Positions 1 through 64,000 of a stretch of DNA of 64,000 nucleotides are shown piece after piece. Position numbers and translations under genes: made by a program. The stretch spans positions 186,001 to 250,000 of the forward strand of contig NZ_JOFL01000011.1 of the NCBI RefSeq assembly GCF_000719265.1. Reading direction: 5' to 3'. Below the pieces are notes generated by a model. It searched no databases. It was not told the DNA's origin and saw only the letters and a list, made by a program, of their open reading frames with translations. Each line of letters begins with the position of its first letter. The first letter of the stretch is position 1. The DNA is from Streptomyces roseoverticillatus (lineage in GTDB: Bacteria; Actinomycetota; Actinomycetes; Streptomycetales; Streptomycetaceae).

Positions 1-2
1 AT

Positions 3-659
3 GACGGGCACGAGCGGGCCGGCGGCCTCGCGGGGCTGTCCCTGCCCGCGCGCCTCGTCGTCGCGGGGGGCGCGGCGGTGATAGCGGTGACGGCGGCCGT
101 CCACTTGGGGATGGTGTTCCTGCACGTGGCGCCGTCGAACACGGTCACCAAGCAGAACGCCACGGCGATAGACGACTACATCTATCCGGAGTATGAGCAG
201 AACTGGAAGTTCTTCGCTCCCAACCCGCTCCAGCAGAACGTCGCTGTCCAGGCCCGCGCCGAGCTCCGCGCCCCCGACGGCCGGACCACCGTCACCGGCT
301 GGACCGACCTCACCGCACGGGACGGCGCCGAGATCCGCCACAACCTCCTCCCCAGCCACACGCAGCAGAACGAGCTGCGCCGCGCCTGGGACTTCTACAC
401 CAACTCCCACGACGTCAAGGAAGCGCCCAACGGGCTGCGCGGGGCCCTCTCCGAGCAGTACATCCGGCGCATCGTCGTCGGCCGGCTCGGCGCCGGGGAG
501 GACGGCCGGACCGTCCAGCGCGTCCAGGTGCGCGCCGTGACCACCCTGGTCGCGCCGCCGTCCTGGAGCGACGAGAAGAACGAGCCCAAGCCCGCCTACC
601 GGGTGCTGGGCTGGTGGCCGGTCACCGCCGCCGACCGTACGGAGGCGAAGAACCGATGA
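3..659 (+). CDS. DUF5819 family membrane-anchored protein (5' end outside window)
   Basis: The frame is open from the left edge, so the true start lies outside the window and only the last 218 residues are visible; the GTG at 78 is internal. A hydrophobic segment (AVIAVTAAVHLGMVFLH) near visible residues 25-42 looks like an N-terminal membrane anchor. It is followed by a soluble domain with the WKFFAPNP stretch that I associate with DUF5819. The stop codon overlaps the next start (ATGA), so translation is probably coupled to the HTTM-domain gene, a pairing commonly seen for this family. Function is unknown; an extracytoplasmic partner of the HTTM protein is an inference from the pairing. Confidence 0.75.
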   Translation, partial: DGHERAGGLAGLSLPARLVVAGGAAVIAVTAAVHLGMVFLHVAPSNTVTKQNATAIDDYIYPEYEQNWKFFAPNPLQQNVAVQARAELRAPDGRTTVTGWTDLTARDGAEIRHNLLPSHTQQNELRRAWDFYTNSHDVKEAPNGLRGALSEQYIRRIVVGRLGAGEDGRTVQRVQVRAVTTLVAPPSWSDEKNEPKPAYRVLGWWPVTAADRTEAKNR

Positions 660-1879
660 GCACGTCCCTGCAGCTCGGCGCCCGGCTCTCGCGCGGGATC
701 GACCGCGTCACCGGAGCCGCGCTCGGCGCCCACCAGACGGCCGTGATCCGGATAGGCCTCTCCTTCACGTGGCTGGTCTTCCTGCTGCGCGAGTGGCCGA
801 ACCGGCACGAGATGTACGGCCCCGACGGGCCGTGGAGCTGGGAGATGGCCCGCCGGCTGACGGCCGACAACCACGCCTTCACCGCCCTGCTCTGGTCCGA
901 CGGCGGCCTGTGGTTCGAGGCGGTCTACGCCTTCGCCGTCGTCACCGCGGCCCTGCTCGCCCTCGGGTGGCGCACCCGGACCATGACCGTGCTCTCCATG
1001 GTCGGCGTGCTGTCGCTGCAGAACCGCAGCGTCTTCCTCGGCGACGGCGGCGACAACGTCATCCACCTGATGGCGCTCTACCTGATCCTCACGCGCTGCG
1101 GCCGCGTCTGGTCCCTCGACGCCCGCCGGGCGGCGAAGCGGGCCGGGCAGCCCGCGGGCCTCGACCTGACGGGCGTCGTGCTGTGGGCCTGCTGCGGGCT
1201 CGCCCTGGCCGCGGCGATGATCCTCGGCGACACCCGGATGTCGTGGACCGACCACGGCCCGCTCCCCGGCGTCGGCTGGGCCGCCGCCCTGTGGGCCCTC
1301 TGGCTGGTCCAGGGCCTGTGGTGGCTCGCGCAGCGGTACGGCCCGGGCGAGCCCCGCGCCGTGCTCGACGTCCTGGCGAACCTGCTGCACAACGCCGGCG
1401 TGCTGGTGATCATGGCGGAGGTCTGCCTGATCTACGCCACGGCCGGCTGGTACAAGATCCAGGGTTCCCGCTGGCAGGACGGCACCGCGCTCTACTACCC
1501 GCTGCACCTCGACTACTTCTCGCCCTGGCCCGAGCTGTCCCACGCCCTCGCGAGCAGCGGGCTGCTCGTGCTGCTGCTCAGCTACGGCACCGTGGCCGTG
1601 CAGGTCGCCTTCCCCTTCACCCTGCTCAACCGGCGGGTGAAGAACGTCCTGCTGGGTGTGATGATGATGGAGCACCTCGGCATCGCCCTGCTGCTCGGGC
1701 TGCCGTTCTTCTCCCTGGCGATGATCGTGGCCGACGCGGTCTTCCTGCCCACCTCCTTCCTGCGCCGTCTGGGCGCCGCGGCGGGCCGCGCCCGCGACCG
1801 GCTGCTCCCGGCCCGGGCCCAGCAGGTCCCGGTGCAGCGCGAGGGCGACGAGGCGGCGGCCAGGACTCTCGTAGGCTGA
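656..1879 (+). CDS. HTTM domain-containing polytopic membrane protein
   Basis: A 407-residue protein with several hydrophobic helices, for example around residues 35-50, 90-130, 180-210, 250-275 and 300-370. The pattern fits the HTTM family (horizontally transferred transmembrane domain, related to vitamin K-dependent gamma-carboxylase). The start at 656 is preferred because GGAGGCGAAG lies at 641-650 and the ATG overlaps the upstream stop; the ATG at 614 would sit inside the DUF5819 gene without a good RBS. Bacterial HTTM proteins generally have no proven activity. It is probably an operon partner of the preceding DUF5819 protein. Confidence 0.8.
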   Translation: MSTSLQLGARLSRGIDRVTGAALGAHQTAVIRIGLSFTWLVFLLREWPNRHEMYGPDGPWSWEMARRLTADNHAFTALLWSDGGLWFEAVYAFAVVTAALLALGWRTRTMTVLSMVGVLSLQNRSVFLGDGGDNVIHLMALYLILTRCGRVWSLDARRAAKRAGQPAGLDLTGVVLWACCGLALAAAMILGDTRMSWTDHGPLPGVGWAAALWALWLVQGLWWLAQRYGPGEPRAVLDVLANLLHNAGVLVIMAEVCLIYATAGWYKIQGSRWQDGTALYYPLHLDYFSPWPELSHALASSGLLVLLLSYGTVAVQVAFPFTLLNRRVKNVLLGVMMMEHLGIALLLGLPFFSLAMIVADAVFLPTSFLRRLGAAAGRARDRLLPARAQQVPVQREGDEAAARTLVG

Positions 1880-1883
1880 GGGC

Positions 1884-2648
1884 ATGACCGAGGACGAAGC
1901 CGCTGCCGCAGTCCGGCAGTGGGGCGAGCGCGCCCCCGACGCCGTACTGCTCGACGGCTTCCACGCCCTGAAGCACGCGCTGCGCTTCGGCGCGGACGTG
2001 CCGCTCGCGGTCACCAGCGACAAGGAGGCGGCGCTGGCGCTCGCCGAAGCCCTGGCCGACGACCTCACCGGGACGCTCGCCGAGCGCCTGGTCGAGATCC
2101 CCGCCAAGGCCCTGCGCGAGCTGGTGCCCAGGATCCACCCCACGGGCGTGGCCGCCCTCGCCGTGCGGCCGGAGCGCAGGGCGAACCTCGACGCGCTCTC
2201 GCGGGCGCCCCGCAAGGCCCCCGTCGTCGTCCTCGACAACCCGCGCAACCTCGGCAATGTCGGCGCCGTGATCCGGCTCGCCGCCGGCTTCGGCGCCACG
2301 GGCGTCGTCACCACCGGGGATATGGACCCCTGGCACCCCAACGCCGTACGGGCCGGGGCGGGCCTGCACTACGCCACCGCCGTCGAGCGGCTGCCGCTGC
2401 CCGAGCTCCCGCCCGGGCCGCTCTACGCCCTGGACCCGGAGGGCGATGACATCCGCTCCCTCACCCTGCCCGACGACGCGCTGATCGCCTTCGGCTCCGA
2501 GCGCCACGGCATCTCGCCCGAGCTGCGCGAGAGGGCGACCCGGCTGGTCGCCCTCCCCATGCGCCCCCAGGTCTCCAGTTACAACCTCGCCACGAGCGTC
2601 GCCATGGCGCTGTTCCACTGGGGCGGCGGGGGCCCGGGCCGGGGCTAG
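1884..2648 (+). CDS. TrmH/SpoU family RNA 2'-O-methyltransferase
   Basis: 254 residues. The three SPOUT motifs are visible: NPRNLGNVGAVIR (about residues 115-127), LIAFGSERHGIS (about 195-206) and MRPQVSSYNLATSVAMAL (about 225-242). The last contains the SxN(L)xxS knot motif that binds S-adenosylmethionine. Such enzymes methylate the 2'-OH of tRNA or rRNA nucleotides in the cytoplasm; the exact target cannot be read from sequence. It starts 4 nt after the HTTM stop. Its own stop overlaps the paaN stop on the other strand (CTAG), so the two genes converge with no room for a terminator. Confidence 0.88.
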   Translation: MTEDEAAAAVRQWGERAPDAVLLDGFHALKHALRFGADVPLAVTSDKEAALALAEALADDLTGTLAERLVEIPAKALRELVPRIHPTGVAALAVRPERRANLDALSRAPRKAPVVVLDNPRNLGNVGAVIRLAAGFGATGVVTTGDMDPWHPNAVRAGAGLHYATAVERLPLPELPPGPLYALDPEGDDIRSLTLPDDALIAFGSERHGISPELRERATRLVALPMRPQVSSYNLATSVAMALFHWGGGGPGRG

Positions 2649-4348
2649 ACCGGGCGGCGCACCTCGACCGTGCGGAAGCGGTTCGCGACGAACGCGCCGT
2701 CGCACAGGGCCGCGTTCGCGGCGGGGTTGCCGCCGGAGCCGTGGAAGTCGGAGAACGCGGCCGTCTGGTTCACGAAGACCCCGCCGGTCAGGTTGAGGGA
2801 GAGCTGGGCGCACTCCTCCAGGCAGGCCTCCTCCACCAGCCGCTCGACCTCGGGCGACGTGGTGTACGCCCCGACGGTCATCGCGCCCTTCTCGCGCACC
2901 GTGCGGCGCAGCAGCTCCACGGCGTCCGCCGCGGAGTCGACGGCGACGGCGAAGGACACCGGCCCGAAGCACTCCGAGAAGTAGGCCGCCTCGGCGTCGG
3001 GCTTGGCACCGTCCAGCTTCACGATGACCGGGGTGCGGACGGTGGCGCCGGGGAAGTCGGGGTTCTCCACCGCGCGGGAGGCGAGGGCGACTTCGCCGAG
3101 CCGGCCCGCGGCGTCGATCCGCTCCTTGACCTGGTCGTTGACGATGGCGCCGAGCAGGCCGTTCGCCCGGGCGTCGTCGCCCAGCAGGCCCTGGACCGCG
3201 CCGGCCAGATCCGCCACCACCTCGTCGTAGGACTTGGGACCGGCGTCGGTCGTGATGCCGCCGCGGGGGATCAGGAAGTTCTGCGGGGTGGTGCACATCT
3301 GGCCGCTGTAGAGGGACAGCGAGAAGGCCAGGTTGCCGAGGAGGCCCTTGTAGTCGTCCGTGGAGTCGATGACGACCGTGTTGACGCCGGCCTTCTCCGT
3401 GAAGACCTGCGCCTGGCGGGCGTTGGTCTCCAGCCAGTCGCCGAAGGCGGTGGAGCCGGTGTAGTCGATGATGCGGATCTCGGGGCGCACGGCCAGGGTC
3501 TTGGCGATGCCCTCGCCGTCCCGCTCGGCGGCCAGGGCCACCAGGTCGGGCGAGAAGCCCGCCTCGCGCAGCACCTCGCGCGCGATCCGCACGGTCAGGG
3601 CCAGCGGCAGCACCGCGCGCGGGTGCGGCTTGACCAGGACGGCGTTGCCCGTGGCGAGGGAGGCGAAGAGGCCGGGGAAGCCGTTCCACGTGGGGAAGGT
3701 GTTGCAGCCGATGAGCAGGGAGACGCCCCGCGGCACGGCCGTGAACTCCTTGCGCAGCTCCAGCGGATCGCGCTTGCCCTGCGGCTTGGACCAGTCGGCC
3801 GAGCCCGGGGTGCGGACCTGCTCCGCATACGCGTAGGCGACGGCCTCCAGGCCCCGGTCCTGGGCGTGCGGGCCGCCGGCCTGGAAGGCCATCATGAAGG
3901 CCTGGCCGCTGGTGTGCATGACGGCGTGCGCGAATTCGTGCGAGCGGGCGTTGATCCGGGAGAGGATCTCCAGGCAGACCGCGGCCCGCACCTCCGGGCC
4001 CGCCTCGCGCCACTGCGGCATCGCCGCGCGCAGCGCCGGCAGCAGCTCATCGACGGCCGGGTGCGGATACTCGATGCCGAGCTCGATCCCGAACGGCGAG
4101 ACCTCGGTGCCCGCCCAGCCGTCGGTGCCCGGCTGGTCCAGCTCGAAGCGCTCGCCCCGGAGCGCCTCGAAGGCGGCCCGGCCCTCGGCGGCGCTCAGGC
4201 TGCCGGGGACGGCCCCCTCCGCGCCGTACGCCTTCGGGTGCTCGGGGAACGGGGACCAGTAGGCGCGCGTGCGGATGGCGTCCAGCGCCTGATCGAGGGT
4301 GGGGCGGTGCTTCTCGGTCAACTGAGCGGTGGTGAGTCCGGCGGTCAC
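2645..4348 (-). CDS. paaN: PaaN-type aldehyde dehydrogenase, phenylacetate degradation
   Basis: 567 residues of the aldehyde dehydrogenase superfamily. The catalytic cysteine motif SGQMCTTPQ and the glutamate motif FTEKAG are present. There is no C-terminal MaoC hydratase domain, unlike the roughly 680-residue E. coli PaaZ, so this is the shorter actinobacterial PaaN form, expected to act on an aldehyde intermediate of the phenylacetyl-CoA pathway. GTG at 4348 is chosen because AAGGAG lies just upstream on the minus strand; longer readings run through unrelated sequence. It diverges from the 3-hydroxyacyl-CoA dehydrogenase gene across a 138-nt gap holding a PaaR-like operator. The ring-epoxidase genes paaABCDE are not in this window. 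Confidence 0.88.
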   Translation of the reverse strand: MTAGLTTAQLTEKHRPTLDQALDAIRTRAYWSPFPEHPKAYGAEGAVPGSLSAAEGRAAFEALRGERFELDQPGTDGWAGTEVSPFGIELGIEYPHPAVDELLPALRAAMPQWREAGPEVRAAVCLEILSRINARSHEFAHAVMHTSGQAFMMAFQAGGPHAQDRGLEAVAYAYAEQVRTPGSADWSKPQGKRDPLELRKEFTAVPRGVSLLIGCNTFPTWNGFPGLFASLATGNAVLVKPHPRAVLPLALTVRIAREVLREAGFSPDLVALAAERDGEGIAKTLAVRPEIRIIDYTGSTAFGDWLETNARQAQVFTEKAGVNTVVIDSTDDYKGLLGNLAFSLSLYSGQMCTTPQNFLIPRGGITTDAGPKSYDEVVADLAGAVQGLLGDDARANGLLGAIVNDQVKERIDAAGRLGEVALASRAVENPDFPGATVRTPVIVKLDGAKPDAEAAYFSECFGPVSFAVAVDSAADAVELLRRTVREKGAMTVGAYTTSPEVERLVEEACLEECAQLSLNLTGGVFVNQTAAFSDFHGSGGNPAANAALCDGAFVANRFRTVEVRRPV

Positions 4349-4417
4349 GGCTGACCAACTCCTTGTCGAGCGGGGCTCCGATACGGGGGACCAGACGCAC
4401 CCCCGGTGGATACAGTA

Positions 4418-4431
4418 ACCGAACGATCGGT
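4418..4431. promoter_or_regulatory. PaaR-like operator (TetR palindrome) between paaN and paaH
   Basis: ACCGAACGATCGGT is a near-perfect palindrome in the divergent paaN/paaH promoter region. It fits the core ACCG-NN-CG-NN-CGGT that I recall as the Corynebacterium PaaR site. A PaaR-like TetR gene lies 1.6 kb downstream. A second copy (7230-7243) lies before the bkd operon. Confidence 0.7.
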
Positions 4432-4453
4432 CGGGACAAGGGGGCCCGGCGAA

Positions 4454-4464
4454 CCTGTGGACAA
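4454..4464 (+). promoter_or_regulatory. Shared 11-bp element CCTGTGGACAA upstream of paaH
   Basis: CCTGTGGACAA begins 22 nt after the PaaR-like operator and ends 22 nt before the paaH start codon. The same 11 bp occurs on the opposite strand at 7187-7197, again exactly 22 nt from the lrp start. The complement contains TTGTCCACA, the preferred Streptomyces DnaA box, so DnaA or a dedicated regulator could bind; which one is unknown. Confidence 0.45.
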
Positions 4465-4486
4465 CTCTTCGGGGAGGATCACTGCC

Positions 4487-6004
4487 ATGACCCCAATCGA
4501 CCCCGCCGGGACCGTCGCCGTCGTCGGCGCCGGCACCATGGGCCAGGGCATCGCCCAGGTCGCCCTGGCAGCGGGCCACGCGGTGCGGCTGTACGACGCC
4601 GCGCCCGGCCGTGCGGAGGAGGCGGCGCGGTCGATCGCCGCCCGGCTCGGCCGCCTGGTGGACAAGGGCAGGCTCGACGCGGCCGGCCGGGACGAGGCCC
4701 TCGCCCGTCTGCGGCCCGCCGCGCGGCTCGCCGAACTCGCCGACTCCGCCCTCGTCATCGAGGCGATTGTCGAGCAACTGGAGGCCAAACAGAAGGTGTT
4801 CGCCGAGCTGGAATCGGTCGTTCCCGACGACTGCCTGCTGGCCACCAACACCTCGTCCCTGTCGGTGACCGCCGTCGCCGGCGCACTGCGGCTTCCCGGC
4901 CGCTTCGTCGGCCTGCACTTCTTCAACCCCGCCCCGCTGCTCCCGCTGGTCGAGGTGGTCCGGGGCTTCGCCACGGACCCGGAGGCGGCCGACCGCGCCC
5001 GGGCCACCGTGGCCGCGTGGGGCAAGACCCCGGTGACCTGCGCGGACACGCCCGGCTTCATCGTCAACCGGCTCGCCCGGCCCTTCTACGCGGAGGCGTT
5101 CCGCGTCCACGAGGAGGGCGGCGCCGACCCGGCCACCATCGACGCCGTGCTGCGGGAGTGCGGCGGCTTCCGCATGGGCCCCTTCGAGCTGACCGACCTC
5201 ATCGGCCAGGATGTGAACAACGCCGTCACTCGTTCGGTCTACGAGGCGTTCTTCCACGACCCCCGGTTCACGCCCTCCCTCGCCCAGCAGCGGCTCGTGG
5301 AGGCCGGGCTGCTCGGCCGCAAGTCCGGCCGCGGATGGTTCCCGTACGAGGAGGGCGCCGACCGGCCCGGACCGGCCACGGCGGCGCCGTGCGAGCCGCC
5401 CGCGGAGATCGGCTGGCACGCCCGGCCCCCGCGCGTCTGCGCCCCCCTGCGGGAGCTGATCGAGGAAGCCGGGATCAAGGTCGTGCGCGACCGTGCGCCG
5501 TACTCCGAGTGGTACATCACCCTCCCCGACGGCGCGGCGCTCACCCTCACGGGCGGCGAGGCCGCCACCCCCAAGAACGGCGGGCCGCACATCTACTTCG
5601 ACCTGGCCCTCGACTACCGCACCTGCACCCGGATCGCCCTCGCCCCCTCGGAGAAGGCCTCGGCACGGGACGTGCAGGCCGCCGTGGGCCTGTTCCAGGC
5701 GCTCGGCAAGAGCGTCAGCGTCATTGCCGACGTTCCCGGCCTGATCGTCGCCCGTACGGTCGCCATGCTCGTCGACTTCGCCGAGGACGCCGCCGGGCGC
5801 GGCGTGGCGAGCCGCGAGGACATCGACACCGCCATGCGGCTGGGCGTGAACTACCCGCGCGGCCCGCTGGAGTGGGGCCGCGCGATCGGCCTGACCCATG
5901 TGCGCGGCATGCTGTGGGGCCTCGCCCAGGAGTACCCCGGCGGCCGCTACGACCCCTCCTTGTCCCTCCGCCGCCGTGCGGCCGTCGAAGAGAGCCTGCT
6001 GTAA
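4487..6004 (+). CDS. paaH: 3-hydroxyacyl-CoA dehydrogenase, PaaH type
   Basis: 505 residues with an N-terminal Rossmann fold (GAGTMGQGIAQ, about residues 12-22) and the catalytic-histidine motif VGLHFFNP near residue 142. Two C-terminal 3HCDH_C-type helical domains follow, the second near residues 390-500. This size and double C-terminal domain fit PaaH/PaaC, which oxidises 3-hydroxyadipyl-CoA with NAD+ late in phenylacetate catabolism; a general beta-oxidation role is also possible. ATG 4487 is preferred over the in-frame GTG at 4406 because GGGGAGGATC precedes it and the longer start would run through the operator. The TetR gene follows 2 nt later. Confidence 0.85.
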   Translation: MTPIDPAGTVAVVGAGTMGQGIAQVALAAGHAVRLYDAAPGRAEEAARSIAARLGRLVDKGRLDAAGRDEALARLRPAARLAELADSALVIEAIVEQLEAKQKVFAELESVVPDDCLLATNTSSLSVTAVAGALRLPGRFVGLHFFNPAPLLPLVEVVRGFATDPEAADRARATVAAWGKTPVTCADTPGFIVNRLARPFYAEAFRVHEEGGADPATIDAVLRECGGFRMGPFELTDLIGQDVNNAVTRSVYEAFFHDPRFTPSLAQQRLVEAGLLGRKSGRGWFPYEEGADRPGPATAAPCEPPAEIGWHARPPRVCAPLRELIEEAGIKVVRDRAPYSEWYITLPDGAALTLTGGEAATPKNGGPHIYFDLALDYRTCTRIALAPSEKASARDVQAAVGLFQALGKSVSVIADVPGLIVARTVAMLVDFAEDAAGRGVASREDIDTAMRLGVNYPRGPLEWGRAIGLTHVRGMLWGLAQEYPGGRYDPSLSLRRRAAVEESLL

Positions 6005-6006
6005 TC

Positions 6007-6600
6007 ATGACCATGGCCAAGCGCGACACCTACACGCCCGAATCGCTGCTCGCGGTCGCCGTAGGGGTGTTCAACGAGCGGGGCTACGACGGCACGTCCA
6101 TGGAGCACCTCTCCAAGGCGGCCGGCATCTCCAAGTCCTCCATCTACCACCACGTGAAGGGCAAGGAGGAGCTGCTCCGGCTCGCGATAAGCCGCGCCCT
6201 GGACGAGCTCTTCGCCGTGCTGGACGAGCCCGGGGCGACCGGCGGCCCGGCCGTCGACCGGCTGCAGTACGTGACCCGCCGCACCGTCGAGGTGCTCATG
6301 GCCGAGCTGCCCTACGTGACGCTGCTGCTGCGCGTGCGCGGCAACACCGGCACCGAGCGCTGGGCCATGGAGCGCCGCCGCGAGTTCGACCACCGCGTCG
6401 CCGAGCTGCTCAAGCAGGCGGCTGCCGACGGCGACCTGCGGGCGGACGTGGACGCGCGGCTGGCCACCCGGCTCCTCTTCGGGATGATCAACTCCGTGGT
6501 GGAGTGGTACCGCCCCGACCGTGGCGGGGCGGTGACCAGCGAAGAAGTCGCCGACGCGGTGGTGCGCACGGCGTTCGACGGGCTCCGGACCGAACGCTAG
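6007..6600 (+). CDS. paaR: TetR family regulator, PaaR-like
   Basis: 197 residues. The N-terminal TetR helix-turn-helix is clear (GYDGTSMEHLSKAAGISKSS, about residues 26-45, then IYHHVKGKEELL), followed by an all-helical ligand domain. It starts 2 nt after paaH stops and has no obvious RBS of its own, so it is probably co-transcribed and translationally coupled. By position and by the two PaaR-type palindromes nearby I infer that it represses paaH/paaN and possibly the bkd operon, with phenylacetyl-CoA or another acyl-CoA as inducer. The effector is an inference from the PaaR family. Confidence 0.75.
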   Translation: MTMAKRDTYTPESLLAVAVGVFNERGYDGTSMEHLSKAAGISKSSIYHHVKGKEELLRLAISRALDELFAVLDEPGATGGPAVDRLQYVTRRTVEVLMAELPYVTLLLRVRGNTGTERWAMERRREFDHRVAELLKQAAADGDLRADVDARLATRLLFGMINSVVEWYRPDRGGAVTSEEVADAVVRTAFDGLRTER

Positions 6601-6648
6601 AGACCTCCGGAAACCCCTGGAGACCTCCGGAAACCTCTAGAGACCTCC
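6597..6648. repeat. 20-bp tandem repeat joining the paaR and lrp stop codons
   Basis: 2.6 copies of a 20-bp unit (first copy CTAGAGACCTCCGGAAACCC). CTAG in copy 1 supplies the paaR stop and CTAG in copy 3 supplies the stop of the convergent lrp gene on the other strand. The whole intergenic space is this array. Confidence 0.85.
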
Positions 6649-7164
6649 TTCGTCGAGGTCCGTCTCCTCGAAGATCAGCAGCGTGCGGGTGCTGAGCACC
6701 TCGTCCATGGCCTGGATGCGGGTCAGCACCAGCTCGCGCAGGGCGCGGTTGTCCTTGGTGTGCACCAGCAGGAGCACGTCGAAGTCCCCGCTCACCAGGG
6801 CGATGTGCGCGGCCCCCGGCAGCTCCAGGAGCTTGTCGCGGACCGCGCGCCAGGAGTTCTGCACGATCTTCAGCGTGATGTACGCCGACGCGCTCTGCCC
6901 GGCCCGCTCCTGGTCGACGCGGGCGCTGAAGCCCCGGATGACCCCGTCGTCGATCAGCCGGTTGATCCGCGCGTAGGCGTTGGCGCGCGAGACGTGCACC
7001 CGCTCGGCCACGGACCGTATCGACGCGCGCCCGTCCGCCTGCAGCATGCGCAGGATGGCGCGGTCTATGTCGTCCAGCGGCCGCGCGGGTGCCCTGCTCC
7101 CGGTGAGGGCCATCTGTTCGTCCGGCATGGCGTCCTGCCTCCCCCTCTTGGACGTCCTGGCCAT
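6637..7164 (-). CDS. bkdR: Lrp/AsnC family regulator, BkdR-like
   Basis: 175 residues with an N-terminal winged helix (IDRAILRMLQADGRASIRSV, about residues 33-52, then the recognition region VSRANAYARINRL) and a C-terminal RAM/AsnC ligand domain (GDFDVLLLVHT). It diverges from the 2-oxoacid dehydrogenase operon, the usual place of the BkdR activator or repressor that senses branched-chain amino acids or oxoacids. The start at 7164 has no clear SD, so a leaderless or weakly translated mRNA is possible; ATG 7128 is an alternative. The divergent region contains an inverted repeat (7173-7196) and a PaaR-like site (7230-7243). The stop lies inside a tandem repeat shared with paaR. Confidence 0.8.
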   Translation of the reverse strand: MARTSKRGRQDAMPDEQMALTGSRAPARPLDDIDRAILRMLQADGRASIRSVAERVHVSRANAYARINRLIDDGVIRGFSARVDQERAGQSASAYITLKIVQNSWRAVRDKLLELPGAAHIALVSGDFDVLLLVHTKDNRALRELVLTRIQAMDEVLSTRTLLIFEETDLDEGGL

Positions 7165-7172
7165 ATCTCAGG

Positions 7173-7196
7173 CTGTGGAGAACCGTTTGTCCACAG
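7173..7196. promoter_or_regulatory. Inverted repeat CTGTGGA-N10-TCCACAG in lrp/bkd divergent promoter
   Basis: Perfect 7-bp arms separated by 10 bp, starting 8 nt upstream of the lrp start. One arm extends to TTGTCCACAGG (7187-7197), identical to the element before paaH. The arms resemble DnaA boxes (TTGTCCACA and TTCTCCACA in opposite orientation). It could equally be the autoregulatory site of the Lrp protein. Confidence 0.5.
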
Positions 7197-7229
7197 GCTC
7201 GGGCCGCCTGTAGCCAAAATGTGCCGACG

Positions 7230-7243
7230 ACCGAACAATCGGT
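7230..7243. promoter_or_regulatory. Second PaaR-like operator, upstream of bkd operon
   Basis: ACCGAACAATCGGT differs by one base from the palindrome between paaN and paaH (4418-4431). It lies 68 nt before the E1-alpha start, a plausible position for repression, and suggests that the nearby TetR protein also controls the bkd operon. Confidence 0.6.
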
Positions 7244-7311
7244 AGGGAGGGCGTCCGGCGCATCCCGCCGCGCGTCCGGTCAAGCCCGTCCCCACGAAGG
7301 AGGTGCTCGTC

Positions 7312-8469
7312 ATGACGGTTCTGGAGCAGCCCGGCTCGTACCGGCCCATCCCCCCGCCCGCCTGGCGGCCCCGCACCGACCCCGCACCCCTGCTTCCCGA
7401 CGCGGAGCCGTATCGCGTGCTGGGCACCGAGGCCGCGGGCGGGCTCGACGCCGGGCTGCTGCTGCGGCTCTACGGGCACCTCGTCCGCGGCCGGCGGTAC
7501 AACGGCCAGGCCACGGCGCTGACCCGCCAGGGCCGGCTCGCCGTCTACCCCTCCTCCGCCGGGCAGGAGGCGTGCGAGGTCGCCGCCGCGCTCGCCCTGC
7601 AGGAGCAGGACTGGCTCTTCCCGAGCTACCGCGACACCCTCGCCGCGGTCGCCCGCGGCCTCGACCCCGTCCAGGCGCTCACGCTCCTGCGCGGCGACTG
7701 GCACACCGGATACGACCCCCACGAGCACAGGATCGCACCGCTGTGCACCCCCTTGGCCACCCAACTGCCGCATGCAGTGGGCCTCGCGCACGCGGCCCGC
7801 CTCAAGGGCGACGACGTGGTCGCGCTCGCCATGGTCGGCGACGGCGGCACCAGCGAGGGCGACTTCCACGAGGCGCTGAACTTCGCCGCCGTGTGGCGGG
7901 CCCCCGTCGTCTTCCTCGTGCAGAACAACGGCTTCGCGATCTCCGTGCCGCTCGCCAAGCAGACCGCGGCCCCCTCGCTCGCCCACAAGGCCGTCGGCTA
8001 CGGCATGCCCGGCCGGCTCGTCGACGGCAACGACGTCGCCGCCGTCCACGAGGTGCTCACCGACGCCGTGCGGCACGCCCGCGAAGGCGGCGGCCCCACC
8101 TTGGTGGAAGCCGTCACCTACCGCATGGACGCCCACACCAACGCCGACGACGCCACGCGCTACCGCAGCGACGCCGAGGTCGATACCTGGCGCGGCCACG
8201 ACCCCATCGCCCTGCTGGAGCAGGAGCTGACCGAGCGCAAGCTGCTGGACCCGTCCGTCGTCGCCGCCGAGCGGGAAGCCGCCGAGCGCATGGCCGCCGA
8301 CCTGCGCGACCGCATGAACCAGGACCCGCCGCTCGACCCCATGGACCTCTTCACCCACGTGTACGCCCAGCAGACCGCCCAGCTGCGGGAGCAGGCCGAC
8401 ATGCTGCGCGCCGAGCTCGAGGCAGCGGCCGAGGCCGACCCGGCGACCCGGGAAGGGGCGCAGCGATGA
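7312..8469 (+). CDS. bkdA: Branched-chain 2-oxoacid dehydrogenase E1 component, alpha subunit
   Basis: 385 residues. The thiamine diphosphate motif is visible as GDGGTSEGDFHEAL ending in VQNN (about residues 180-210). The E1-alpha signature GQEACEVAAALAL lies near residue 85. With the beta subunit it decarboxylates 2-oxoacids, probably those from Val, Leu and Ile, and feeds acyl groups to E2, yielding branched acyl-CoA starters for fatty acids and polyketides. Pyruvate specificity cannot be excluded. ATG 7312 is supported by GAAGGAGGT at 7297-7305. The next start overlaps its stop (ATGA). This is one of two complete sets in the window; Streptomyces names (bkdABC, bkdFGH, bkdA1/A2) vary. Confidence 0.86.
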   Translation: MTVLEQPGSYRPIPPPAWRPRTDPAPLLPDAEPYRVLGTEAAGGLDAGLLLRLYGHLVRGRRYNGQATALTRQGRLAVYPSSAGQEACEVAAALALQEQDWLFPSYRDTLAAVARGLDPVQALTLLRGDWHTGYDPHEHRIAPLCTPLATQLPHAVGLAHAARLKGDDVVALAMVGDGGTSEGDFHEALNFAAVWRAPVVFLVQNNGFAISVPLAKQTAAPSLAHKAVGYGMPGRLVDGNDVAAVHEVLTDAVRHAREGGGPTLVEAVTYRMDAHTNADDATRYRSDAEVDTWRGHDPIALLEQELTERKLLDPSVVAAEREAAERMAADLRDRMNQDPPLDPMDLFTHVYAQQTAQLREQADMLRAELEAAAEADPATREGAQR

Positions 8470-9482
8470 CCACCGCCGCCGTCCGGGCCGGAATCCGGCC
8501 CGCCTCCATGGCCCAGGCCCTCAACCGGGCCCTGCGCGACGCCATGGCCGAAGACCCGTCCGTCCACGTCCTCGGAGAGGACGTAGGTGCGCTGGGCGGC
8601 GTCTTCCGCGTCACCGACGGCCTGGTGAAGGAGTTCGGCGAGGACCGCTGCACTGACACTCCGCTCGCCGAGGCCGGCATCCTCGGCACCGCGGTCGGCA
8701 TGGCCATGTACGGGCTGCGGCCAGTCGTCGAGATGCAGTTCGACGCCTTCGCCTATCCCTCGTTCGAGCAGCTCATCAGCCACGTCGCCCGGATGCGCAA
8801 CCGCACGCGCGGCGCCATGCCCATGCCCCTCACCATCCGGGTGCCCTACGGCGGCGGCATCGGCGGCGTCGAGCACCACAGCGACTCCTCCGAGGCGTAC
8901 TACATGGCGACGCCCGGCCTCCACGTCGTCACGCCCGCCACCGTCGCCGATGCCTACGGGCTGCTGCGCGAGGCGATCGCCTCCGACGACCCCGTCGTCT
9001 TCCTGGAGCCCAAGCGGCTCTACTGGTCCAAGGCCGAATGGGACCCCGAGACGCCCGAAGCGGTGCCCGGCATAGGCCGCGCCGCCGTCCGCCGCCGGGG
9101 CACCTCCGCCACGCTCATCACCTACGGGCCGTCCCTGCCGGTCTGCATGGAAGCGGCCGAGGCGGCTGCCGCCGAGGGCTGGGACCTCGAAGTGGTCGAC
9201 CTGCGCTCGCTCGTGCCCTTCGACGAGGAGACGGTCTGCGCCTCCGTCCGGCGCACCGGGCGCGCCGTGATCGTCCACGAGTCCACCGGGTTCGGCGGCC
9301 CCGGCGGGGAGATCGCGGCCCGCATCACCGAGCGCTGCTTCCACCACCTGGAGGCGCCGGTGCTGCGCGTCGCCGGATTCGACATCCCGTACCCGCCGCC
9401 GATGCTGGAGCGGCACCACCTGCCCGGTGTCGACCGGGTGCTCGACGCGGTCGCACGGCTGCAGTGGGAGGCGGAGAGCTGA
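8466..9482 (+). CDS. bkdB: Branched-chain 2-oxoacid dehydrogenase E1 component, beta subunit
   Basis: 338 residues of the transketolase-like E1-beta family. An N-terminal pyrimidine-binding domain (VLGEDVGALGGVFRVT, then DTPLAEAGILGTAVG) is followed by a C-terminal transketolase_C domain (EVVDLRSLVPFDEETV). It forms the alpha2beta2 E1 with the preceding gene. The start overlaps the upstream stop (ATGA) and its stop overlaps the E2 start (TGATG), so all three subunits are probably translated as a coupled unit. It aligns along its length with the second beta subunit at 25583-26563, so the two operons are paralogous. Confidence 0.87.
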   Translation: MTTAAVRAGIRPASMAQALNRALRDAMAEDPSVHVLGEDVGALGGVFRVTDGLVKEFGEDRCTDTPLAEAGILGTAVGMAMYGLRPVVEMQFDAFAYPSFEQLISHVARMRNRTRGAMPMPLTIRVPYGGGIGGVEHHSDSSEAYYMATPGLHVVTPATVADAYGLLREAIASDDPVVFLEPKRLYWSKAEWDPETPEAVPGIGRAAVRRRGTSATLITYGPSLPVCMEAAEAAAAEGWDLEVVDLRSLVPFDEETVCASVRRTGRAVIVHESTGFGGPGGEIAARITERCFHHLEAPVLRVAGFDIPYPPPMLERHHLPGVDRVLDAVARLQWEAES

Positions 9483-11125
9483 TGCCCGAGGTCAAGGAAT
9501 TCCGGCTGCCGGATCTCGGCGAAGGCCTCACCGAGGCGGAGATCGTGCGCTGGCTGGTGGAGGTCGGCGAGGTCGTGGAGATCGACCAGCCCGTGGTGGA
9601 GGTCGAGACGGCCAAGGCGATGGTCGAAGTCCCCTGCCCCTACGGGGGCGTGGTGACGGCCCGCTTCGGCGCGGTGGGAACGGAGCTCCCCGTCGGGGCG
9701 CCGCTCCTGACGGTCGCCGTCGGCGCGTCCCCCGTGGATGCGGGCGCGTCCACGGGGGAGGAGCCGGAGGCTTCCGGCAACGTGCTCGTGGGCTACGGGA
9801 CGGGGGCGCCTGCGGCGCGGCGCCGCCGTGTCCGGCCGAAGGCCGGTTCTTCCGGGGTGCCCGGGAGCTCCGCCGGTGTCGGCTCGGCGGGTGGCCCGAC
9901 GGATCCGGGCGGCCCGGAGGCGGGCGGGCACCGCCGGTCACGTGTGCACGGGCTGAGCGCCGTCGCGGCGGATGATGTGGCCGAGGCCGCCGGCGGACTT
10001 TCAGGCCCGGGGCCTTCCCGGGCCGAGCCCGCGCCCGGTGGAACCTCCGGAGCCGTGTCCACGGACGGTCTTGAGGCGGGCGGGCACCTCCGGTCACGTA
10101 CATACGGGCCGGGCGCCGCTGCGGCGGGAGGAACGGCCGAGGCCCCCAGTGATCTTGTCGGCCGAGGGGCTTCCCAGGGCGTGTCCGAGGAGCGGCGTGC
10201 GGGCGAGCGCGGGGCCGTAGCCGTGGCCGGGGCACGGCCTTCCGTCCCGGCCGGGCCCGTTCCCGTCGTCTCTCCACTCGTCCGGAAGCTGGCCCGTGAA
10301 CACGGTCTCGACCTGCGGGCATTGACCGGTACCGGCCGGGACGGGCTGATCCTGCGCGCCGATGTGGAGCGTGCCGTACGTGCTGCCGCGGCCGCGGACA
10401 AGGCGCCGGCCCCCTCCCCGGCCGCCGGGGTCGCCGGCGCCGAGCGCATCCCCTTGCGGGGGCTGCGTGGTGCCGTCGCCGAGAAGCTCAGCCGGAGTCG
10501 CCGGGAGATTCCCGACGCCACCTGCTGGGTGGACGCGGACGCGACCGAGCTGCTGGCGGCCCGCAAGGCCATGAACGCCGCCGGCGGCGCGAAGATCTCC
10601 CTCCTGGCCCTGCTCGCCCGCATCTGCACGGCCGCCCTGACCCGCTATCCCGACCTCAACTCCACCGTCGACACCGAGGCCCGGGAGATCGTCCGGCTGC
10701 CCGGCGTCCACCTCGGGTTCGCCGCGCAGACGGAGCGCGGGCTGGTCGTCCCCGTCGTCCGGGACGCCCACCTGCGCAACGCTGCCGGCCTCTCCGCGGA
10801 GATCGCCCGGCTGACCGAGGCCGCGCGCACGGGCGCCCTGACCCCCGCCGAGCTCACGGGGGGCACGTTCACGCTGAACAACTACGGCGTGTTCGGCGTC
10901 GACGGCTCCACGCCGATCATCAACCACCCCGAGGCGGCCATGCTCGGCATCGGCCGGATAGCCGCCAAGCCCTGGGTGCACGAGGGCGAGTTGGCCGTAC
11001 GGCACGTGGTGCAGCTGTCGTTCACCTTCGACCACCGGGTCTGCGACGGCGGCACCGCCGGAGGCTTCCTGCGCTACGTGGCCGACTGCGTCGAGCAGCC
11101 CGCCGTACTGTTGCGCTCCCTCTGA
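9482..11125 (+). CDS. bkdC: 2-oxoacid dehydrogenase E2, dihydrolipoamide acyltransferase
   Basis: 547 residues, long for a single-lipoyl E2. A lipoyl domain (VETAKAMVEVP, lipoylated Lys near residue 43) is followed by an extended Gly/Pro/Ala/Ser linker of about 170 residues, a peripheral subunit-binding domain (VRKLAREHGLDL, about 265-300) and the catalytic domain ending in the DHRVCDGG motif with the active-site His. It transfers branched acyl groups from lipoate to CoA. The linker holds an in-frame 24-residue duplication (GGHRRSRVHG and GGHLRSRTYG, 52 residues apart), which explains much of the extra length. TGATG overlap with bkdB. E3 is not encoded here and must be supplied elsewhere. Confidence 0.87.
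   Translation: MPEVKEFRLPDLGEGLTEAEIVRWLVEVGEVVEIDQPVVEVETAKAMVEVPCPYGGVVTARFGAVGTELPVGAPLLTVAVGASPVDAGASTGEEPEASGNVLVGYGTGAPAARRRRVRPKAGSSGVPGSSAGVGSAGGPTDPGGPEAGGHRRSRVHGLSAVAADDVAEAAGGLSGPGPSRAEPAPGGTSGAVSTDGLEAGGHLRSRTYGPGAAAAGGTAEAPSDLVGRGASQGVSEERRAGERGAVAVAGARPSVPAGPVPVVSPLVRKLAREHGLDLRALTGTGRDGLILRADVERAVRAAAAADKAPAPSPAAGVAGAERIPLRGLRGAVAEKLSRSRREIPDATCWVDADATELLAARKAMNAAGGAKISLLALLARICTAALTRYPDLNSTVDTEAREIVRLPGVHLGFAAQTERGLVVPVVRDAHLRNAAGLSAEIARLTEAARTGALTPAELTGGTFTLNNYGVFGVDGSTPIINHPEAAMLGIGRIAAKPWVHEGELAVRHVVQLSFTFDHRVCDGGTAGGFLRYVADCVEQPAVLLRSL
9917..10144 (+). repeat. Duplicated 72-bp segment inside the E2 linker
   Basis: Segments 9917-9988 and 10073-10144 are each 72 bp, lie 156 bp apart (52 codons, frame kept) and are clearly similar. 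They begin GAGGCGGGCGGGCAC and end GGCCGAGGCC. The duplication sits only in the flexible linker between lipoyl and subunit-binding domains. Confidence 0.8.
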
Positions 11126-11148
11126 GCCTTCGCCGCAAGGCGAACGGC
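11126..11148 (+). terminator. Small GNRA-loop hairpin after the bkd operon
   Basis: TTCGCC-GCAA-GGCGAA (11129-11144), with flanking GCC/GGC bases that can extend the stem, directly after the E2 stop. There is no U-tract, so termination is likely weak; an mRNA 3'-stabilising hairpin is an alternative. Confidence 0.4.
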
Positions 11149-11160
11149 CATACTCGTCGG

Positions 11161-12063
11161 GTGACTGGTTACGACGCCATAGTGCTCGCCGGTGGCGCCG
11201 CCCGCAGGCTGGGCGGCACCGACAAGCCCACCCTGCGCGTGGGCGGGCGCACACTGCTGGACCGGGTGCTGGAGGCGTGCGCGGACGCCGAGGAGACCGT
11301 CGTCGTGGGCCCCCGGCGCCCCACCGCACGCCCCGTGCGGTGGGCGCGGGAGGAGCCTCCCGGCGGCGGCCCCCTCGCCGGGCTCGCCGCCGGCCTGCGG
11401 CACACAGCCGCCGGCACCACTCTCGTGCTCTCCGCCGACCTGCCGTTCCTGCGCCCCGAGACCGTACGGGCCCTGCTCGCCGCGGCCGCCACCGGCGGCC
11501 CGTACGTGGAAGGGGTGCTCCTCACCGACCTGGACGGCCGCGATCAGCCGCTGGTCGCCGCCTACCGCACCGAGCCGCTGCGCCGCGAGCTGGCGCTGCT
11601 CGCCGCCGAGCACGGCAGCCTCGTGGGGCTGCCGCTGCGGCTGCTCACCGACGAGCTCACCCTCGGCCGGTTCCCGCACCCGACGGCCTCCTTCGACTGT
11701 GACACCTGGGAGGACGTCGCCACCGCCCGCGCGCGCATCAGGGACGATGGGAGCGTGCTGGATGAATGGATCTCCGCGGCCAAGGCCGAGCTGGGCATCG
11801 ACCTCGACGTCGACACAACCGCCCTCCTGGACCTCGCGCGCGACGCCGCGCACGGCGTGGCCAGGCCCGCCGCGCCCCTGACCACCTTCCTCGTCGGCTA
11901 CGCCGCAGGGCGCCTGGGAGGCGGCCCCGAAGCGGTGGCCGAGGCGACCCGCAAGGCCGTGGCCCTGGCCCAGCAGTGGGCGGCGGAGGCGGCCGCCGCC
12001 GAGGACCACGCGGCGGGCAAGCCCGGCGACGGCGCCGCCGGGAAGGCCGACGGCCCGCGATGA
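11161..12063 (+). CDS. mobA: MobA-like NTP transferase fused to DUF6457-type C-terminal domain
   Basis: 300 residues. The N-terminal 190 residues form a MobA-type nucleotidyltransferase with the GTP-binding LAGGAARRLGGTDK motif (about residues 8-21), lacking only the canonical Ser, plus SADLPFLRP. The C-terminal 100 residues (LDEWISAAKAELGIDLD onward) are a helical domain matching what Streptomyces annotations call DUF6457. The probable role is attachment of GMP to molybdopterin, consistent with moeA starting in overlap (ATGA) immediately downstream. GTG 11161 is used; it has no strong SD. The C-terminal domain function is unknown, so a related nucleotidyl transfer is possible. Confidence 0.78.
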   Translation: MTGYDAIVLAGGAARRLGGTDKPTLRVGGRTLLDRVLEACADAEETVVVGPRRPTARPVRWAREEPPGGGPLAGLAAGLRHTAAGTTLVLSADLPFLRPETVRALLAAAATGGPYVEGVLLTDLDGRDQPLVAAYRTEPLRRELALLAAEHGSLVGLPLRLLTDELTLGRFPHPTASFDCDTWEDVATARARIRDDGSVLDEWISAAKAELGIDLDVDTTALLDLARDAAHGVARPAAPLTTFLVGYAAGRLGGGPEAVAEATRKAVALAQQWAAEAAAAEDHAAGKPGDGAAGKADGPR

Positions 12064-13682
12064 AGGACGTGGACGGGGATTCCGCGCTCGACCGGGCGAC
12101 GGAGGATGCGCTGGCGCTCTTCACGAACCAGCGGCGCGGGGCGCGCTCCCACGCCGGCGACCGGCTGCCCGACGAGGGCGCGGAGGCGGCGGGCCGGTCC
12201 GGGGCCGGTCGCGCCGAGCCCCGGCATGCCGAGCCTCCGCACGCCGGACCCGCGCACAGTGGGCAAGCGTCCTTCGCGTACTTCCCGTTCGACGAGATCC
12301 CCGTCGGGGGCGGCGTGGTCGACGGCGGCCGCGCCGTGGGCACCGCACGGGCCGCGCATGCCACGCGGGGGCCTTCCGTCCCCGCTCCCGCACCGGCTCC
12401 CGCCTACGATGACCTTCCGTTCACCGACATCGACGTCGCCCAGGACGGCAAGGACGAGAAGCGGGCCCGCGACATGACGGCCGACGACGCCCCCCACGCC
12501 ACGCGCAGTTCCCACGCCACCCCCTGGTCCACGGCCCGCGCCGTCGCGGCAGCCGCCGCCGGTGCCCTTCCGGCGGAGGACCGGGCCCTCGGCGACGCCC
12601 TCGGACAAGTACTTGCCGAGCCGCTCGTCGCCCTCACCGACCTGCCCTCCTTCGACACCTCCGCCATGGACGGCTGGGCCGTCTCCGGGCCCGGCCCCTG
12701 GAAGCTCCCGCCACCCGGCGCGCAGGACGTCCTCGCGGGCCGCCCCGGCGCGCGGCCGCTGCGCGACGGGCGCGCCGTGCGGATCGCCACCGGAGCGCCG
12801 GTCCCGCCCGGGGCGACCGCCGTGCTGCGCAGCGAGCACGGCGAAGTGACGGTGCAGGGCGAGCTGCTCGCCAGCCGGCACGTCAGCCACGGCCAGGACA
12901 TCCGGCCGCGGGGCGGCGAGTGCCGGCAGGGCGACGAACTCGCGCCCGTAGGAACGCTCGTCACCCCCGCCCTGCTCGGGCTCGCGGCCGCCGCCGGCTA
13001 CGACGCACTGGCCGTCGTGCGGCGCCCCCGCGTCGACGTGCTCGTCCTCGGCGACGAGCTGCTCCGCGAGGGGCTGCCGGAGGGCGGGCTGATCCGGGAC
13101 GCCCTCGGCCCGATGCTCGGTCCGTGGCTGCGGGCGCTCGGGGCGGAGCCGGGTGAGGCGTTGTACCTCGGGGACGAGGGCGGCGCCCTGCGCGAGGCGC
13201 TCGCCGCGTCCACGGCGGACGTGGTCGTCACCACCGGCGGTACGGCCTCCGGGCCTGTGGACCACGTTCACCCCACGCTGCGGGGGCTGGGTGCGGAGCT
13301 GCTGGTCGACGGGGTCGCGGTGCGGCCCGGGCATCCGATGCTGCTCGCCAGGCTCGGGCCCGGCCGGCATGTCGTCGGGCTGCCGGGGAATCCGCTGGCC
13401 GCCGTGGCCGGGCTGCTGACGCTTGCCGAGCCGTTGCTGCGGGCGCTGACCGGGCGAGCGTCCGGCGCTGTGGCGCGGGCCGTTCTCGCGGAGGCCGTGT
13501 CCGGGCATCCGGCGGATACGCGGCTCGTGCCGGTCGAGTACGACGGGGTCGGCCGTGTACGGCCTCTTCGGTTTCACGGGCCCGCCATGCTGCGGGGGCT
13601 GGCCGCGGGGGACGGCATGGCCGTTGTACCGGCTGGTGGTGCGGGGAGGGCTGCGGAGGTGACGGTGTTGGGGCTGCCGTAG
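12060..13682 (+). CDS. moeA: Molybdopterin molybdotransferase MoeA with N-terminal extension
   Basis: 540 residues against about 400 for typical MoeA. The MoeA core begins near residue 145 and includes PSFDTSAMDGWAV (about 196-208), the MoCF_biosynth domain with TTGGTASGPVDHV, and the C-terminal beta domain. It inserts molybdate into adenylated molybdopterin. The first 140 residues are polar and low complexity, with a conserved-looking YFPFDEIPVGGG patch. Translation could also begin at ATG 12475 (MTADDAPH), giving a normal-sized enzyme; the overlapped ATG 12060 is preferred for coupling to mobA. The 3' side is followed by the tandem hairpin array. Confidence 0.85.
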   Translation: MKDVDGDSALDRATEDALALFTNQRRGARSHAGDRLPDEGAEAAGRSGAGRAEPRHAEPPHAGPAHSGQASFAYFPFDEIPVGGGVVDGGRAVGTARAAHATRGPSVPAPAPAPAYDDLPFTDIDVAQDGKDEKRARDMTADDAPHATRSSHATPWSTARAVAAAAAGALPAEDRALGDALGQVLAEPLVALTDLPSFDTSAMDGWAVSGPGPWKLPPPGAQDVLAGRPGARPLRDGRAVRIATGAPVPPGATAVLRSEHGEVTVQGELLASRHVSHGQDIRPRGGECRQGDELAPVGTLVTPALLGLAAAAGYDALAVVRRPRVDVLVLGDELLREGLPEGGLIRDALGPMLGPWLRALGAEPGEALYLGDEGGALREALAASTADVVVTTGGTASGPVDHVHPTLRGLGAELLVDGVAVRPGHPMLLARLGPGRHVVGLPGNPLAAVAGLLTLAEPLLRALTGRASGAVARAVLAEAVSGHPADTRLVPVEYDGVGRVRPLRFHGPAMLRGLAAGDGMAVVPAGGAGRAAEVTVLGLP

Positions 13683-13700
13683 CCGCGGCCTGTGTCGGCT

Positions 13701-13979
13701 GTGGCCGGTCGCGCCCACGCGGCGGATCCGCGGATTGGTGCTGTCCCGCGCCCCTTATGGGGCTCTGCCCCTGCCCGTTCGACTGCGGGTCGTGTGTGGC
13801 TTGTCGCGCCCACGCGGCGGAGCCGCAGATTGATGCTGTCCCGCGCCCCTTACGGGCGCGGTCTCCGCTGCAGTCGTGGCTGGTCGCGTCCACGCGGCGG
13901 AGCCGCAGATTGATGCTGCCCCGCGCCCCTTACGGGCGCGGTCCCGGCTGCAGCCGTGGCCGGTCGCGTCCACGCGGGG
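13701..13979. repeat. Tandem array of about 80-bp hairpin-containing units (3.3 copies)
   Basis: Units start at 13701, 13796, 13876 and 13956 (last one truncated). Copies 2 and 3 are exactly 80 bp and nearly identical. Copy 1 is 95 bp and diverged at its end. Copies 2 and 3 carry the stem CCGCGCCC-CTTAC-GGGCGCGG, and all units share CCACGCGG. The array fills the whole 315-nt space (13683-13997) between convergent moeA and the K+ channel gene; no gene is seen in it. Likely roles are bidirectional termination or a mobile intergenic repeat expanded in place. There are no CRISPR-like unique spacers. Confidence 0.85.
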
Positions 13980-13997
13980 GCCCTGCAGACGGGCCCC

Positions 13998-15098
13998 TCA
14001 AGCCCCCTCCTGCGTCGTCCCCTTCCTGATGGTGATGACCCGGTCCGCCAGTTGCAGCGTTGCCGCCTCCGGGTCCGTGAAGTGCAGCAGGCGGTGGCCC
14101 CGTACCACCGCCACCACCAGGTCCTCGCAGTCCCGTGGCGAATGACCCGCCTCGCGCTTCGTCACCGGGCGTTCGGCGACGTCCAGGCCGTTTCCGTACG
14201 TCAGCAGGTCCTCCAGCACCGTGCCGACGTTCGGGCTCATCATCGACATGCCGAGCAGGCGGCCCGCCGAGCTGGAGCTCGTCACGACCGTGTTCGCGCC
14301 GCTCTGCCGCAGCAGCGGCACGTTCTCGTCCTCCCGGACGGCGACGACGATCGTGGCGGACTTGTTCAGCTGCCGCGCCGTCAGGGTGACCAGTGCGGCC
14401 GTGTCGTCCCGCTGCGTGGTGATGATGATCTGGGAGGCGCGCGCGAGCTCCGCGCGCAGCAGGGTCTCGGAGCGCGTGGCGTCGCCCAGGACGCCCACCA
14501 GGCCCTCGGCCGCCGCCGCGTCGACCACCTTCTTCTGCGGGTCGACCACGACGATCTTGTCCTTGGGCTTGCCCTGTCCGAGCAGCGTCTCGACGGCGTG
14601 CCGGCCCTTCGTGCCGTAGCCGACGACGACGGTGTGCTCTCGCATCCGGGACCTCCAACGGTGGACGCGTACCTGCTGGCGCGTCCGATCGGTCAACACT
14701 TCCAGGGTCGTTCCGACCAGAATGATCAGGAACAGCACGCGCAGCGGCGTGATCACGAAGATATTCGTCAGCCGGGCCGCGTCGCCGACGGGCGTGATGT
14801 CGCCGTAGCCGGTGGTCGACAGCGTCACGGTCGCGTAGTACGCCGAGTCGAGGAAGCCGACGCCGCCGCCGGCGTTGTCGTGGTAGCCGCCGCTGTCCGC
14901 ATAGACGATCAGTGTGGTGACGGCCAGCACCAGGAGCGCCATGACCAGCCGCTGCAGCACCTGCCGCAGCGGCGGCGCGACGCGCCGGGCGGGCATGACG
15001 ATCGAGCGGCCCGCCTCGGCGTCCTCGCCGGCATCGCCGCGGGTGCGGTTCCACAGGGTGCGGAACAGCGACAGTCGGGTCATCTTGCGCGTCACCAT
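13998..15098 (-). CDS. Potassium channel with TrkA-N (RCK) domain
   Basis: About 366 residues. Two membrane helices flank a pore loop with the selectivity filter TTGYGDITP, preceded by VVMALLV-type hydrophobic sequence. A TrkA_N/RCK domain follows (VVVGYGTKGRHAVETLL, a GxGxxG-like nucleotide site) and then a TrkA_C-like end. It is a probable ligand-gated K+ efflux or uptake channel in the cytoplasmic membrane. The start is uncertain: ATG 15098 is chosen, with ATG 15107 and ATG 15083 in frame. It diverges from the quinone oxidoreductase gene with 51 nt between starts and converges on moeA across the repeat array. Confidence 0.83.
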   Translation of the reverse strand: MVTRKMTRLSLFRTLWNRTRGDAGEDAEAGRSIVMPARRVAPPLRQVLQRLVMALLVLAVTTLIVYADSGGYHDNAGGGVGFLDSAYYATVTLSTTGYGDITPVGDAARLTNIFVITPLRVLFLIILVGTTLEVLTDRTRQQVRVHRWRSRMREHTVVVGYGTKGRHAVETLLGQGKPKDKIVVVDPQKKVVDAAAAEGLVGVLGDATRSETLLRAELARASQIIITTQRDDTAALVTLTARQLNKSATIVVAVREDENVPLLRQSGANTVVTSSSSAGRLLGMSMMSPNVGTVLEDLLTYGNGLDVAERPVTKREAGHSPRDCEDLVVAVVRGHRLLHFTDPEAATLQLADRVITIRKGTTQEGA

Positions 15099-15149
15099 GG
15101 CCCCCATATTCCGTGATCTTCCCCGTGCCCCGGCGGTAGCCTCGCGACC

Positions 15150-16127
15150 ATGTATGCGATCACCATTACCGAACCGGGCGGGCCCGAGGCCCTGGTCTGG
15201 TCCGAGGTACCCGATCCGGTGCCCGCCGAGGGCGAGGTCCTGATCGAGGTCGTGGCCAGCGCCGTCAATCGCGCCGACGTCGTCCAGCGGCAGGGCTTCT
15301 ACGACCCGCCGCCCGGCGCGTCCCCCTACCCCGGCCTGGAGTGCTCCGGCCGCATCGCGGCGCTCGGCCCCGGGGTGAGCGGCTGGGCGGTCGGCGACGA
15401 GGTGTGCGCGCTGCTGGCGGGCGGCGGCTACGCGCAGAAGGTGTGCGTCCCCGCGGGCCAGCTGCTGCCCGTGCCCGACGGCATGGACCTCGTCACGGCG
15501 GCCTGCCTGCCCGAGGTGACCGCGACCGTCTGGTCCAACGTGTTCATGGTCGCCCACCTGTGCCCCGGCGAGACGTTCCTCGTGCACGGCGGCGGCAGCG
15601 GCATCGGCACCATGGCCGTCCAACTGGCGAAGGCCGTCGGCGCGCGCGTCGCCGTCACCGCGGGCAGCGCGGACAAGCTGGAGGCCTGCCGCGAGCTGGG
15701 CGCGGACATCCTCATCGACTACCGCGAACAGGACTTCGTCGAGGAGCTGCACAAGGTCACCGGCGGCATCGGTGCCGACGTCATCCTCGACATCGTCGGC
15801 GCGAAGTACCTCGCCCGGAACGTGGACGCCCTCGCCGTCAACGGCCGCCTGGTCATCATCGGCCTGCAGGGCGGGCGTACGGCCGAGCTCGACCTCGGCG
15901 CGCTGCTCACCAAGCGCGCCGCCGTGATGGGCACCTCCCTGCGCGGCCGCCCGCTCGCCGAGAAGGCGACGATCATCGCGGCCGTACGGGAGCACGTGTG
16001 GCCGCTCGTCGCCGGCGGCCGGGTGCGGCCGGTCGTCGACCGCACGATGCCGATGTCGGAGGCCGCCGAGGCGCACCGCGTCATGGAGCAGAGCGCCCAC
16101 GTGGGGAAGATCCTCCTCACGGTCTGA
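15150..16127 (+). CDS. NAD(P)H-quinone oxidoreductase, PIG3/QOR-type MDR enzyme
   Basis: 325 residues of the zinc-free medium-chain dehydrogenase/reductase family. The N-terminal GroES-like fold contains NRADVVQRQGFYDPPPG, typical of the PIG3/TP53I3 quinone reductase group. The Rossmann domain has HGGGSGIGTMAVQLAK (about residues 150-165). It catalyses NADPH-dependent reduction of quinones or reactive enones in the cytoplasm; the natural substrate is unknown. The last codons and stop are part of an 18-bp tandem duplication followed by a 15-bp triplicate. Confidence 0.86.
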   Translation: MYAITITEPGGPEALVWSEVPDPVPAEGEVLIEVVASAVNRADVVQRQGFYDPPPGASPYPGLECSGRIAALGPGVSGWAVGDEVCALLAGGGYAQKVCVPAGQLLPVPDGMDLVTAACLPEVTATVWSNVFMVAHLCPGETFLVHGGGSGIGTMAVQLAKAVGARVAVTAGSADKLEACRELGADILIDYREQDFVEELHKVTGGIGADVILDIVGAKYLARNVDALAVNGRLVIIGLQGGRTAELDLGALLTKRAAVMGTSLRGRPLAEKATIIAAVREHVWPLVAGGRVRPVVDRTMPMSEAAEAHRVMEQSAHVGKILLTV

Positions 16128-16187
16128 GTCAGGCTCACGGTCTGAGCCAGGGCTTGATGAGCCAGGGCTTGATGAGTCAGGGCTTGA
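16116..16187 (+). repeat. Two nested tandem repeats starting at the oxidoreductase stop
   Basis: CTCACGGTCTGAGTCAGG (16116-16133) is repeated at 16134-16151 with one change; the first copy contains the stop codon. It runs into three copies of the 15-bp unit TGAGCCAGGGCTTGA (16143-16187). No coding or promoter feature is evident. Confidence 0.85.
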
Positions 16188-16306
16188 GCCGAAGCCCGAG
16201 CAGGACCGCTCACCAATCACCCGCTTGAACCACCCGCCGTGCCGCCCCGCCCACCCCGTGTGAGGGTGGGCGAGAGCGGCTCGGGCGGAGAGCGGAGGGC
16301 GGCGAC

Positions 16307-16984
16307 GTGGGCATCGACGGCGGCAGGCTGCCGGGCAGTCTGCGGGCGGGCCTGCGCACGGGACTGATAGCCGGGCCGGTGCTGGCCGCCACCGCCCTGG
16401 TCGTCGCCGTCGCGCCGGGCCCCGAGCCCTCCGAGCCGTCCCCCGGGCACCCGGCCCCGCGCGCGGCTTCCGCCGCGCCCGGCCCGACGCCCGGCCCCCC
16501 CCGCCGCCCCGCCGCCCCGCCGGCCCCCGGTGAGGGCAGGCTCGCCGGGACGTCCGCCGGCGAGGGACGCCTCCACCCGGGCCGCGACCCCGGCCGGACG
16601 GCCCGGCCGGGGTCGCCCGGGATATCCGGCTCACTCCCTTCCGACGAGTCTTCCGAATCGCCCTCCGCGGACCCCTCCGACGACACCGGTACGGAGACGG
16701 GTGAGGACGCTGCCGACCCGGCCGAGGACGCGCCGGGGGAGGACGCCCCCGACACCGCGCCGCCGGCCGCCGTGGACGAGGCGGGCGGTGTTCCCGAACA
16801 GCCGCAAGGCCCCGCCGGACCGGCCACTCCCGACCCTGTGTCCACTCGTTCCGCCGCCGCCCGCGACGCCAGGACCGCGGCCTACGGCGATCACGTGCTG
16901 CGCGTCCTGCCCCTGGGCACCGGCCTCGCCCTCACCGGCCTAGGGCTCGGGTTCTTCGCCCTGCGGCTGCGCAGAGCGAAGTGA
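16307..16984 (+). CDS. Membrane-anchored Pro/Ala-rich protein of unknown function
   Basis: 225 residues. A hydrophobic N-terminal segment (IAGPVLAATALVVAVAP, about residues 22-38) may be a signal anchor. It is followed by about 150 residues rich in Pro, Ala, Ser, Asp and Glu (PADEDAP-type low complexity) and a C-terminal helix LPLGTGLALTGLGLGFFAL with a short basic tail LRRAK. This topology (signal, extended stalk, C-terminal TM, basic tail) resembles a cell-surface stalk protein or a sortase-like anchor without LPxTG. GTG 16307 is preceded by AGCGGAGGGCGG. No recognised domain; function unknown. Confidence 0.65.
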   Translation: MGIDGGRLPGSLRAGLRTGLIAGPVLAATALVVAVAPGPEPSEPSPGHPAPRAASAAPGPTPGPPRRPAAPPAPGEGRLAGTSAGEGRLHPGRDPGRTARPGSPGISGSLPSDESSESPSADPSDDTGTETGEDAADPAEDAPGEDAPDTAPPAAVDEAGGVPEQPQGPAGPATPDPVSTRSAAARDARTAAYGDHVLRVLPLGTGLALTGLGLGFFALRLRRAK

Positions 16985-17131
16985 GCGATGAAGTGAGCAG
17001 TGTGGCGCAGGGAGTGAAAAACGGGGCGCGCGAAGCGGGAAAGGGGCGCGCGGCAGGGCGCGTGGCACGGTGGATCAGGCGTGTACGGGGGCATCAACAG
17101 GGGGAAATCACATGTGCGAGAGAATGGCGGC

Positions 17132-17695
17132 ATGGATATGCCGAGGAATGAACGGTCGCAGGAGGAGAGCCCCAAAGTCCTGGTCGTAGGCCCGGACGGC
17201 ATGGCTCTCGGCAGCGCCAGCCCCGGCGGCGGGGAGGGCGACGACGAGTCGCGCGAGGTCCCGGTGACGGAAATGGTCGAACAGCCTGCGAAGGTCATGC
17301 GCATCGGCAGCATGATCAAGCAACTGCTGGAGGAAGTGCGGGCCGCACCTCTCGACGAGGCGAGCAGGGTCCGGCTCAAGGAGATCCACCACAGCTCCGT
17401 CAAGGAGCTGGAGGACGGCCTGGCCCCCGAGCTGGTCGAGGAGCTGGAGCGCCTGTCGCTTCCCTTCATGGACGACAGCGTGCCGAGCGAGGCGGAACTG
17501 CGCATTGCGCAGGCCCAGTTGGTCGGCTGGCTGGAGGGCCTGTTCCACGGCATCCAGACGACGCTGTTCGCCCAGCAGATGGCGGCCCGGGCCCAGCTGG
17601 AGCAGATGCGCAGGGCGCTGCCCGCCGGTGTCCTGGGGGACGACGAGGGCGACGGCCACCAGCACAGCGGCGCGCGCTCCGGCCCGTATCTCTGA
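17132..17695 (+). CDS. bpa: Bacterial proteasome activator Bpa
   Basis: 187 residues matching the Bpa (DUF2587) family: a helical core (VMRIGSMIKQLLEEVR, HSSVKELEDGL, QLVGWLEGLFHGIQ) and a disordered C-terminus ending GPYL. This resembles the GQYL tail by which mycobacterial Bpa docks on and opens the 20S proteasome gate independently of ATP. The proteasome itself is not in this window. The start is uncertain: ATG 17132 is chosen, with GTG 17114 and ATG 17138 also in frame; none has a strong SD. The stop codon lies in a short direct repeat, and a large hairpin follows at 17805-17855. Confidence 0.85.
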   Translation: MDMPRNERSQEESPKVLVVGPDGMALGSASPGGGEGDDESREVPVTEMVEQPAKVMRIGSMIKQLLEEVRAAPLDEASRVRLKEIHHSSVKELEDGLAPELVEELERLSLPFMDDSVPSEAELRIAQAQLVGWLEGLFHGIQTTLFAQQMAARAQLEQMRRALPAGVLGDDEGDGHQHSGARSGPYL

Positions 17696-17765
17696 GAGCT
17701 CCGCATCTCCGAGGGCTCTGAACCTCCGAGGACTCCGAGAGCTCCGCATCCCTGAGAGCTCCGAG
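17692..17765 (+). repeat. Direct repeats of CTGAGAGCTCCGCATC at the bpa stop
   Basis: Copy 1 (17692-17707) contains the bpa TGA. Copy 2 is at 17735-17750 (one change) and a partial third at 17752-17765. Between copies the sequence is a degenerate CTCCGAG series. No gene is seen. Confidence 0.75.
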
Positions 17766-17804
17766 AGTCCCGAGCGTAAGAACTCTGAGCGAGCGTCAGC
17801 CCGC

Positions 17805-17855
17805 TTGCACATGTGCCCGGTACGTCCTCTCAGGACGTACCGGGCACACGTGCAA
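17805..17855. terminator. Long bidirectional terminator hairpin between bpa and kinase gene
   Basis: 24-bp arms with a 3-nt loop and a single mismatch; the inner part is GTACGTCCT-CTC-AGGACGTAC. It is ideally placed between the convergent bpa and kinase genes. There are no U-tracts, as usual for Streptomyces terminators. Confidence 0.85.
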
Positions 17856-17860
17856 CAACG

Positions 17861-17898
17861 GCCTTACGAGGCCGGGTCGGTCCTACGAAGCCGGGTCG
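17861..17898 (-). repeat. Imperfect tandem duplication of the kinase 3' end
   Basis: The kinase gene ends (plus-strand view) CCTACGAAGCCGGGTCG at 17882-17898. A similar copy, CTTACGAGGCCGGGTCG, lies at 17863-17879, just beyond the stop. It belongs to the stop-codon-proximal duplication pattern described in the findings. Confidence 0.6.
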
Positions 17899-19616
17899 CC
17901 CGTCGACACCGTCAGCACGAACTGGTCCGACGGCGACTTCGGGTCGAACGGGTCACCCGCGGCCGGCACCTGGTTGAGCACCGTGCCCTTGCCCCAGGTG
18001 TTCTCCGGCGACACGTCGATCCGGTACTTCCAGCCGGCGGCCTGGAGGCACGACTTCACGGAGTCGATGTACATGTAGCGGAAGTCGGGGGACGACTTCT
18101 TCGACTTGTCGCTGTAGTACTCGTAGGCCTTGGTGCACTTCTCCGGGTCGACGGTCTTCGACTTGTCGCCCTCCTTGTGCTTGCTCTGCGTGCCGCCGGT
18201 GCCGCCGCCGGCCGTCGTGCCGCCACCGCTCGTGGAGGTGGTGCCGCCGCCGGGGGCCGGGGCGCCGCTGGCCGGTGCCTGGCTCTGCCCGCCGGTGGTG
18301 CCGCCGCTGCCGGCCTCGTTGCCCTTCTCGCCGCCGCTCAGCGTGATCGCGGCGATCACGCCGATGACCGCGAGGCCCGCGACGACCGCCGAGCCGATGA
18401 TGACGCCCTTGTTGCTCTTGCCGCCGCCCGAGGACGAACCGACCGAGGTGGACGGACCGGTCGAGTACGGAGGGGGCGTGCTGGGGCCGCCCGGACCGGC
18501 CTGGAAGGGCTGCACCGGCGTCGGGTACCCCCCAGCGGCCTGCTGAGCGCCCGAGGAGGGCCCGTAGCCGCCGTTGTAGGGCCCGGGGGCCGCCGGGGGC
18601 TGGTAGGGCGTCTGGACGCCGCCAGGGCCCGGCGCGGGGGTCTGCTGGTCGACGGGCGGGAAGACCGCCGAGCCGACGCCCGCGCCGCTGCGCGCCGGCG
18701 GACCGCCCGCGATGATGATCGGCGCGGGCGCGGCCTGCGCCGTGCCCGTGACCCGCGCGCACTCGTCGCGCATGGACTCGGCGCTCGGGAAGCGCTCGTT
18801 CGGGTTCTTCTTCAGCGCCCGGGCGACGAGCGCGTCGACCGCCGGCGGGATCGAGCGGTTGATCGTGGAGGGAGCGACCGGCTCCTCCTGGACGTGCGCG
18901 TAGGCGATGGCCAGCGGCGAGTCCGCGTCGAACGGCAGCCGTCCGGTGAGCAGCTCGAAGAGCATGATGCCGACCGAGTACAGGTCGGAGCGGGCGTCCA
19001 CGCCGCGCCCGAGGGCCTGCTCGGGGGAGAGGTACTGCGGGGTGCCGACGACCATGCCGGTCTGCGTCATCGACGTGACGCCGGACTGCATGGCGCGGGC
19101 GATGCCGAAGTCCATCACCTTGACCACGCCGCGCTTGGTCATCATCACGTTGCCGGGCTTGATGTCGCGGTGGACCAGGCCCATCTCGTGGCTGACCTCG
19201 AGCGCCGCCAGCACGTCGGCGGTGATCTTCAGCGCCTTGTCAGCCGGCATCGCGCCGAACTGCGCCACGTCCGCGTCGAGGACGGAGCGCAGCGGCTGGC
19301 CCTCGATGTACTCCATGACGATGTACGGCATGGTCGACCCGTCGAGGTCGTCCTCGCCTGTGTCGAACACCGAGACGATGTTGGTGTGTGTGAGCTTGGC
19401 GACGGCCTGGGCCTCGCGCCGGAACCGCTCGCGGAAGGACGCCTCCCGGCCGAGCTCCGTGTGAAGTGTCTTGATTGCGACCTGACGGTCCAGGACGGAG
19501 TCGTAGGCCAGGTGGACGGAGGCCATCCCGCCCTCGCCCAGAAGGTCCCGGAGCTGGTAGCGGCCGCCACCGACAGACCGGCCCGCGTAGCGGCCCTGTG
19601 CGCCGTCCTGGCTCAT
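17883..19616 (-). CDS. Ser/Thr protein kinase with transmembrane segment and PASTA-like C-terminus
   Basis: 577 residues. The cytoplasmic Hanks-type kinase domain spans residues 20-285: glycine loop GEGGMASV, catalytic HRDIKPGN, DFGIA, APE-equivalent LSPEQALG. A proline-rich juxtamembrane region, one TM helix (VVAGLAVIGVIAAITL, near residue 400) and an external Gly/Thr-rich stalk follow. It ends in a single PASTA-like unit (CLQAAGWKYRIDVSPENTWG, then GTVLNQVPAAG). It is probably a membrane receptor kinase sensing cell wall or other extracellular cues. ATG 19616 has AAGGGGGAAG upstream. It diverges from a second, clearly paralogous kinase across 317 nt. Confidence 0.87.
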   Translation of the reverse strand: MSQDGAQGRYAGRSVGGGRYQLRDLLGEGGMASVHLAYDSVLDRQVAIKTLHTELGREASFRERFRREAQAVAKLTHTNIVSVFDTGEDDLDGSTMPYIVMEYIEGQPLRSVLDADVAQFGAMPADKALKITADVLAALEVSHEMGLVHRDIKPGNVMMTKRGVVKVMDFGIARAMQSGVTSMTQTGMVVGTPQYLSPEQALGRGVDARSDLYSVGIMLFELLTGRLPFDADSPLAIAYAHVQEEPVAPSTINRSIPPAVDALVARALKKNPNERFPSAESMRDECARVTGTAQAAPAPIIIAGGPPARSGAGVGSAVFPPVDQQTPAPGPGGVQTPYQPPAAPGPYNGGYGPSSGAQQAAGGYPTPVQPFQAGPGGPSTPPPYSTGPSTSVGSSSGGGKSNKGVIIGSAVVAGLAVIGVIAAITLSGGEKGNEAGSGGTTGGQSQAPASGAPAPGGGTTSTSGGGTTAGGGTGGTQSKHKEGDKSKTVDPEKCTKAYEYYSDKSKKSSPDFRYMYIDSVKSCLQAAGWKYRIDVSPENTWGKGTVLNQVPAAGDPFDPKSPSDQFVLTVSTGDPAS

Positions 19617-19933
19617 CGTTCTGCTTCCCCCTTGGGCGCACTGCCTGGCTACGAGATGCCACCGCGTCGGCAGTGGCACACGTTTCCACTCTGTCGATAT
19701 ATCTCGGCCAAGTCTGCCCCAGGCCGCGGGCACGTCAAGCCGCGTGCCCGTTCCGTGACGGGATGCGCGACAAGACGTCACGAGATTTGCCTTGCCCAGG
19801 GCCGTACGGGTTTGATAGCGCGTCCATCCCGGACCGGCGCGCGCCGCGGAACCTGTAGCGTGCCTTAGCGGAAGACCGTTTTCCCACCGCAGCGCCTTCC
19901 GCGCGACGCGGCCAGACACGACGGCGAGGACTG
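19617..19933. other. 317-nt divergent promoter region of the two kinase genes
   Basis: No ORF is supported here. The region is less GC-rich than the flanking genes (for example CTGTCGATATATCTCGG near 19691-19707, containing the palindrome GATATATC) and must contain the promoters of both kinase genes. I could not assign -10/-35 boxes with confidence. Confidence 0.5.
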
Positions 19934-21598
<1,665 letters not shown>

Positions 21599-21650
21599 TC
21601 CGGCCGCCGCCACGTCGGGCGACAGCAGGCGACAAAGCGAACAACTACTT

Positions 21651-21674
21651 GAGGGCACCCCATGGGGTGCCCTC
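21651..21674. terminator. Perfect palindrome terminator between kinase and phosphotransferase genes
   Basis: GAGGGCACCCCA followed by TGGGGTGCCCTC: a 24-nt perfect palindrome, then GGTCGTTTCC. It is placed 53 nt after the kinase stop and 19 nt before the stop of the convergent phosphotransferase gene, so it can serve both strands. Confidence 0.85.
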
Positions 21675-21692
21675 GGTCGTTTCCGCAGCCGC

Positions 21693-22817
21693 TCAGTCCG
21701 TGAACGCGTCCCGTACCGCCTCGTACGACCGCGTCCACCACACCGTCAGCGCCGCCGACGCCGGGAAGCCGGGGTCCGCGCGGTGGTCGCCCCGCTGGTA
21801 GCGCCAGCGCAGCATCCAGAAGTCGTTCAGCCGTTCCCACCACACGCGGTGGACCGCGGCGCCCAGTTCGGCGGGGCCGGCGCCGCTCGCGCGCCGGTAC
21901 GCGCGCGAGTACGGCCGTATCTTCGCGAGGTCGAGCGTGCCGTCGGGCCGGAGGAAGAAGATGACGGCGGCGCGGACGGCCTCCTCCGCGCGGGGCCGCA
22001 CGCCTAGCCGGTCCCAGTCGACGATCGCGGCGGGTTCGCCGCCGCGGTAGAGCAGGTTGAGCGGGTGGAAGTCGCCGTGCACCCAGCCGGGCGCGGTGCC
22101 GTCGGCGGGGCGGCGGTGGGCGTGGCGCTCCAGCAGGGCGCGGCGCTCGATCAGCCGGTGCTCGGCGAGTTCGTCGAAGGAGTCGCGCGGGCGGCTGCCC
22201 CTGCCCCGGCGGACGAGCCCGAGAAGCTCCTCGATGAGGGCGTACGTGTCCTGGGGGTCCGCGGAGGCGTCTTCGGGCCTCCCGGGCCCTCCAGGGCCCC
22301 CTGAGGCCTCTCCAGGGCCTTCTGCGGGGGTGAAGGGCGCGAGCGGTCCGTCGGGGGTCTCCTCCCGGCAGACCTTCGCCAGGCACGTGTGGACGTGGCC
22401 GAGCAGCGCGCCGAGCTTGCGGGACTGCGCGAGGGTCAGCTCTCCCCCGTCGCGGTGGCGGCCGTCGACCCAGGGGTGCAGGGCGTAGCAGCGGCCGCCG
22501 AGGACGGTGACGGTGGTGCCGTCGGTGCGGGCCACGGGCGGGGCGACGGGCAGGCCGAGGGCGGCCAGGCGCAGGGTGACGCTGTGCTGGCGGGCGATGG
22601 CGGCCTGGTCGCCGTCGAGGTGGTGCTTGAGGAAGAAGTCGCCGCGGGTGGTGGTGAGGCGGTAGCCGCGGTTGAGCAGGCCCTGGGTCAGGGGGACGCA
22701 CGAGACGGGCTCGCCGGCCCGGTCGTAGCGGCGCAGCAGTGTGTGCAGGGTGCCGGTGTCGGGGCCGATGTCGGGTCCGGTGTCGGGCGGGGCATCGGTG
22801 ACAAGTGAGCGTGGCAC
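21693..22817 (-). CDS. Aminoglycoside phosphotransferase (APH) family protein
   Basis: 374 residues of the APH/choline kinase fold. The Brenner-type catalytic loop is WVHGDFHPLNLLY (about residues 250-262) and the metal-binding segment AIVDWDRLG follows. The substrate of such chromosomal Streptomyces APH-like proteins is usually unknown (small-molecule kinases, homoserine or methylthioribose kinase relatives), so antibiotic resistance should not be assumed. A Gly/Pro-rich insertion (PGEASGGPGGPG, near residue 150) separates the lobes. Start ATG 22817. It follows the PNPOx-like gene by only 15 nt, so the two are likely co-transcribed. Confidence 0.75.
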   Translation of the reverse strand: MPRSLVTDAPPDTGPDIGPDTGTLHTLLRRYDRAGEPVSCVPLTQGLLNRGYRLTTTRGDFFLKHHLDGDQAAIARQHSVTLRLAALGLPVAPPVARTDGTTVTVLGGRCYALHPWVDGRHRDGGELTLAQSRKLGALLGHVHTCLAKVCREETPDGPLAPFTPAEGPGEASGGPGGPGRPEDASADPQDTYALIEELLGLVRRGRGSRPRDSFDELAEHRLIERRALLERHAHRRPADGTAPGWVHGDFHPLNLLYRGGEPAAIVDWDRLGVRPRAEEAVRAAVIFFLRPDGTLDLAKIRPYSRAYRRASGAGPAELGAAVHRVWWERLNDFWMLRWRYQRGDHRADPGFPASAALTVWWTRSYEAVRDAFTD

Positions 22818-22832
22818 GTCCCAAATGTTAAA

Positions 22833-23267
22833 TCACGCTGAGTGTGCGGCCTGTCGCGCGGGGACCCCTTCGAGGTGATGCACGGTGGTGAACTGCGGTT
22901 CGATGTACAGGTATTCGGGACGGAAGGGGGTCGCGTCCGCCGTGCGGGGCGGCCGCCCGAAGCGTTCCAGGTCCTCCCCGGAGGGGAGGAAGAGGCGTGC
23001 CGTGCCGACGAATTGGACGGTCCACACGGCCTCGTCGCCCTCGTGGCGGTCGCCGAGGTTGTCCGCGCCGTACGCGACGACGTTGCCGTCGCAGGCCTGT
23101 GCGTACCCGAAGTCGCCGTGGAGGCGGAGCAGGACGCTGTCGCCGGAGACGATGTGGCGGGCGACGGTGACGAAGGGGAGCGCGCGCATGCTGACCGAGA
23201 GGCGGCCGTAGGGGGTGCGGTCGAGCAGTTCGAGGGCTCGGTGTCGGTCGGGATGCGCGGAGAGCAT
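22833..23267 (-). CDS. Pyridoxamine 5'-phosphate oxidase family (FMN-binding split barrel) protein
   Basis: 144 residues with the split-barrel pattern of small flavin-reductase/PNPOx-like proteins (TPYGRLSVSMRALPFVTV near residues 18-35; SVLLRLHGDFG; AVWTVQFVGTARL). It probably binds FMN or F420. It is too short and divergent for true PdxH, so the reaction is unknown. Start ATG 23267 (MLSAHPDRH) is chosen by family length; in-frame upstream codons exist up to 23345 and there is no strong SD. Likely first gene of a two-gene unit with the APH-like gene. Confidence 0.72.
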   Translation of the reverse strand: MLSAHPDRHRALELLDRTPYGRLSVSMRALPFVTVARHIVSGDSVLLRLHGDFGYAQACDGNVVAYGADNLGDRHEGDEAVWTVQFVGTARLFLPSGEDLERFGRPPRTADATPFRPEYLYIEPQFTTVHHLEGVPARQAAHSA

Positions 23268-23369
23268 GGCACCACTGTGCACGCCTGTCCCACCCGTCCA
23301 TAGGGGCACCCGCCCCTTCGGCGCGGGCCATTGGTCCCGAATCACCGGTTTACCGTAGATCCGGCAGAT

Positions 23370-23420
23370 TCACCGCTTCTCATCACTGCTCCTTGTCGCC
23401 GCTTCTCGTCACCGCTTCTC
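23370..23420 (-). repeat. Three copies of TCACCGCTTCTC around the response-regulator stop
   Basis: Copies are at 23370-23381, 23396-23407 (one change) and 23409-23420; the last contains the stop codon of the minus-strand regulator. Same pattern as at several other gene ends in this window. Confidence 0.7.
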
Positions 23421-24086
23421 CGCCTGGAGTCGCGCCACGTACGCCGCCGCCTGGGAGCGCCGCTCCATGCCCAGCTTGGAGAGCAGGCTGGAGACGTAGT
23501 TCTTGATCGTCTTCTCGGCCAGGTGCAGCCGCTCGCCGATCACGCGGTTGGTCAGGCCCTCGCCGATCAGGTCCAGGATCCGGCGCTCCTGGTCGGTCAG
23601 GCTCGCCAGCCGGTCGTCGCCCTTAGGCGCCCTGCCGTCGCGCAGCCGCTCCAGGACCCGTGCCGTCGCCACCGGGTCGAGCAGGGATTTCCCGGCCGCC
23701 ACGTCCCGCACGGCGGCGAGCAACTCATTGCCACGAATTGCCTTCAGTACGTAGCCGGAGGCGCCCGCCATGATCGCGTCGAAGAGCGCCTCGTCATCGG
23801 CGAAGGAGGTGAGCATCAGGCATTTGATCTGCTCGTCCTGTGAACGGATTTCCCGGCAGACTTCTACGCCGCTGCCATCCGGAAGGCGAACGTCCAGAAC
23901 TGCCACGTCAGGCCGCGTGGCGGGAATGCGCACCATGGCGTCCGCGGCCGTCCCGGCCTCCCCGACGACCTCGATGTCGGCCTCCCCGGCCAGCATCTCG
24001 TGCACCCCGCGCCGGACGACCTCGTGGTCATCGAGCAGAAATACCGTGATTTTTCCTTGTTCGGGCACAGTGCCAGTCTCACACAC
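23409..24086 (-). CDS. NarL/DevR-family response regulator
   Basis: 225 residues. The receiver domain shows the phosphoacceptor context [13 protein letters not shown] (Asp near residue 65), an upstream acidic pair DDHE, the conserved Lys in GYVLKA and Thr in LMLTSF. A C-terminal LuxR helix-turn-helix follows ([20 protein letters not shown] and [17 protein letters not shown]). It resembles mycobacterial DevR/DosR. No histidine kinase is adjacent, so it is an orphan in this window. GTG 24086 is chosen because GGGGAAGA precedes it; GTG 24068 is an alternative. It diverges from the second bkd operon; in S. coelicolor, as I recall, the same pair is adjacent. Confidence 0.85.
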
Positions 24087-24194
24087 GGAGTCTTCCCCTG
24101 CTCTTGTCCTCCGGGATAACGTGCCGTCGTTCCGGCAGCCCGCATGGGCTGTGCTCACAAGGTCGTGACCAGGAGCGTCGCCCCGCTTTCTCGA

Positions 24195-24216
24195 TTTACT
24201 TGGAAATCCAAGCAAA
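24195..24216. promoter_or_regulatory. AT-rich palindrome upstream of second bkd operon
   Basis: Core CTTGGA-AA-TCCAAG (24199-24212) is perfect and is flanked by TTT and AAA (one mismatch each side). It stands out in a GC-rich context, 216 nt before the E1-alpha GTG and 109 nt before the divergent regulator start. It is a candidate operator for the orphan regulator or for a bkd regulator. Confidence 0.5.
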
Positions 24217-24431
24217 ATTGCAGGTCAGGCGGGGTTTCGCAGGAATGCGGCCTTCTGGGTAACGTGCTTATTGCAGGCCTTTCGCCGGGGCGCCTGTCAC
24301 GCCCGGTTCCGGCCTCGGCACACCCACCCCGTGTGCCGTCGGGGATCGAGCGAGCATTCTCCTGCCTCACGGCGGGGGAACCCCCTCTGGCCGCCGGCGA
24401 CCCCGGGGGCCGGACTGACGGAGGAGCACAC

Positions 24432-25583
24432 GTGACTGTGGACAGCACTGCCGCGCGCAAGCCGCGCCGCGGCGGCAGCAAGCGCGCCGGCGCCAAGACC
24501 GCCAAGGCGGCGGGCGAGCCCGAGCTCGTACAGCTGCTGACGCCCGAGGGCGAGCGGGTCGAGCACCCCGACTACTCCATCGACCTGTCCGCCGAAGAAC
24601 TGCGCGGCCTGTACCGGGACATGGTGCTGACCCGCCGTTTCGACGCGGAGGCCACCACCCTGCAGCGCCAGGGCGAACTGGGTCTGTGGGCCTCTCTGCT
24701 GGGCCAGGAGGCCGCCCAGATCGGCTCCGGCCGGGCGACGCGCCCGGACGACTACGTCTTCCCGACCTACCGCGAGCACGGCGTGGCCTGGTGCCGCGGG
24801 GTCGACCCCACCAACCTGCTCGGCATGTTCCGCGGCGTGAACCACGGCGGCTGGGACCCCAACGAGAACAACTTCCACCTCTACACCATCGTCATCGGCT
24901 CGCAGGCCCTGCACGCGACCGGTTACGCCATGGGGATCACCAAGGACGGCGCCGACTCCGCCGTCATCGCCTACTTCGGCGACGGCGCCTCCAGCCAGGG
25001 CGACGTGGCCGAGGCGTTCACCTTCGCGGCCGTCTACAACGCCCCGGTCGTATTCTTCTGCCAGAACAACCAGTGGGCCATCTCCGAGCCCACCGAGAAG
25101 CAGACCCGCGTCCCGCTCTACCAGCGCGCGCAGGGCTACGGCTTCCCCGGCGTCCGCGTCGACGGCAACGACGTCCTCGCCTGCCTCGCCGTCACCAAGG
25201 CCGCCCTCGACCGGGCCCGCACCGGCCAGGGCCCGATGCTGATCGAGGCCTTCACGTACCGCATGGGCGCCCACACCACCTCCGACGACCCGACGCGCTA
25301 CCGCCGCGACGAGGAGCGCGAGCTGTGGGAGGCCAAGGACCCGATCGCGCGCCTGCGCGCGTACCTGGAGCGCGAGGACAACGCCGACGAGGCATTCTTC
25401 GCCGCCCTGGAGACCGAGGCCGACGAGCTCGCCAAGCACGTGCGCGACCGCGTCCGCACCATGCCGGACCCCGAGAACATGGCGATCTTCGACAACATCT
25501 ACGCCGACGGCCACGCCCTCGTCGACGAGGAGCGCGCCCAGTTCGCCGCCTACCAGGCTTCGTTCGCCGAGGAGAGCCACTGA
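24432..25583 (+). CDS. bkdA: 2-oxoacid dehydrogenase E1 alpha subunit (second operon)
   Basis: 383 residues. An N-terminal basic tail (ARKPRRGGSKRAGAKTAK, about residues 6-23) precedes the E1-alpha domain. The thiamine diphosphate motif is GDGASSQGDVAEAF...NN (about residues 185-215) and the family signature LLGQEAAQIGSG lies near residue 95. It is a paralogue of the protein at 7312-8469. Such genes are often labelled pyruvate dehydrogenase, but the paired E2 and the synteny I recall for Streptomyces favour branched-chain oxoacids. GTG 24432 follows GGAGGAGCACAC. TGATG overlap with the beta subunit. Confidence 0.86.
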   Translation: MTVDSTAARKPRRGGSKRAGAKTAKAAGEPELVQLLTPEGERVEHPDYSIDLSAEELRGLYRDMVLTRRFDAEATTLQRQGELGLWASLLGQEAAQIGSGRATRPDDYVFPTYREHGVAWCRGVDPTNLLGMFRGVNHGGWDPNENNFHLYTIVIGSQALHATGYAMGITKDGADSAVIAYFGDGASSQGDVAEAFTFAAVYNAPVVFFCQNNQWAISEPTEKQTRVPLYQRAQGYGFPGVRVDGNDVLACLAVTKAALDRARTGQGPMLIEAFTYRMGAHTTSDDPTRYRRDEERELWEAKDPIARLRAYLEREDNADEAFFAALETEADELAKHVRDRVRTMPDPENMAIFDNIYADGHALVDEERAQFAAYQASFAEESH

Positions 25584-26563
25584 TGACCGCCCAGAAGCTC
25601 TCCATCGTCAAGGCGATCAACGCCTCGCTGCGCACCGCGCTGGAGAACGACCCCAAGGTCCTCGTCATGGGCGAGGACGTCGGCAAGCTCGGCGGCGTCT
25701 TCCGCGTCACCGACGGCCTGCAGAAGGACTTCGGCGAGGAGCGGGTCATCGACACCCCGCTCGCCGAGTCCGGCATCGTCGGCACCGCGATCGGCCTGGC
25801 CCTGCGCGGCTACCGCCCCGTCGTCGAGATCCAGTTCGACGGCTTCGTCTTCCCCGCGTACGACCAGATCGTCACCCAGCTCGCCAAGATGCACGCCCGC
25901 GCGCTCGGCAAGATCAAGCTGCCGGTCGTCATCCGCATCCCCTACGGCGGTGCCATCGGCGCCGTCGAGCACCACAGCGAGTCGCCCGAGACGCTGTTCG
26001 CGCACGTCGCGGGCCTGAAGGTGGTCTCCCCGTCGAACGCCTCGGACGCCTACTGGATGCTCCAGCAGGCCATCCAGAGCGACGACCCGGTCATCTACTT
26101 CGAGCCCAAGCGCCGCTACCACGACAAGTCCGAGCTCGACACGGAGGCCATTCCGGACCCGCTGCACGCCGCGCGCGTCGCCCGCCCGGGCACGGACCTC
26201 ACCCTCGCCGCCTACGGGCCGATGGTGAAGACCTGTCTGGAGGCCGCCGCGGCGGCCGAGGAGGAGGGCAAGTCCCTGGAGGTCCTCGACCTCCGCTCGA
26301 TGTCGCCCATCGACTTCGACGGCATCCAGGCGTCCGTCGAGCGCACCCGCCGGCTGGTCGTCGTCCACGAGGCCCCGGTCTTCCTGGGCACCGGTGCGGA
26401 GATCGCCGCCCGGATCACCGAGCGGTGCTTCTACCACCTGGAGGCCCCGGTCCTGCGGGTCGGCGGATATCACGCGCCCTACCCGCCGTCCCGGCTGGAG
26501 GACGAGTACCTTCCGGGACTGGACCGGGTGCTCGACGCCGTCGACCGCGCGCTGGCGTACTGA
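25583..26563 (+). CDS. bkdB: 2-oxoacid dehydrogenase E1 beta subunit (second operon)
   Basis: 326 residues, colinear with the beta subunit of the first operon: VMGEDVGKLGGVFRVT, DTPLAESGIVGTAIGLAL, AVEHHSESPE near the active site, and a transketolase_C domain (EVLDLRSMSPID). It pairs with the preceding alpha subunit to form thiamine-dependent E1. The start overlaps the upstream TGA (TGATG). An 18-nt gap with GAGGAGAG leads to the E2 gene. Confidence 0.87.
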   Translation: MTAQKLSIVKAINASLRTALENDPKVLVMGEDVGKLGGVFRVTDGLQKDFGEERVIDTPLAESGIVGTAIGLALRGYRPVVEIQFDGFVFPAYDQIVTQLAKMHARALGKIKLPVVIRIPYGGAIGAVEHHSESPETLFAHVAGLKVVSPSNASDAYWMLQQAIQSDDPVIYFEPKRRYHDKSELDTEAIPDPLHAARVARPGTDLTLAAYGPMVKTCLEAAAAAEEEGKSLEVLDLRSMSPIDFDGIQASVERTRRLVVVHEAPVFLGTGAEIAARITERCFYHLEAPVLRVGGYHAPYPPSRLEDEYLPGLDRVLDAVDRALAY

Positions 26564-26580
26564 GGGGTTTGAGGAGAGTC

Positions 26581-28095
26581 GTGACCATGACTGCAAGGAC
26601 CGCGAACGACCAGCGCTTCCGCGAGTTCAAGATGCCCGACGTGGGCGAGGGGCTCACCGAGGCGGAGATCCTCAAGTGGTACGTGGCCGCCGGCGACACC
26701 GTCGCCGACGGGCAGGTGGTGTGTGAGGTCGAGACGGCCAAGGCGGCCGTCGAACTGCCGATCCCCTTCGACGGGGTCGTGCACGAACTGCGGTTCCCCG
26801 AGGGGACGACGGTCGACGTCGGCCAGGTGATCATCTCGGTGGACACGGACCCCGGAGCGGGACCGGCTGCGCCGGAGCAGGCTGCGGCCCCGGCCGCGCC
26901 CGCCGAGGAGGCGGAGGAGCCGCAGGGGCGGCAGGCCGTGCTGGTGGGGTACGGGGCGGCGCCGTCTTCGACGAAGCGGCGTGCTCGCAAGCAGCCCGTG
27001 ACAGCCGAGCCGGTGGCCGCCGCCATACAGGCGGAGCTCAACGGGCGCCCGGCCGGGGCGGCCGGGCCTGCTGCGGCCGCAGTGCCCTCGACCGGTGCAC
27101 CCGGAACCGCGGCCGAAAAGATTTCGCCGGTCCCCGGCACGGGACAGGCCTCCGGGACGGGAACGGCCCCCGGGGCCGGACAGGCCTCCGTTGGTGCTCG
27201 TCCGCTCGCCAAACCCCCCGTGCGCAAGCTCGCCAAGGATCTCGGGGTCGATCTCGCCTCCGTCATCCCGTCCGGTGCCGACGGCATCGTGACGCGCGAG
27301 GACGTCCACGCCGCCGCTTCGGCCGCGACTGCCCCGGTCGCGGAGGAGCCGGTGGCCGTCGCGGGCGCTCCCGCGGCCGGTGGGGACCTCGCCGCGCGCG
27401 AGACGCGGATCCCGGTCAAGGGGGTCCGCAAGGCCACCGCCCAGGCGATGGTCGCGAGCGCCTTCACCGCGCCGCACGTCACGGAGTTCGTCACCGTCGA
27501 CGTGACCCGCACGATGAAGCTCGTCCAGAAGCTCAAGGACGACCCCGACATGGCGGGCCTGCGCGTCAACCCGCTCCTGCTCGTCATGAAGGCCTTCCTC
27601 GTCGCGATCAAGCGGAACCCGGACGTCAACGCGTCGTGGGACGAGGAGAACCAGGAGATCGTCCGCAAGGGCTACGTGAACCTGGGCATCGCGGCGGCCA
27701 CGCCGCGCGGGCTGATCGTGCCGAACATCAAGGACGCCGGCGTCAAGACGCTCCCCGAGCTGTCCACGGCGCTGTCCGAGCTGGTGGCGACCGCCCGCGA
27801 GGGGAAGACCAGCCCGGCGGACATGTCCGGCGGCACGGTGACCATCACCAACGTGGGCGTCTTCGGCGTCGACACCGGCACGCCCATCCTCAACCCGGGC
27901 GAGTCGGCGATCCTGGCCTTCGGCGCGGTCAAGCTGCAGCCGTGGGTCCACAAGGGCAAGGTCAAGCCGCGGCACGTGACGACGCTGGCGCTGTCCTTCG
28001 ACCACCGCCTGGTCGACGGCGAGCTGGGTTCGAAGGTGCTGGCCGACACGGCGGCGGTGCTGGAGAATCCGCAGCGGCTGATCACCTGGGGCTGA
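26581..28095 (+). CDS. bkdC: 2-oxoacid dehydrogenase E2 acyltransferase (second operon)
   Basis: 504 residues. The lipoyl domain has VETAKAAVELP (Lys near residue 53), then an Ala/Pro/Gly linker, a subunit-binding domain (VRKLAKDLGVDLASV, about 218-255), and a catalytic domain with FTAPHVTEFVTVDVT and the DHRLVDG active-site motif near the C-terminus. It transfers acyl groups to CoA. GTG 26581 is used (SD GAGGAGAG, short spacing); ATG 26587 two codons later is equally plausible. The last codons and stop start a 14-bp tandem repeat, and a long terminator hairpin follows. Confidence 0.87.
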   Translation: MTMTARTANDQRFREFKMPDVGEGLTEAEILKWYVAAGDTVADGQVVCEVETAKAAVELPIPFDGVVHELRFPEGTTVDVGQVIISVDTDPGAGPAAPEQAAAPAAPAEEAEEPQGRQAVLVGYGAAPSSTKRRARKQPVTAEPVAAAIQAELNGRPAGAAGPAAAAVPSTGAPGTAAEKISPVPGTGQASGTGTAPGAGQASVGARPLAKPPVRKLAKDLGVDLASVIPSGADGIVTREDVHAAASAATAPVAEEPVAVAGAPAAGGDLAARETRIPVKGVRKATAQAMVASAFTAPHVTEFVTVDVTRTMKLVQKLKDDPDMAGLRVNPLLLVMKAFLVAIKRNPDVNASWDEENQEIVRKGYVNLGIAAATPRGLIVPNIKDAGVKTLPELSTALSELVATAREGKTSPADMSGGTVTITNVGVFGVDTGTPILNPGESAILAFGAVKLQPWVHKGKVKPRHVTTLALSFDHRLVDGELGSKVLADTAAVLENPQRLITWG

Positions 28096-28129
28096 TCACC
28101 CGGGGCTGATCAGCTGGGGGTGATCCCGG
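28078..28129 (+). repeat. 14-bp tandem repeat starting in the E2 stop region
   Basis: CTGATCACCTGGGG (28078-28091, last coding codons), CTGATCACCCGGGG (28092-28105, contains the TGA), CTGATCAGCTGGGG (28106-28119), then a partial GTGATCCCGG. One of the clearest examples of gene-end duplication in the window. Confidence 0.85.
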
Positions 28130-28198
28130 CCTCCGGGTGAGTGATCCCGGATGGTCCTGGATTAATTGGTTGAATTAGGTACGACATAAACGACGAAA

Positions 28199-28257
28199 GG
28201 CCCGGACGCTTCTCTCCTCACCCCCCTCCAGCGAGGAGAGAGCGCGGCGTCCGGGCC
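28199..28257 (+). terminator. Strong two-part hairpin terminator after second bkd operon
   Basis: Outer arms GGCCCGGACGC / GCGTCCGGGCC (11 bp) and inner arms TCTCTCCTC / GAGGAGAGA (9 bp) around a C-rich loop. It is preceded by a rare AT-rich run (28161-28195, for example TTAATTGGTTGAATTAGG). Probably the operon terminator; a small structured RNA starting in the AT-rich part is a possible alternative. Confidence 0.8.
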
Positions 28258-28342
28258 CCCGTCGTGATGCGGAGCGGCCTCGGGAATCCCAGCCAGGTCA
28301 GCGACTCGAATAGCCCGTGCGGGGCAATTTACTTAAGATTGA

Positions 28343-28361
28343 CCGACACTTGCACTGTCGG
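28343..28361. promoter_or_regulatory. Dyad CCGACA-N7-TGTCGG before the XRE regulator
   Basis: Perfect 6-bp arms lying between an AT-rich TTTACTTAAGATTGACC stretch and the SD of the XRE gene. It is a candidate autoregulatory operator; TTGACC at 28339-28344 could serve as a -35. Confidence 0.45.
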
Positions 28362-28374
28362 AATTGGAGGACGC

Positions 28375-29208
28375 GTGGACGGCGCCGACCACGTGGACGG
28401 TGAATCCATCAGCCGTCTTCTCCGCGCCTGGCGGGCCCGCGTCGACGCGCGCACCGTCCCCGAGCTGCGCGGCGTCCTCCCCCGGCCCGGACGCCGCCTC
28501 TCCCAGGCCCACGTGGCCCGGATGACCGAGGTGAGCGAGGGCTGGTACCGCGCGCTGGAAGCCGGCCGCCGGCAGGACTTCTCCGAGCATTTCCTCCTCC
28601 GCGTCGCCCGAGCGCTGCGGCTGAGCGACGCCGAGACGCTCACGCTCTTTCTCGCGGTGAGCGGCCGCCGCCCGCCCGGTGAACTCTCCCGGGAAGCCGG
28701 CGCCGGGCGGGGCGATCTCCCATACGGCGTCAAAGCCCTGCTGGAACAGCAGACGTCCTATCCCGCCTATCTCTCCGATGTGGCCTGGAATATCGTCGCG
28801 GCGAATTCCCTCATGGCCGAGTGGTTTCCCTGGGTGCGGCGGCCCGGTGCCAATCTGATGCGCTGGGCGCTGCTCGACCCCGAGGCCCGCGAGCAGATGC
28901 TCGACTGGGAGAACGCCTGCGCCCGCACGTACCTCGCCATGCTGCGCGTCGCCGCCAACAGCGACCCCGGCAACGCCGAACTGCGCACGCTCGTCCGCGA
29001 CATCCTCGACGCGGACGCCGACTGCCGGCGCATCTGGGCCGAGGAGCACGACGTGGTCGAGCACCGCGACGGCGACGTGTTCCGGCTGCAACTGCCGTTC
29101 CACGGTGGACGGGAGGTACGGGTGACGAGCCATGTGCTGCTGCCCATACAGCGTCCTGACCTGAGGTTCGTCTTCATCACGCCCGCGGACGGCTGGACGG
29201 CACCTTAA
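28375..29208 (+). CDS. XRE family regulator with MmyB-like ligand-binding domain
   Basis: 277 residues. The N-terminal helix-turn-helix (LSQAHVARMTEVSEGWYRAL, about residues 42-61) is preceded by the family signature RAWRARV. The C-terminal MmyB-like PAS-type domain has the characteristic AYLSDVAWNIVAANSLMAEW stretch (about residues 134-153). Such regulators often sit beside and control a dehydrogenase or reductase and may sense a small hydrophobic ligand; no partner gene is adjacent here. GTG 28375 follows TTGGAGG. The 3' end is partly duplicated 70 bp downstream (29261-29281). Confidence 0.8.
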   Translation: MDGADHVDGESISRLLRAWRARVDARTVPELRGVLPRPGRRLSQAHVARMTEVSEGWYRALEAGRRQDFSEHFLLRVARALRLSDAETLTLFLAVSGRRPPGELSREAGAGRGDLPYGVKALLEQQTSYPAYLSDVAWNIVAANSLMAEWFPWVRRPGANLMRWALLDPEAREQMLDWENACARTYLAMLRVAANSDPGNAELRTLVRDILDADADCRRIWAEEHDVVEHRDGDVFRLQLPFHGGREVRVTSHVLLPIQRPDLRFVFITPADGWTAP

Positions 29209-29281
29209 GCCCTGCCAGAAGGCCTGCCGGAGGTCCCGCCGGAGGCCCTGCCGGGCGGGCGGCTGGACAGGACCGTAAGCC
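29191..29281 (+). repeat. Duplication of the XRE gene 3' end, with degenerate repeats between
   Basis: The gene end (29191-29211, stop included) recurs at 29261-29281 with 18 of 21 bases matching. The space between contains further degenerate CCTGCCGGAGG-type units. Confidence 0.65.
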
Positions 29282-29333
29282 GGGACGCCCGTTGTCCGGA
29301 TCGCGGACCCCCTCTTTCTGCGTATATATCTTG

Positions 29334-29352
29334 TATCTAAGCTGTGTTCATG
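29334..29352 (+). promoter_or_regulatory. Possible -10 for near-leaderless transcription of the GntR gene
   Basis: TATCTA (29334-29339) in an AT-rich run (CGTATATATCTTGTATCTAA) lies 10 nt before the ATG at 29350, and there is no Shine-Dalgarno. Transcription would start close to the start codon. Confidence 0.35.
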
Positions 29353-30033
29353 CCAACCGCCACTCCCTCCGTTGCGATCAAGCAGACCAAGCAGAGCAAG
29401 CAGCCTCCCGCCGCCGAGCGTGTCTACACGCACATCAAGGAAGCCGTCCTGCACCGCCGTTACGAAGGCGGCACGCTGCTCACCGAGGGGGATCTGGCCG
29501 AGGCCGTCGGGGTGTCCCGCACCCCCGTGCGCGAAGCCCTGCTCCGGCTGGAGGCCGAAGGGCTGATCAAGCTCTACCCGAAGAAGGGCGCCCTCGTCCT
29601 GCCCGTCTCCGCACAGGAGATCGCCGACGTCGTCGAGACCCGGCTGCTCGTCGAGAAGTACGCGGCGGCCAAGGCCGTACCCGCCTCCGCGCTGCTCATC
29701 GCCCGCCTGGAAGAGCTGCTCGACGACATGAGACGCCAGGCAGCGGCCGGTGACCTGGCCGCGGTCTCCGTCAGCGACCGCGCCTTCCACGCCGAGATCG
29801 TGCGCAGCGCCGGCAACGAGATCCTCTCCCGGCTCTACGACCAGCTGCGCGACCGTCAGCTGCGGATGGGGGTGGCCGTGATGCACGCCCACCCCGACCG
29901 CATCGCCAAGAACCACAGCGAGCACACCGAGATCCTCGAAGCGCTGCGCGCCGGTGACGCCGAGGCCGCCGTCGCCGTCATCGACCAGCACGTGAGCTGG
30001 GTGCGCAACCTCGCCCAGGGCGAGATCCGATGA
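29350..30033 (+). CDS. GntR family regulator with FCD domain
   Basis: 227 residues. The N-terminal winged helix (LAEAVGVSRTPVREALLRLE, about residues 48-67) is followed by a helical FCD (FadR C-terminal) domain with metal-ligand histidines and acidic residues (DRAFHAEIVRSAGNEIL, then NHSEHTEILEAL). Start ATG 29350 is preferred; GTG 29344 is in frame and neither has an SD. It lies 19 nt upstream of an MFS transporter, so it probably regulates that transporter in response to its substrate, likely an organic acid. Confidence 0.83.
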   Translation: MPTATPSVAIKQTKQSKQPPAAERVYTHIKEAVLHRRYEGGTLLTEGDLAEAVGVSRTPVREALLRLEAEGLIKLYPKKGALVLPVSAQEIADVVETRLLVEKYAAAKAVPASALLIARLEELLDDMRRQAAAGDLAAVSVSDRAFHAEIVRSAGNEILSRLYDQLRDRQLRMGVAVMHAHPDRIAKNHSEHTEILEALRAGDAEAAVAVIDQHVSWVRNLAQGEIR

Positions 30034-30052
30034 ACGAGTGGGGGGAGCACCG

Positions 30053-31390
30053 ATGAGTCAGGGGGCCGCAGCGCTGCCCGGCGACCCACCCGGCGGACGG
30101 CGCGCGGTCGCCGTCTGGGGTCTGGGCGTCGGGGTCTACTTCGTCGCCATCATCTTCCGTACGAGCCTCGGCGTCGCCGGCATCGACGCCGCCGAGCGCT
30201 TCCACATCAACGCGTCCGCGCTGTCGACGTTCTCCATACTCCAGCTGCTCGTCTACGCGGGCATGCAGATACCCGTCGGCCTGATGGTCGACCGGCTGGG
30301 CACGAAGAAGGTGCTGGCGCTCGGCGCCGTCCTGTTCACTGCCGGGCAGCTCGCCTTCGCCCTCTCCCACACGTACGGCACGGCCCTCGCCAGCCGCGCC
30401 CTGCTCGGCTGCGGCGACGCGATGACGTTCATCAGCGTGCTCCGGCTCGGCGCGCGCTGGTTCCCCGCCCGCCGCGGCCCGCTGATCGCGCAGGTGGCGG
30501 CGCTGTTCGGGATGGCGGGCAACCTCGTCTCCACCATGGTCCTCGCCCGGCTGCTCCACGGCGCCGGCTGGACCGCCACGTTCGGCGGCAGCGCCGCGGC
30601 GGGCATCCTCGTCCTCCTCCTGACGCTGCTGTTCCTGAAGGACCACCCGGAGGGCCACGAGCCGCCGCCGGCCGCGCACGGAGACGGAAACGGAGGCGGC
30701 AGGGGCTTCGTCCGGCGCCAGATCGCCCTGACGTGGCGGGAGCCCGGCACCCGGCTCGGCATGTGGGTGCACTTCACGTCCCAGTTCCCGGCCATGGTCT
30801 TCCTGCTCCTGTGGGGCATGCCGTTCCTGGTCGAGGCGGAGGGCCTCTCGCGGGAGACCGCGGGCCTGCTGCTGACCGTCGTCGTGCTCTCCAACATGGC
30901 CGTCGGGCTCGTCTACGGGCAGATCATCGCCCGCCACCACGCGGCCCGGCTGCCGCTCGCGCTCGGCACGGTCGGCGCGACCGCCCTGCTGTGGGCCGCC
31001 GTGGCCGGCTGGCCCGGCGCCCACGCGCCCGTGTGGCTGCTCGTGACCGAATGCGTCATGCTCGGCGCGTGCGGCCCCGCCTCGATGATCGGCTTCGACT
31101 TCGCCCGCCCCGCGAACCCGCCCGAGCGCCAGGGCACCGCCTCCGGCATCGTCAACATGGGCGGCTTCATCGCCTCCATCACCACGCTGCTGGCCGTGGG
31201 CGTCCTGCTCGACGCCACCGGGGACGACTACCGCCTCGCCTTCTGCTCCGTCTTCGTCCTGGAAGCGCTCGGCCTGTCCCAGATCCTGCGGCTGCGCACG
31301 CGCGCGCAGCGGCGGGAGCAGGAGCGGGTGGTGGCTTCGCGGGTGGAGACGGTGCACGTGCCGGCGGTTTCGCCGGGGTCCACGGCGTAA
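30053..31390 (+). CDS. MFS transporter
   Basis: 445 residues with 12 predicted membrane helices and the MFS loop 2-3 signature (GLMVDRLGTKKVL, about residues 78-90). A long central cytoplasmic loop (around residues 200-225, PPPAAHGDGNGG) separates the two halves. ATG 30053 follows GGGGGGAGCACC. Probable uptake or export of a metabolite sensed by the adjacent GntR regulator; the substrate is unknown. Confidence 0.83.
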   Translation: MSQGAAALPGDPPGGRRAVAVWGLGVGVYFVAIIFRTSLGVAGIDAAERFHINASALSTFSILQLLVYAGMQIPVGLMVDRLGTKKVLALGAVLFTAGQLAFALSHTYGTALASRALLGCGDAMTFISVLRLGARWFPARRGPLIAQVAALFGMAGNLVSTMVLARLLHGAGWTATFGGSAAAGILVLLLTLLFLKDHPEGHEPPPAAHGDGNGGGRGFVRRQIALTWREPGTRLGMWVHFTSQFPAMVFLLLWGMPFLVEAEGLSRETAGLLLTVVVLSNMAVGLVYGQIIARHHAARLPLALGTVGATALLWAAVAGWPGAHAPVWLLVTECVMLGACGPASMIGFDFARPANPPERQGTASGIVNMGGFIASITTLLAVGVLLDATGDDYRLAFCSVFVLEALGLSQILRLRTRAQRREQERVVASRVETVHVPAVSPGSTA

Positions 31391-31391
31391 C

Positions 31392-31479
31392 CGCCGGTCC
31401 TACGGCGTGGTCTCTCGGGTACTCCGGGTACTCCGGGTGCTCCGGGTGCCTCGGGGCGAGCGCCGGTCCTACGGCGTGA
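31392..31479 (-). repeat. 18-bp direct repeat at the maleylpyruvate-isomerase-family gene end plus 10-bp minisatellite
   Basis: CGCCGGTCCTACGGCGTG occurs at 31461-31478 (containing the stop codon of the minus-strand gene) and again at 31392-31409. Between them lies a short series of GGTACTCCGG-like units (about 31417-31455). Confidence 0.8.
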
Positions 31480-32299
31480 TCGCGAACTCCCTGAGGATCG
31501 CCTCCGCCAGGTCCGGCTCCCCCTCCACCTTGATCCGCCCCAGCGCCGCCTCCGGCCGCACCCGGCCGCACGCCAGCCGGGCGTACGTCTCCCAGTCCAT
31601 CGCGAACGTGACCGCCGGGCCCAGCGACACGCTGCCGTCGATCGTTCCCCGCCCCTGCTGGTCGACGCGCACGGTCCGCAGGAACTCCAGCGGGCCGTGC
31701 ACGTCGAAGACGACCGTCGATCCCGGCGGCGCGCCGGCGTCCTTGGCCACGACCCTCGGCAGCGCGCCGAGCAGGAAGTCCCGGCAGATGACCGCGGCGG
31801 GCGAGTCCAGGTTGCCGGGCATGCCGAGCGCGCGGCGCAGGTCCTGCTCGTGCGTCCACACGTCGAAGGCCCGTACCACCAGGGCGCGTTCGAGCGGCTG
31901 CTCGTTGCCGGAGCCGAGCGGCCAGCGGATCGCCGTCTGCGGGCCGCGCGTCTCGTTGCGCAGCTGGCGGGAGCGGCGGATGACGATGAGCTCCAGCTCC
32001 GACGTCATCTCCAGCGCGGTGTGACAGCGCCGCACGTCCACCTGCACCTCGTTGTAGCGGGAGAACTCGTCGGTGACGTGGAAGAGGTCGCGCGGCAGCG
32101 TGTGGATCGGCCGCGGCTCACCCAGCATTTCGGTCTCCACGCCGATGACGTGCGAGACGACGTCGCGCACCGACCACCCGGGGCACTCGGTGGCCCGGTT
32201 CCAGTCGCTCTCGGCGAGCGGTTTCACCAAGTCGTTGATCGCTTCGATGGAGTGGGTCCAGGCGTCGATGGCCGGCTGAAGATTCGGGTGGACGGTCAC
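31469..32299 (-). CDS. Maleylpyruvate isomerase family mycothiol-dependent enzyme
   Basis: 276 residues. The N-terminal DinB-like four-helix metal-binding domain has CPGWSVRDVVSHVIGVETE (about residues 39-57, His as metal ligand) and ALVVRAFDVWTHEQDLRRAL (about 138-157). A C-terminal SCP-2-like domain follows. Members transfer or isomerise with mycothiol; the substrate here is unknown. GTG 32299 is the start. It diverges from the nitrilase-family gene across a region containing a 30-bp direct repeat. Confidence 0.8.
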   Translation of the reverse strand: MTVHPNLQPAIDAWTHSIEAINDLVKPLAESDWNRATECPGWSVRDVVSHVIGVETEMLGEPRPIHTLPRDLFHVTDEFSRYNEVQVDVRRCHTALEMTSELELIVIRRSRQLRNETRGPQTAIRWPLGSGNEQPLERALVVRAFDVWTHEQDLRRALGMPGNLDSPAAVICRDFLLGALPRVVAKDAGAPPGSTVVFDVHGPLEFLRTVRVDQQGRGTIDGSVSLGPAVTFAMDWETYARLACGRVRPEAALGRIKVEGEPDLAEAILREFAITP

Positions 32300-32325
32300 G
32301 TGATCCCTCGGGCGGTGCGGCGGGT

Positions 32326-32382
32326 GCGTGGGCGTTCCTGATGCGAGTGCGTAGGGCGTGGGCGTTCCTGATGCGGGTGCGT
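32326..32382. repeat. 30-bp-period direct repeat in divergent promoter region
   Basis: Starting GCGTGGGCGTTCCTGATGCG, the 27-bp segment at 32326-32352 recurs at 32356-32382 with one change. It lies upstream of both the minus-strand enzyme and the plus-strand nitrilase gene. Repeated regulator binding sites or simple slippage are both possible. Confidence 0.8.
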
Positions 32383-32447
32383 TAGTTAAGTTACGCTGCG
32401 CGCGGGTGACCCGGCAGAGGTTTCGTGTGCTGAGAGTGGTGGGTACT

Positions 32448-33236
32448 GTGCGTGCTTCCCTGATTCAGATAAACGTCGATCCGGCGGAGCCGGTCGCCCG
32501 GCGGCGGGATCGCGCGGCGGCGCTGGTGCGGGAGCAGGCGGGCAGCGATCTGGTCGTCCTGCCCGAGCTGTGGCACGTGGGCGCTTTCGCCTTCGAGTCG
32601 TTCGCAGCCGAGGCGGAACCGTTGGACGGTCCCACGGTTCGTGCCATGTCTGCTGCTGCGCGTGACGCGGCTGTCTGGTTGCACGCCGGGTCGATCGTCG
32701 AGCGGGACGCCGGCGGCGCCTTGTACAACACCTCCCTGGTCTTCTCCCCGGCCGGCGAACTCGTGCGGACGTACCGGAAGATCCACCGTTTCGGCTTCGA
32801 CAAGGGCGAGGCCGTGACCATGGCCGCGGGGGCGGAGCCGGTCACGGTGGCGCTGCCGGGCGCCGTGGCAGGCCTGGCCACCTGCTACGACCTGCGGTTT
32901 CCCGAGCTCTTCCGCGCCCTCGTCGACCGCGGCGCCCAGATGTTCGTCGTACCGGCCGGATGGCCCGAGCGGCGGCGCGCCCACTGGTCGCTGCTCGCCC
33001 GCGCGCGGGCCGTCGAGAACCAGGCCTACGTGCTGGCCTGCGGCACGGCCGGCACGCACGCGGGGGTGGAGCAGGCCGGCCACAGTGTCGTGGTCGATCC
33101 CTGGGGGGATGTGGTCGGCGAGGCGGGGGCGGGTGAGGAAGTGCTCGCCGTCGACCTCGACCCGGCGCGGGTGGCGCGGGTCCGCGAGGAGTTTCCGGCG
33201 CTCAAGGACCGGGTTCTCGGCGTCCGCGGACATTAA
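32448..33236 (+). CDS. Carbon-nitrogen hydrolase (nitrilase superfamily)
   Basis: 262 residues. The nitrilase catalytic triad is in place: Glu in LVVLPELWHVG (about residue 41), Lys in YRKIHRFGFDKGE (about 110), Cys in GLATCYDLRFPELFRAL (about 147). The pattern resembles omega-amidase or related amidases that hydrolyse small amides. Cytoplasmic. GTG 32448 gives a start typical of the family (MRASLIQINV); GTG 32424 is in frame. A perfect hairpin follows at 33247. Confidence 0.85.
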   Translation: MRASLIQINVDPAEPVARRRDRAAALVREQAGSDLVVLPELWHVGAFAFESFAAEAEPLDGPTVRAMSAAARDAAVWLHAGSIVERDAGGALYNTSLVFSPAGELVRTYRKIHRFGFDKGEAVTMAAGAEPVTVALPGAVAGLATCYDLRFPELFRALVDRGAQMFVVPAGWPERRRAHWSLLARARAVENQAYVLACGTAGTHAGVEQAGHSVVVDPWGDVVGEAGAGEEVLAVDLDPARVARVREEFPALKDRVLGVRGH

Positions 33237-33246
33237 CGCCGTGTGT

Positions 33247-33267
33247 CATTCCCCGGGCGGGGGAATG
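33247..33267 (+). terminator. Hairpin after nitrilase-family gene
   Basis: CATTCCCC-GGGCG-GGGGAATG, 8-bp perfect stem with a 5-nt loop, 10 nt after the stop codon and 31 nt before the next start. It may terminate transcription or lie in the next gene's leader. Confidence 0.55.
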
Positions 33268-33298
33268 CCTGCTGTGGCCGGTGTTGTTTGATGGCGGT

Positions 33299-35095
33299 AT
33301 GGCCCCTCGCGTACGTGTCCGCGCCCCCGAACTCATCGGCAAGGGCGGCTGGCTGAACACCGGCAATGTTGACCTTTCCCTCGCTGACCTGCGAGGACGC
33401 ATCGTCATCCTCGACTTCTGGACGTTCTGCTGTGTGAACTGCCTGCACGTCCTCGACGAGCTGCGCGAGCTGGAGGAGAAGCACCGCGACACCGTGGTGA
33501 TCATCGGTGTGCACTCGCCGAAGTTCGTCCACGAGGCCGAGCACCAGGCCGTCGTCGACGCCGTCGAGCGGTACGGGGTAGAGCACCCCGTCCTCGACGA
33601 CCCCGAGCTCGCGACGTGGAAGCAGTACGCCGTGCGGGCCTGGCCCACGCTCGTGGTGATCGACCCCGAGGGGTACGTCGTCGCCCAGCACTCCGGCGAG
33701 GGCCACGCCCACGCCCTGGAAGCGCTTGTCGCCGAGCTGGAGGCCGAGCACGGCGCGAAGGGGACGCTGCGGCGGGGGGACGGGCCGTACGTGGCGCCCG
33801 AGCCGGAGGCCACGGATCTTCGGTTCCCGGGGAAGGCGGTTGTGCTGCCCGGCGGTGGGTTCCTGGTGTCCGACTCCACGCGGCACCAGCTGGTGGAGAT
33901 GGCGGACGACGGTGAGACCGTCGTCCGGCGGATCGGCAGCGGCGAGCGGGGGTTCGGGGCCGGGTCGTTCAACGAGCCCCAGGGGCTCGCCCTGCTGCCC
34001 GACGGCAAGGTCGTCGTCGCCGACACCGTCAACCACGCGCTGCGGGCCTACGACCCGGAGACCGGTGTCGTGACCACCATCGCCGGCACCGGGCGGCAGT
34101 GGATGCAGGGACAGCCCACGTCCGGGCCCGCCCTCGAAGTCTCACTCTCCTCCCCCTGGGACGTCGCCTGGTTCGACGAGCGGCTGTGGATCGCCATGGC
34201 CGGAGTGCACCAGCTCTGGACGTACGACCCCGAGAGCGGAACGGTCGAGGCCGCCGCCGGCACGACCAACGAGGGCATCGTCGACGGGCCGCTGCGCGAA
34301 GCCTGGTTCGCCCAGCCCTCCGGGCTCGCCGCGTCGGCCGACGGCGAGCGGCTGTGGGTCGCCGACTCCGAGGGATCCGCCGTGCGGTGGGTCGACCGTG
34401 ACGGGTTCGTGCACACGGCCGTCGGCAAGGGCCTGTTCGACTTCGGGCACCGCGACGGGGACGCGGTGCAGGCCCTGCTGCAGCACCCGCTCGGCGTCAC
34501 CGCCCTCCCCGACGGGTCCGTCGCCATCGCCGACACGTACAACCACGCGCTGCGGCGCTACGACCCGGCGAGCGGCGAGGTGACGACGCTCGCCACGGAC
34601 CTGCGGGAGCCGTCCGACGCGGTGCTCGTCGGGGACGACGTCGTGGTGGTCGAGTCCGCCCGGCACCGGCTCACGCGGCTGCGGCTGCCGGAGTCCGCGG
34701 TACGGGTGGAGGCAGTCGCCCATCAGACGCAGCGGGCCGCGACGGACGTGGCGCCCGGGCGGCTGCGGGTCGACGTCGTCTTCTCCGCGCCGGCGGGGCA
34801 GAAGCTCGACACGCGGTACGGGCCGTCGACGCGGCTGATCGTCAGCTCCACCCCTCCGGAGCTCCTGGCGGAGGGCGCGGGGACGGGTACGGACCTCGGG
34901 CGCGATCTGGTGCTGGCGGAGGGCGTGACCGAGGGCATCCTGCACGTCTCGGCCATGGCGGCGTCGTGTGACGACGATCCGGCGAACGAATACCCGGCGT
35001 GCCACATGCACCAGAACGACTGGGGAGTGCCCGTGCGGGTCGTGGCCGGCGGTGCGGAGCGGTTGCCGCTGGTCCTTGCGGGGCTGGACGGCTGA
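33299..35095 (+). CDS. Thioredoxin-fold/NHL-repeat protein (NHLRC2-like)
   Basis: 598 residues. An N-terminal thioredoxin-like domain carries FWTFCCVNCLHVL (about residues 40-52), a CCxxC variant of the CxxC redox centre, then WPTLVVIDPEG. Residues from about 170 to 480 form an NHL beta-propeller with repeated NEPQGLALLPDGKVVVADT, NHALRAYDP and HPLGVTALPDGSVAIADT units. A C-terminal beta domain follows. The architecture equals NHLRC2. No signal peptide is seen, so probably cytoplasmic; the biochemical role is unknown. Three G/C-rich copies of CCCTCCGGC lie just behind the gene (35137-35165). Confidence 0.82.
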   Translation: MAPRVRVRAPELIGKGGWLNTGNVDLSLADLRGRIVILDFWTFCCVNCLHVLDELRELEEKHRDTVVIIGVHSPKFVHEAEHQAVVDAVERYGVEHPVLDDPELATWKQYAVRAWPTLVVIDPEGYVVAQHSGEGHAHALEALVAELEAEHGAKGTLRRGDGPYVAPEPEATDLRFPGKAVVLPGGGFLVSDSTRHQLVEMADDGETVVRRIGSGERGFGAGSFNEPQGLALLPDGKVVVADTVNHALRAYDPETGVVTTIAGTGRQWMQGQPTSGPALEVSLSSPWDVAWFDERLWIAMAGVHQLWTYDPESGTVEAAAGTTNEGIVDGPLREAWFAQPSGLAASADGERLWVADSEGSAVRWVDRDGFVHTAVGKGLFDFGHRDGDAVQALLQHPLGVTALPDGSVAIADTYNHALRRYDPASGEVTTLATDLREPSDAVLVGDDVVVVESARHRLTRLRLPESAVRVEAVAHQTQRAATDVAPGRLRVDVVFSAPAGQKLDTRYGPSTRLIVSSTPPELLAEGAGTGTDLGRDLVLAEGVTEGILHVSAMAASCDDDPANEYPACHMHQNDWGVPVRVVAGGAERLPLVLAGLDG

Positions 35096-35192
35096 CGCGT
35101 CGGGCGGGCCGGGCCGGGGGCCTCCGGGGCAGGGCTCCGGCCCTCCGGCCCTCCGGCCCTCCGGCACGTCGCCGGCCGCGGGCCGAGAGGAC

Positions 35193-35417
35193 TCAGCGGA
35201 TGAAGCGGTGGTCCTCCTCCACCACGGGCGCGGCCGGCGGCGGGGGCTGGGTCCTGCGGCGTTTGTAGATGCTGACGTAGGCGGCGGTGCCGATGAAGCC
35301 GACCGCCATCAGGATCAGTCCCACCAGCGGGACGTTCATGCCGTCGACGTGCCAGTCGACCGCGAACGTGAGGATCGCCCCGATCCCGATCAGACCGATG
35401 CACCATCCCATGCCCAT
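35193..35417 (-). CDS. Small two-helix membrane protein, DUF6458-like
   Basis: 74 residues with two hydrophobic helices (CIGLIGIGAILTFAVDW, about residues 6-22, and LVGLILMAVGFIGTAAYV, about 31-48) and a basic/proline tail (YKRRRTQPPPPAAP). It matches the small actinobacterial membrane family annotated as DUF6458. ATG 35417 has GGAGG upstream. Monocistronic by position. Function unknown. Confidence 0.75.
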   Translation of the reverse strand: MGMGWCIGLIGIGAILTFAVDWHVDGMNVPLVGLILMAVGFIGTAAYVSIYKRRRTQPPPPAAPVVEEDHRFIR

Positions 35418-35504
35418 GGCTCAAGCCTCCGTATCCGATTGGCTGTTCCGGTGCCGGCACGCATCGCGTACCCCGGACCGGAACCGCCAATCGGGGGGAA
35501 GGCG

Positions 35505-36107
35505 TCAGCCCTTGAGCGCGGCGGCCTCGTCCGGCAGCCAGTACGTGGCGCGGGCCTGGTCGTCCACGTGGAGGGTGCCGCCCGGGAGGGCGGGCGCTGC
35601 CGGGTCGCCCTGCAGGGGGTCACCGCCGGCCGTTTGGAAGGTCACCGTCAGTTTCTTCGCGTCGCGGCCCGGGCCGCCCGAGCCGTCCGGTGCGGTGGGT
35701 GTCACGGCCGCGTAGGCGGACTTCCCCGGCGCTACCTTGACCGGCGCCTTCGGCTTGGTCTCCTCGCCCACGCCCGCCGTCGCCTGGTCCTGGTCGAAGC
35801 GGATGTAGGGGAAGCCGTAGGCCGTGCACGGCTTCTTGCCGGTGTTCGTCGCCACGAGCAGGATCTTGCCGGACTGCGGCCCGGCCTCGACCTTCATGTC
35901 GGAGGGCGCGCAGGCGTCGCCCTTGTCCTGGGGCTTGTCGTCCTCCTCCTCGCCCGGCTCTCCTTCTTCGGCTGAGGGGGCTGTGGCCGACGGTCCGTCT
36001 TTCGTGTCCGCCTTGTCGTTCTTGTCGTTCTTGCTTCCGCACGCCGTCAGCGTGAGGGTCGCCGTTACGGCCAGGGCCGCCGCGGTCCAGATGCGGTGGT
36101 GCTTCAA
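35505..36107 (-). CDS. DUF4232-type lipoprotein
   Basis: 200 residues. Lipoprotein signal with lipobox LTAC (LAVTATLTLTAC, Cys near residue 20), a Lys/Asp/Glu-rich linker, then a beta-rich domain (TNTGKKPCTAYGFPYIRF; DDQARATYWLP) fitting DUF4232, which is common in secreted Streptomyces proteins. The only suitable start is TTG 36107, with GAAGG in the last codons of the upstream aminopeptidase gene, so translation is coupled to it. Exported and anchored to the outer face of the membrane; function unknown. Confidence 0.72.
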   Translation of the reverse strand: MKHHRIWTAAALAVTATLTLTACGSKNDKNDKADTKDGPSATAPSAEEGEPGEEEDDKPQDKGDACAPSDMKVEAGPQSGKILLVATNTGKKPCTAYGFPYIRFDQDQATAGVGEETKPKAPVKVAPGKSAYAAVTPTAPDGSGGPGRDAKKLTVTFQTAGGDPLQGDPAAPALPGGTLHVDDQARATYWLPDEAAALKG

Positions 36108-36111
36108 CGGC

Positions 36112-37404
36112 TCAGCCTTCCAGGAACGCCGTGAGCGCCGCCGCCAGCAGGTACGGGTCGTCCGCCCCGCACAGCTCCCGCGCCGAGTGCATCGACAGGC
36201 AGGCCACGCCGATGTCCACCGTGGCGATGCCGTGCCGCGCCGCCGTGATCGGGCCGATCGTCGTGCCGCAGGGCATGGCGTTGTTGGACACGAAGTGCTG
36301 CCACGGCACGCCCGCCCGCTCGCACGCCGCGGCGAACACCGCCCGGCCGCTGCCGTCCGTGGCGTAGCGCTGGTTGACGTTGACCTTGAGGATGGGGCCG
36401 CCGTTCGGCACCGGGTGGTGGCCCGGCTCGTGGCGCTCCGTGTAGTTGGGGTGGACCGCGTGGCCGGTGTCCGAGGACAGGCAGATCGTGCCGGCGAAGG
36501 CGCGGGCCTTGTCCTCGTACGTGCCGCCGCGGGCGAAGACGGATCGTTCCAGCACATTGCCCAGGAGGGGGCCCTCCGCGCCCGTGTCGGACTGGCTGCC
36601 GTTCTCCTCGTGGTCGAACGCGGCGAGGACGGGGATGTACGGGAGGCCCTCGGAGGCGGTGGCGGCGATCAGGGCGGCCACGCCGGCGTGGACGGACAGC
36701 AGGTTGTCCATGCGGGGGCCCGCGAGGAGCTCCTGGTCGCGGCCCAGGTAGGCCGGCGGCTCCACGCTGTGGACCATCAGGTCCCAGCCCGTGATCTCCT
36801 CGGCGGTGATGCTGATTTCCCCGGCCACGAAGCGGATCAGGTCGCCCTCGTTCGGCTTGCCCAGGCCCCAGATCGGGGTCATGTGCTTCTGCTTGTCGAG
36901 CTTGAGGCCGTCCTGGTTGACGCCTCTGTCGAGGTGGATCGCCAGCTGGGGGACGCGCAGCAGCGGGCGGTCGACGTTGACGAGGCGGTGGCTGCCGTCC
37001 CGCAGGGTGACCCGGCCGGAGAGGCCGAGGTCGCGGTCCAGCCAGGTGTTGAGGAGCGTGCCGCCGTACAGCTCGACGGCGACCTGGCGCCAGCCCGCGG
37101 AGCCGGTGTCCGGCAGCGGCTTGACGCGCAGGTTGGGGGAGTCGGTGTGCGCGCCGACGATCCGGAAGGGGCTGGCGGGCGTCGCGCCCTCCGGCACGTA
37201 CCAGGCGATGATCGCGCCGCCGCGCGTCACGTACTTGCCGCCGGTCGTGGCGTCCCACGCGTCGGTCTCCGCGACCTGGCGGAAGCCCGCCTTCTCCAGC
37301 CGCTCGGCGGTGTTGGCCACCGCGTGGTAGGGGGAGGGGCTGGCGGCGAGGAACGTCATCAGGTCGTCGGTGTGGCCGCGGTCGAAGCGGTGCGCAGAGC
37401 TCAT
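36112..37404 (-). CDS. apeB: M18 family aminopeptidase
   Basis: 430 residues of the M18 aspartyl aminopeptidase family. Zinc-ligand motifs are visible: FRIVGAHTDSPNLRVKP (His/Asp, about residues 79-95), AAFDHEENGSQSDTGAEG (Glu-Glu, about 260-277) and the C-terminal SMHSARELCG. It removes N-terminal acidic residues from peptides in the cytoplasm. ATG 37404. The downstream lipoprotein gene begins 4 nt after its stop with a TTG, so the two are probably one transcript. Confidence 0.88.
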   Translation of the reverse strand: MSSAHRFDRGHTDDLMTFLAASPSPYHAVANTAERLEKAGFRQVAETDAWDATTGGKYVTRGGAIIAWYVPEGATPASPFRIVGAHTDSPNLRVKPLPDTGSAGWRQVAVELYGGTLLNTWLDRDLGLSGRVTLRDGSHRLVNVDRPLLRVPQLAIHLDRGVNQDGLKLDKQKHMTPIWGLGKPNEGDLIRFVAGEISITAEEITGWDLMVHSVEPPAYLGRDQELLAGPRMDNLLSVHAGVAALIAATASEGLPYIPVLAAFDHEENGSQSDTGAEGPLLGNVLERSVFARGGTYEDKARAFAGTICLSSDTGHAVHPNYTERHEPGHHPVPNGGPILKVNVNQRYATDGSGRAVFAAACERAGVPWQHFVSNNAMPCGTTIGPITAARHGIATVDIGVACLSMHSARELCGADDPYLLAAALTAFLEG

Positions 37405-37423
37405 GGCCTCAGGATAAGGATCA

Positions 37424-37464
37424 GGGCAAGAGCCGGGCGGGGGTTTGCGCCCGGGCTCTTGCCC
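37424..37464 (-). terminator. Hairpin terminator behind acyl-CoA dehydrogenase gene
   Basis: GGCAAGAGCCGGGCG pairs with CGCCCGGGCTCTTGCC with one bulged base around a GGGGTTTG loop. It lies between the acyl-CoA dehydrogenase stop and the aminopeptidase start and so separates the two minus-strand units. Confidence 0.7.
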
Positions 37465-37485
37465 CGTTTGTCACACGGACCTCAA

Positions 37486-37553
37486 CAGCCTTAGAAGGCG
37501 GCTTCGTCCAGCTCCATGACAGCCTTAGAAAGCGGCCTCGTCCAGCTCCATGA
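37486..37553 (-). repeat. 34-bp tandem duplication of the acyl-CoA dehydrogenase 3' end
   Basis: 37520-37553 holds the gene end (codons for MELDEAAF and the TAA). 37486-37519 repeats it with two changes, again reading [12 protein letters not shown] from an ATG but shifted out of frame relative to the gene. The copy lies just beyond the true stop. Confidence 0.9.
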
Positions 37554-39351
37554 GGGAGTTGTCCACGGCCTCGGCGAGCGCGCGCTCGACGGAGACGCGC
37601 GGCAGGATGTCGGAGACGAAGAACTTCGCCGCCGCGATCTTGCCGGTGTAGAACGCCTTGTCCTTGGCGGAGGCGCCGTCCAGCTTCTCGGCGGCCACGG
37701 CCGCGCCCTTGAGGAGCAGGTAGGAGATGACGACGTCGCCGGAGGCGAGCAGCAGGCGGGTGGTGTTCAGGCCGACCTTGTAGATGTTCTTGACGTCCTC
37801 GCCGGTGGCGGTGAGGTCGGTGATCATCTTGCCGACGATCGCCTCCAGGTCCACGGCGGCCTTGGCGAGCGCGCCGCGGGCGCCGGCCAGGTCCTCGCCG
37901 CCGGCCTCGGAGGCCAGGAACTTCTTGATCTCCTCGGAGAGGGTGTTCAGGGCCTGGCCCTGGTCACGGACGATCTTCCGGAAGAAGAAGTCCTGGCCCT
38001 GGATCGCCGTGGTGCCCTCGTAGAGGGTGTCGATCTTCGAGTCGCGGATGTACTGCTCGATCGGGTACTCCTGCAGGTACCCGGAGCCGCCGAAGGTCTG
38101 CAGGGACTGGGCGAGCTGCTCGTAGGACTTCTCGGAGCCGTAGCCCTTGACGATCGGCAGGAGCAGGTCGTTGAGGCCGTGCAGCGCCTTGGCGTCCTCG
38201 CCCGCGGCCTCCTTGACCATGATCTCGTCCTGGACGGAGGCGGTGTAGAGGACGAGGGCGCGCATGCCCTCGGCGTACGCCTTCTGCGTCATCAGCGAGC
38301 GGCGCACGTCGGGGTGGTGCGTGATGGTGACCTTGGGCGCGGTCTTGTCCATGAAGTTGGCCAGGTCCGGGCCCTGCACGCGCTCCTTGGCGTACTCCAG
38401 CGCGTTGAGGTAGCCGGTGGAGAGGGTGGCGATGGCCTTCGTGCCGACCATCATCCGGGCGAACTCGATGATCATGAACATCTGGCGGATGCCGTCGTGC
38501 TTCTCGCCGATGAGCCAGCCCTTGGCGGGGTGCTTGTCGCCGAAGGTCATCTCGCACGTGTTGGAGGCCTTGAGGCCCATCTTGTGCTCGACGTTGGTCG
38601 CGTAGACGCCGTTGCGCTCGCCCAGCTCGCCGGTCTCGAAGTCGAACTCGTACTTCGGCACGAGGAAGAGGGAGAGGCCCTTGGTGCCGGGGCCGGCGCC
38701 CTCGGGGCGGGCGAGGACGTAGTGGAGGATGTTCTCCGCCATGTCGTGCTCACCCGAGGTGATGAAGCGCTTCACGCCCTCGATGTGCCAGGAGCCGTCC
38801 TCCTGCTGGACGGCCTTGGTGCGGCCGGCGCCCACGTCCGAGCCGGCGTCCGGCTCGGTCAGCACCATGGTGGAGCCCCACTGCTTCTCCACCGCGATCT
38901 TCGCGATGTGCTTCTGCTGCTCGGTGCCCTCCTCGAAGAGGATGCCGGCGAAGGCCGGGCCCGAGGAGTACATCCAGATGGCCGGGTTGGAGCCCAGGAT
39001 CGACTCGGCGTAGGCCCAGATCAGGGAGCGGGGCGCGGTGGTGCCGCCGATCTCCTCCGGGATGCCGAGGCGCCACCACTCGGCGTCCATGTAGGCCTGG
39101 TAGCTCTTCTTGAAGGTGTCCGGAACCGGGGCGGTGTTGGTGTCCGGGTCGAAGACCGGCGGGTTGCGGTCCGTGTCGGCGAAGGAATCGGCCAGCTCGT
39201 TCTCCGAGAGGCGCGTGATCTCCGACAGGATGTCCTTGGCGGTCTCGACGTCCATCTCCGCGAACGGGCCGGTGCCGTACAGCTTGTCGCGGCCGAGAAC
39301 CTCGAAGAGGTTGAACTCGATGTCGCGGAGATTCGACTTGTAGTGGCCCAT
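37525..39351 (-). CDS. Acyl-CoA dehydrogenase, long (about 600-residue) type
   Basis: 608 residues. All three acyl-CoA dehydrogenase regions are present ([20 protein letters not shown], about residues 157-176; [19 protein letters not shown]; the catalytic-glutamate region [11 protein letters not shown]), plus the extra C-terminal helical domain of the larger FadE-type enzymes. FAD-dependent oxidation of an acyl-CoA in beta-oxidation; chain-length preference unknown. ATG 39351 ([18 protein letters not shown]) is the usual start, with GGAG 8 nt upstream. The C-terminal MELDEAAF and stop are tandemly duplicated. Confidence 0.9.
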
Positions 39352-39503
39352 GACAACGGCTCCGTAGGACTGGGAGGATGAACCCTCAAATACGTACCGG
39401 GCAGTAATCTGCATGATGCTACCCACCGGTAATAAGACGCAACCCCTGTCCGACCGACTGTGACCAGTCTCAATCGACGGCGTACGCCGCTACGCTTTGG
39501 CGC

Positions 39504-39983
39504 ATGTACGGCTACGACCAGAACGCGGGCACGCAGGGTTACGCGCCGCCGCCGCCGCCACCGCCGCCGCAGCAGCACGGCGGCCCCGGTGTCTACGGCG
39601 AACAGCCGCTCTATCCGGAGCCGTCTCCTCCGTCGCTTGCGGACGCGGTGCGGGCCTTCACCACCGGCTCGATGTCCGCGGAGGACTTCCAGACGGTCTT
39701 CTCCACGTCGAAGGTCTACTGCCCCCGCGGCGACAACCCCGGCTTCCTCGCGCTGCACAACACACAGCAGCCGGTGATCCCCATGTTCACGTCGCTGAAG
39801 GAGCTGCGGCGGTACGCGGGCAAGGAGTCCAAGTACTTCGTCATCACGGGCGCGGAGGTGATCGACCTCCTCCCGACGGGGTACGGCTTCGTGCTCGACA
39901 TCGAGGGCGACCACCGCATGGTGTTCGACGCCAAGGCGGTCGAGCAGATGGTGGACTTCACGATGCGCAGGCTCTACGGCTGA
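39504..39983 (+). CDS. SseB-like N-terminal domain protein
   Basis: 159 residues. A poly-proline N-terminus (eight consecutive Pro around residues 15-22) precedes a compact domain (VYCPRGDNPGFLAL; VIPMFTSLKELRRYAG; GYGFVLDI) with the SseB_N pattern. Cytoplasmic and probably structural or regulatory; the function of actinobacterial SseB-like proteins is unknown. It diverges from the acyl-CoA dehydrogenase gene and converges on the serine protease gene 25 nt away. Confidence 0.68.
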   Translation: MYGYDQNAGTQGYAPPPPPPPPQQHGGPGVYGEQPLYPEPSPPSLADAVRAFTTGSMSAEDFQTVFSTSKVYCPRGDNPGFLALHNTQQPVIPMFTSLKELRRYAGKESKYFVITGAEVIDLLPTGYGFVLDIEGDHRMVFDAKAVEQMVDFTMRRLYG

Positions 39984-40008
39984 GAGCGCCCGGGCCGGCG
40001 CCCCGGGA

Positions 40009-40959
40009 TCAGGACGCCGTCGCCCTCCGGTAGAGGGACTCGGTCCCGTCGCCGAAGTACGAGCTGTACGACGTCTCCTCGTCGCCGCCCTCGTCGTGGC
40101 CGCCCACGACCCCGTTGACCGTGCCCAGGCCGGTCGCGGGGTCGACGTCCGTGAGGAAGGGCCCGCCGCTCGTGCCGTTGGGGAGGCCCGCGCAGTCGAA
40201 CCGCAGCTGGGTGGGGCTGAAGGACCGCGTGGCGTTCTGGCAGGAGACCGGGCGCTCCTCGGTCACCGGGTAGCCCGTCACCCGCGCCTGCCGCCCGACC
40301 GGCGGCCGGAAGCGGATCCGCTCCGCGCCGGTGACCTGCTCTAGCGCCCTGGTGTCCGCGCCCGGGCGGCGCACCCGCAGGAACGCCACGTCGTGGTCCG
40401 GGTCGCGGTCGGCCGCCCACTCCGGGTCGATGTCCACGGACGCCGGCACCCACACCCCGTACGGCGCGACGCCGTCGCGGTACCCCGGCACGAACGCGAT
40501 GTCCGTGCGGAAGCCGTCCTGGTACACGCAGTGCGCCGCGGTGACGATCAGATCGCCCTTCGGGCTGTGCACGACGCTCGCGCTGCAGCCGTGCCCCGGC
40601 GCGCCCTGGCCCGTGTAGAACAGCGGCCCGACGGCCGGCGAGGGCGCGGACTCGGCGGCGCGCAGGGGGTCGGAGGTGGGGAGCGGGTCGGTCCTGCCGC
40701 TGCTCGCGGGCTTGAGGGGCGCCGTGCCGTTCTCGCTGCGGACGGCCGGGCGCATCGCCTCCGCCGTCTCGTCCCCCTGCGCCTCCGGCTGGGCGTAGTG
40801 CCCCGAGGCGTCGCCGTCGGCCACGGGGGAGTCCGTGGCCAGGCCCTGGTGCGCCACGACCAGGCCGGCGGCGGTCAGCGCCAGGACCGCGGCGACGAGG
40901 GCGGTGACGGCGGCCGGGCGGGGCCCGCTGGCGTTCTGGCGCATTGATCCAGTGTCCAT
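40009..40959 (-). CDS. Secreted trypsin-like serine protease
   Basis: 316 residues. An N-terminal signal or signal anchor (AAVTALVAAVLALTAAGLVV, about residues 15-34) and a linker precede a chymotrypsin-fold domain with the complete triad: His in VTAAHCV, Asp in DPDHDVAFLRV, Ser in GLPNGTSGGPF. Probably exported or tethered at the outer membrane face. The start is ambiguous between ATG 40959 (used) and ATG 40944; neither has a strong SD. Substrate unknown. Confidence 0.82.
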   Translation of the reverse strand: MDTGSMRQNASGPRPAAVTALVAAVLALTAAGLVVAHQGLATDSPVADGDASGHYAQPEAQGDETAEAMRPAVRSENGTAPLKPASSGRTDPLPTSDPLRAAESAPSPAVGPLFYTGQGAPGHGCSASVVHSPKGDLIVTAAHCVYQDGFRTDIAFVPGYRDGVAPYGVWVPASVDIDPEWAADRDPDHDVAFLRVRRPGADTRALEQVTGAERIRFRPPVGRQARVTGYPVTEERPVSCQNATRSFSPTQLRFDCAGLPNGTSGGPFLTDVDPATGLGTVNGVVGGHDEGGDEETSYSSYFGDGTESLYRRATAS

Positions 40960-41045
40960 GATCCGGCGGGCGTGCCGGGCGGGTGGTCGCGCGGCGGGAA
41001 TGAGCGGCGGGAACGCGGGGCGGGAATGCGCGGTCCTTGCAGGTT

Positions 41046-41075
41046 GTTCACCCTTCAACTAACTTGAACGTGAAC
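41046..41075. promoter_or_regulatory. Nested inverted repeat upstream of pirin gene
   Basis: GTTCAC...GTGAAC (outer arms) encloses TTCAA-CTAAC-TTGAA (inner arms) within 30 bp, directly before the SD GAGGAGGT of the pirin gene. The inner part resembles MarR-type operators, and its TCAA/TTGA half-sites also occur before the MarR gene at 47445. Confidence 0.5.
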
Positions 41076-41092
41076 GAACCGAGGAGGTCGTC

Positions 41093-42046
41093 ATGCCAGC
41101 AGTGACCGTCGAGAACCCGTTGACCCTGCCGCGCGTCACCGCCGCGGCGGGCGCCCCGCAGCGGCCGGTGCTGTACGTCGGCACGGCCCCGTCGGGGTTC
41201 GAGGGCGAGGGATTCCCCGTGCGCAGGGCCTTCGCGGGGATCAATTACAAGTACCTGGACCCGTTCATCATGATGGACCAGATGGGCGAGGTGGACTACG
41301 CGGCCGGTGAGCCGAAGGGGACCCCCTGGCACCCGCACCGCGGGTTCGAGACGGTGACCTACATCATCGACGGCACGTTCGTGCACCGCGACTCGCACGG
41401 GGGCGGCGGCGTCATCACGGACGGTGACACGCAGTGGATGACGGCCGGCTCCGGCCTGCTGCACATCGAGACCCCGCCGGAAGAGCTCGTCATGAGCGGC
41501 GGCCTCTTCCACGGCCTGCAGCTGTGGGTGAACCTGCCGGCCGAGGACAAGATGATCGCGCCGAAGTACCAGGACATCCGCGGCGGCAGCGTGAAGCTGC
41601 TGGCGTCGGAGGACGGCGGCGCGCTGCTGCGGCTCATCGCGGGCGACGTGGCGGGCCACGCCGGGCCCGGCGCGACGCACACCCCGATCACGATGATCCA
41701 CGCCTCCGTGACCCCCGGGGCGGAGGTCACGCTGCCGTGGCGGTCCGACTTCAACGCGCTGGCGTACGGGCTCGCCGGGCACGGCGCGGCCGGTGCGGAG
41801 GGGCGTCCGTTCGGGGCGGGACAGACGGTCGTCTTCGGCGACGGAGACTCCCTGACGATACGGGCCGCGGAGAAGCAGGACTCGCGCAGCGAGCGGTTCG
41901 AGGTCGTGCTGCTGGGCGGGCGGCCGATCCGTGAGCCCATGCAGCACTACGGCCCGTTCGTCATGAACACCCACGCCGAACTGGCCCAGGCCTTCGACGA
42001 CTACCAGGCGGGACGGCTGGGGGTCATCCCTGCCGACGCCGGCTGA
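41093..42046 (+). CDS. Pirin family protein (bicupin)
   Basis: 317 residues with two cupin barrels. Iron-ligand motifs in the N-terminal cupin are visible: HPHRGFETVTYIIDG (two His, about residues 82-96), VHRDSHG and LLHIETPP (a ligand His and Glu). Members are quercetin 2,3-dioxygenases or redox-responsive regulators; which applies here is unknown. ATG 41093 follows GAGGAGGTCGTC. The short upstream region carries a nested inverted repeat, so expression is probably under MarR-type or redox-responsive control. Confidence 0.85.
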   Translation: MPAVTVENPLTLPRVTAAAGAPQRPVLYVGTAPSGFEGEGFPVRRAFAGINYKYLDPFIMMDQMGEVDYAAGEPKGTPWHPHRGFETVTYIIDGTFVHRDSHGGGGVITDGDTQWMTAGSGLLHIETPPEELVMSGGLFHGLQLWVNLPAEDKMIAPKYQDIRGGSVKLLASEDGGALLRLIAGDVAGHAGPGATHTPITMIHASVTPGAEVTLPWRSDFNALAYGLAGHGAAGAEGRPFGAGQTVVFGDGDSLTIRAAEKQDSRSERFEVVLLGGRPIREPMQHYGPFVMNTHAELAQAFDDYQAGRLGVIPADAG

Positions 42047-42167
42047 CGGCGGGCCCGGCTCCACGCGGCCGAGTGGTGCCGGGCCTCCGGTGGGCGCAGG
42101 GTGGAAGGGCCGGGGGTCCTCGGCGGACGCCTCCGGAAGTGATCCCTCCAGGAACGGAGGCCCAGCC

Positions 42168-43235
42168 ATGCCGATCAGTCCGTACGGCGTGCTGGCGGGC
42201 CGTGCCACCGACCGACGTCGGGAGGGCGGCACCCGCTCGCCGCACTACCAGCTCTTCCTCAAGGACAACGGCGGCGTCACCTATCAGGCCCCGGTGAACG
42301 TCCTGTCCAAAGTGGCCCCGTCCGAGCTGCTGTACCTGGCGGACGACGACTTCCGCCACCCGGTGACGCGGCTCCTCCCGCCGGCGGGGAGCGGATGGAC
42401 GCCGCTCGGCTCGCAGGCGGGCACGGGCGCCCTCGACTTCGTCCGCGGCAATCTCTTCACTCCGTCGCTGATGCGTCCGCTGCCGCCGGACCGCCCCGGC
42501 GTGGACAACGACCTCTCCGATTTCCTGGACCACTACGTGGAGCGCGCGATCGCCGATCCCACGGTGGCCGTCTACGTGTTCGGCCAGGGGTTCGGGCGCA
42601 AGCGCTCCGTGCTCGGCAGGATCCTCCGGCTCCGGTCCGGAAGGGCCTCCCGGTCCGGAAGGGCCTCCCGGGCCGGAGGCGCGCACCCGGCGGTCATCGG
42701 TGTCCACGACGTGCACATGAACCAGGGCAACGTCGAGGAGTTCCGCCCGGACGACGGCGTGTGGCAGGACGGCGGACTGCTGTTCCACTTGACCGCCGAG
42801 GCGCGCTGGGTGGCGGTCTTCCTGGCCTTCCAGTCACAGGCCTGGCACACCGACGACACCACGGGGCACACCCTTGCCGCACCGGGCGGACCGCTCTGGT
42901 CCAGGCAACTGGAGGCCCCGCTGCGCATCGTGGCCGCCCGGATCGGCGCGCCGGCTCCGGGGCCGGACGCCGAGTCCGTCACCCTGCTCAACGCCTCCCC
43001 CGGCCCCATCGACATGCGGGGCTGGCGGCTCGCCGACGGCAGGGGGCACCTGCGCCCGCTCCCGGCGTACTCCCTCGCCCCCGGAACCACCTTCACCGTC
43101 GCCGGGGGCAATGGGTTCCGGCTCAGCCGTGAGGGGGGAGCGGTCAGCCTGATCGATCCGTCGGGGCTCAAGGTGCACGGCGTCGCCTACACCGACGAGC
43201 AGGTCCGGCAAGTGGGGTGGACGGCTACGTTCTGA
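42168..43235 (+). CDS. DUF2278 protein with C-terminal lamin-tail-like domain
   Basis: 355 residues. The N-terminal half fits DUF2278 (YukJ-like): VFGQGFGRKRS and GVHDVHMNQGN, then DGGLLFHL. The C-terminal 100 residues (ESVTLLNASPGPIDMRGWRL; APGTTFTVAGGNGF; VHGVAYT) look like an LTD (lamin-tail) beta domain. An 18-bp tandem duplication (42633-42668) inserts RSGRASRSGRAS in the loop between them. ATG 42168 follows GGAACGGAGG. Function unknown; not membrane-associated by sequence. Confidence 0.72.
   Translation: MPISPYGVLAGRATDRRREGGTRSPHYQLFLKDNGGVTYQAPVNVLSKVAPSELLYLADDDFRHPVTRLLPPAGSGWTPLGSQAGTGALDFVRGNLFTPSLMRPLPPDRPGVDNDLSDFLDHYVERAIADPTVAVYVFGQGFGRKRSVLGRILRLRSGRASRSGRASRAGGAHPAVIGVHDVHMNQGNVEEFRPDDGVWQDGGLLFHLTAEARWVAVFLAFQSQAWHTDDTTGHTLAAPGGPLWSRQLEAPLRIVAARIGAPAPGPDAESVTLLNASPGPIDMRGWRLADGRGHLRPLPAYSLAPGTTFTVAGGNGFRLSREGGAVSLIDPSGLKVHGVAYTDEQVRQVGWTATF
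42633..42668 (+). repeat. In-frame 18-bp tandem duplication within DUF2278 gene
   Basis: CGGTCCGGAAGGGCCTCC occurs twice in exact tandem and adds six residues (SGRASR type). A partial third copy follows. Confidence 0.85.
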
Positions 43236-43243
43236 GTGTTCCG

Positions 43244-45415
43244 CTACCGCACCGCCATCGACGCGACCGCCTCGCCGTCCTTCTCGTACAGCTCGAACCA
43301 GATGTTCTTGCCCTCGCCCCGCGGGTCCACTCCCCACGCCCCCGCGAGGATCTCCATCAGGACGAGGCCCCGGCCCGAGGAGGCCATCTCGCCGGGGTGC
43401 CGCCGGTGCGGCAGTTCGTCGCTGCTGTCCGAGACGTCGACGCGGACGCACCGCTCCCCGGGCTCGCCGCTGATGCGGGCGATGAGCACCGCGTCCCCGT
43501 CGGTGTGGACGAGGACGTTGGTGACCATCTCGGAGACCATCAGGACGGCGGAGTCGGTCTGGTCGGCGTCGGGCCAGTCGTGCATCAGGTCGCGCACCTG
43601 CTGCCGCGCCTCGGCGATCCGTTCCGGTTCGGCCTGGGCGATGCTGAGGACCGTGCGCCGCACAGGGCGCGGCACGGCCGCCGGTCCGGCGCCCGCCGCA
43701 CCGTCTTCGCGGGCGAGCAGTAGGACGGCGATGTCGTCCTCGCGGCGGTCCAGGAGCGGCCCGGTCGTGTAGTGGGAGGAGGGGCCGTGGACGGCCTTGA
43801 CGAGGGCGTCCGCGAGCGCTTCCAGATCGCTTCCGTCGGGCCCGCCGCCGCCCCCGCCGAGGTCGAGCGGCTGTCCCTCGATCACTTCGCGCAGCCGGTT
43901 CCAGCCGCTGTCCAGGTCGTGTCCGCCCGTCTCGATCAGCCCGTCCGTGCAGACGAGCATGGTCTCGCCGGGTTCGAGGACGAGCCGCGTGGTGGGGTAG
44001 TCGGTGTCGGGGTCGATGCCGAGCGGCAGACCGCCGGCCGTGTTGCGGACGAGCATGGTGCCGTCGCTCAGCCGGATCGCCGGGTTCGGGTGGCCGGCCC
44101 GGGCGATGACGAGCCGCCCGCTCTCCGGGTCGACCTCGATGTACAGGCACGTCGCGAAGCGCGGTTCGCCCTCCTCGCCCTCGGTCTCGGAGGCGTTGAT
44201 CCCGGCGAGGAAGTGGGAGGCGCGGGAGAGGACCGCGTCGGGGTGGTGGCCTTCGGAGGCGTACGCGCGCAGGGCGATCCGCAGCTGGCCCATGAGCCCG
44301 GCGGCCCGCACGTCGTGGCCCTGCACGTCGCCGATGACGAGCGCGATCCTGCCGAGGGGGAGGGGGATCATGTCATACCAGTCGCCGCCGACCTCCAGCC
44401 CGCCGCCGGTCGGCACGTACCGCGCGGCGACGGCCATGCCGGGGATGTCCTGCTGCAGCGTCGGCATCATGGAGCGCTGCAGGCCGACGGTGAGCTCCCG
44501 CTCGGACTCGTGCACGCTCGCCCGGCTCAGGGCCTGCGCGAGCATGCGGGCCACCGTCGTGAGCACGGACCGCTCGTCGGGCGTGAAGGACACCGGCACG
44601 CTGAATCCGGCCATCCACGCCCCGATGACCTGCCCCGCGTTGATCAGCGGCAGGAACGCCCACGACTGCCGCCCGAAGTGCGCGACGTCCTGCCAGGCGG
44701 CCGGGAAGCGGCGCTCGTAGTCCTCGGGCGACGGCAGGTAGATGCCCCGGCCGGTGCGGATGACCTCGGCCGCCGGGTAGGCCGCGTCCATGGGCAGGTC
44801 GAGGAACGGGTCCGCGCTGCCGGGCGCGTACCCGTGGTGCCCGATCACCCGCACCCGGCCGCCCTCGGAGCTGAAGACCGCGAGCCCCGACGGCTCGAAG
44901 CCGGGCATCGACAGCCCGGCCGCCACCCGCAGCACCTCGGCCGTGGAGCGGGCCTCCGCGAGCGCCCGCCCCGCGTCCAGCAGGAACGCTTCTCTATTGC
45001 GCCGCCAGTCGCCCGTGACCATCGGCGCACGGGCCGCGGACGTGCCCGGCTGCGGCTCCGGCACCTCCTGCACCGTGCCGACCATCACGAAGTCCACCCG
45101 GCCCTTGGCCGCGGCCCGCAGCTGCGGCCGCATCCGGCAGCGCACCGTCCGCAGCACCCGGCCCTTGTCGTCGACCACCCGCAGCCGCGCCTCGGTGAGC
45201 GTGCCCTCGGCCACGGCCAGGCTGATCACGCCCTGGACCTCCACCCAGTCCACGGCGTGGAAGCGCGCCCTCGTCGCGGATTCGGTCAGCTCCGTACGGG
45301 TGGCGGGGAGGCCCAGCAGCCGGGAGGCTTCGGGGTCGAAGGTGGCGATGCGCGTGGCGTTGTCCCAGTGCCACAGGCCGGTCGCTGTGGCGGCCAGTAC
45401 GTCCTCGGTGCGCAT
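43244..45415 (-). CDS. PAS-GAF-SpoIIE (PP2C) phosphatase with HATPase domain
   Basis: 723 residues. Order: PAS-like sensor (residues 1-115), GAF domain (about 150-320, GYAPGSADPFLDLP), SpoIIE/PP2C phosphatase (about 345-570; metal-site motifs GGDWYDMIPL, GDVQGHD, CTDGLIE) and an RsbW-type HATPase (about 590-720; MVSEMVTNVLVHTDGDA and SGRGLVLMEIL). Both a phosphatase for anti-anti-sigma factors and an anti-sigma kinase are therefore in one chain, an arrangement expanded in Streptomyces. It probably controls a stress sigma factor. It is divergent from aspS, with ATG 45415. Confidence 0.85.
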   Translation of the reverse strand: MRTEDVLAATATGLWHWDNATRIATFDPEASRLLGLPATRTELTESATRARFHAVDWVEVQGVISLAVAEGTLTEARLRVVDDKGRVLRTVRCRMRPQLRAAAKGRVDFVMVGTVQEVPEPQPGTSAARAPMVTGDWRRNREAFLLDAGRALAEARSTAEVLRVAAGLSMPGFEPSGLAVFSSEGGRVRVIGHHGYAPGSADPFLDLPMDAAYPAAEVIRTGRGIYLPSPEDYERRFPAAWQDVAHFGRQSWAFLPLINAGQVIGAWMAGFSVPVSFTPDERSVLTTVARMLAQALSRASVHESERELTVGLQRSMMPTLQQDIPGMAVAARYVPTGGGLEVGGDWYDMIPLPLGRIALVIGDVQGHDVRAAGLMGQLRIALRAYASEGHHPDAVLSRASHFLAGINASETEGEEGEPRFATCLYIEVDPESGRLVIARAGHPNPAIRLSDGTMLVRNTAGGLPLGIDPDTDYPTTRLVLEPGETMLVCTDGLIETGGHDLDSGWNRLREVIEGQPLDLGGGGGGPDGSDLEALADALVKAVHGPSSHYTTGPLLDRREDDIAVLLLAREDGAAGAGPAAVPRPVRRTVLSIAQAEPERIAEARQQVRDLMHDWPDADQTDSAVLMVSEMVTNVLVHTDGDAVLIARISGEPGERCVRVDVSDSSDELPHRRHPGEMASSGRGLVLMEILAGAWGVDPRGEGKNIWFELYEKDGEAVASMAVR

Positions 45416-45591
45416 TGCCCTACTTTATGCAGGTCTACGCAAGGGGTACCACCGAAGGTACGGTGGGCGGATCTTCACAAGCGCGCAGTACGCTTGCTCC
45501 CGTGTTGTATGCACGCTAGCCCTGTGCCGCACGTACGAGCCTGTGCTGCAGGCACGCTAGCCCACGCCCTCGATCACGACTTGGATGAACG
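45416..45591. promoter_or_regulatory. Divergent promoter region of aspS and SpoIIE gene
   Basis: Contains two dyads, CCACCG-AAGGTA-CGGTGG (45449-45466) and CAAGCG-N7-CGCTTG (45478-45496), and a direct repeat of CACGCTAGCCC about 40 bp apart. No T-box leader is recognisable. Binding proteins unknown. Confidence 0.4.
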
Positions 45592-47367
45592 ATGCATCGG
45601 TACCGGTCCCACACCTGCGGCGAGCTCCGTGCGGCTGACGTCGACACCGACGTGCGACTGAGCGGCTGGCTGCACAATCGGCGTGACCTGGGCGGCATCC
45701 TCTTCATCGACCTCCGCGACCACCACGGCCTGGTGCAGCTCGTGGCCCGTCCCGGCACCCCCGCCAACGAGGCCCTGAGCCACCTCACCAAGGAGACCGT
45801 CGTCCGCATCGACGGCAAGGTCGTCAGCCGCGGTGCCGACAACATCAACCCCGAGCTCCCCACCGGTGAGATCGAGGTCGAGGTCTCCGCCGTCGAGGTC
45901 CTGGGCGCCGCCGAGCCGCTGCCCTTCACGATCAACACCGAGGACGGGGTGAACGAGGAGCGCCGCCTGGAGTACCGCTTCCTCGACCTGCGCCGCGAGC
46001 GCATGCACAGCAACATCATGCTGCGCTCCGCCGTCATCGCCTCCATCCGCGAGAAGATGACCAACCTCGGCTTCAACGAGCTGGCCACCCCGATCCTGTC
46101 CGCCACCTCCCCCGAGGGCGCGCGCGACTTCCTGGTGCCGTCCCGCCTGCACGCCGGCAAGTTCTACGCCCTGCCGCAGGCCCCGCAGCAGTTCAAGCAG
46201 CTGCTGATGATCGCCGGCTTCGACCGCTACTTCCAGATCGCGCCCTGCTTCCGCGACGAGGACGCCCGCGCCGACCGCTCGCCGGGCGAGTTCTACCAGC
46301 TCGACATGGAGATGTCCTTCGTCGAGCAGGAGGACGTCTTCCAGGTCATCGAGAAGGTCATGACCGACCTCTTCGAGGAGTTCGGCAACGGCCGCCACGT
46401 CACTTCCCCCTTCCCGCGGATCCCCTTCCGCGAGGCCATGCTCAAGTACGGCTCCGACAAGCCGGACCTGCGCGCCAAGCTGGAGCTCGCCGACGTCTCC
46501 GACGTCTTCGAGGGCTCGGAGTTCAAGGCCTTCGCCGGCAAGCACGTCCGCGCGCTGGCCGTCCCGGCCACCGGCGACCAGCCGCGCAAGTTCTTCGACG
46601 GCCTCGGCGACTACGCGGTCGAGCAGGGCGCGAAGGGCCTGGCCTGGGTGCGTGTGGGTGAAGGACTCCCCGACAAGGCAGCGCTCACCGGCCCGATCGC
46701 CAAGTTCCTCACCGAGGAGAACGTCAAGGCCCTCACCGAGCGCCTCGGCCTGGAGCCCGGCCACGCCATTTTCTTCGGCGCGGGCGAGTTCGACGAGGTC
46801 TCCAAGATCATGGGCGCCGTGCGCGTCGAGGCCGCCAAGCGCGCCGGCCAGTTCGAGGAGAACGTCTTCCGCTTCTGCTGGATCGTCGACTTCCCGATGT
46901 TCGAGAAGAACGAGGACACCGGCCAGATCGAGTTCTCGCACAACCCGTTCTCCATGCCGCAGGGCGGCCTGGAGGCGCTGAACACGATGGACCCGCTGGA
47001 CATCCTGGCCTGGCAGTACGACATCGTCTGCAACGGCACCGAGCTGTCCTCCGGCGCCATCCGCAACCACGAGCCCGAGGTCATGTACCGCGCGTTCGAG
47101 ATCGCGGGCTACTCCAACGAGGACGTGGAGCGCGAGTTCGGCGGCATGCTCCGCGCCTTCAAGTTCGGCGCCCCGCCGCACGGCGGCATCGCCCCGGGCG
47201 TCGACCGCATCGTGATGCTCCTGGCCGACGAGCCGAACATCCGCGAGACGATCGCCTTCCCGCTCAACGGCAACGCGCAGGACCTGCTGATGGGCGCCCC
47301 GAGCGAGGTCGACGAGTCCCGTCTGAAGGAGCTCCACCTGTCGATCCGTAAGCCGGTCGTCAAGTAG
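45592..47367 (+). CDS. aspS: Aspartate--tRNA ligase
   Basis: 591 residues, a full-length bacterial AspRS. The anticodon-binding OB domain holds [16 protein letters not shown] (about residues 26-41). Class II motif 2 is [19 protein letters not shown] (about 221-239), the bacterial insertion domain follows, and motif 3 is [14 protein letters not shown] (about 530-543). Leu in RRDLG, at the position where non-discriminating AspRS usually has His (RRDHG), hints at a discriminating enzyme; this is a recalled rule and needs checking. ATG 45592 with a weak SD. A perfect terminator follows. Confidence 0.95.
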
Positions 47368-47385
47368 TACGCGCCTTTACGTGCT

Positions 47386-47417
47386 GAGCCCCCGCGCCGT
47401 TCTCGGCGCGGGGGCTC
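47386..47417 (+). terminator. aspS terminator
   Basis: GAGCCCCCGCGCC-GTTCTC-GGCGCGGGGGCTC: perfect 13-bp stem with a 6-nt loop, 18 nt after the aspS stop and before the convergent MarR gene. Confidence 0.9.
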
Positions 47418-47444
47418 GTGCGTGCCGGGCAGGATGCCCCGGTT

Positions 47445-47951
47445 TCAACGCGGCGTGGCCGTGCCGCCGACGTTGCTGATCATCCGCTGGAGGACGGTGA
47501 GGGCGGCCGCGTACTCCTCGTCCGTGATGCCCTCGTGGATCTCCGCGCGCAGCCGCGTGACGAGGGTCTTGATCCGGGCCTTGGCGTCCCGTCCGGCGTC
47601 GGTGAGGGCCAGGCGGCCGGCGTCGCCGGCGACGAGCCACTCGCGGCGGAGGAGGCTGTCGACGGCGTGGCCCACCGCGCCGGGCGTCACGCCGTTGAGG
47701 TAGGGCTCCAGCCGCTCGCAGACCTCGGCGCGGGTGAGGCCGTTCTCCGCGCCGTCGACGTGGTTGAGCGTCCACCACTGCTGCTGGGTGACGTCCTCGC
47801 GGGCCATCGCGCCGCGGATGTGGTCGAGCAGTGCTTGCGAGGCGGCCCAGGTCCAGTAGGCGACGGGCTGGGCCGCCAGTGCCGAGATGTCGAGCGGGGC
47901 GTCGGTGGCGGTGGCGGGGGCGGTGTCGAGGCTTTCGCGTTCCGTCGTCAT
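47445..47951 (-). CDS. MarR family winged-helix regulator
   Basis: 168 residues with a MarR layout: helices around AYWTWAASQALLDHIRGAM and QQWWTLNHVDG, the HTH LTRAEVCERLEPYLNGVTPG, wing LVAGDAGRLALTDAG, and a C-terminal dimerisation helix. ATG 47951 is used; GTG 47957 is in frame and no SD precedes either. The promoter region contains three TCAAG/CTTGA half-sites (47970-47990), likely its own operator. Ligand and targets are unknown. Confidence 0.8.
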   Translation of the reverse strand: MTTERESLDTAPATATDAPLDISALAAQPVAYWTWAASQALLDHIRGAMAREDVTQQQWWTLNHVDGAENGLTRAEVCERLEPYLNGVTPGAVGHAVDSLLRREWLVAGDAGRLALTDAGRDAKARIKTLVTRLRAEIHEGITDEEYAAALTVLQRMISNVGGTATPR

Positions 47952-47969
47952 GGCCACGACGCTAAAAGA

Positions 47970-47990
47970 TCAAGCTGACTTGAGGTCAAG
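47970..47990. promoter_or_regulatory. MarR-type operator with three CTTGA half-sites
   Basis: TCAAG-CTGA-CTTGA-GG-TCAAG within 21 bp immediately upstream of the MarR start. The half-sites form two overlapping inverted repeats. The related TTCAA/TTGAA arrangement occurs before the pirin gene. Confidence 0.6.
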
Positions 47991-48008
47991 GCCGGTTCAG
48001 GGGCGCCC

Positions 48009-48545
48009 TCAGTAGCCCGTCTCGCCGTCCGTCCGCTCCCGCAGCAGGTCGGCGTGCCCGTTGTGCCGCGCGTACTCCTCGATCATGTGCAGGAAGATCC
48101 AGCGCAGGGACACCTCCTGGCCCTGCACCGTCCCCACGGCGTTGAGCGACAGGGGCGCGTAGGCGGCCCGGGCCCGCGCGATCTCCTCCTGCCACACCGC
48201 CACCGCCTCCCCGAGACTCGCGTCCGGCGCGACGGCGAGGCCCGCATCGGCATCGCCCAGATCCTCCGCGGATCTCGCCTCGCCGCGCGCGCCCGGCCCG
48301 TACAGCGGTGGCGCCGCCTGGCTCTGGAGCACTCTGCGGAACCACTGCCGCTCCACCTCGCCCATGTGCTGCACGAGGCCCAGCAGGCTCAGCGTGGACG
48401 GCGGTGCTGCCGCGTCCCGCGCTTGTTCGTCGGTCAGGCCGGCGACCTTGCGCGCGAGGGTGGCGCGCTGGAAGTCCAGCCAACTCTCCAGTGTGGTGCG
48501 CTCATCGGCCGTCAGGGGTGGGATGGCACGCTCTGTCGTCACCAT
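48009..48545 (-). CDS. DinB family protein (DUF664 type)
   Basis: 178 residues, four-helix DinB/YfiT-like fold. Likely metal-ligand histidines are in [13 protein letters not shown] (about residues 58-70) and in [19 protein letters not shown] (about 150-168). Such proteins are often thiol-dependent transferases using mycothiol or bacillithiol. The substrate is unknown. Start ATG 48545; GTG 48542 is the next codon. It lies 10 nt downstream of the small receiver-like protein. Confidence 0.78.
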
Positions 48546-48555
48546 GACCGCAGTG

Positions 48556-48933
48556 TCACACGAGCGCGGTCAGCATGGGCAGCTTTGGGCAGCATCCCGC
48601 GGCGCTGTGCACGGCCCGCGACAGCTGCCGCCGCGTGATCGCGGGACGCCACAGCACGGACCGCACGCCGTACTCCGCCACGGCCATGAGCTCGCTCTCC
48701 CCGAGCTCGTCCGCGACCAGCACCACCGCCGTCCCGCCCTCGCGCGTCAGCCGCCGCATCGTGGCCGCCGCGGCCGGGTCGTCGGCCCCCATGAGGACGA
48801 AGCCGACGTCCCCTTCCTCGTCCCGCCGGACCACCCGCACCTCGGGCAGCATCGCCCGCACCTCGCGGGCGAACCTGGCCCGCACCAGCTCGTCGGTGGC
48901 GTGCACGCTGATGGTGATCGGCTTCTTGAACAC
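48556..48933 (-). CDS. Receiver-like domain protein without DNA-binding domain
   Basis: 125 residues. The alternating beta/alpha pattern ([80 protein letters not shown]) matches the receiver half of Streptomyces NarL/LuxR regulators. The phosphoacceptor Asp context is not evident and the LuxR helix-turn-helix is missing: the protein stops after [12 protein letters not shown]. It may be a truncated regulator or a stand-alone pseudo-receiver. GTG 48933 has GAGGAAGAG upstream. The DinB gene begins 10 nt later. Confidence 0.6.
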
Positions 48934-49029
48934 TGCTCTTCCTCGTCTCCAGGCTTCCCCCGTGTAAGTGCGATGCCCAGCCTGCTCGGCCGGCCTCAAC
49001 GGACGATTACCGATCCATCAACGGGTACG

Positions 49030-49067
49030 GCAGAGGGCCCGGAACCGTACGGTTCCGGGCCCTCTGC
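49030..49067 (-). terminator. metG terminator, 38-nt perfect palindrome
   Basis: Arms of 19 bp (GCAGAGGGCCCGGAACCGT and its complement) with no unpaired loop, 18 nt beyond the metG stop. Confidence 0.9.
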
Positions 49068-49085
49068 GGCTGCTGCGCGGGGCGA

Positions 49086-50807
<1,722 letters not shown>

Positions 50808-50887
50808 TGCGGCTGCTCCCTGGTCGCGGGCGTATATGGAGACCTTTAGCGTATCCGAGCGACCAGGGGTGACCGCGCGCCGTTTCT

Positions 50888-51130
50888 TCAGGCCATCCAG
50901 GCCCTCCAGGGCCGGGTGATCACCTCCCGGTAGGTGTGGTGCGAGGGGTGCCGGCCGGCGTGCCGGAAGGTCCACGCTTGCGCGTCCGCGGGATCCTCCA
51001 GCGCGTCCGAGTGCTGCTCGCACACGGCGCACTGCATCACGTACGTGATCGGCTCGGCGTCCGGCTCGCGGTCGGGGGCGAGGGTCCAGGTGCCGTAGCG
51101 GTAGACGGCGCGGGGAGTATGTGCGGTCAC
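50888..51130 (-). CDS. Small Cys/His protein, DUF7848-like
   Basis: 80 residues with [20 protein letters not shown], then [15 protein letters not shown], a CxxC plus His pattern resembling a small zinc-binding fold. It matches the small Streptomyces family annotated as DUF7848, often found beside XRE/DUF397 modules. GTG 51130 overlaps the stop of the upstream 76-residue gene (GTGA), so the two are coupled. Function unknown. Confidence 0.7.
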
Positions 51131-51357
51131 TGCAGCCCCCACCTGCTCAGTGCGTTGAGCCGCGCGACGCGGGCGCGGAGCGCTTCCGCTTCGGACGCGG
51201 GGCGGGTGTGCTCGGGAGGGCAGTCCCACTCCACCCCGCCTTGCGGTGGGCGCAGGTGTACGCCGCCGGCGTGGAGGTTCATGACCTGGCCGAGGCGGTT
51301 GGTACGGGTGTCTACTGCGTAGCTGAGAGGAAGGGGAGGGGGATTTTCTCTGCTCAC
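51127..51357 (-). CDS. Small hypothetical protein beside XRE/DUF397 module
   Basis: 76 residues (GTG start 51357). No recognised domain; a [20 protein letters not shown] segment followed by a Pro/Trp-rich patch ([19 protein letters not shown]) and a helical C-terminus. Small proteins of this type recur in Streptomyces next to XRE regulators. It is divergent from the XRE gene, with 117 nt between starts, and coupled to the DUF7848-like gene. Function unknown. Confidence 0.62.
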
Positions 51358-51474
51358 GCCATATTGATGCCCACGGATGGCTAGCCTGATCGGTCACGAG
51401 ATGGATACGGCCAGTGATGTGCGGAATCTTTGGCCAGAGGGTATGCCATCTGTAGCAGGGGAGGGTACGGGTCC

Positions 51475-52284
51475 ATGGGTGAGGTTTTCCTTCCGGGCAA
51501 CCACAGGTACTTCGGTAAGCAGTTCATGATGTGGCGGCAGGAAGCGGAGATGTCGAGGGAGGAGGTGGCTGAGGCGGTGGGATATTCCGCGGAAATGGTG
51601 CGGTCCGTGGAGCAGGGGAGGCGGGCGTGCCCGCCGAGGATGGCGGAGATCGCGGATGAGTTGTTCGGCGCGCGGGGTAAGTTGAAAGCCGGGCTTTCGT
51701 ACCTCACGCGGGAGAAGTTCCCGGAGCGATCGAAGGAATTCTTCAGCTTCGAGAGCGAAGCGATCACGCTGTGGGGCTACCAGCCGCTGCTCATCCCGGG
51801 GCTCCTCCAGACGGAGGCGTACGCGCGGGCGCTGGTCGGCAGCAACCATCCACCGGTGGACGACGAGGAGGTCGAAGAGCGCGTCGCTGCTCGGATGGAG
51901 CGCCAGGGGCTGCTTACGCGTAGGCCACTGGTGCAGTGCAGCTTCGTGATCTACGAGGCCGCCTTGCGGTGTCGTATGGGCGGAGTCGACGTCTGCAAAG
52001 AACAGCTGCTGCATCTGCTGGAGGTAGGCAAGCTGCGTAACGTCAGCATCCAGGTGTTGCCGTTTGGCAGCGCCTTCTCGGCTGCGCTTAGCGGCCCATT
52101 GGTCTTCTTGGAGACCGCCAAGCATCAGCGTTTCATGCTCGCGGAAGGGCAAATGATCAGCCACTTCACTGGAGATCCGGAAAATGTCTCAGTCGCCACG
52201 CAGCGGCAGGGCGCGATCCAGTCCGAAGCCCTCAGCACCGAAGAGTCCGCACGATTCATCGAGCAGATGGTGAGTGAGCTGTGA
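51475..52284 (+). CDS. XRE family regulator with DUF5753 domain (WhiJ-like)
   Basis: 269 residues. HTH near residues 20-60 (MSREEVAEAVGYSAEMVRSV, then EQGRR). The DUF5753 domain has the typical QPLLIPGLLQTEAYARALV and VSIQVLPFG segments. ATG 51475 follows GGGGAGGG. The next gene, a DUF397 protein, starts in overlap (GTGA). Such pairs (WhiJ-like) act on development and may behave like toxin-antitoxin-related switches, with the small DUF397 protein as partner. Base composition here is lower in GC than in flanking genes, hinting at a mobile or accessory origin. Confidence 0.82.
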   Translation: MGEVFLPGNHRYFGKQFMMWRQEAEMSREEVAEAVGYSAEMVRSVEQGRRACPPRMAEIADELFGARGKLKAGLSYLTREKFPERSKEFFSFESEAITLWGYQPLLIPGLLQTEAYARALVGSNHPPVDDEEVEERVAARMERQGLLTRRPLVQCSFVIYEAALRCRMGGVDVCKEQLLHLLEVGKLRNVSIQVLPFGSAFSAALSGPLVFLETAKHQRFMLAEGQMISHFTGDPENVSVATQRQGAIQSEALSTEESARFIEQMVSEL

Positions 52285-52523
52285 TAGGCGAACTCGTATG
52301 GTTTAAGTCCAGCTATAGCGACGGGGACGGCAGCGAGTGTGTCGAAGTGGCTATTTCGTGGCGTAAGTCCAGTTATAGCGACGATGACGGAAGCAATTGC
52401 GTCGAGATGGCCAATGGGCCGCGGGGTATATACATACGGGACTCAAAACAAAGGTCCGGTCCTCAACTCGCCGTAGGCGCCCCCGCCTGGACGGGGTTCC
52501 TCACGTACATCGCCGCGGCGTAA
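52281..52523 (+). CDS. DUF397 protein with internally duplicated core motif
   Basis: 80 residues. DUF397 proteins normally hold one WRKSSYS...NCVEVA motif; here two copies occur in tandem (FKSSYSDGDGSECVEVA and WRKSSYSDDDGSNCVEMA), then IYIRDSKQRSGP and the usual C-terminal AWTGFL helix. At DNA level the copies are 60 bp apart. GTG 52281 overlaps the upstream stop. Presumed partner of the preceding XRE regulator. Confidence 0.8.
   Translation: MIGELVWFKSSYSDGDGSECVEVAISWRKSSYSDDDGSNCVEMANGPRGIYIRDSKQRSGPQLAVGAPAWTGFLTYIAAA
52304..52413 (+). repeat. 60-bp-period duplication inside the DUF397 gene
   Basis: 52304-52353 and 52364-52413 align with roughly 80 percent identity (both begin TAAGTCCAG, then TATAGCGACG). 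The spacing of exactly 20 codons keeps the frame and duplicates the DUF397 signature. Confidence 0.85.
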
Positions 52524-52679
52524 ACCGCGCTCACCAGGCTGGGGTCCGTGGGTCGGGTGCCGGTCAGAACAGGCTGGCAGCGGGCGGAGGGTGGGGGCTG
52601 GTGCCCTCGCGGCGCGGAAATCCACCGGCCGTGCGGGGCTCCGCGGCGTGGAAGTGGGCTGAAGGCGTCGGCCGCATTG

Positions 52680-53399
52680 TCACGCGGCCTGTCCGGTTGC
52701 GGCCAGTACCAGTTCGCGGACGGTGATCCGCTGCGGCTGCTCGTAGACCCAACGCACCGCCTCCGCGATCTCATCGGCCGTCGGCAGTTCCACCGCATCC
52801 TTGAATGCCTGGTAGTCGGCCTTGGCGGCCTCGTCGGTGGTGTGCGACAGCAGGTCCGTACGGACCGCGCCCGGGGCGATGGTCACCACCCGCACTCCGT
52901 GCGCGGCGACCTCCTCGCGCAGGCTCTCCGAGATCGCGTGCACCGCGGCTTTGGTGCCGCTGTAGACGGTGTGCTTCGGGTAGCTCTTGAGACCTGCCAC
53001 CGAGCCGATGTTGATCACCGTGCCGGTTCCGCGGTCGACCATGCCGGGCAGTACCGCGGCGATGCCGTTGAGCAGGCCGCGCACGTTCACGTCCACCATC
53101 TGGTCCCATTCCTGCGCCGGCTGCTCGGCGACCTCGCCGAGCAGCATCGTCCCGGCGTTGTTCACGATCGCGTCGGCGGGGCCGAAGGCGGCCTCGGCCT
53201 CGGCGACCGCGGCGGCCACCGCGGAGCGGTCGGTGACGTCCACCGCCCGCGCCAGTGCGTGGGGCAGGCCCAGGCCGGTGAGCCGGTCGAGGCGACGGCC
53301 GAGCAGCAGGAGCGCGTGACCGCGGTCGGCGAAGGCGCGTGCGATAGCCGCGCCGATGCCCGAACCTGCGCCGGTGATGACGATGAGCGGCTGTGCCAT
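52680..53399 (-). CDS. SDR family NAD(P)-dependent oxidoreductase
   Basis: 239 residues, classical short-chain dehydrogenase: cofactor motif TGAGSGIG (about residues 9-16), NNAG, catalytic Ser in INIGSVAG and Tyr-Lys in YSGTKAAV (YxxxK, about 146-150), then PGAVRT. It probably reduces or oxidises a small carbonyl or alcohol; substrate unknown. It diverges from a LysR gene with 131 nt between starts, which probably regulates it. No notable terminator; the 156 nt after the DUF397 gene is empty. Confidence 0.88.
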   Translation of the reverse strand: MAQPLIVITGAGSGIGAAIARAFADRGHALLLLGRRLDRLTGLGLPHALARAVDVTDRSAVAAAVAEAEAAFGPADAIVNNAGTMLLGEVAEQPAQEWDQMVDVNVRGLLNGIAAVLPGMVDRGTGTVINIGSVAGLKSYPKHTVYSGTKAAVHAISESLREEVAAHGVRVVTIAPGAVRTDLLSHTTDEAAKADYQAFKDAVELPTADEIAEAVRWVYEQPQRITVRELVLAATGQAA

Positions 53400-53516
53400 G
53401 GCGTGCCCCGTTCCTCATGACTTCTGGATACTGCCTCCGGGCGGATCTCCGGAGGCGACGTCATCAACCCTGCTCGTGCGCCGACTTCCGAACAATGCCG
53501 AACCCCGAAAGGATCG

Positions 53517-53532
53517 ATAACCTGAGGGTTAT
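53517..53532. promoter_or_regulatory. LysR-type dyad overlapping the LysR start codon
   Basis: ATAACC-TGAG-GGTTAT, perfect 6-bp arms with a T-N11-A spacing. It includes the first two bases of the ATG at 53531. Occupancy would block LysR expression, a typical autoregulation layout. Confidence 0.65.
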
Positions 53533-54394
53533 GGAAAGCCGTGAGATCGAGATCTTCCTGACGCTCGCCGAGGAACTGCACTTCGCGCGCACCGCCGAGC
53601 GGCTGCTCGTCTCGCAGGCCCGGGTCAGCCAGACCATCAAGAAGCTGGAGCGCCGGTTCGGTATCGCGCTGTTCGAGCGGACCAGTCGGCGGGTCGCCCT
53701 CACCCCGGTGGGCCGTCGCCTCCGGGACGACATCGGCCCGGCGTTCGTACGTATCCAGGAAGGCATCGCGCGTGCGACCGAGGCCGGCCGGGGTGTTGCC
53801 GGACCGCTGCACGTGGGCTTCTCCGGGGCGCTCCAGGGTGACTTGGTGCTCTCCGTCCAGGCCGCTTTGCGTGTCGGCAACCCCGAGTGCGAGGTGCGAC
53901 TCCATGAGGTCCCCGAGGGTGATCCGTACGGCCCCCTCCGGTCCGGCGAGGCCGACGTGGCGATCGTCCGATTCCCTGTCAGTGAACCGGACTTGACGGC
54001 CGGGCCGGTGCTGATATCCGACGCCGTCATGCTCGCCGTTCCCGCCCGCCACCGGCTGGCCCGCCGCGACGCGGTCGGCGAAGGCGACCTCGCCGGCGAG
54101 AGCGTGCTGCCGGCGGGCTCGCTCCAGGAGACGCTGGCCCGGGTCGGCGCAGGCCATGGCGTCTATCCCGTCCCGAGCCAGACAGCGGTGTACCAAACCC
54201 GCCCGACGGTCGCTTTTGTCTCCTATCCGGACGCGCCACCCGTCGAGTTCGGTGCGGTGTGGCGGACAGCGGCGGACAACGCCCGGATCCGCGCCTTCGT
54301 CGCCGCCGCCGCTGCCCTGGTGCGTACGGAAGGCGGCCCCGCACAGGTCTGTGGAGCCTGCCGGGCCGACGCCATCAGCCCCGTGCCTCGGTGA
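53531..54394 (+). CDS. LysR family transcriptional regulator
   Basis: 287 residues, slightly short for LysR. The winged HTH is clear (FLTLAEELHFARTAERLLVS, about residues 9-28, then QARVSQTIKKLE). The C-terminal periplasmic-binding-fold effector domain spans about residues 90-285. ATG 53531 lies within a perfect dyad. It diverges from the SDR gene, the likely target. Effector unknown. A 7-bp CGGGCTT series (54419-54445) and a hairpin (54555-54588) follow. Confidence 0.87.
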   Translation: MESREIEIFLTLAEELHFARTAERLLVSQARVSQTIKKLERRFGIALFERTSRRVALTPVGRRLRDDIGPAFVRIQEGIARATEAGRGVAGPLHVGFSGALQGDLVLSVQAALRVGNPECEVRLHEVPEGDPYGPLRSGEADVAIVRFPVSEPDLTAGPVLISDAVMLAVPARHRLARRDAVGEGDLAGESVLPAGSLQETLARVGAGHGVYPVPSQTAVYQTRPTVAFVSYPDAPPVEFGAVWRTAADNARIRAFVAAAAALVRTEGGPAQVCGACRADAISPVPR

Positions 54395-54749
54395 ACGCGT
54401 GACGGATCGTCCGGCGCTCGGGCTCCGGGCTTCGGGCTTCGGGCTTCGGAATCGGACGCAGAGAGGGCGGTCGGGCGCCGTCCGATCGACCGTACGGCCG
54501 CTGTGCCGAGTTTCGGGATTCGGGGGCCGGGATTCGAGCGATCCATACACGGAATGGGTGGGAGGGTTTCTCCCCACCCTCCCACCCAAGCCTCGCGCGT
54601 GGGCGCGCAAGTACGCGCGTAAGCACACTCATATGACTTTACGCAACCGAGTCGCCACGCCACGCGTTCGGCGTGTAGCGTGCGCCACAACAAAGCGACC
54701 CCGGCACGGTGTAGGAGCACCGAGCCAGGGTCTGACCATCAAGATCAGA
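54395..54749 (+). other. 355-nt intergenic region with short repeats and a hairpin
   Basis: No ORF is supported. It holds CGGGCTT repeats near 54419-54445, the terminator hairpin at 54555-54588, and a region of alternating CGCG/ACGCG steps (54595-54625), then CACGCCACGCGTTCGGCGTG-type self-complementary sequence that may form the leader of the next gene. Confidence 0.5.
54555..54588 (+). terminator. Hairpin after LysR gene
   Basis: TGGGTGGGAGGG pairs with CCCTCCCACCCA (12 bp) around a 10-nt pyrimidine-rich loop, 161 nt after the LysR stop. Confidence 0.7.
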
Positions 54750-55637
54750 ATGAGTGATCTCGTGGCTGCTGCCCACCTTACCGCTCCCCCCATGGCCGCG
54801 CCCGGGTACGGGAAGCGTTCCGCACCGGATCAAGCCCCCCGCGGCCGGGACGACTTCGCGCATCTGCCCACCCGCGAGGCGTACATCGCGGCCCACATCG
54901 ACCGGCTTCCCGAAGGCGCGGCCGTCGACATCAAGACCCTGGCCAAAGAGCTGCCGAACTACGGGCAGCAGGCCGTCGCGACCGCCCTCAAAGCCCTCAA
55001 CGACGCCGGTCACCTGCGCCGCATCAGACGCGTCGTCGGCGAGGGCCGTACGCAGTGGGTGTCGCGCTGGTTCTTCTCCCGCACCGCCCGCGACCAGGCC
55101 TGGTGGGACGCCTTCCTGATGAGCACCGAGGGGCCGCCCGTCCCCTCACCGGCCACGCCGTCCCCGGCCGGGGAACCGCCCGAAGACCAGGCGCAATCCG
55201 ACTGCTCCCAGGCCTACATCGCCCTGGCCACCCTCGGCTGCTCCGACCCCCGCCTGACGCTCTCGGCAGCGGAGTGCGCCGCCCTTGAAGGCCTCGCCGC
55301 CGAATGGTTCGCGCGGGGCATCACGCCGCTGGCCTTCGCGCGGATCCTCACGCACGACCTCCCCGACGTCATCCAGTGCCCGGGCGCTTTCACCCGCAGG
55401 AGGCTCATCGACAGGGTGCCTCCCCAGCTCCCGCCCGCCCCGGAGACACCGCCGTCGCCACCCCGCTGGATGATGGAGTGCACGGTCTGCGGCATCCCCG
55501 GCCCGCCCGAAGCCCTGCCCGACGGCCTCTGCCGCACCTGCCGCGGCACCGAACCCACCCCGGACCGGCCCGACCCCGCCGCCATCCACACCCACGTCAC
55601 CCACCTCCGCACCCTCGCCCGCACCGGCGGCGCTTAG
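54750..55637 (+). CDS. Winged-helix protein with C-terminal zinc ribbon
   Basis: 295 residues. Residues about 38-110 (REAYIAAHIDRLPEGAAVDI; NYGQQAVATALKALNDAGHL; the RRIRRVVGEG wing) form a MarR/replication-type winged helix. A Pro/Ala-rich linker and a helical middle part follow (residues about 155-210). Near the C-terminus CTVCGIPGPPEALPDGLCRTC has two CxxC pairs (zinc ribbon). A DNA-binding role is likely. The start is uncertain: ATG 54750 lacks a good SD. I do not recognise a named family; similar multi-copy Streptomyces proteins are annotated as MarR-like or hypothetical. Confidence 0.62.
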   Translation: MSDLVAAAHLTAPPMAAPGYGKRSAPDQAPRGRDDFAHLPTREAYIAAHIDRLPEGAAVDIKTLAKELPNYGQQAVATALKALNDAGHLRRIRRVVGEGRTQWVSRWFFSRTARDQAWWDAFLMSTEGPPVPSPATPSPAGEPPEDQAQSDCSQAYIALATLGCSDPRLTLSAAECAALEGLAAEWFARGITPLAFARILTHDLPDVIQCPGAFTRRRLIDRVPPQLPPAPETPPSPPRWMMECTVCGIPGPPEALPDGLCRTCRGTEPTPDRPDPAAIHTHVTHLRTLARTGGA

Positions 55638-55668
55638 CTCCCTGCCCGGGCGTCTGCCGGACACCGCC

Positions 55669-55697
55669 ATCGAGGAGGGCCGGAGCCCGTCCTCGAT
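55669..55697. terminator. Dyad between winged-helix and hydrolase genes
   Basis: ATCGAGGA-N13-TCCTCGAT, 8-bp perfect arms between the two convergent genes. Stem moderate, loop GC-rich; possible bidirectional terminator. Confidence 0.45.
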
Positions 55698-55762
55698 GAG
55701 CGGCGTCCTGACCGGCGTCGCCTACCGTCTGCTGTGGGCCTGACGGCAGGGGTGGTCGGCGG

Positions 55763-56503
55763 CTAGCTCAGATGCCGGGCGAAGAACCGGGCCGCGGCGT
55801 CCCCCGCGAACTGCGGGACGCCGGCGTGCCCGCCCATATTGGCGTGCAGGGTCTTCTCCTGGGAGCCGAAGGCGTCGAACAGGTCCAGGGCCGCCTGCCG
55901 GTGGTTCCCTTCGTCGTCCCACTGCAGCAGGACGTGCAGCGGAATGGTGACCTGACGAGCCTCCTCGAACATGGCGCGAGGCACGAAACTCCCGGCGAAC
56001 AGAGCGGCGGCCGCGATGCGCGGTTCGACCACCGCCAGCCGGATGCCGATGGAGATCACTCCCCCCGAGTATCCGACCGGGCCGCAGATCCCGGGCAGCG
56101 AAAGGAGGGCGTCCAGGGCGGCCTGCCATTCCGGGACCACCTTGTCGACCAGCGGGAGGACGAGAGCGTCGACGATCTCGTCGCTGACCGGCTCGCCGGC
56201 CTCCAGCGCCCGGCGCAGGTCGGCGCGGGCCTGCTCGGCGGCGGCCCAACGGGGCCGCTCGCCGCTTCCGGGAAGCTCGATGGTGGCCGTGGCGAAGCCG
56301 TCCGCCGCGGACCGCCGGGCCCGGGCCACCAGCCGGGGATACATCTTGCGCAGCCCGAGGGGAGGGTGGCCGAGGAGGATCAGCGGCGCCGGTGCGGATG
56401 CGGATGCCGATGCGGGCGTCCACAGGATGCCGGGGATCTCGCCGAGGGAGAATTCGCGCTCGATGACGCCGTCGTCGAGACGCTGCTCAGAAGTGAAATG
56501 CAT
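55763..56503 (-). CDS. Alpha/beta hydrolase (dienelactone-hydrolase-like), leader-controlled
   Basis: 246 residues. Nucleophile elbow GYSGG (about residues 143-147). The catalytic acid is probably in LLQWDDEGN and the His in MGGHAG near the C-terminus. A cap-like helical insertion lies around residues 85-125. Such enzymes hydrolyse esters or lactones; a role in resistance to a lactone or other drug is suggested by the control region but not by the sequence itself. ATG 56503, SD AAAGGG at 56511-56516. The 5' leader holds a 17-codon ORF and alternative hairpins (see separate entries). Confidence 0.8.
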   Translation of the reverse strand: MHFTSEQRLDDGVIEREFSLGEIPGILWTPASASASAPAPLILLGHPPLGLRKMYPRLVARARRSAADGFATATIELPGSGERPRWAAAEQARADLRRALEAGEPVSDEIVDALVLPLVDKVVPEWQAALDALLSLPGICGPVGYSGGVISIGIRLAVVEPRIAAAALFAGSFVPRAMFEEARQVTIPLHVLLQWDDEGNHRQAALDLFDAFGSQEKTLHANMGGHAGVPQFAGDAAARFFARHLS

Positions 56504-56562
56504 GGTCGTGCCCTTTCGGGAGTGCTCAGAGCGGCGCTCCCGGACGACCTGTCTATCGTCCG
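56504..56562 (-). promoter_or_regulatory. Candidate translational attenuator before the hydrolase gene
   Basis: Two mutually exclusive structures in the minus-strand RNA. Stem A: CGGACGA (56562-56556, last codons of the leader ORF) with TCGTCCG (56547-56541). Stem B: GGTCGT (56549-56544) with ACGACC (56509-56504), extended by CGGGAG (56542-56537) with CTCCCG (56522-56517); it encloses the hydrolase SD AAAGGG. A ribosome on the last leader codons prevents A and favours B (off). A ribosome stalled earlier allows A and frees the SD (on). Confidence 0.6.
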
Positions 56563-56606
56563 ACCGTGACCCCGGAGGGGAGCACCCATGTCGATACTGC
56601 GTTCAC
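56553..56606 (-). CDS. 17-residue leader peptide with near-perfect SD
   Basis: GTG 56606 to TAG 56553, peptide VNAVSTWVLPSGVTVGR. The SD AAGGAGGTGG (56611-56620) is almost fully complementary to 16S rRNA and stands 5 nt before GTG, far better than most SDs in the window. The peptide resembles no structural protein; its position 49 nt upstream of a gene whose SD is hidden in a hairpin fits a regulatory leader peptide (erm- or cat-like). Confidence 0.65.
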   Translation of the reverse strand: MNAVSTWVLPSGVTVGR

Positions 56607-56643
56607 GGGTACCACCTCCTTGTTCTCTCGCACGGCCTCCGAA

Positions 56644-56683
56644 AACGTAGCAGTCGTCGTCGTGGCTCGCCAACGGGTTTTAC
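56644..56683 (-). promoter_or_regulatory. Putative WhiB7-type promoter for leader/hydrolase transcript
   Basis: On the minus strand: AT element GTAAAAC (56683-56677), 3-4 nt gap, -35 TTGGCG (56673-56668), 18-nt spacer, -10 TACGTT (56649-56644). An AT-tract just upstream of the -35 is what I recall for WhiB7-dependent antibiotic-induced promoters of actinobacteria. Confidence 0.45.
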
Positions 56684-56851
56684 GGAGCAAACCGGCGGCG
56701 CGAACCGGCGGCGCGCGCCGACCCGGCCGTAGCAGGCACCTCCGCTGGTTTTCCGTGCAACAAACCTCCCTTCTCGGCCCCGAACCAGCCATAGTCGACC
56801 CCAGCCACATTTCGCCTGGCGCCCCCGTACCGTTCTTGACACTCTGCCGCG

Positions 56852-57586
56852 GTGCTGCGTATTCACTTCACGGACACGGACTTGCTCAACACCCGCGTGG
56901 CGACCGCGCCCGACCCCCGGTGGGAACTGGTGCTGAGTCTGCGGCACTTACGAAGACGTGTCGTGCCGCCGCGCTACGCCGCCTGGCACCGCGAGGTGCT
57001 CTCCCGGTTGTCGCACCCGCAGCCGCCGGAGGCCTACCGCGAGGTGGCCGTCGACCCGTACTGGGAGGACGTCCGCACGAGCGTCGACGGCGACCGCGCC
57101 CTGCGGATCCGGGCGCTCCTCGACGGCGGGGTCAACGGGCTGCTCCGCAGCTACGTGCCGATCATGCGATGGATGCCGCCCACGCTGCACGTGCGCAGCG
57201 CCGTGGACAGGGACTACGCCCTGCGCGGCAGGGGGCTGCTGCTCCAGCCGTCGTACTTCTGTTACGGCGTGGGGCACCTGCCCGAGGATCCGGACGCCCC
57301 GCCCGTCCTCGTGCACCCGGCGGCCCAGCCGCAGTCGGATCCCGCCGGTGACAAGGCGCTCGCCCGCCTCATGGGGGCCACCCGCGCCGGGATCCTCATC
57401 GCGGCCGGGACCGCCTGCACGGCCGGTGAACTGGCCCGCCGCGTGGGCGTGTCCGCGCCGACGGTGAGCCATCACCTGTCGGCCCTGCGGGACGCGGGCC
57501 TGCTCCGGACCGTGCCGCACGGCACCACCGCGTTGCATGTGCGGACCCGCACCGGGTCCGCGCTCGTGCATTCGAGCTGCGAGTGA
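56852..57586 (+). CDS. ArsR/SmtB-type winged-helix regulator with DUF5937-like N-terminus
   Basis: 244 residues. The N-terminal 150 residues (LRIHFTDTDLLNTRVA, then WELVLSLRHLRRR) match the DUF5937-type domain of Streptomyces ArsR-like regulators. The C-terminal HTH is TAGELARRVGVSAPTVSHHL, then SALRDAGLLRTVPHGTT (about residues 190-225). GTG 56852 gives the family N-terminus and has no SD, so the mRNA may be leaderless (TTGACA lies 16 nt upstream). It diverges from the hydrolase transcript and might regulate it. Metal-binding cysteines are not evident. Confidence 0.78.
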   Translation: MLRIHFTDTDLLNTRVATAPDPRWELVLSLRHLRRRVVPPRYAAWHREVLSRLSHPQPPEAYREVAVDPYWEDVRTSVDGDRALRIRALLDGGVNGLLRSYVPIMRWMPPTLHVRSAVDRDYALRGRGLLLQPSYFCYGVGHLPEDPDAPPVLVHPAAQPQSDPAGDKALARLMGATRAGILIAAGTACTAGELARRVGVSAPTVSHHLSALRDAGLLRTVPHGTTALHVRTRTGSALVHSSCE

Positions 57587-57734
57587 GCTGCGCGTTTCGA
57601 CGAGATTCGAAGGCGCTGTCCTTCTCCGCGCCGATTCGACAGGATGGCGCTCGAAAACGGAACGCTTCCTGCAAGCCGCCGAACGGCTGGACAGCCGAAA
57701 CGGCTGGAACAGCCGAAAACAGGAGGGCTTTCGT

Positions 57735-58157
57735 ATGCGATTCAAGCGTCTGGCCGTGGCCGGGGCGATCGCGATTGCGACCGCGGGTTCGGGCCTTCTG
57801 GCCACCTCACCGGCTTCCGCGTCGTCGACGGACCGGTTCGCGGAGAGCTGCTCGTCCGGCTACGCGTGCCTGTTCTACCACCAGAACTACACGGGTGCGA
57901 TCTACAAGCAGTACAACAACGACCCGAACTACGGTAACAACCACTTCGTGACGAGCAGTTCGGTGCGTGGCGGTTCCGGTTCGGGCCTGGTCGTGCGGAA
58001 CAACGCGGCGTCGGTCGACAACTGGGACTTCTACAACGCCATCACGATCTACTACAGCCCGAACTACACGGGCGTGCACCAGCGCATCGCGGCCGGCGGT
58101 CAGGCGAACCTGAATTCCGCGCTGCGGAACGACAACGCGTCCGGCAAATTCGGGTGA
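57735..58157 (+). CDS. Secreted peptidase inhibitor family I36 protein
   Basis: 140 residues. A signal peptide (KRLAVAGAIAIATAGSGLLA, cleavage likely after PASA near residue 30) is followed by a beta/gamma-crystallin-like domain with two Tyr/Asn-rich units (CLFYHQNYTGAIYKQY and AITIYYSPNYTGVHQRI), the I36/SMI pattern of Streptomyces metalloproteinase inhibitors. Secreted. ATG 57735 follows AGGAGGG. The next gene starts in overlap (GTGA). Confidence 0.85.
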   Translation: MRFKRLAVAGAIAIATAGSGLLATSPASASSTDRFAESCSSGYACLFYHQNYTGAIYKQYNNDPNYGNNHFVTSSSVRGGSGSGLVVRNNAASVDNWDFYNAITIYYSPNYTGVHQRIAAGGQANLNSALRNDNASGKFG

Positions 58158-59146
58158 TCGAGCTGCCGTCGCGCACCGTGTGCCCCGCCTGTCGTCATGG
58201 GCGGGGCGCCTTCGCTGTTGTTGCCTCCGTGGCGGGCGTTCTGCTGGCGGTCGCGGGCTGTTCGGGGTCGTCGTCCGGCGAGGAGGACGCTCCTCGGCCT
58301 TCCGCTTTTCCGGCGATGGAATCCGCCGCCTCCCGCTCCCTGCCCATCGACCCCTATCTCCTCGCCAATGACCAGGCCGACCGGCTCGACGCCGCCCAGC
58401 GCACCCTCGTCGAACGCTGCATGAACCGCTTCGGGGTCACCTACCGGCCGCCCGATCCCGGCACCCCCTTCCGGCCCGGGACCCGTACGCAGTACCGCTA
58501 CGGCGTGACCGATCCCGCCGACGCCTCCCGCTACGGCTTCGCGCCGCCGGGCAGCCCGCGGACGCCGCCCCCGCCGCCCGAGGCGCTGCCGTCCCTCTCC
58601 GCCGAGGCGGGTGTCGTGCTGACCGGCACGGACGACCCGAAGGCCAAGCCGGGCAGCGGCGCGGCGAAGGGCGGACAGCGGGTGGGCGGGCGCACCGTCC
58701 CCGTCGGCGGCTGTCTGGGCGAGGCGCGGGCCGCGCTCCGTACGGACGGGGCCGGGGCCGGCGGCGATGCGCCGGTCGCCGACCGGATCAACGCCGGCAG
58801 CTTCGAGAAGGCGAAGCGCGACCCGCGCGTGGCCGGCGTCCTCGCCCGGTGGGCGGAGTGCATGAAGCAGCGCGGTTTCGCCTCGTACGGCGATCCGCTG
58901 CAGGCGAGCGGCGACCCCGCCTGGCGTACGCCCCAGCCGTCCGCGAAGGAGCGGGAGGCGGCGACGGCCGATGCGCGGTGCAAGAAGGAGCACAACGTGG
59001 TGGGCGTGTGGTTCACGGTCGACGCGGCGTACCAGCGGCAGGAGATCGAGCGGAACGCGAAGGAGCTCGCCGAGGTCAAGGCGGAGCTTGCCGCCCGGCA
59101 GGAGCGGGCCGGGGCCGCGCTGGGCGCGCTCCCGCCCAAGCCGTAG
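58154..59146 (+). CDS. Lipoprotein of unknown function
   Basis: 330 residues. Lipobox LAVAGC near residue 36 after a hydrophobic stretch (AFAVVASVAGVLLAVAG). The mature part has conserved-looking segments RCMNRFGVTYRPP (about 87-99), WAECMKQRGF and KEHNVVGVWFTVDAAYQRQE, with paired cysteines, and ends in a coiled-coil-like helix (ELAEVKAELAARQERAG). Typical of a secreted Streptomyces family without known function. GTG 58154 overlaps the I36 stop, so the two secreted proteins are co-translated. Confidence 0.72.
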   Translation: MIELPSRTVCPACRHGRGAFAVVASVAGVLLAVAGCSGSSSGEEDAPRPSAFPAMESAASRSLPIDPYLLANDQADRLDAAQRTLVERCMNRFGVTYRPPDPGTPFRPGTRTQYRYGVTDPADASRYGFAPPGSPRTPPPPPEALPSLSAEAGVVLTGTDDPKAKPGSGAAKGGQRVGGRTVPVGGCLGEARAALRTDGAGAGGDAPVADRINAGSFEKAKRDPRVAGVLARWAECMKQRGFASYGDPLQASGDPAWRTPQPSAKEREAATADARCKKEHNVVGVWFTVDAAYQRQEIERNAKELAEVKAELAARQERAGAALGALPPKP

Positions 59147-59164
59147 CCGTACCGGGCTGTTGTG

Positions 59165-59200
59165 ACCGGGTGGCGGGGGCTGCCCCTCCCGCCACCCGGT
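59165..59200 (+). terminator. Terminator after I36/lipoprotein operon
   Basis: ACCGGGTGGCGGG pairs perfectly with CCCGCCACCCGGT (13 bp) around a 10-nt loop, 18 nt after the lipoprotein stop. Confidence 0.85.
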
Positions 59201-59218
59201 TCCCCCTCCCTCTCACAG

Positions 59219-59296
59219 GAGCCCCGGAGGAAGCCTCAGCGGATGCCCCGGAGGAAGCCTCAGTGGAAATAGACGACCTCAGTGGAAATAGACGAC
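59219..59296 (-). repeat. Two tandem repeats at the 3' end of a 60-residue gene
   Basis: CCTCAGTGGAAATAGACGAC at 59277-59296 contains the stop of the minus-strand gene and is repeated at 59258-59277 (19-bp period). Beyond it, GCCCCGGAGGAAGCCTCAG occurs twice (59221-59239 and 59245-59263). Confidence 0.85.
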
Positions 59297-59461
59297 GTCG
59301 ACCTGGCCGTCCGCCCGGTAGGAGAAGCCGGCTTCGCCGCTGCCCTCGCCCGGGGGCAGGGTGACGAAGTCGACGGCGTCCTGCAGGGAGGCGAACGTGC
59401 CCGCGTGGGACGTGCGCACCTCGCCTTCCTCGCTGGGGACGGCCTCGCCGGAAACGGCCAT
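59279..59461 (-). CDS. 60-residue hypothetical protein
   Basis: Short acidic protein (SHAGTFASLQDAVDFVTLPP; AGFSYRADGQVDVVYFH). ATG 59461 has AGGAG 8 nt upstream, a good start. No membrane segment, cysteine or recognised domain. It lies between the lipoprotein operon and the two-component system on the opposite strand. Its stop codon is part of a 19-bp tandem duplication. Function unknown. Confidence 0.62.
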   Translation of the reverse strand: MAVSGEAVPSEEGEVRTSHAGTFASLQDAVDFVTLPPGEGSGEAGFSYRADGQVDVVYFH

Positions 59462-59691
59462 GAGAGAGCTCCTGTATCCGCAGAGTGACTCTGTGATTAC
59501 CCACAGTAGTTGTTCGATCAGCGGAACGTAACCGCGTGCACGGGGCGCGCGGAGGCTCCCCGGGGGCGCGGGCAGCGCGTTGGTCAGGTCTGCGGAGAGG
59601 TTTGCGAAACATGTCCTGGTGTACACCGCATCCTGGGAGGGAGACGCACTAACGCCGGAGGAGACGGCCTCCAGAGGAGACGGGTGAAGCC

Positions 59692-60345
59692 ATGCGGGTA
59701 CTGGTCGCCGAGGACGAAGAGATACTTGCCGAGCTGGTCGCGACGGGCCTGCGCAGGGCCGGGTTCGCCGTGGACACCGTCTACAGCGGCGACGCGGCCA
59801 TCGCCTACCTCTCGCTCCACGACTACGACGTCGTCGTCCTCGACCGCGACCTGCCGCGCGTGCACGGCGACGACGTCGCCCGGCACCTGGTCGCGGGCGG
59901 CTCCCGCACCCGCATCCTGATGCTGACCGCCGCCGGGTCGATGGAGGACCGGGTGGCCGGGCTGGACCTGGGCGCCGACGACTACCTGCCGAAGCCGTTC
60001 GAGTTCCCCGAACTGATCTCGCGGGTGCGCGCCCTGCGGCGGCGCAGCGCGCGGCCGGCCCCGCCGCTGCTGGAGAAGGCGGGCCTGCGGCTCGACACGG
60101 TGCGCCGGACCGCCGACCGGGAGGGGCGGGATCTCGACCTCTCGCCCAAGGAGTTCGCCATCCTGCAGCTGCTGCTGGAGGCGGACGGGGCGGTCGTCAG
60201 CGCGGAGGAGCTCCTGGAGCGCGCCTGGGACGCGCACGCCGACCCGTTCACCGGCGCGGTGCGCGTGGCCATGAGCAAGCTGCGCGGCAAGCTCGGGGAG
60301 CCGGCGCTGATCCGTACGGTGCAGGGCGTGGGGTACGCCCTGTGA
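59692..60345 (+). CDS. OmpR-family response regulator (CutR-like)
   Basis: 217 residues. Receiver: acidic pair EDEE (residues 7-10), phospho-Asp in VVVLDRDLPR (about 51), Thr in LMLTAA, Lys in DDYLPKPF. C-terminal winged helix: LSPKEFAILQLLLEADGAVV, then RVAMSKLRGKLGEPALIRTV. It pairs with the histidine kinase that starts in overlap (GTGA). It resembles Streptomyces CutR. ATG 59692 with GGAGACGGG upstream. Signal unknown. Confidence 0.88.
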   Translation: MRVLVAEDEEILAELVATGLRRAGFAVDTVYSGDAAIAYLSLHDYDVVVLDRDLPRVHGDDVARHLVAGGSRTRILMLTAAGSMEDRVAGLDLGADDYLPKPFEFPELISRVRALRRRSARPAPPLLEKAGLRLDTVRRTADREGRDLDLSPKEFAILQLLLEADGAVVSAEELLERAWDAHADPFTGAVRVAMSKLRGKLGEPALIRTVQGVGYAL

Positions 60346-61370
60346 ATTCCGTGAGGGTGAAACCCGTGAGGCGGCCGTTCCTCACGGCCCGTACCCGTAT
60401 CGCCGTGGCCTTCGGCGGGATCTTCCTGGTGCTCGGCGCGGGCCTCCTGCTCACCGTGAACCTGCTCTCGCGCGCCGGCACGCAGGAGCGGGCGACGACG
60501 ATCGCGCGCAACGCCGTGCCCGTCGAACTCGTCCGGCCCGGGGAGCGGGTGAGCGCGTGGTCGGCGTACCGGATCTCCGGCGACGTCAGTGCCGCCGCCT
60601 CCCAGCAGCTGATCATGTGGTCGTTCGCGGCGCTGCTGGTGACGGCGCTGCTGGCGCTCGGGGTGGGCTGGTGGACGGCGGGCCGCTGCCTGCGCCCCGT
60701 CCAGGGCGCCTTCGAGAGCCAGCGCCGCTTCATCTCCAACGCCTCGCACGAGCTGCGGACGCCGCTCGCCGTGCAGCGCACGGCCATCCAGGTCGGGCTG
60801 GACGGGGACCCGTCCCCGGACGAGCTCGCCCACGTACGGACCACCCTCCTGGAGGCCAACCGCCGCTCCGAACGGCTCATAGACGGCCTCCTCCTGCTCG
60901 CCCGCAGCGACCGCGGGCTGGAGCGCCGAGACCCGCTCGACCTCGCCGACATCGTCTCCGAGGAGACCGCGGCGATCGCGGAGCGCGCGGAGCGGGCGGG
61001 GGTGCGGCTGTCCGTGCGCAGCGAACGGGCGCCGCTGCGCGGCAACCGCGTCCTGCTCGGGCAGCTCGCCGGGAACCTGCTGCGGAACGCGGTCGAGTAC
61101 AACCACCGGGGCGGCGACGTCGACGTGATCGTCGAGCCGGGCCGGCTGGTGGTCCGCAACTCCGGCCCGGTCGTGGCCGCGGCGGACATTCCGGCTCTCT
61201 TCGAACCGTTCCGGCGCGGCCGGGGCAAGGAACGCCTCTCCGGCGGCACGGGCCTGGGCCTGTCCATCGTCCAGTCGATCGCCCGGGCCCACGGCGGCCG
61301 CGCGAGCGCCGCGCCGAACCGGGGCGGGGGGCTGCGGGTGACGGTGGAGATTCCGGCGCCGGGGCGGTAG
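60342..61370 (+). CDS. Sensor histidine kinase (CutS-like)
   Basis: 342 residues. Two membrane helices (IAVAFGGIFLVLGAGLLLTV, about residues 17-36, and AALLVTALLALGVGWW, near 95) enclose a short external sensor loop of about 45 residues. HisKA has FISNASHELRTPLAVQ (His near residue 134). ATPase motifs: N-box LLRNAVEYN, G-box GGTGLGLSIVQSIARAHGG. It autophosphorylates and passes phosphate to the preceding regulator. GTG 60342 overlaps the regulator stop. The ligand is unknown; the small loop suggests membrane or envelope sensing. Confidence 0.88.
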   Translation: MNSVRVKPVRRPFLTARTRIAVAFGGIFLVLGAGLLLTVNLLSRAGTQERATTIARNAVPVELVRPGERVSAWSAYRISGDVSAAASQQLIMWSFAALLVTALLALGVGWWTAGRCLRPVQGAFESQRRFISNASHELRTPLAVQRTAIQVGLDGDPSPDELAHVRTTLLEANRRSERLIDGLLLLARSDRGLERRDPLDLADIVSEETAAIAERAERAGVRLSVRSERAPLRGNRVLLGQLAGNLLRNAVEYNHRGGDVDVIVEPGRLVVRNSGPVVAAADIPALFEPFRRGRGKERLSGGTGLGLSIVQSIARAHGGRASAAPNRGGGLRVTVEIPAPGR

Positions 61371-61400
61371 CGATGCCCGCCCCGGCGCCGGCATCCGGGC

Positions 61401-63020
61401 TCAGCCCTCGACGATGCCCGCCGCCCTGGCCTCCTTCAGCCAGTCCGGGAACTCCACCATCAGCTCCGCGTAGAGCTGGGCGTCCGTGAGGGACTTCGGG
61501 TCGCGGCCCGCGTGGAAGAAGCCCGCGTTGTCCACGACGCGCTTCTCCGGGACCGGGAGGGCGTCCAGCTTCCGGAGGAAGTCGAAGCCCTTGCCCTCCG
61601 GGTCGCCGAAGGCGACGAACTGCCAGAAGATCGGCAGGTTCGCGCTCTCGCAGAGGGCCCGTTCCGCGGCCGACTTGCTGTACGGGCCGCCGTCCGTCTG
61701 GAAGATGACGAACGCCGGGGCGGTCGAGCCGGACTTCTTGTAGTGCTCGATCACCGCCTCCATCGCCCAGTGGTAGTTGGTGCGGCCCATGTGGCCCATG
61801 GAGGAGTGGAGTTCCTCGATGCGGCCCTCGTGGCTGCCGAGCTCGATCTCGGCCACGCCGTCGACGTCCGTCGAGAAGAAGACGACCGGAACCGTACCGT
61901 CGTCGTCCAGGTGGGCGGACAGGCCGAGGGCCTGCTCCGCGAGGTGCTGGACCGTGCCGTTCTTGTAGAACTCGCGCATGGAGCCGGAGCGGTCGAGAAC
62001 GAGGTAGACCGCCGCGCGCTGCCCGGTCAGGCCCTGCTTCTCCAGGGAGGCGCCGGCCGCCTTGTAGAGGCTGATCAGGCCGGGGGCGCGGGTTTCCAGC
62101 TTTTGGAGGCTGATGGCGGGAGCGGGGGCGGCTGCCTGCGGGGCGGCGGGTGTGGGTGCGGGGGCCTGTGCGGGTGCGGGTGCCTGTGCCGGCGTGGCGG
62201 TTGATGCGGCTGTTTCCGCCGGTGCCGGTGGGGTGGTCTGTGCGGATGCGGGGGCCTGCGCGTGTGCGGTTGCGGAGGCAGGTGCGGGTGCGGCTGCTTG
62301 CGCGGCGGGCTGCGCGGCGGCCGGCGTGGCGGTCAGCCCGGGGGCTTCGTCGCGCGGCGGCATCGCGGGGGCCGGTTCCGGCGTCGGGCCCGGCGCGGGC
62401 TCCGGCTTGCGGACCGGGTCGGGGCCGGGGGCGGGCTCGGGCACCGGCTCGGGCTCGACCGGCGGGACGGGGTGGGGCTGCGGGATCGGCTTGGGCTTCG
62501 GCATCGGCGTCGGCTCAGGCTCGGGCTCCGGGCTCGGCTCCGGCGGGACGGGCCCGGGGCCGGGACGCGGGCCGGGGGTCGGCCCCGGCTGCGGCGTCGG
62601 CTCCAGCGGGCCCGGGTCGGGGATGCGGTCGTCGTCCGGATCGCCGGCGGCCGGCCTGCCGGTCACCGGCTCGTGGGCCGGCTCCGCCACGCGCGCGGAG
62701 CCCCCGCCACCCTGCTGCGGCGGCACCGGGGCGCGGACGGGCTCGGCAACGGTCTCCTCCGCGGGAGTGCGGGGCCGGGCCACGACCGGCTCGGTGCGCT
62801 GCTCAATACGCGGTTCAGTACGAGGTTCAGTACGCGGCTCGGTAGCGGATTCGCTCCGCGGCTCGGTGCGCGGTTCGGCGCGCGGCTCCGGGTCCGGCTC
62901 CTGGGCGGGCGCGGGCACGGACGGCGGCGCGCTCTGTACGCGCGGGCTCGCTTCGTCTCGCTCGGCCGTCGCTGTCCTGGACCGGCCGAACGCGTTCCGC
63001 AGCAGACTCCGAATGCCCAT
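61401..63020 (-). CDS. VWA-domain protein with long Pro/Glu/Ala-rich N-terminus
   Basis: 539 residues. The last 220 form a von Willebrand A domain with a complete-looking MIDAS (LVLDRSGSM, DxSxS; then TNYHWAMEA and QTDGGPYS). It matches the TerF/TerY-like VWA proteins of Streptomyces. The first 300 residues are low complexity: EPRTEPR repeats, then alternating Pro-Glu (PEPEPEPTP) and Ala-Pro-Gln stretches, probably a flexible stalk. No signal peptide, so cytoplasmic. No ter genes are adjacent in this window. ATG 63020. Confidence 0.82.
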   Translation of the reverse strand: MGIRSLLRNAFGRSRTATAERDEASPRVQSAPPSVPAPAQEPDPEPRAEPRTEPRSESATEPRTEPRTEPRIEQRTEPVVARPRTPAEETVAEPVRAPVPPQQGGGGSARVAEPAHEPVTGRPAAGDPDDDRIPDPGPLEPTPQPGPTPGPRPGPGPVPPEPSPEPEPEPTPMPKPKPIPQPHPVPPVEPEPVPEPAPGPDPVRKPEPAPGPTPEPAPAMPPRDEAPGLTATPAAAQPAAQAAAPAPASATAHAQAPASAQTTPPAPAETAASTATPAQAPAPAQAPAPTPAAPQAAAPAPAISLQKLETRAPGLISLYKAAGASLEKQGLTGQRAAVYLVLDRSGSMREFYKNGTVQHLAEQALGLSAHLDDDGTVPVVFFSTDVDGVAEIELGSHEGRIEELHSSMGHMGRTNYHWAMEAVIEHYKKSGSTAPAFVIFQTDGGPYSKSAAERALCESANLPIFWQFVAFGDPEGKGFDFLRKLDALPVPEKRVVDNAGFFHAGRDPKSLTDAQLYAELMVEFPDWLKEARAAGIVEG

Positions 63021-63306
63021 GTGGAGTAGTCCTTCACGTGTCTCGGGAGCTATGAAATGTCCGTGTTGCGGGTATACATCCCCCTGGGGGACGGTGACGT
63101 AAGGCTAGCCGCCCCCCTATTCCCCGCATGCTCAGACCCTCGCGAGGCACTCCCGGCCGCCCCACGCACGGGGGACGGGCCCTACGCCCACTTGGGGCCA
63201 CGGAACTTCACGCTCCGTCAGACGGAGGCGCGGGCGGCGGCGAATTCCGGCCACAGGCCGGGCCACGCGTCAGGCCGTACGCCGAGCCACCCGCCGCGGC
63301 CGCCGC

Positions 63307-63933
63307 TCAGCGGTGCAACGGCCGTACGAACGCCTCCAGGGCGTCCCCGACGTCCCCCGCCGCGGGCAGCTGCAGCCTGCCCGCCGGCTGCCAGCCCCAG
63401 GACCGGCGGGCCGCCTCCGCCGCCGCGGCGCGCGCGTCCGCGGGGGAGAGGAGCAGTACCGCCAGCTCCGCGCCGCTGCCGGACAGCAGCCGGTCGTGCA
63501 GCCGCCGCCCGATGCCCCGGCGGCGCTCGTGGGGCGTCACCACCAGCTCGGCGACGGCGAAGACCCGGCCCGCCGTGGTCAGCTCCTCCAGCTGCCCGGG
63601 GACGGACCCGGCGAAGCCCTGCCACCGGGCGCTGTCGCGCGGCAGGGGGTAGCCGTACGCGCAGCCGACCGGCCGCCCGCCGGAGTCCGCGATCACCAGG
63701 TCGAAGCCCGGCCGCGCGGAGTGCTCGGCGAGCCGTTCCCGGAAACGGCTGCGGCTGTGGAAGGGCTCGACGTACGGTTCCCCGTGCCCGGGACCACCGT
63801 GGCCGTGCGGTTCCGCGGAAGCCGCGGCGCCGTGCGCCGCACCGTCGTACGCCGCGACGTGCAGGTCCGCGAGCTGGTCGCGGTACTGGTCGGCCTGCCA
63901 GCGGCTCAGCCTGCGAAGGAAGACGTCACCCAT
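63307..63933 (-). CDS. GNAT family N-acetyltransferase
   Basis: 208 residues. GNAT motif A is VAELVVTPHERRRGIGRRLH (about residues 121-140), with the acetyl-CoA pyrophosphate loop RRGIGR. An upstream His/Gly-rich insertion (EPHGHGGPGHGEP) lies near residue 42. Substrate unknown. ATG 63933 with GAAGG upstream; ATG 63966 is in frame but has no better support. The 67 nt to the right edge contains no recognisable feature. Confidence 0.8.
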   Translation of the reverse strand: MGDVFLRRLSRWQADQYRDQLADLHVAAYDGAAHGAAASAEPHGHGGPGHGEPYVEPFHSRSRFRERLAEHSARPGFDLVIADSGGRPVGCAYGYPLPRDSARWQGFAGSVPGQLEELTTAGRVFAVAELVVTPHERRRGIGRRLHDRLLSGSGAELAVLLLSPADARAAAAEAARRSWGWQPAGRLQLPAAGDVGDALEAFVRPLHR

Positions 63934-64000
63934 GCGCCCTTCTTGCCCAGCGGAACCCTCACCCACCCGCCGCGGGGGGCGGTTTCCGGCGCGATAACGG

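Follow-up and report, generated by a model that had tools for sequence, protein, structure and literature searches.

A conserved leader family with an erm-like layout ahead of unrelated actinobacterial enzyme genes, probably tuned to arrest at the first codons

Introduction

In Streptomyces roseoverticillatus (GCF_000719265.1, contig NZ_JOFL01000011.1), a stretch of 64,000 nucleotides, here called the window, encodes an alpha/beta hydrolase whose Shine-Dalgarno sequence (SD) is predicted to lie in a hairpin behind a short open reading frame (ORF). Such an arrangement raises three questions: whether the leader is a switch, what it would read, and whether it belongs to this hydrolase. Sequence comparison indicates that the window leader is one copy of a conserved RNA leader family that precedes several unrelated actinobacterial enzyme genes.

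Anatomy of the window leader

All features lie on the minus strand and are given in window numbering, with the kind of evidence in brackets.

56681-56678, 56673-56668 and 56649-56644, minus strand: promoter, with A-tract AAAA, -35 box TTGGCG and -10 box TACGTT, respectively (read from sequence)
56621-56612, minus strand: leader SD, AAGGAGGTGG (sequence and alignment)
56606-56553, minus strand: leader ORF of 17 codons with GTG start and TAG stop, reading VNAVSTWVLPSGVTVGR
56604-56619, minus strand: region 1, the leader ribosome-binding site (RBS) and start, 5' arm of helix A (1:2) (pairing counts and swap test)
56574-56590, minus strand: region 2, codons 6-11, 3' arm of helix A (alignment pairing)
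56586-56579, minus strand: 5' arm of helix B (2:3), the part of region 2 formed by codons 7-10, GGTGCTCC (alignment pairing)
56533-56540, minus strand: region 3, GGAGCGCC, 3' arm of helix B and 5' part of stem C (invariant columns)
56562-56555, minus strand: 5' arm of the competing stem B2, CGGACGAT, the last leader codons (alignment pairing)
56548-56541, minus strand: 3' arm of stem B2, GTCGTCCG, overlapping the 5' arm of outer stem D (alignment pairing)
56541-56537 and 56522-56518, minus strand: inner stem C (3:4), GGGAG with CTCCC (sequence and alignment)
56549-56544 and 56509-56504, minus strand: outer anti-SD stem D, GGTCGT with ACGACC (sequence and alignment)
56568-56562 and 56637-56631, minus strand: helix E, CACGGTC with GGCCGTG (alignment pairing)
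56511-56517, minus strand: hydrolase SD, GAAAGGG (sequence and alignment)
55763-56503, minus strand: alpha/beta hydrolase of 246 aa (coding sequence after the leader)

The original prediction had read from this DNA a 17-codon ORF with its SD, a nested anti-SD hairpin, a competing stem made by the late codons and an AAAA/TTGGCG/TACGTT promoter, and all four are in place. The fold of the window's leader RNA differs only mildly from that of its shuffles (z -1.92, with 6 of 200 shuffles equalling or bettering it), so the claim of structure rests on comparison; for a shorter 3' part of the same RNA the fold is not unusual against shuffles (z 0.00). Inspection by eye for an intrinsic terminator found no U-run after the last hairpin, directly behind which come GAAAGG and the start codon.

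Conservation with the hydrolase

Conservation of the small ORF was a central expectation for this locus, and it is borne out: the leader ORF precedes the hydrolase gene in 80 of 80 loci chosen on the hydrolase protein alone (the best 80 of at least 543 confirmed relatives). The genera in this set are Streptomyces, Kitasatospora, Planotetraspora, Microtetraspora, Micromonospora, Thermomonospora, Nonomuraea, Actinomadura, Kutzneria, Georgenia and Pseudofrankia. Within the genus, the leader pattern is present in 80 of 199 genomes, and a reversed control pattern gave zero matches in the genus genomes among the matches listed; in 30 of 30 loci taken from the 80 pattern places, hydrolase homology lies just downstream.

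The ORF is 16 or 17 codons long and ends in TAG in 111 of 111 hydrolase-branch leaders read, 30 of which were drawn by a leader-based pattern and are not independent. It starts with GTG in 110 and with ATG in one. Changes of length among the leaders consist of in-frame 3-nt indels in the ORF and one 4-nt indel at the stop, which in sequence terms are the marks of a coding stretch. Comparative conservation thus points to a short leader ORF with its own RBS ahead of the main gene.

Near relatives keep leader DNA no better than coding sequence (0.889 versus 0.918), so the case for the leader rests on distant branches. In the 14 loci whose hydrolases are most distant (65-78% protein identity), the leaders match at 0.85-0.97 of their DNA positions, and DNA further upstream of the hydrolase loci has a mean identity to the window of about 0.45, the level of unrelated sequence. 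In the hydrolase branch, codon diversity is 0.081 for conserved leader codons versus 0.186 for conserved hydrolase codons (P=0.005). Recent spread was also weighed as the whole cause of this conservation: the hydrolase itself is conserved, at the codon diversity just given, and the leader of near relatives is no better kept than the gene, which leaves the distant branches to carry the argument.

Helices and their pairing

Alignment A1, comprising 109 distinct leaders, brings out two helices beyond those proposed before. Helix A joins the RBS and start with codons 6-11, and helix B joins codons 7-10 with region 3, whose columns are invariant in 109 of 109 leaders. With inner stem C and outer stem D, judged by sequence, these make up the 1:2, 2:3 and 3:4 set of an erm-like leader.

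The share of paired cells is 99.6% in helix A, 99.9% in B, 99.5% in stem B2, 99.3% in stem C, 97.8% in stem D (hydrolase branch) and 98.9% in helix E; in the same order, pairing-keeping versus pairing-breaking changes number 30 versus 7, 25 versus 1, 22 versus 4, 6 versus 5, 6 versus 12 and 9 versus 8. Taken together, the changes in the stems mostly keep pairing. Covariation within the hydrolase branch is slight, with a single double change, in B2.

Swapping arms between leader groups gives an alignment-free test of the same pairings. On 75 leaders in 7 groups (from 262 of 263 leaders, at most 12 per group), this test supports A (P=0.001), B (0.032), C (0.033), D (0.0003) and B2 (0.0165) and gives no support to a control pairing (0.83); duplicates were still present among these leaders, as among the 112 used for folding below. 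A first version, using other segments of 174 of 180 leaders, supported D (0.0027), C (0.003) and A (0.046), and left B (0.79) and B2 (0.89) unsupported. The arms, their pairing and the later swap test point to mutually exclusive helices, one of which closes the SD of the main gene; B and B2 lacked support in the first swap test. Outer stem D, which the earlier model had made central, keeps its place through the between-branch swaps and is the least kept stem among near relatives.

One leader family ahead of unrelated genes

Of 296 genomes from the window's class, 66 (spanning 26 of 114 genera) match a covariance model built from A1; 30 places were made into loci and 40 more were fetched, with some strong ones left out. 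Read singly, the weak matches prove to be the same leader again, with MNAVSMWVLPLPVTAGRLT or a close variant. The genes behind it differ, and encode a second hydrolase branch (44-50% identity), flavin monooxygenases (FMOs), GNAT acetyltransferases or patatins. A second covariance model matches at least 119 of 394 genomes of the class (at least 42 of 137 genera), 103 of 150 in one family, 30 of 248 in one order and, in a phylum-wide draw, 11 of 198, of which 11 of 11 are in the window's class; these draws overlap one another. For its class matches, 30 places were made into loci and 54 were fetched, weighted to weak scores, and this model revealed a further group of PrmC-related methyltransferases. 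The window's own genome carries a PrmC-like leader outside the window (L273; C11:22728-22868, E 1.7e-5), and three genomes (G778, G840 and G875) have five leader-model matches each.

With duplicates removed, 269 leaders became 241, of which 237 could be parsed (L223, L235, L279 and L280 were dropped); coordinates were found for 22 of L118-L147. One of five protein families lies downstream in 240 of the 241 distinct leaders: alpha/beta hydrolases (146 in the main branch and 18 in the second), rifampin-monooxygenase-like FMOs (23), GNATs (15), patatins (11) and PrmC-like methyltransferases (27), with L219 unlabelled. These proportions are no survey, because many hydrolase rows entered via the hydrolase itself. 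A held-out set of 50 loci contained 41 new leaders, 39 of them with one of the same families downstream; the exceptions are L317 and L344. In L317 the leader runs into unrelated sequence after the post-stop arm and has no long ORF behind it, perhaps as a broken or recombined copy.

The leader had been proposed as the control of this hydrolase. The association stands, in that every protein-chosen hydrolase locus has it, but the proposal is too narrow for a leader common to unrelated genes. Between families, leader identity averages only 0.69-0.85, yet layout, spacing and own-arm pairing are kept.

Rfam contains no family scoring over its gathering threshold at window positions 55700-57700, where the best matches are at chance level and outside the leader, nor at the leaders of 20 loci from other branches, where the best are at chance level and below the gathering score. 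Among open-licence PMC papers, no title or abstract found reports the leader, and the peptide strings STWVLPS, STWVLSS and TWVLPSG have zero occurrences in those searched.

RNA geometry or arrest peptide

Read in the frame of the start codon, 235 of 237 distinct leaders have a stop immediately ahead of region 3; read in the other two frames, 4 and 14 do. The ORF is therefore kept, even where the start position is unusual. That position is ATT, ATC, GTT or GTC in 26 of 26 parsed PrmC-like leaders (L229, L233, L234, L236, L237, L239-L244, L246-L256, L273 and L276-L278), in both held-out PrmC-like ones and in 5 of 17 second-branch hydrolase leaders. Leaders with such starts have a frame that still ends at the usual place and an in-frame GTG 9 nt upstream, inside the SD, which may be where translation truly begins.

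Region 2 (GGTGCTC) lies 17-21 nt from the start codon in 236 of 237 distinct leaders. Across families, this same segment is read in three frames. Because the distance is kept and the frame is not, the position of the ribosome, rather than a WVLP arrest peptide, is probably what is sensed.

The original prediction had instead assumed arrest on the leader peptide, as in erm and cat genes: a drug-bound ribosome would stall on STWVLP in mid-leader, and B2 would break the outer anti-SD stem and open the SD. Several observations fit this reading, namely the arms of B2, which compete with stem D, the low diversity of leader codons in the hydrolase branch, and the presence of WVL in frame in 146 of 146 main-branch hydrolase, 16 of 17 second-branch, 23 of 23 FMO and 22 of 26 PrmC-like distinct leaders. 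The codon constraint, however, is equally explained by pairing; W is replaced by R in 3 of 111 hydrolase-branch leaders; and region 2 is in another frame than WVL in 8 of 9 patatin, 8 of 15 GNAT and 4 of 26 PrmC-like leaders. The peptide segment is thus kept in the hydrolase and FMO branches and lost to other frames elsewhere, although the RNA beneath it is kept. Peptide arrest is unlikely on this evidence, and since a conserved arrest peptide is not a property of the family, the leader is classed as working like the erm and cat attenuators, not as a member of them.

Proposed switch and folding with a ribosome on the leader

The preferred reading, considered somewhat probable, is a translational attenuator with erm-like logic, represented in the window by a single member of a portable family of leaders. 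In the resting state, region 1, which includes the leader RBS, would pair with region 2, and region 3 with region 4, closing the hydrolase SD. A ribosome held with codon 1 or 2 (at most 3) in its P site would cover region 1 and free region 2, which could capture region 3 during transcription, so that region 4 and the hydrolase SD would stay open. A ribosome that moved further would cover region 2 itself. Comparison shows the anatomy, its conservation, stem changes that mostly keep pairing, the occurrence ahead of five protein families and the fixed spacing; the switching, its direction, its signal and any action of the enzymes on drugs are inferred. Modelled in this way, the switch probably turns the enzyme genes on when a ribosome is jammed at the start of translation. 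Because pairing 2:3 is predicted mainly with a ribosome at codon 1 or 2 and would be prevented by further movement, the most likely signal would be an inhibitor of the kind exemplified by lincosamides, streptogramin A and pleuromutilins, which arrest ribosomes at the first codons, and not nascent-peptide arrest. For two Streptomyces upstream ORFs, arrest at the first codon by such drugs is reported (PMC12421871).

Folding was computed by ribosome position for 112 leaders, at most 22 per family. The nascent fold is that of the RNA transcribed just to the end of region 3, with part of the leader masked by a ribosome footprint, and its 2:3 score is a pair-probability sum over 8, which can pass 1. 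With P-site codon 1 or 2 this score is 1.01 or 0.90; it falls to 0.10 at codon 3 and to 0.00 at codons 4, 6 and 9, and is 0.13 with no ribosome and 0.28 with a ribosome at the stop codon. In PrmC-like leaders it reaches 0.55 with no ribosome. Held-out leaders (35 parsed of 41) give 1.08, 0.88, 0.17 and 0.05 at codons 1-4 and 0.20 with no ribosome, and shuffling region 3 in these 35 nearly abolishes the pairing (0.12, 0.09, 0.04 and 0.01 at codons 1-4). With a shorter footprint (front at +12 or +13), codon 3 also permits 2:3 (0.66 and 0.61), so the range that can safely be claimed is codons 1-3.

Opening of the SD is the weakest step of the model: the mean fall in energy is small, and in the window's leader it is reversed. 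The mean opening energy from SD to ATG falls from 8.5 to 7.4 kcal/mol with region 3 taken, or to 6.5 with region 3 and the B2 arm taken; the corresponding change for the window's own leader is a rise, from 6.0 to 8.9 or 9.4 kcal/mol. At equilibrium the full-length RNA keeps C and D, and the mean 2:3 score is no more than 0.21-0.22 even when a ribosome sits at codon 1 or 2; the window's leader reaches 0.74-0.81. Equilibrium folding of the 112 whole leaders gives no clean opening of the SD, and its accessibility by ribosome position in the hydrolase branch shows a weak trend, from a mean of 0.65 to 0.40.

Promoter and WhiB7

The promoter had been likened to the WhiB7 type, and the window's promoter agrees, in relaxed form, with the published WblC/WhiB7 consensus GAAAWY-N3-TKGMNN-N16..19-TANNNT (PMC7157823). 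Among the copies, the relaxed motif occurs in 94 of 151 upstream regions versus 0 of 151 further upstream, at a shuffled rate of 0.0003. The strict consensus, tried as a rule for the copies, fails in most of them (7 of 151 conform). WhiB7-like promoters precede 84 of 146 main-branch hydrolase, 9 of 18 second-branch, 15 of 23 monooxygenase and 14 of 15 GNAT distinct leaders, and were not found ahead of patatins (0 of 11) or PrmC-like genes (0 of 27). Three loci (L021, L027 and L045) have neither an A-tract nor a -35 box of the WhiB7 kind upstream, though leader and hydrolase are intact. Seven WhiB-family matches over cut-off were found in the window's genome. In many hydrolase, monooxygenase and acetyltransferase copies, a WhiB7-type promoter would be a second control beside the leader.

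These promoters also bear on whether the leader answers a drug at all. It could be a general sensor of its own initiation (rate, fidelity or ribosome supply), as the inclusion of the leader RBS in region 1, the unusual start positions of every parsed PrmC-like leader and the missing WhiB7-like promoter of that branch would suggest. Against a sensor with no dedicated drug, the WhiB7-like promoters of the hydrolase, FMO and GNAT copies point to antibiotics, as do the rifampin-monooxygenase scores of the two FMOs scanned, above or at the cut-off, which makes this explanation decidedly unlikely.

The enzymes and the movement of the module

The window hydrolase, a candidate resistance enzyme in the original prediction, has GYSGG at 144-148, D197 and H226 in its 246 aa. 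Its predicted fold resembles many esterases and lipases and names no drug substrate; a macrolide esterase is absent among the 50 structure matches listed, which excludes nothing. The one NCBIfam entry listed for it is UilS, at 21.7 bits and so far below the cut-off of 400. D197 and H226 are kept in 40 of 40 proteins, and Glu or Ala stands in place of Ser146 in some main-branch copies. At the nucleophile elbow, 24 of 24 second-branch proteins in alignment A3 read GINMG or GLNMG, Asn taking the place of the Ser found in the 4ao6 esterase. By their sequences, some hydrolase copies may not be ordinary serine hydrolases.

Two of the 23 distinct FMOs were scanned against the rifampin monooxygenase model (NF033145, cut-off 800) and scored 832 (L148) and 799.3 (L149); for one scanned FMO the best solved structure is Rox (5vqb, E 4.1e-202). 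The one PrmC-like protein scanned (L233) belongs to TIGR03704, with 416.9 bits versus a cut-off of 248.8.

An N-terminal extension of at least 10 residues is present in 18 of the 23 monooxygenases (L148, L151-L154, L156, L158-L161, L164, L166, L168, L191, L195, L197, L199 and L200). All 18 extensions resemble the N-terminus of the second-branch hydrolases (P at most 0.01 versus shuffled extensions), and the longest, of about 40 residues, reaches RAPL, next to the hydrolase's GHGGG. These remnants suggest that a leader, together with the 5' portion of a hydrolase gene, came to sit ahead of a different enzyme. Copies of the hydrolase occur in 33 of 72,556 plasmid records as well, which makes recent transfer likely.

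That the leader is simply a conserved coding and initiation stretch moving with its genes, its pairings mere by-products, fits the plasmid records, the strong conservation and scarcity of double changes within the hydrolase branch and the leader of near relatives being no better kept than the gene, but is very improbable given that diverged families still keep layout, spacing and own-arm pairing and that DNA further upstream of the hydrolase loci is at the level of unrelated sequence.

Beyond the attenuator itself stands a wider proposal, possible though somewhat doubtful: a portable sensor of start-codon arrest would have spread as a 5' module, within one actinobacterial class, to no fewer than five unrelated families of enzyme, in some cases through recombination within the coding sequence. 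It would mark unrecognised inducible enzymes that modify antibiotics or protect the ribosome, with any gene behind it a candidate, and its PrmC-like branch may sense fidelity of initiation.

Significance and comparison with known systems

If the attenuator reading is true, one RNA model would find inducible genes of any enzyme family across a class rich in antibiotic producers and could serve as a discovery tool for new resistance enzymes. It would also mean that a regulatory leader can move between genes independently of the product it regulates, and that an attenuator can depend on the geometry of a ribosome at the first codons and not on an arrest peptide. The target of rifamycins is RNA polymerase; to find an enzyme resembling rifampin monooxygenase behind a leader that senses the ribosome would call into question the true substrate of the FMO branch.

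The closest known systems are the erm and cat attenuators, which have a short translated leader, a 1:2/2:3/3:4 arrangement, the SD of the main gene in the last hairpin and a mid-leader arrest peptide. The first three of these features recur in the present leader family. The differences are that its spacing fits arrest at codon 1 or 2 and not a mid-leader arrest peptide, that the peptide segment over region 2 is not kept in all branches, and that one leader family would serve unrelated genes.

The ARE5 genes of Streptomyces (tiaA, are5sc) also have an actinobacterial upstream ORF; they differ in their leaders (MLV and MVGDDDISG), in the terminator/anti-terminator structures proposed for them and in the genes downstream (PMC12421871). 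The macrolide esterases EstT and EstX are, like the window hydrolase, cytosolic proteins of the alpha/beta hydrolase type; their catalytic residues are reported as Ser102, Asp230 and His258, in contrast to GYSGG 144-148, D197 and H226 here (PMC12704417). Promoters activated by WblC/WhiB7 are alike in sequence, sharing the A-tract a few bases before the -35 box, the TANNNT -10 box and the allowed spacing (PMC7157823); the strict consensus holds in just 7 of 151 leader copies. Two leader-linked FMOs score, one over and one just under, around the cut-off for the rifampin monooxygenase Rox; the FMOs of this family differ in sitting behind a leader that would read the ribosome and, in most cases, in carrying a hydrolase-like N-terminal extension. 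Set against these systems, the leader is probably a new attenuator family, erm-like in logic, tuned to first-codon arrest and common to unrelated enzymes.
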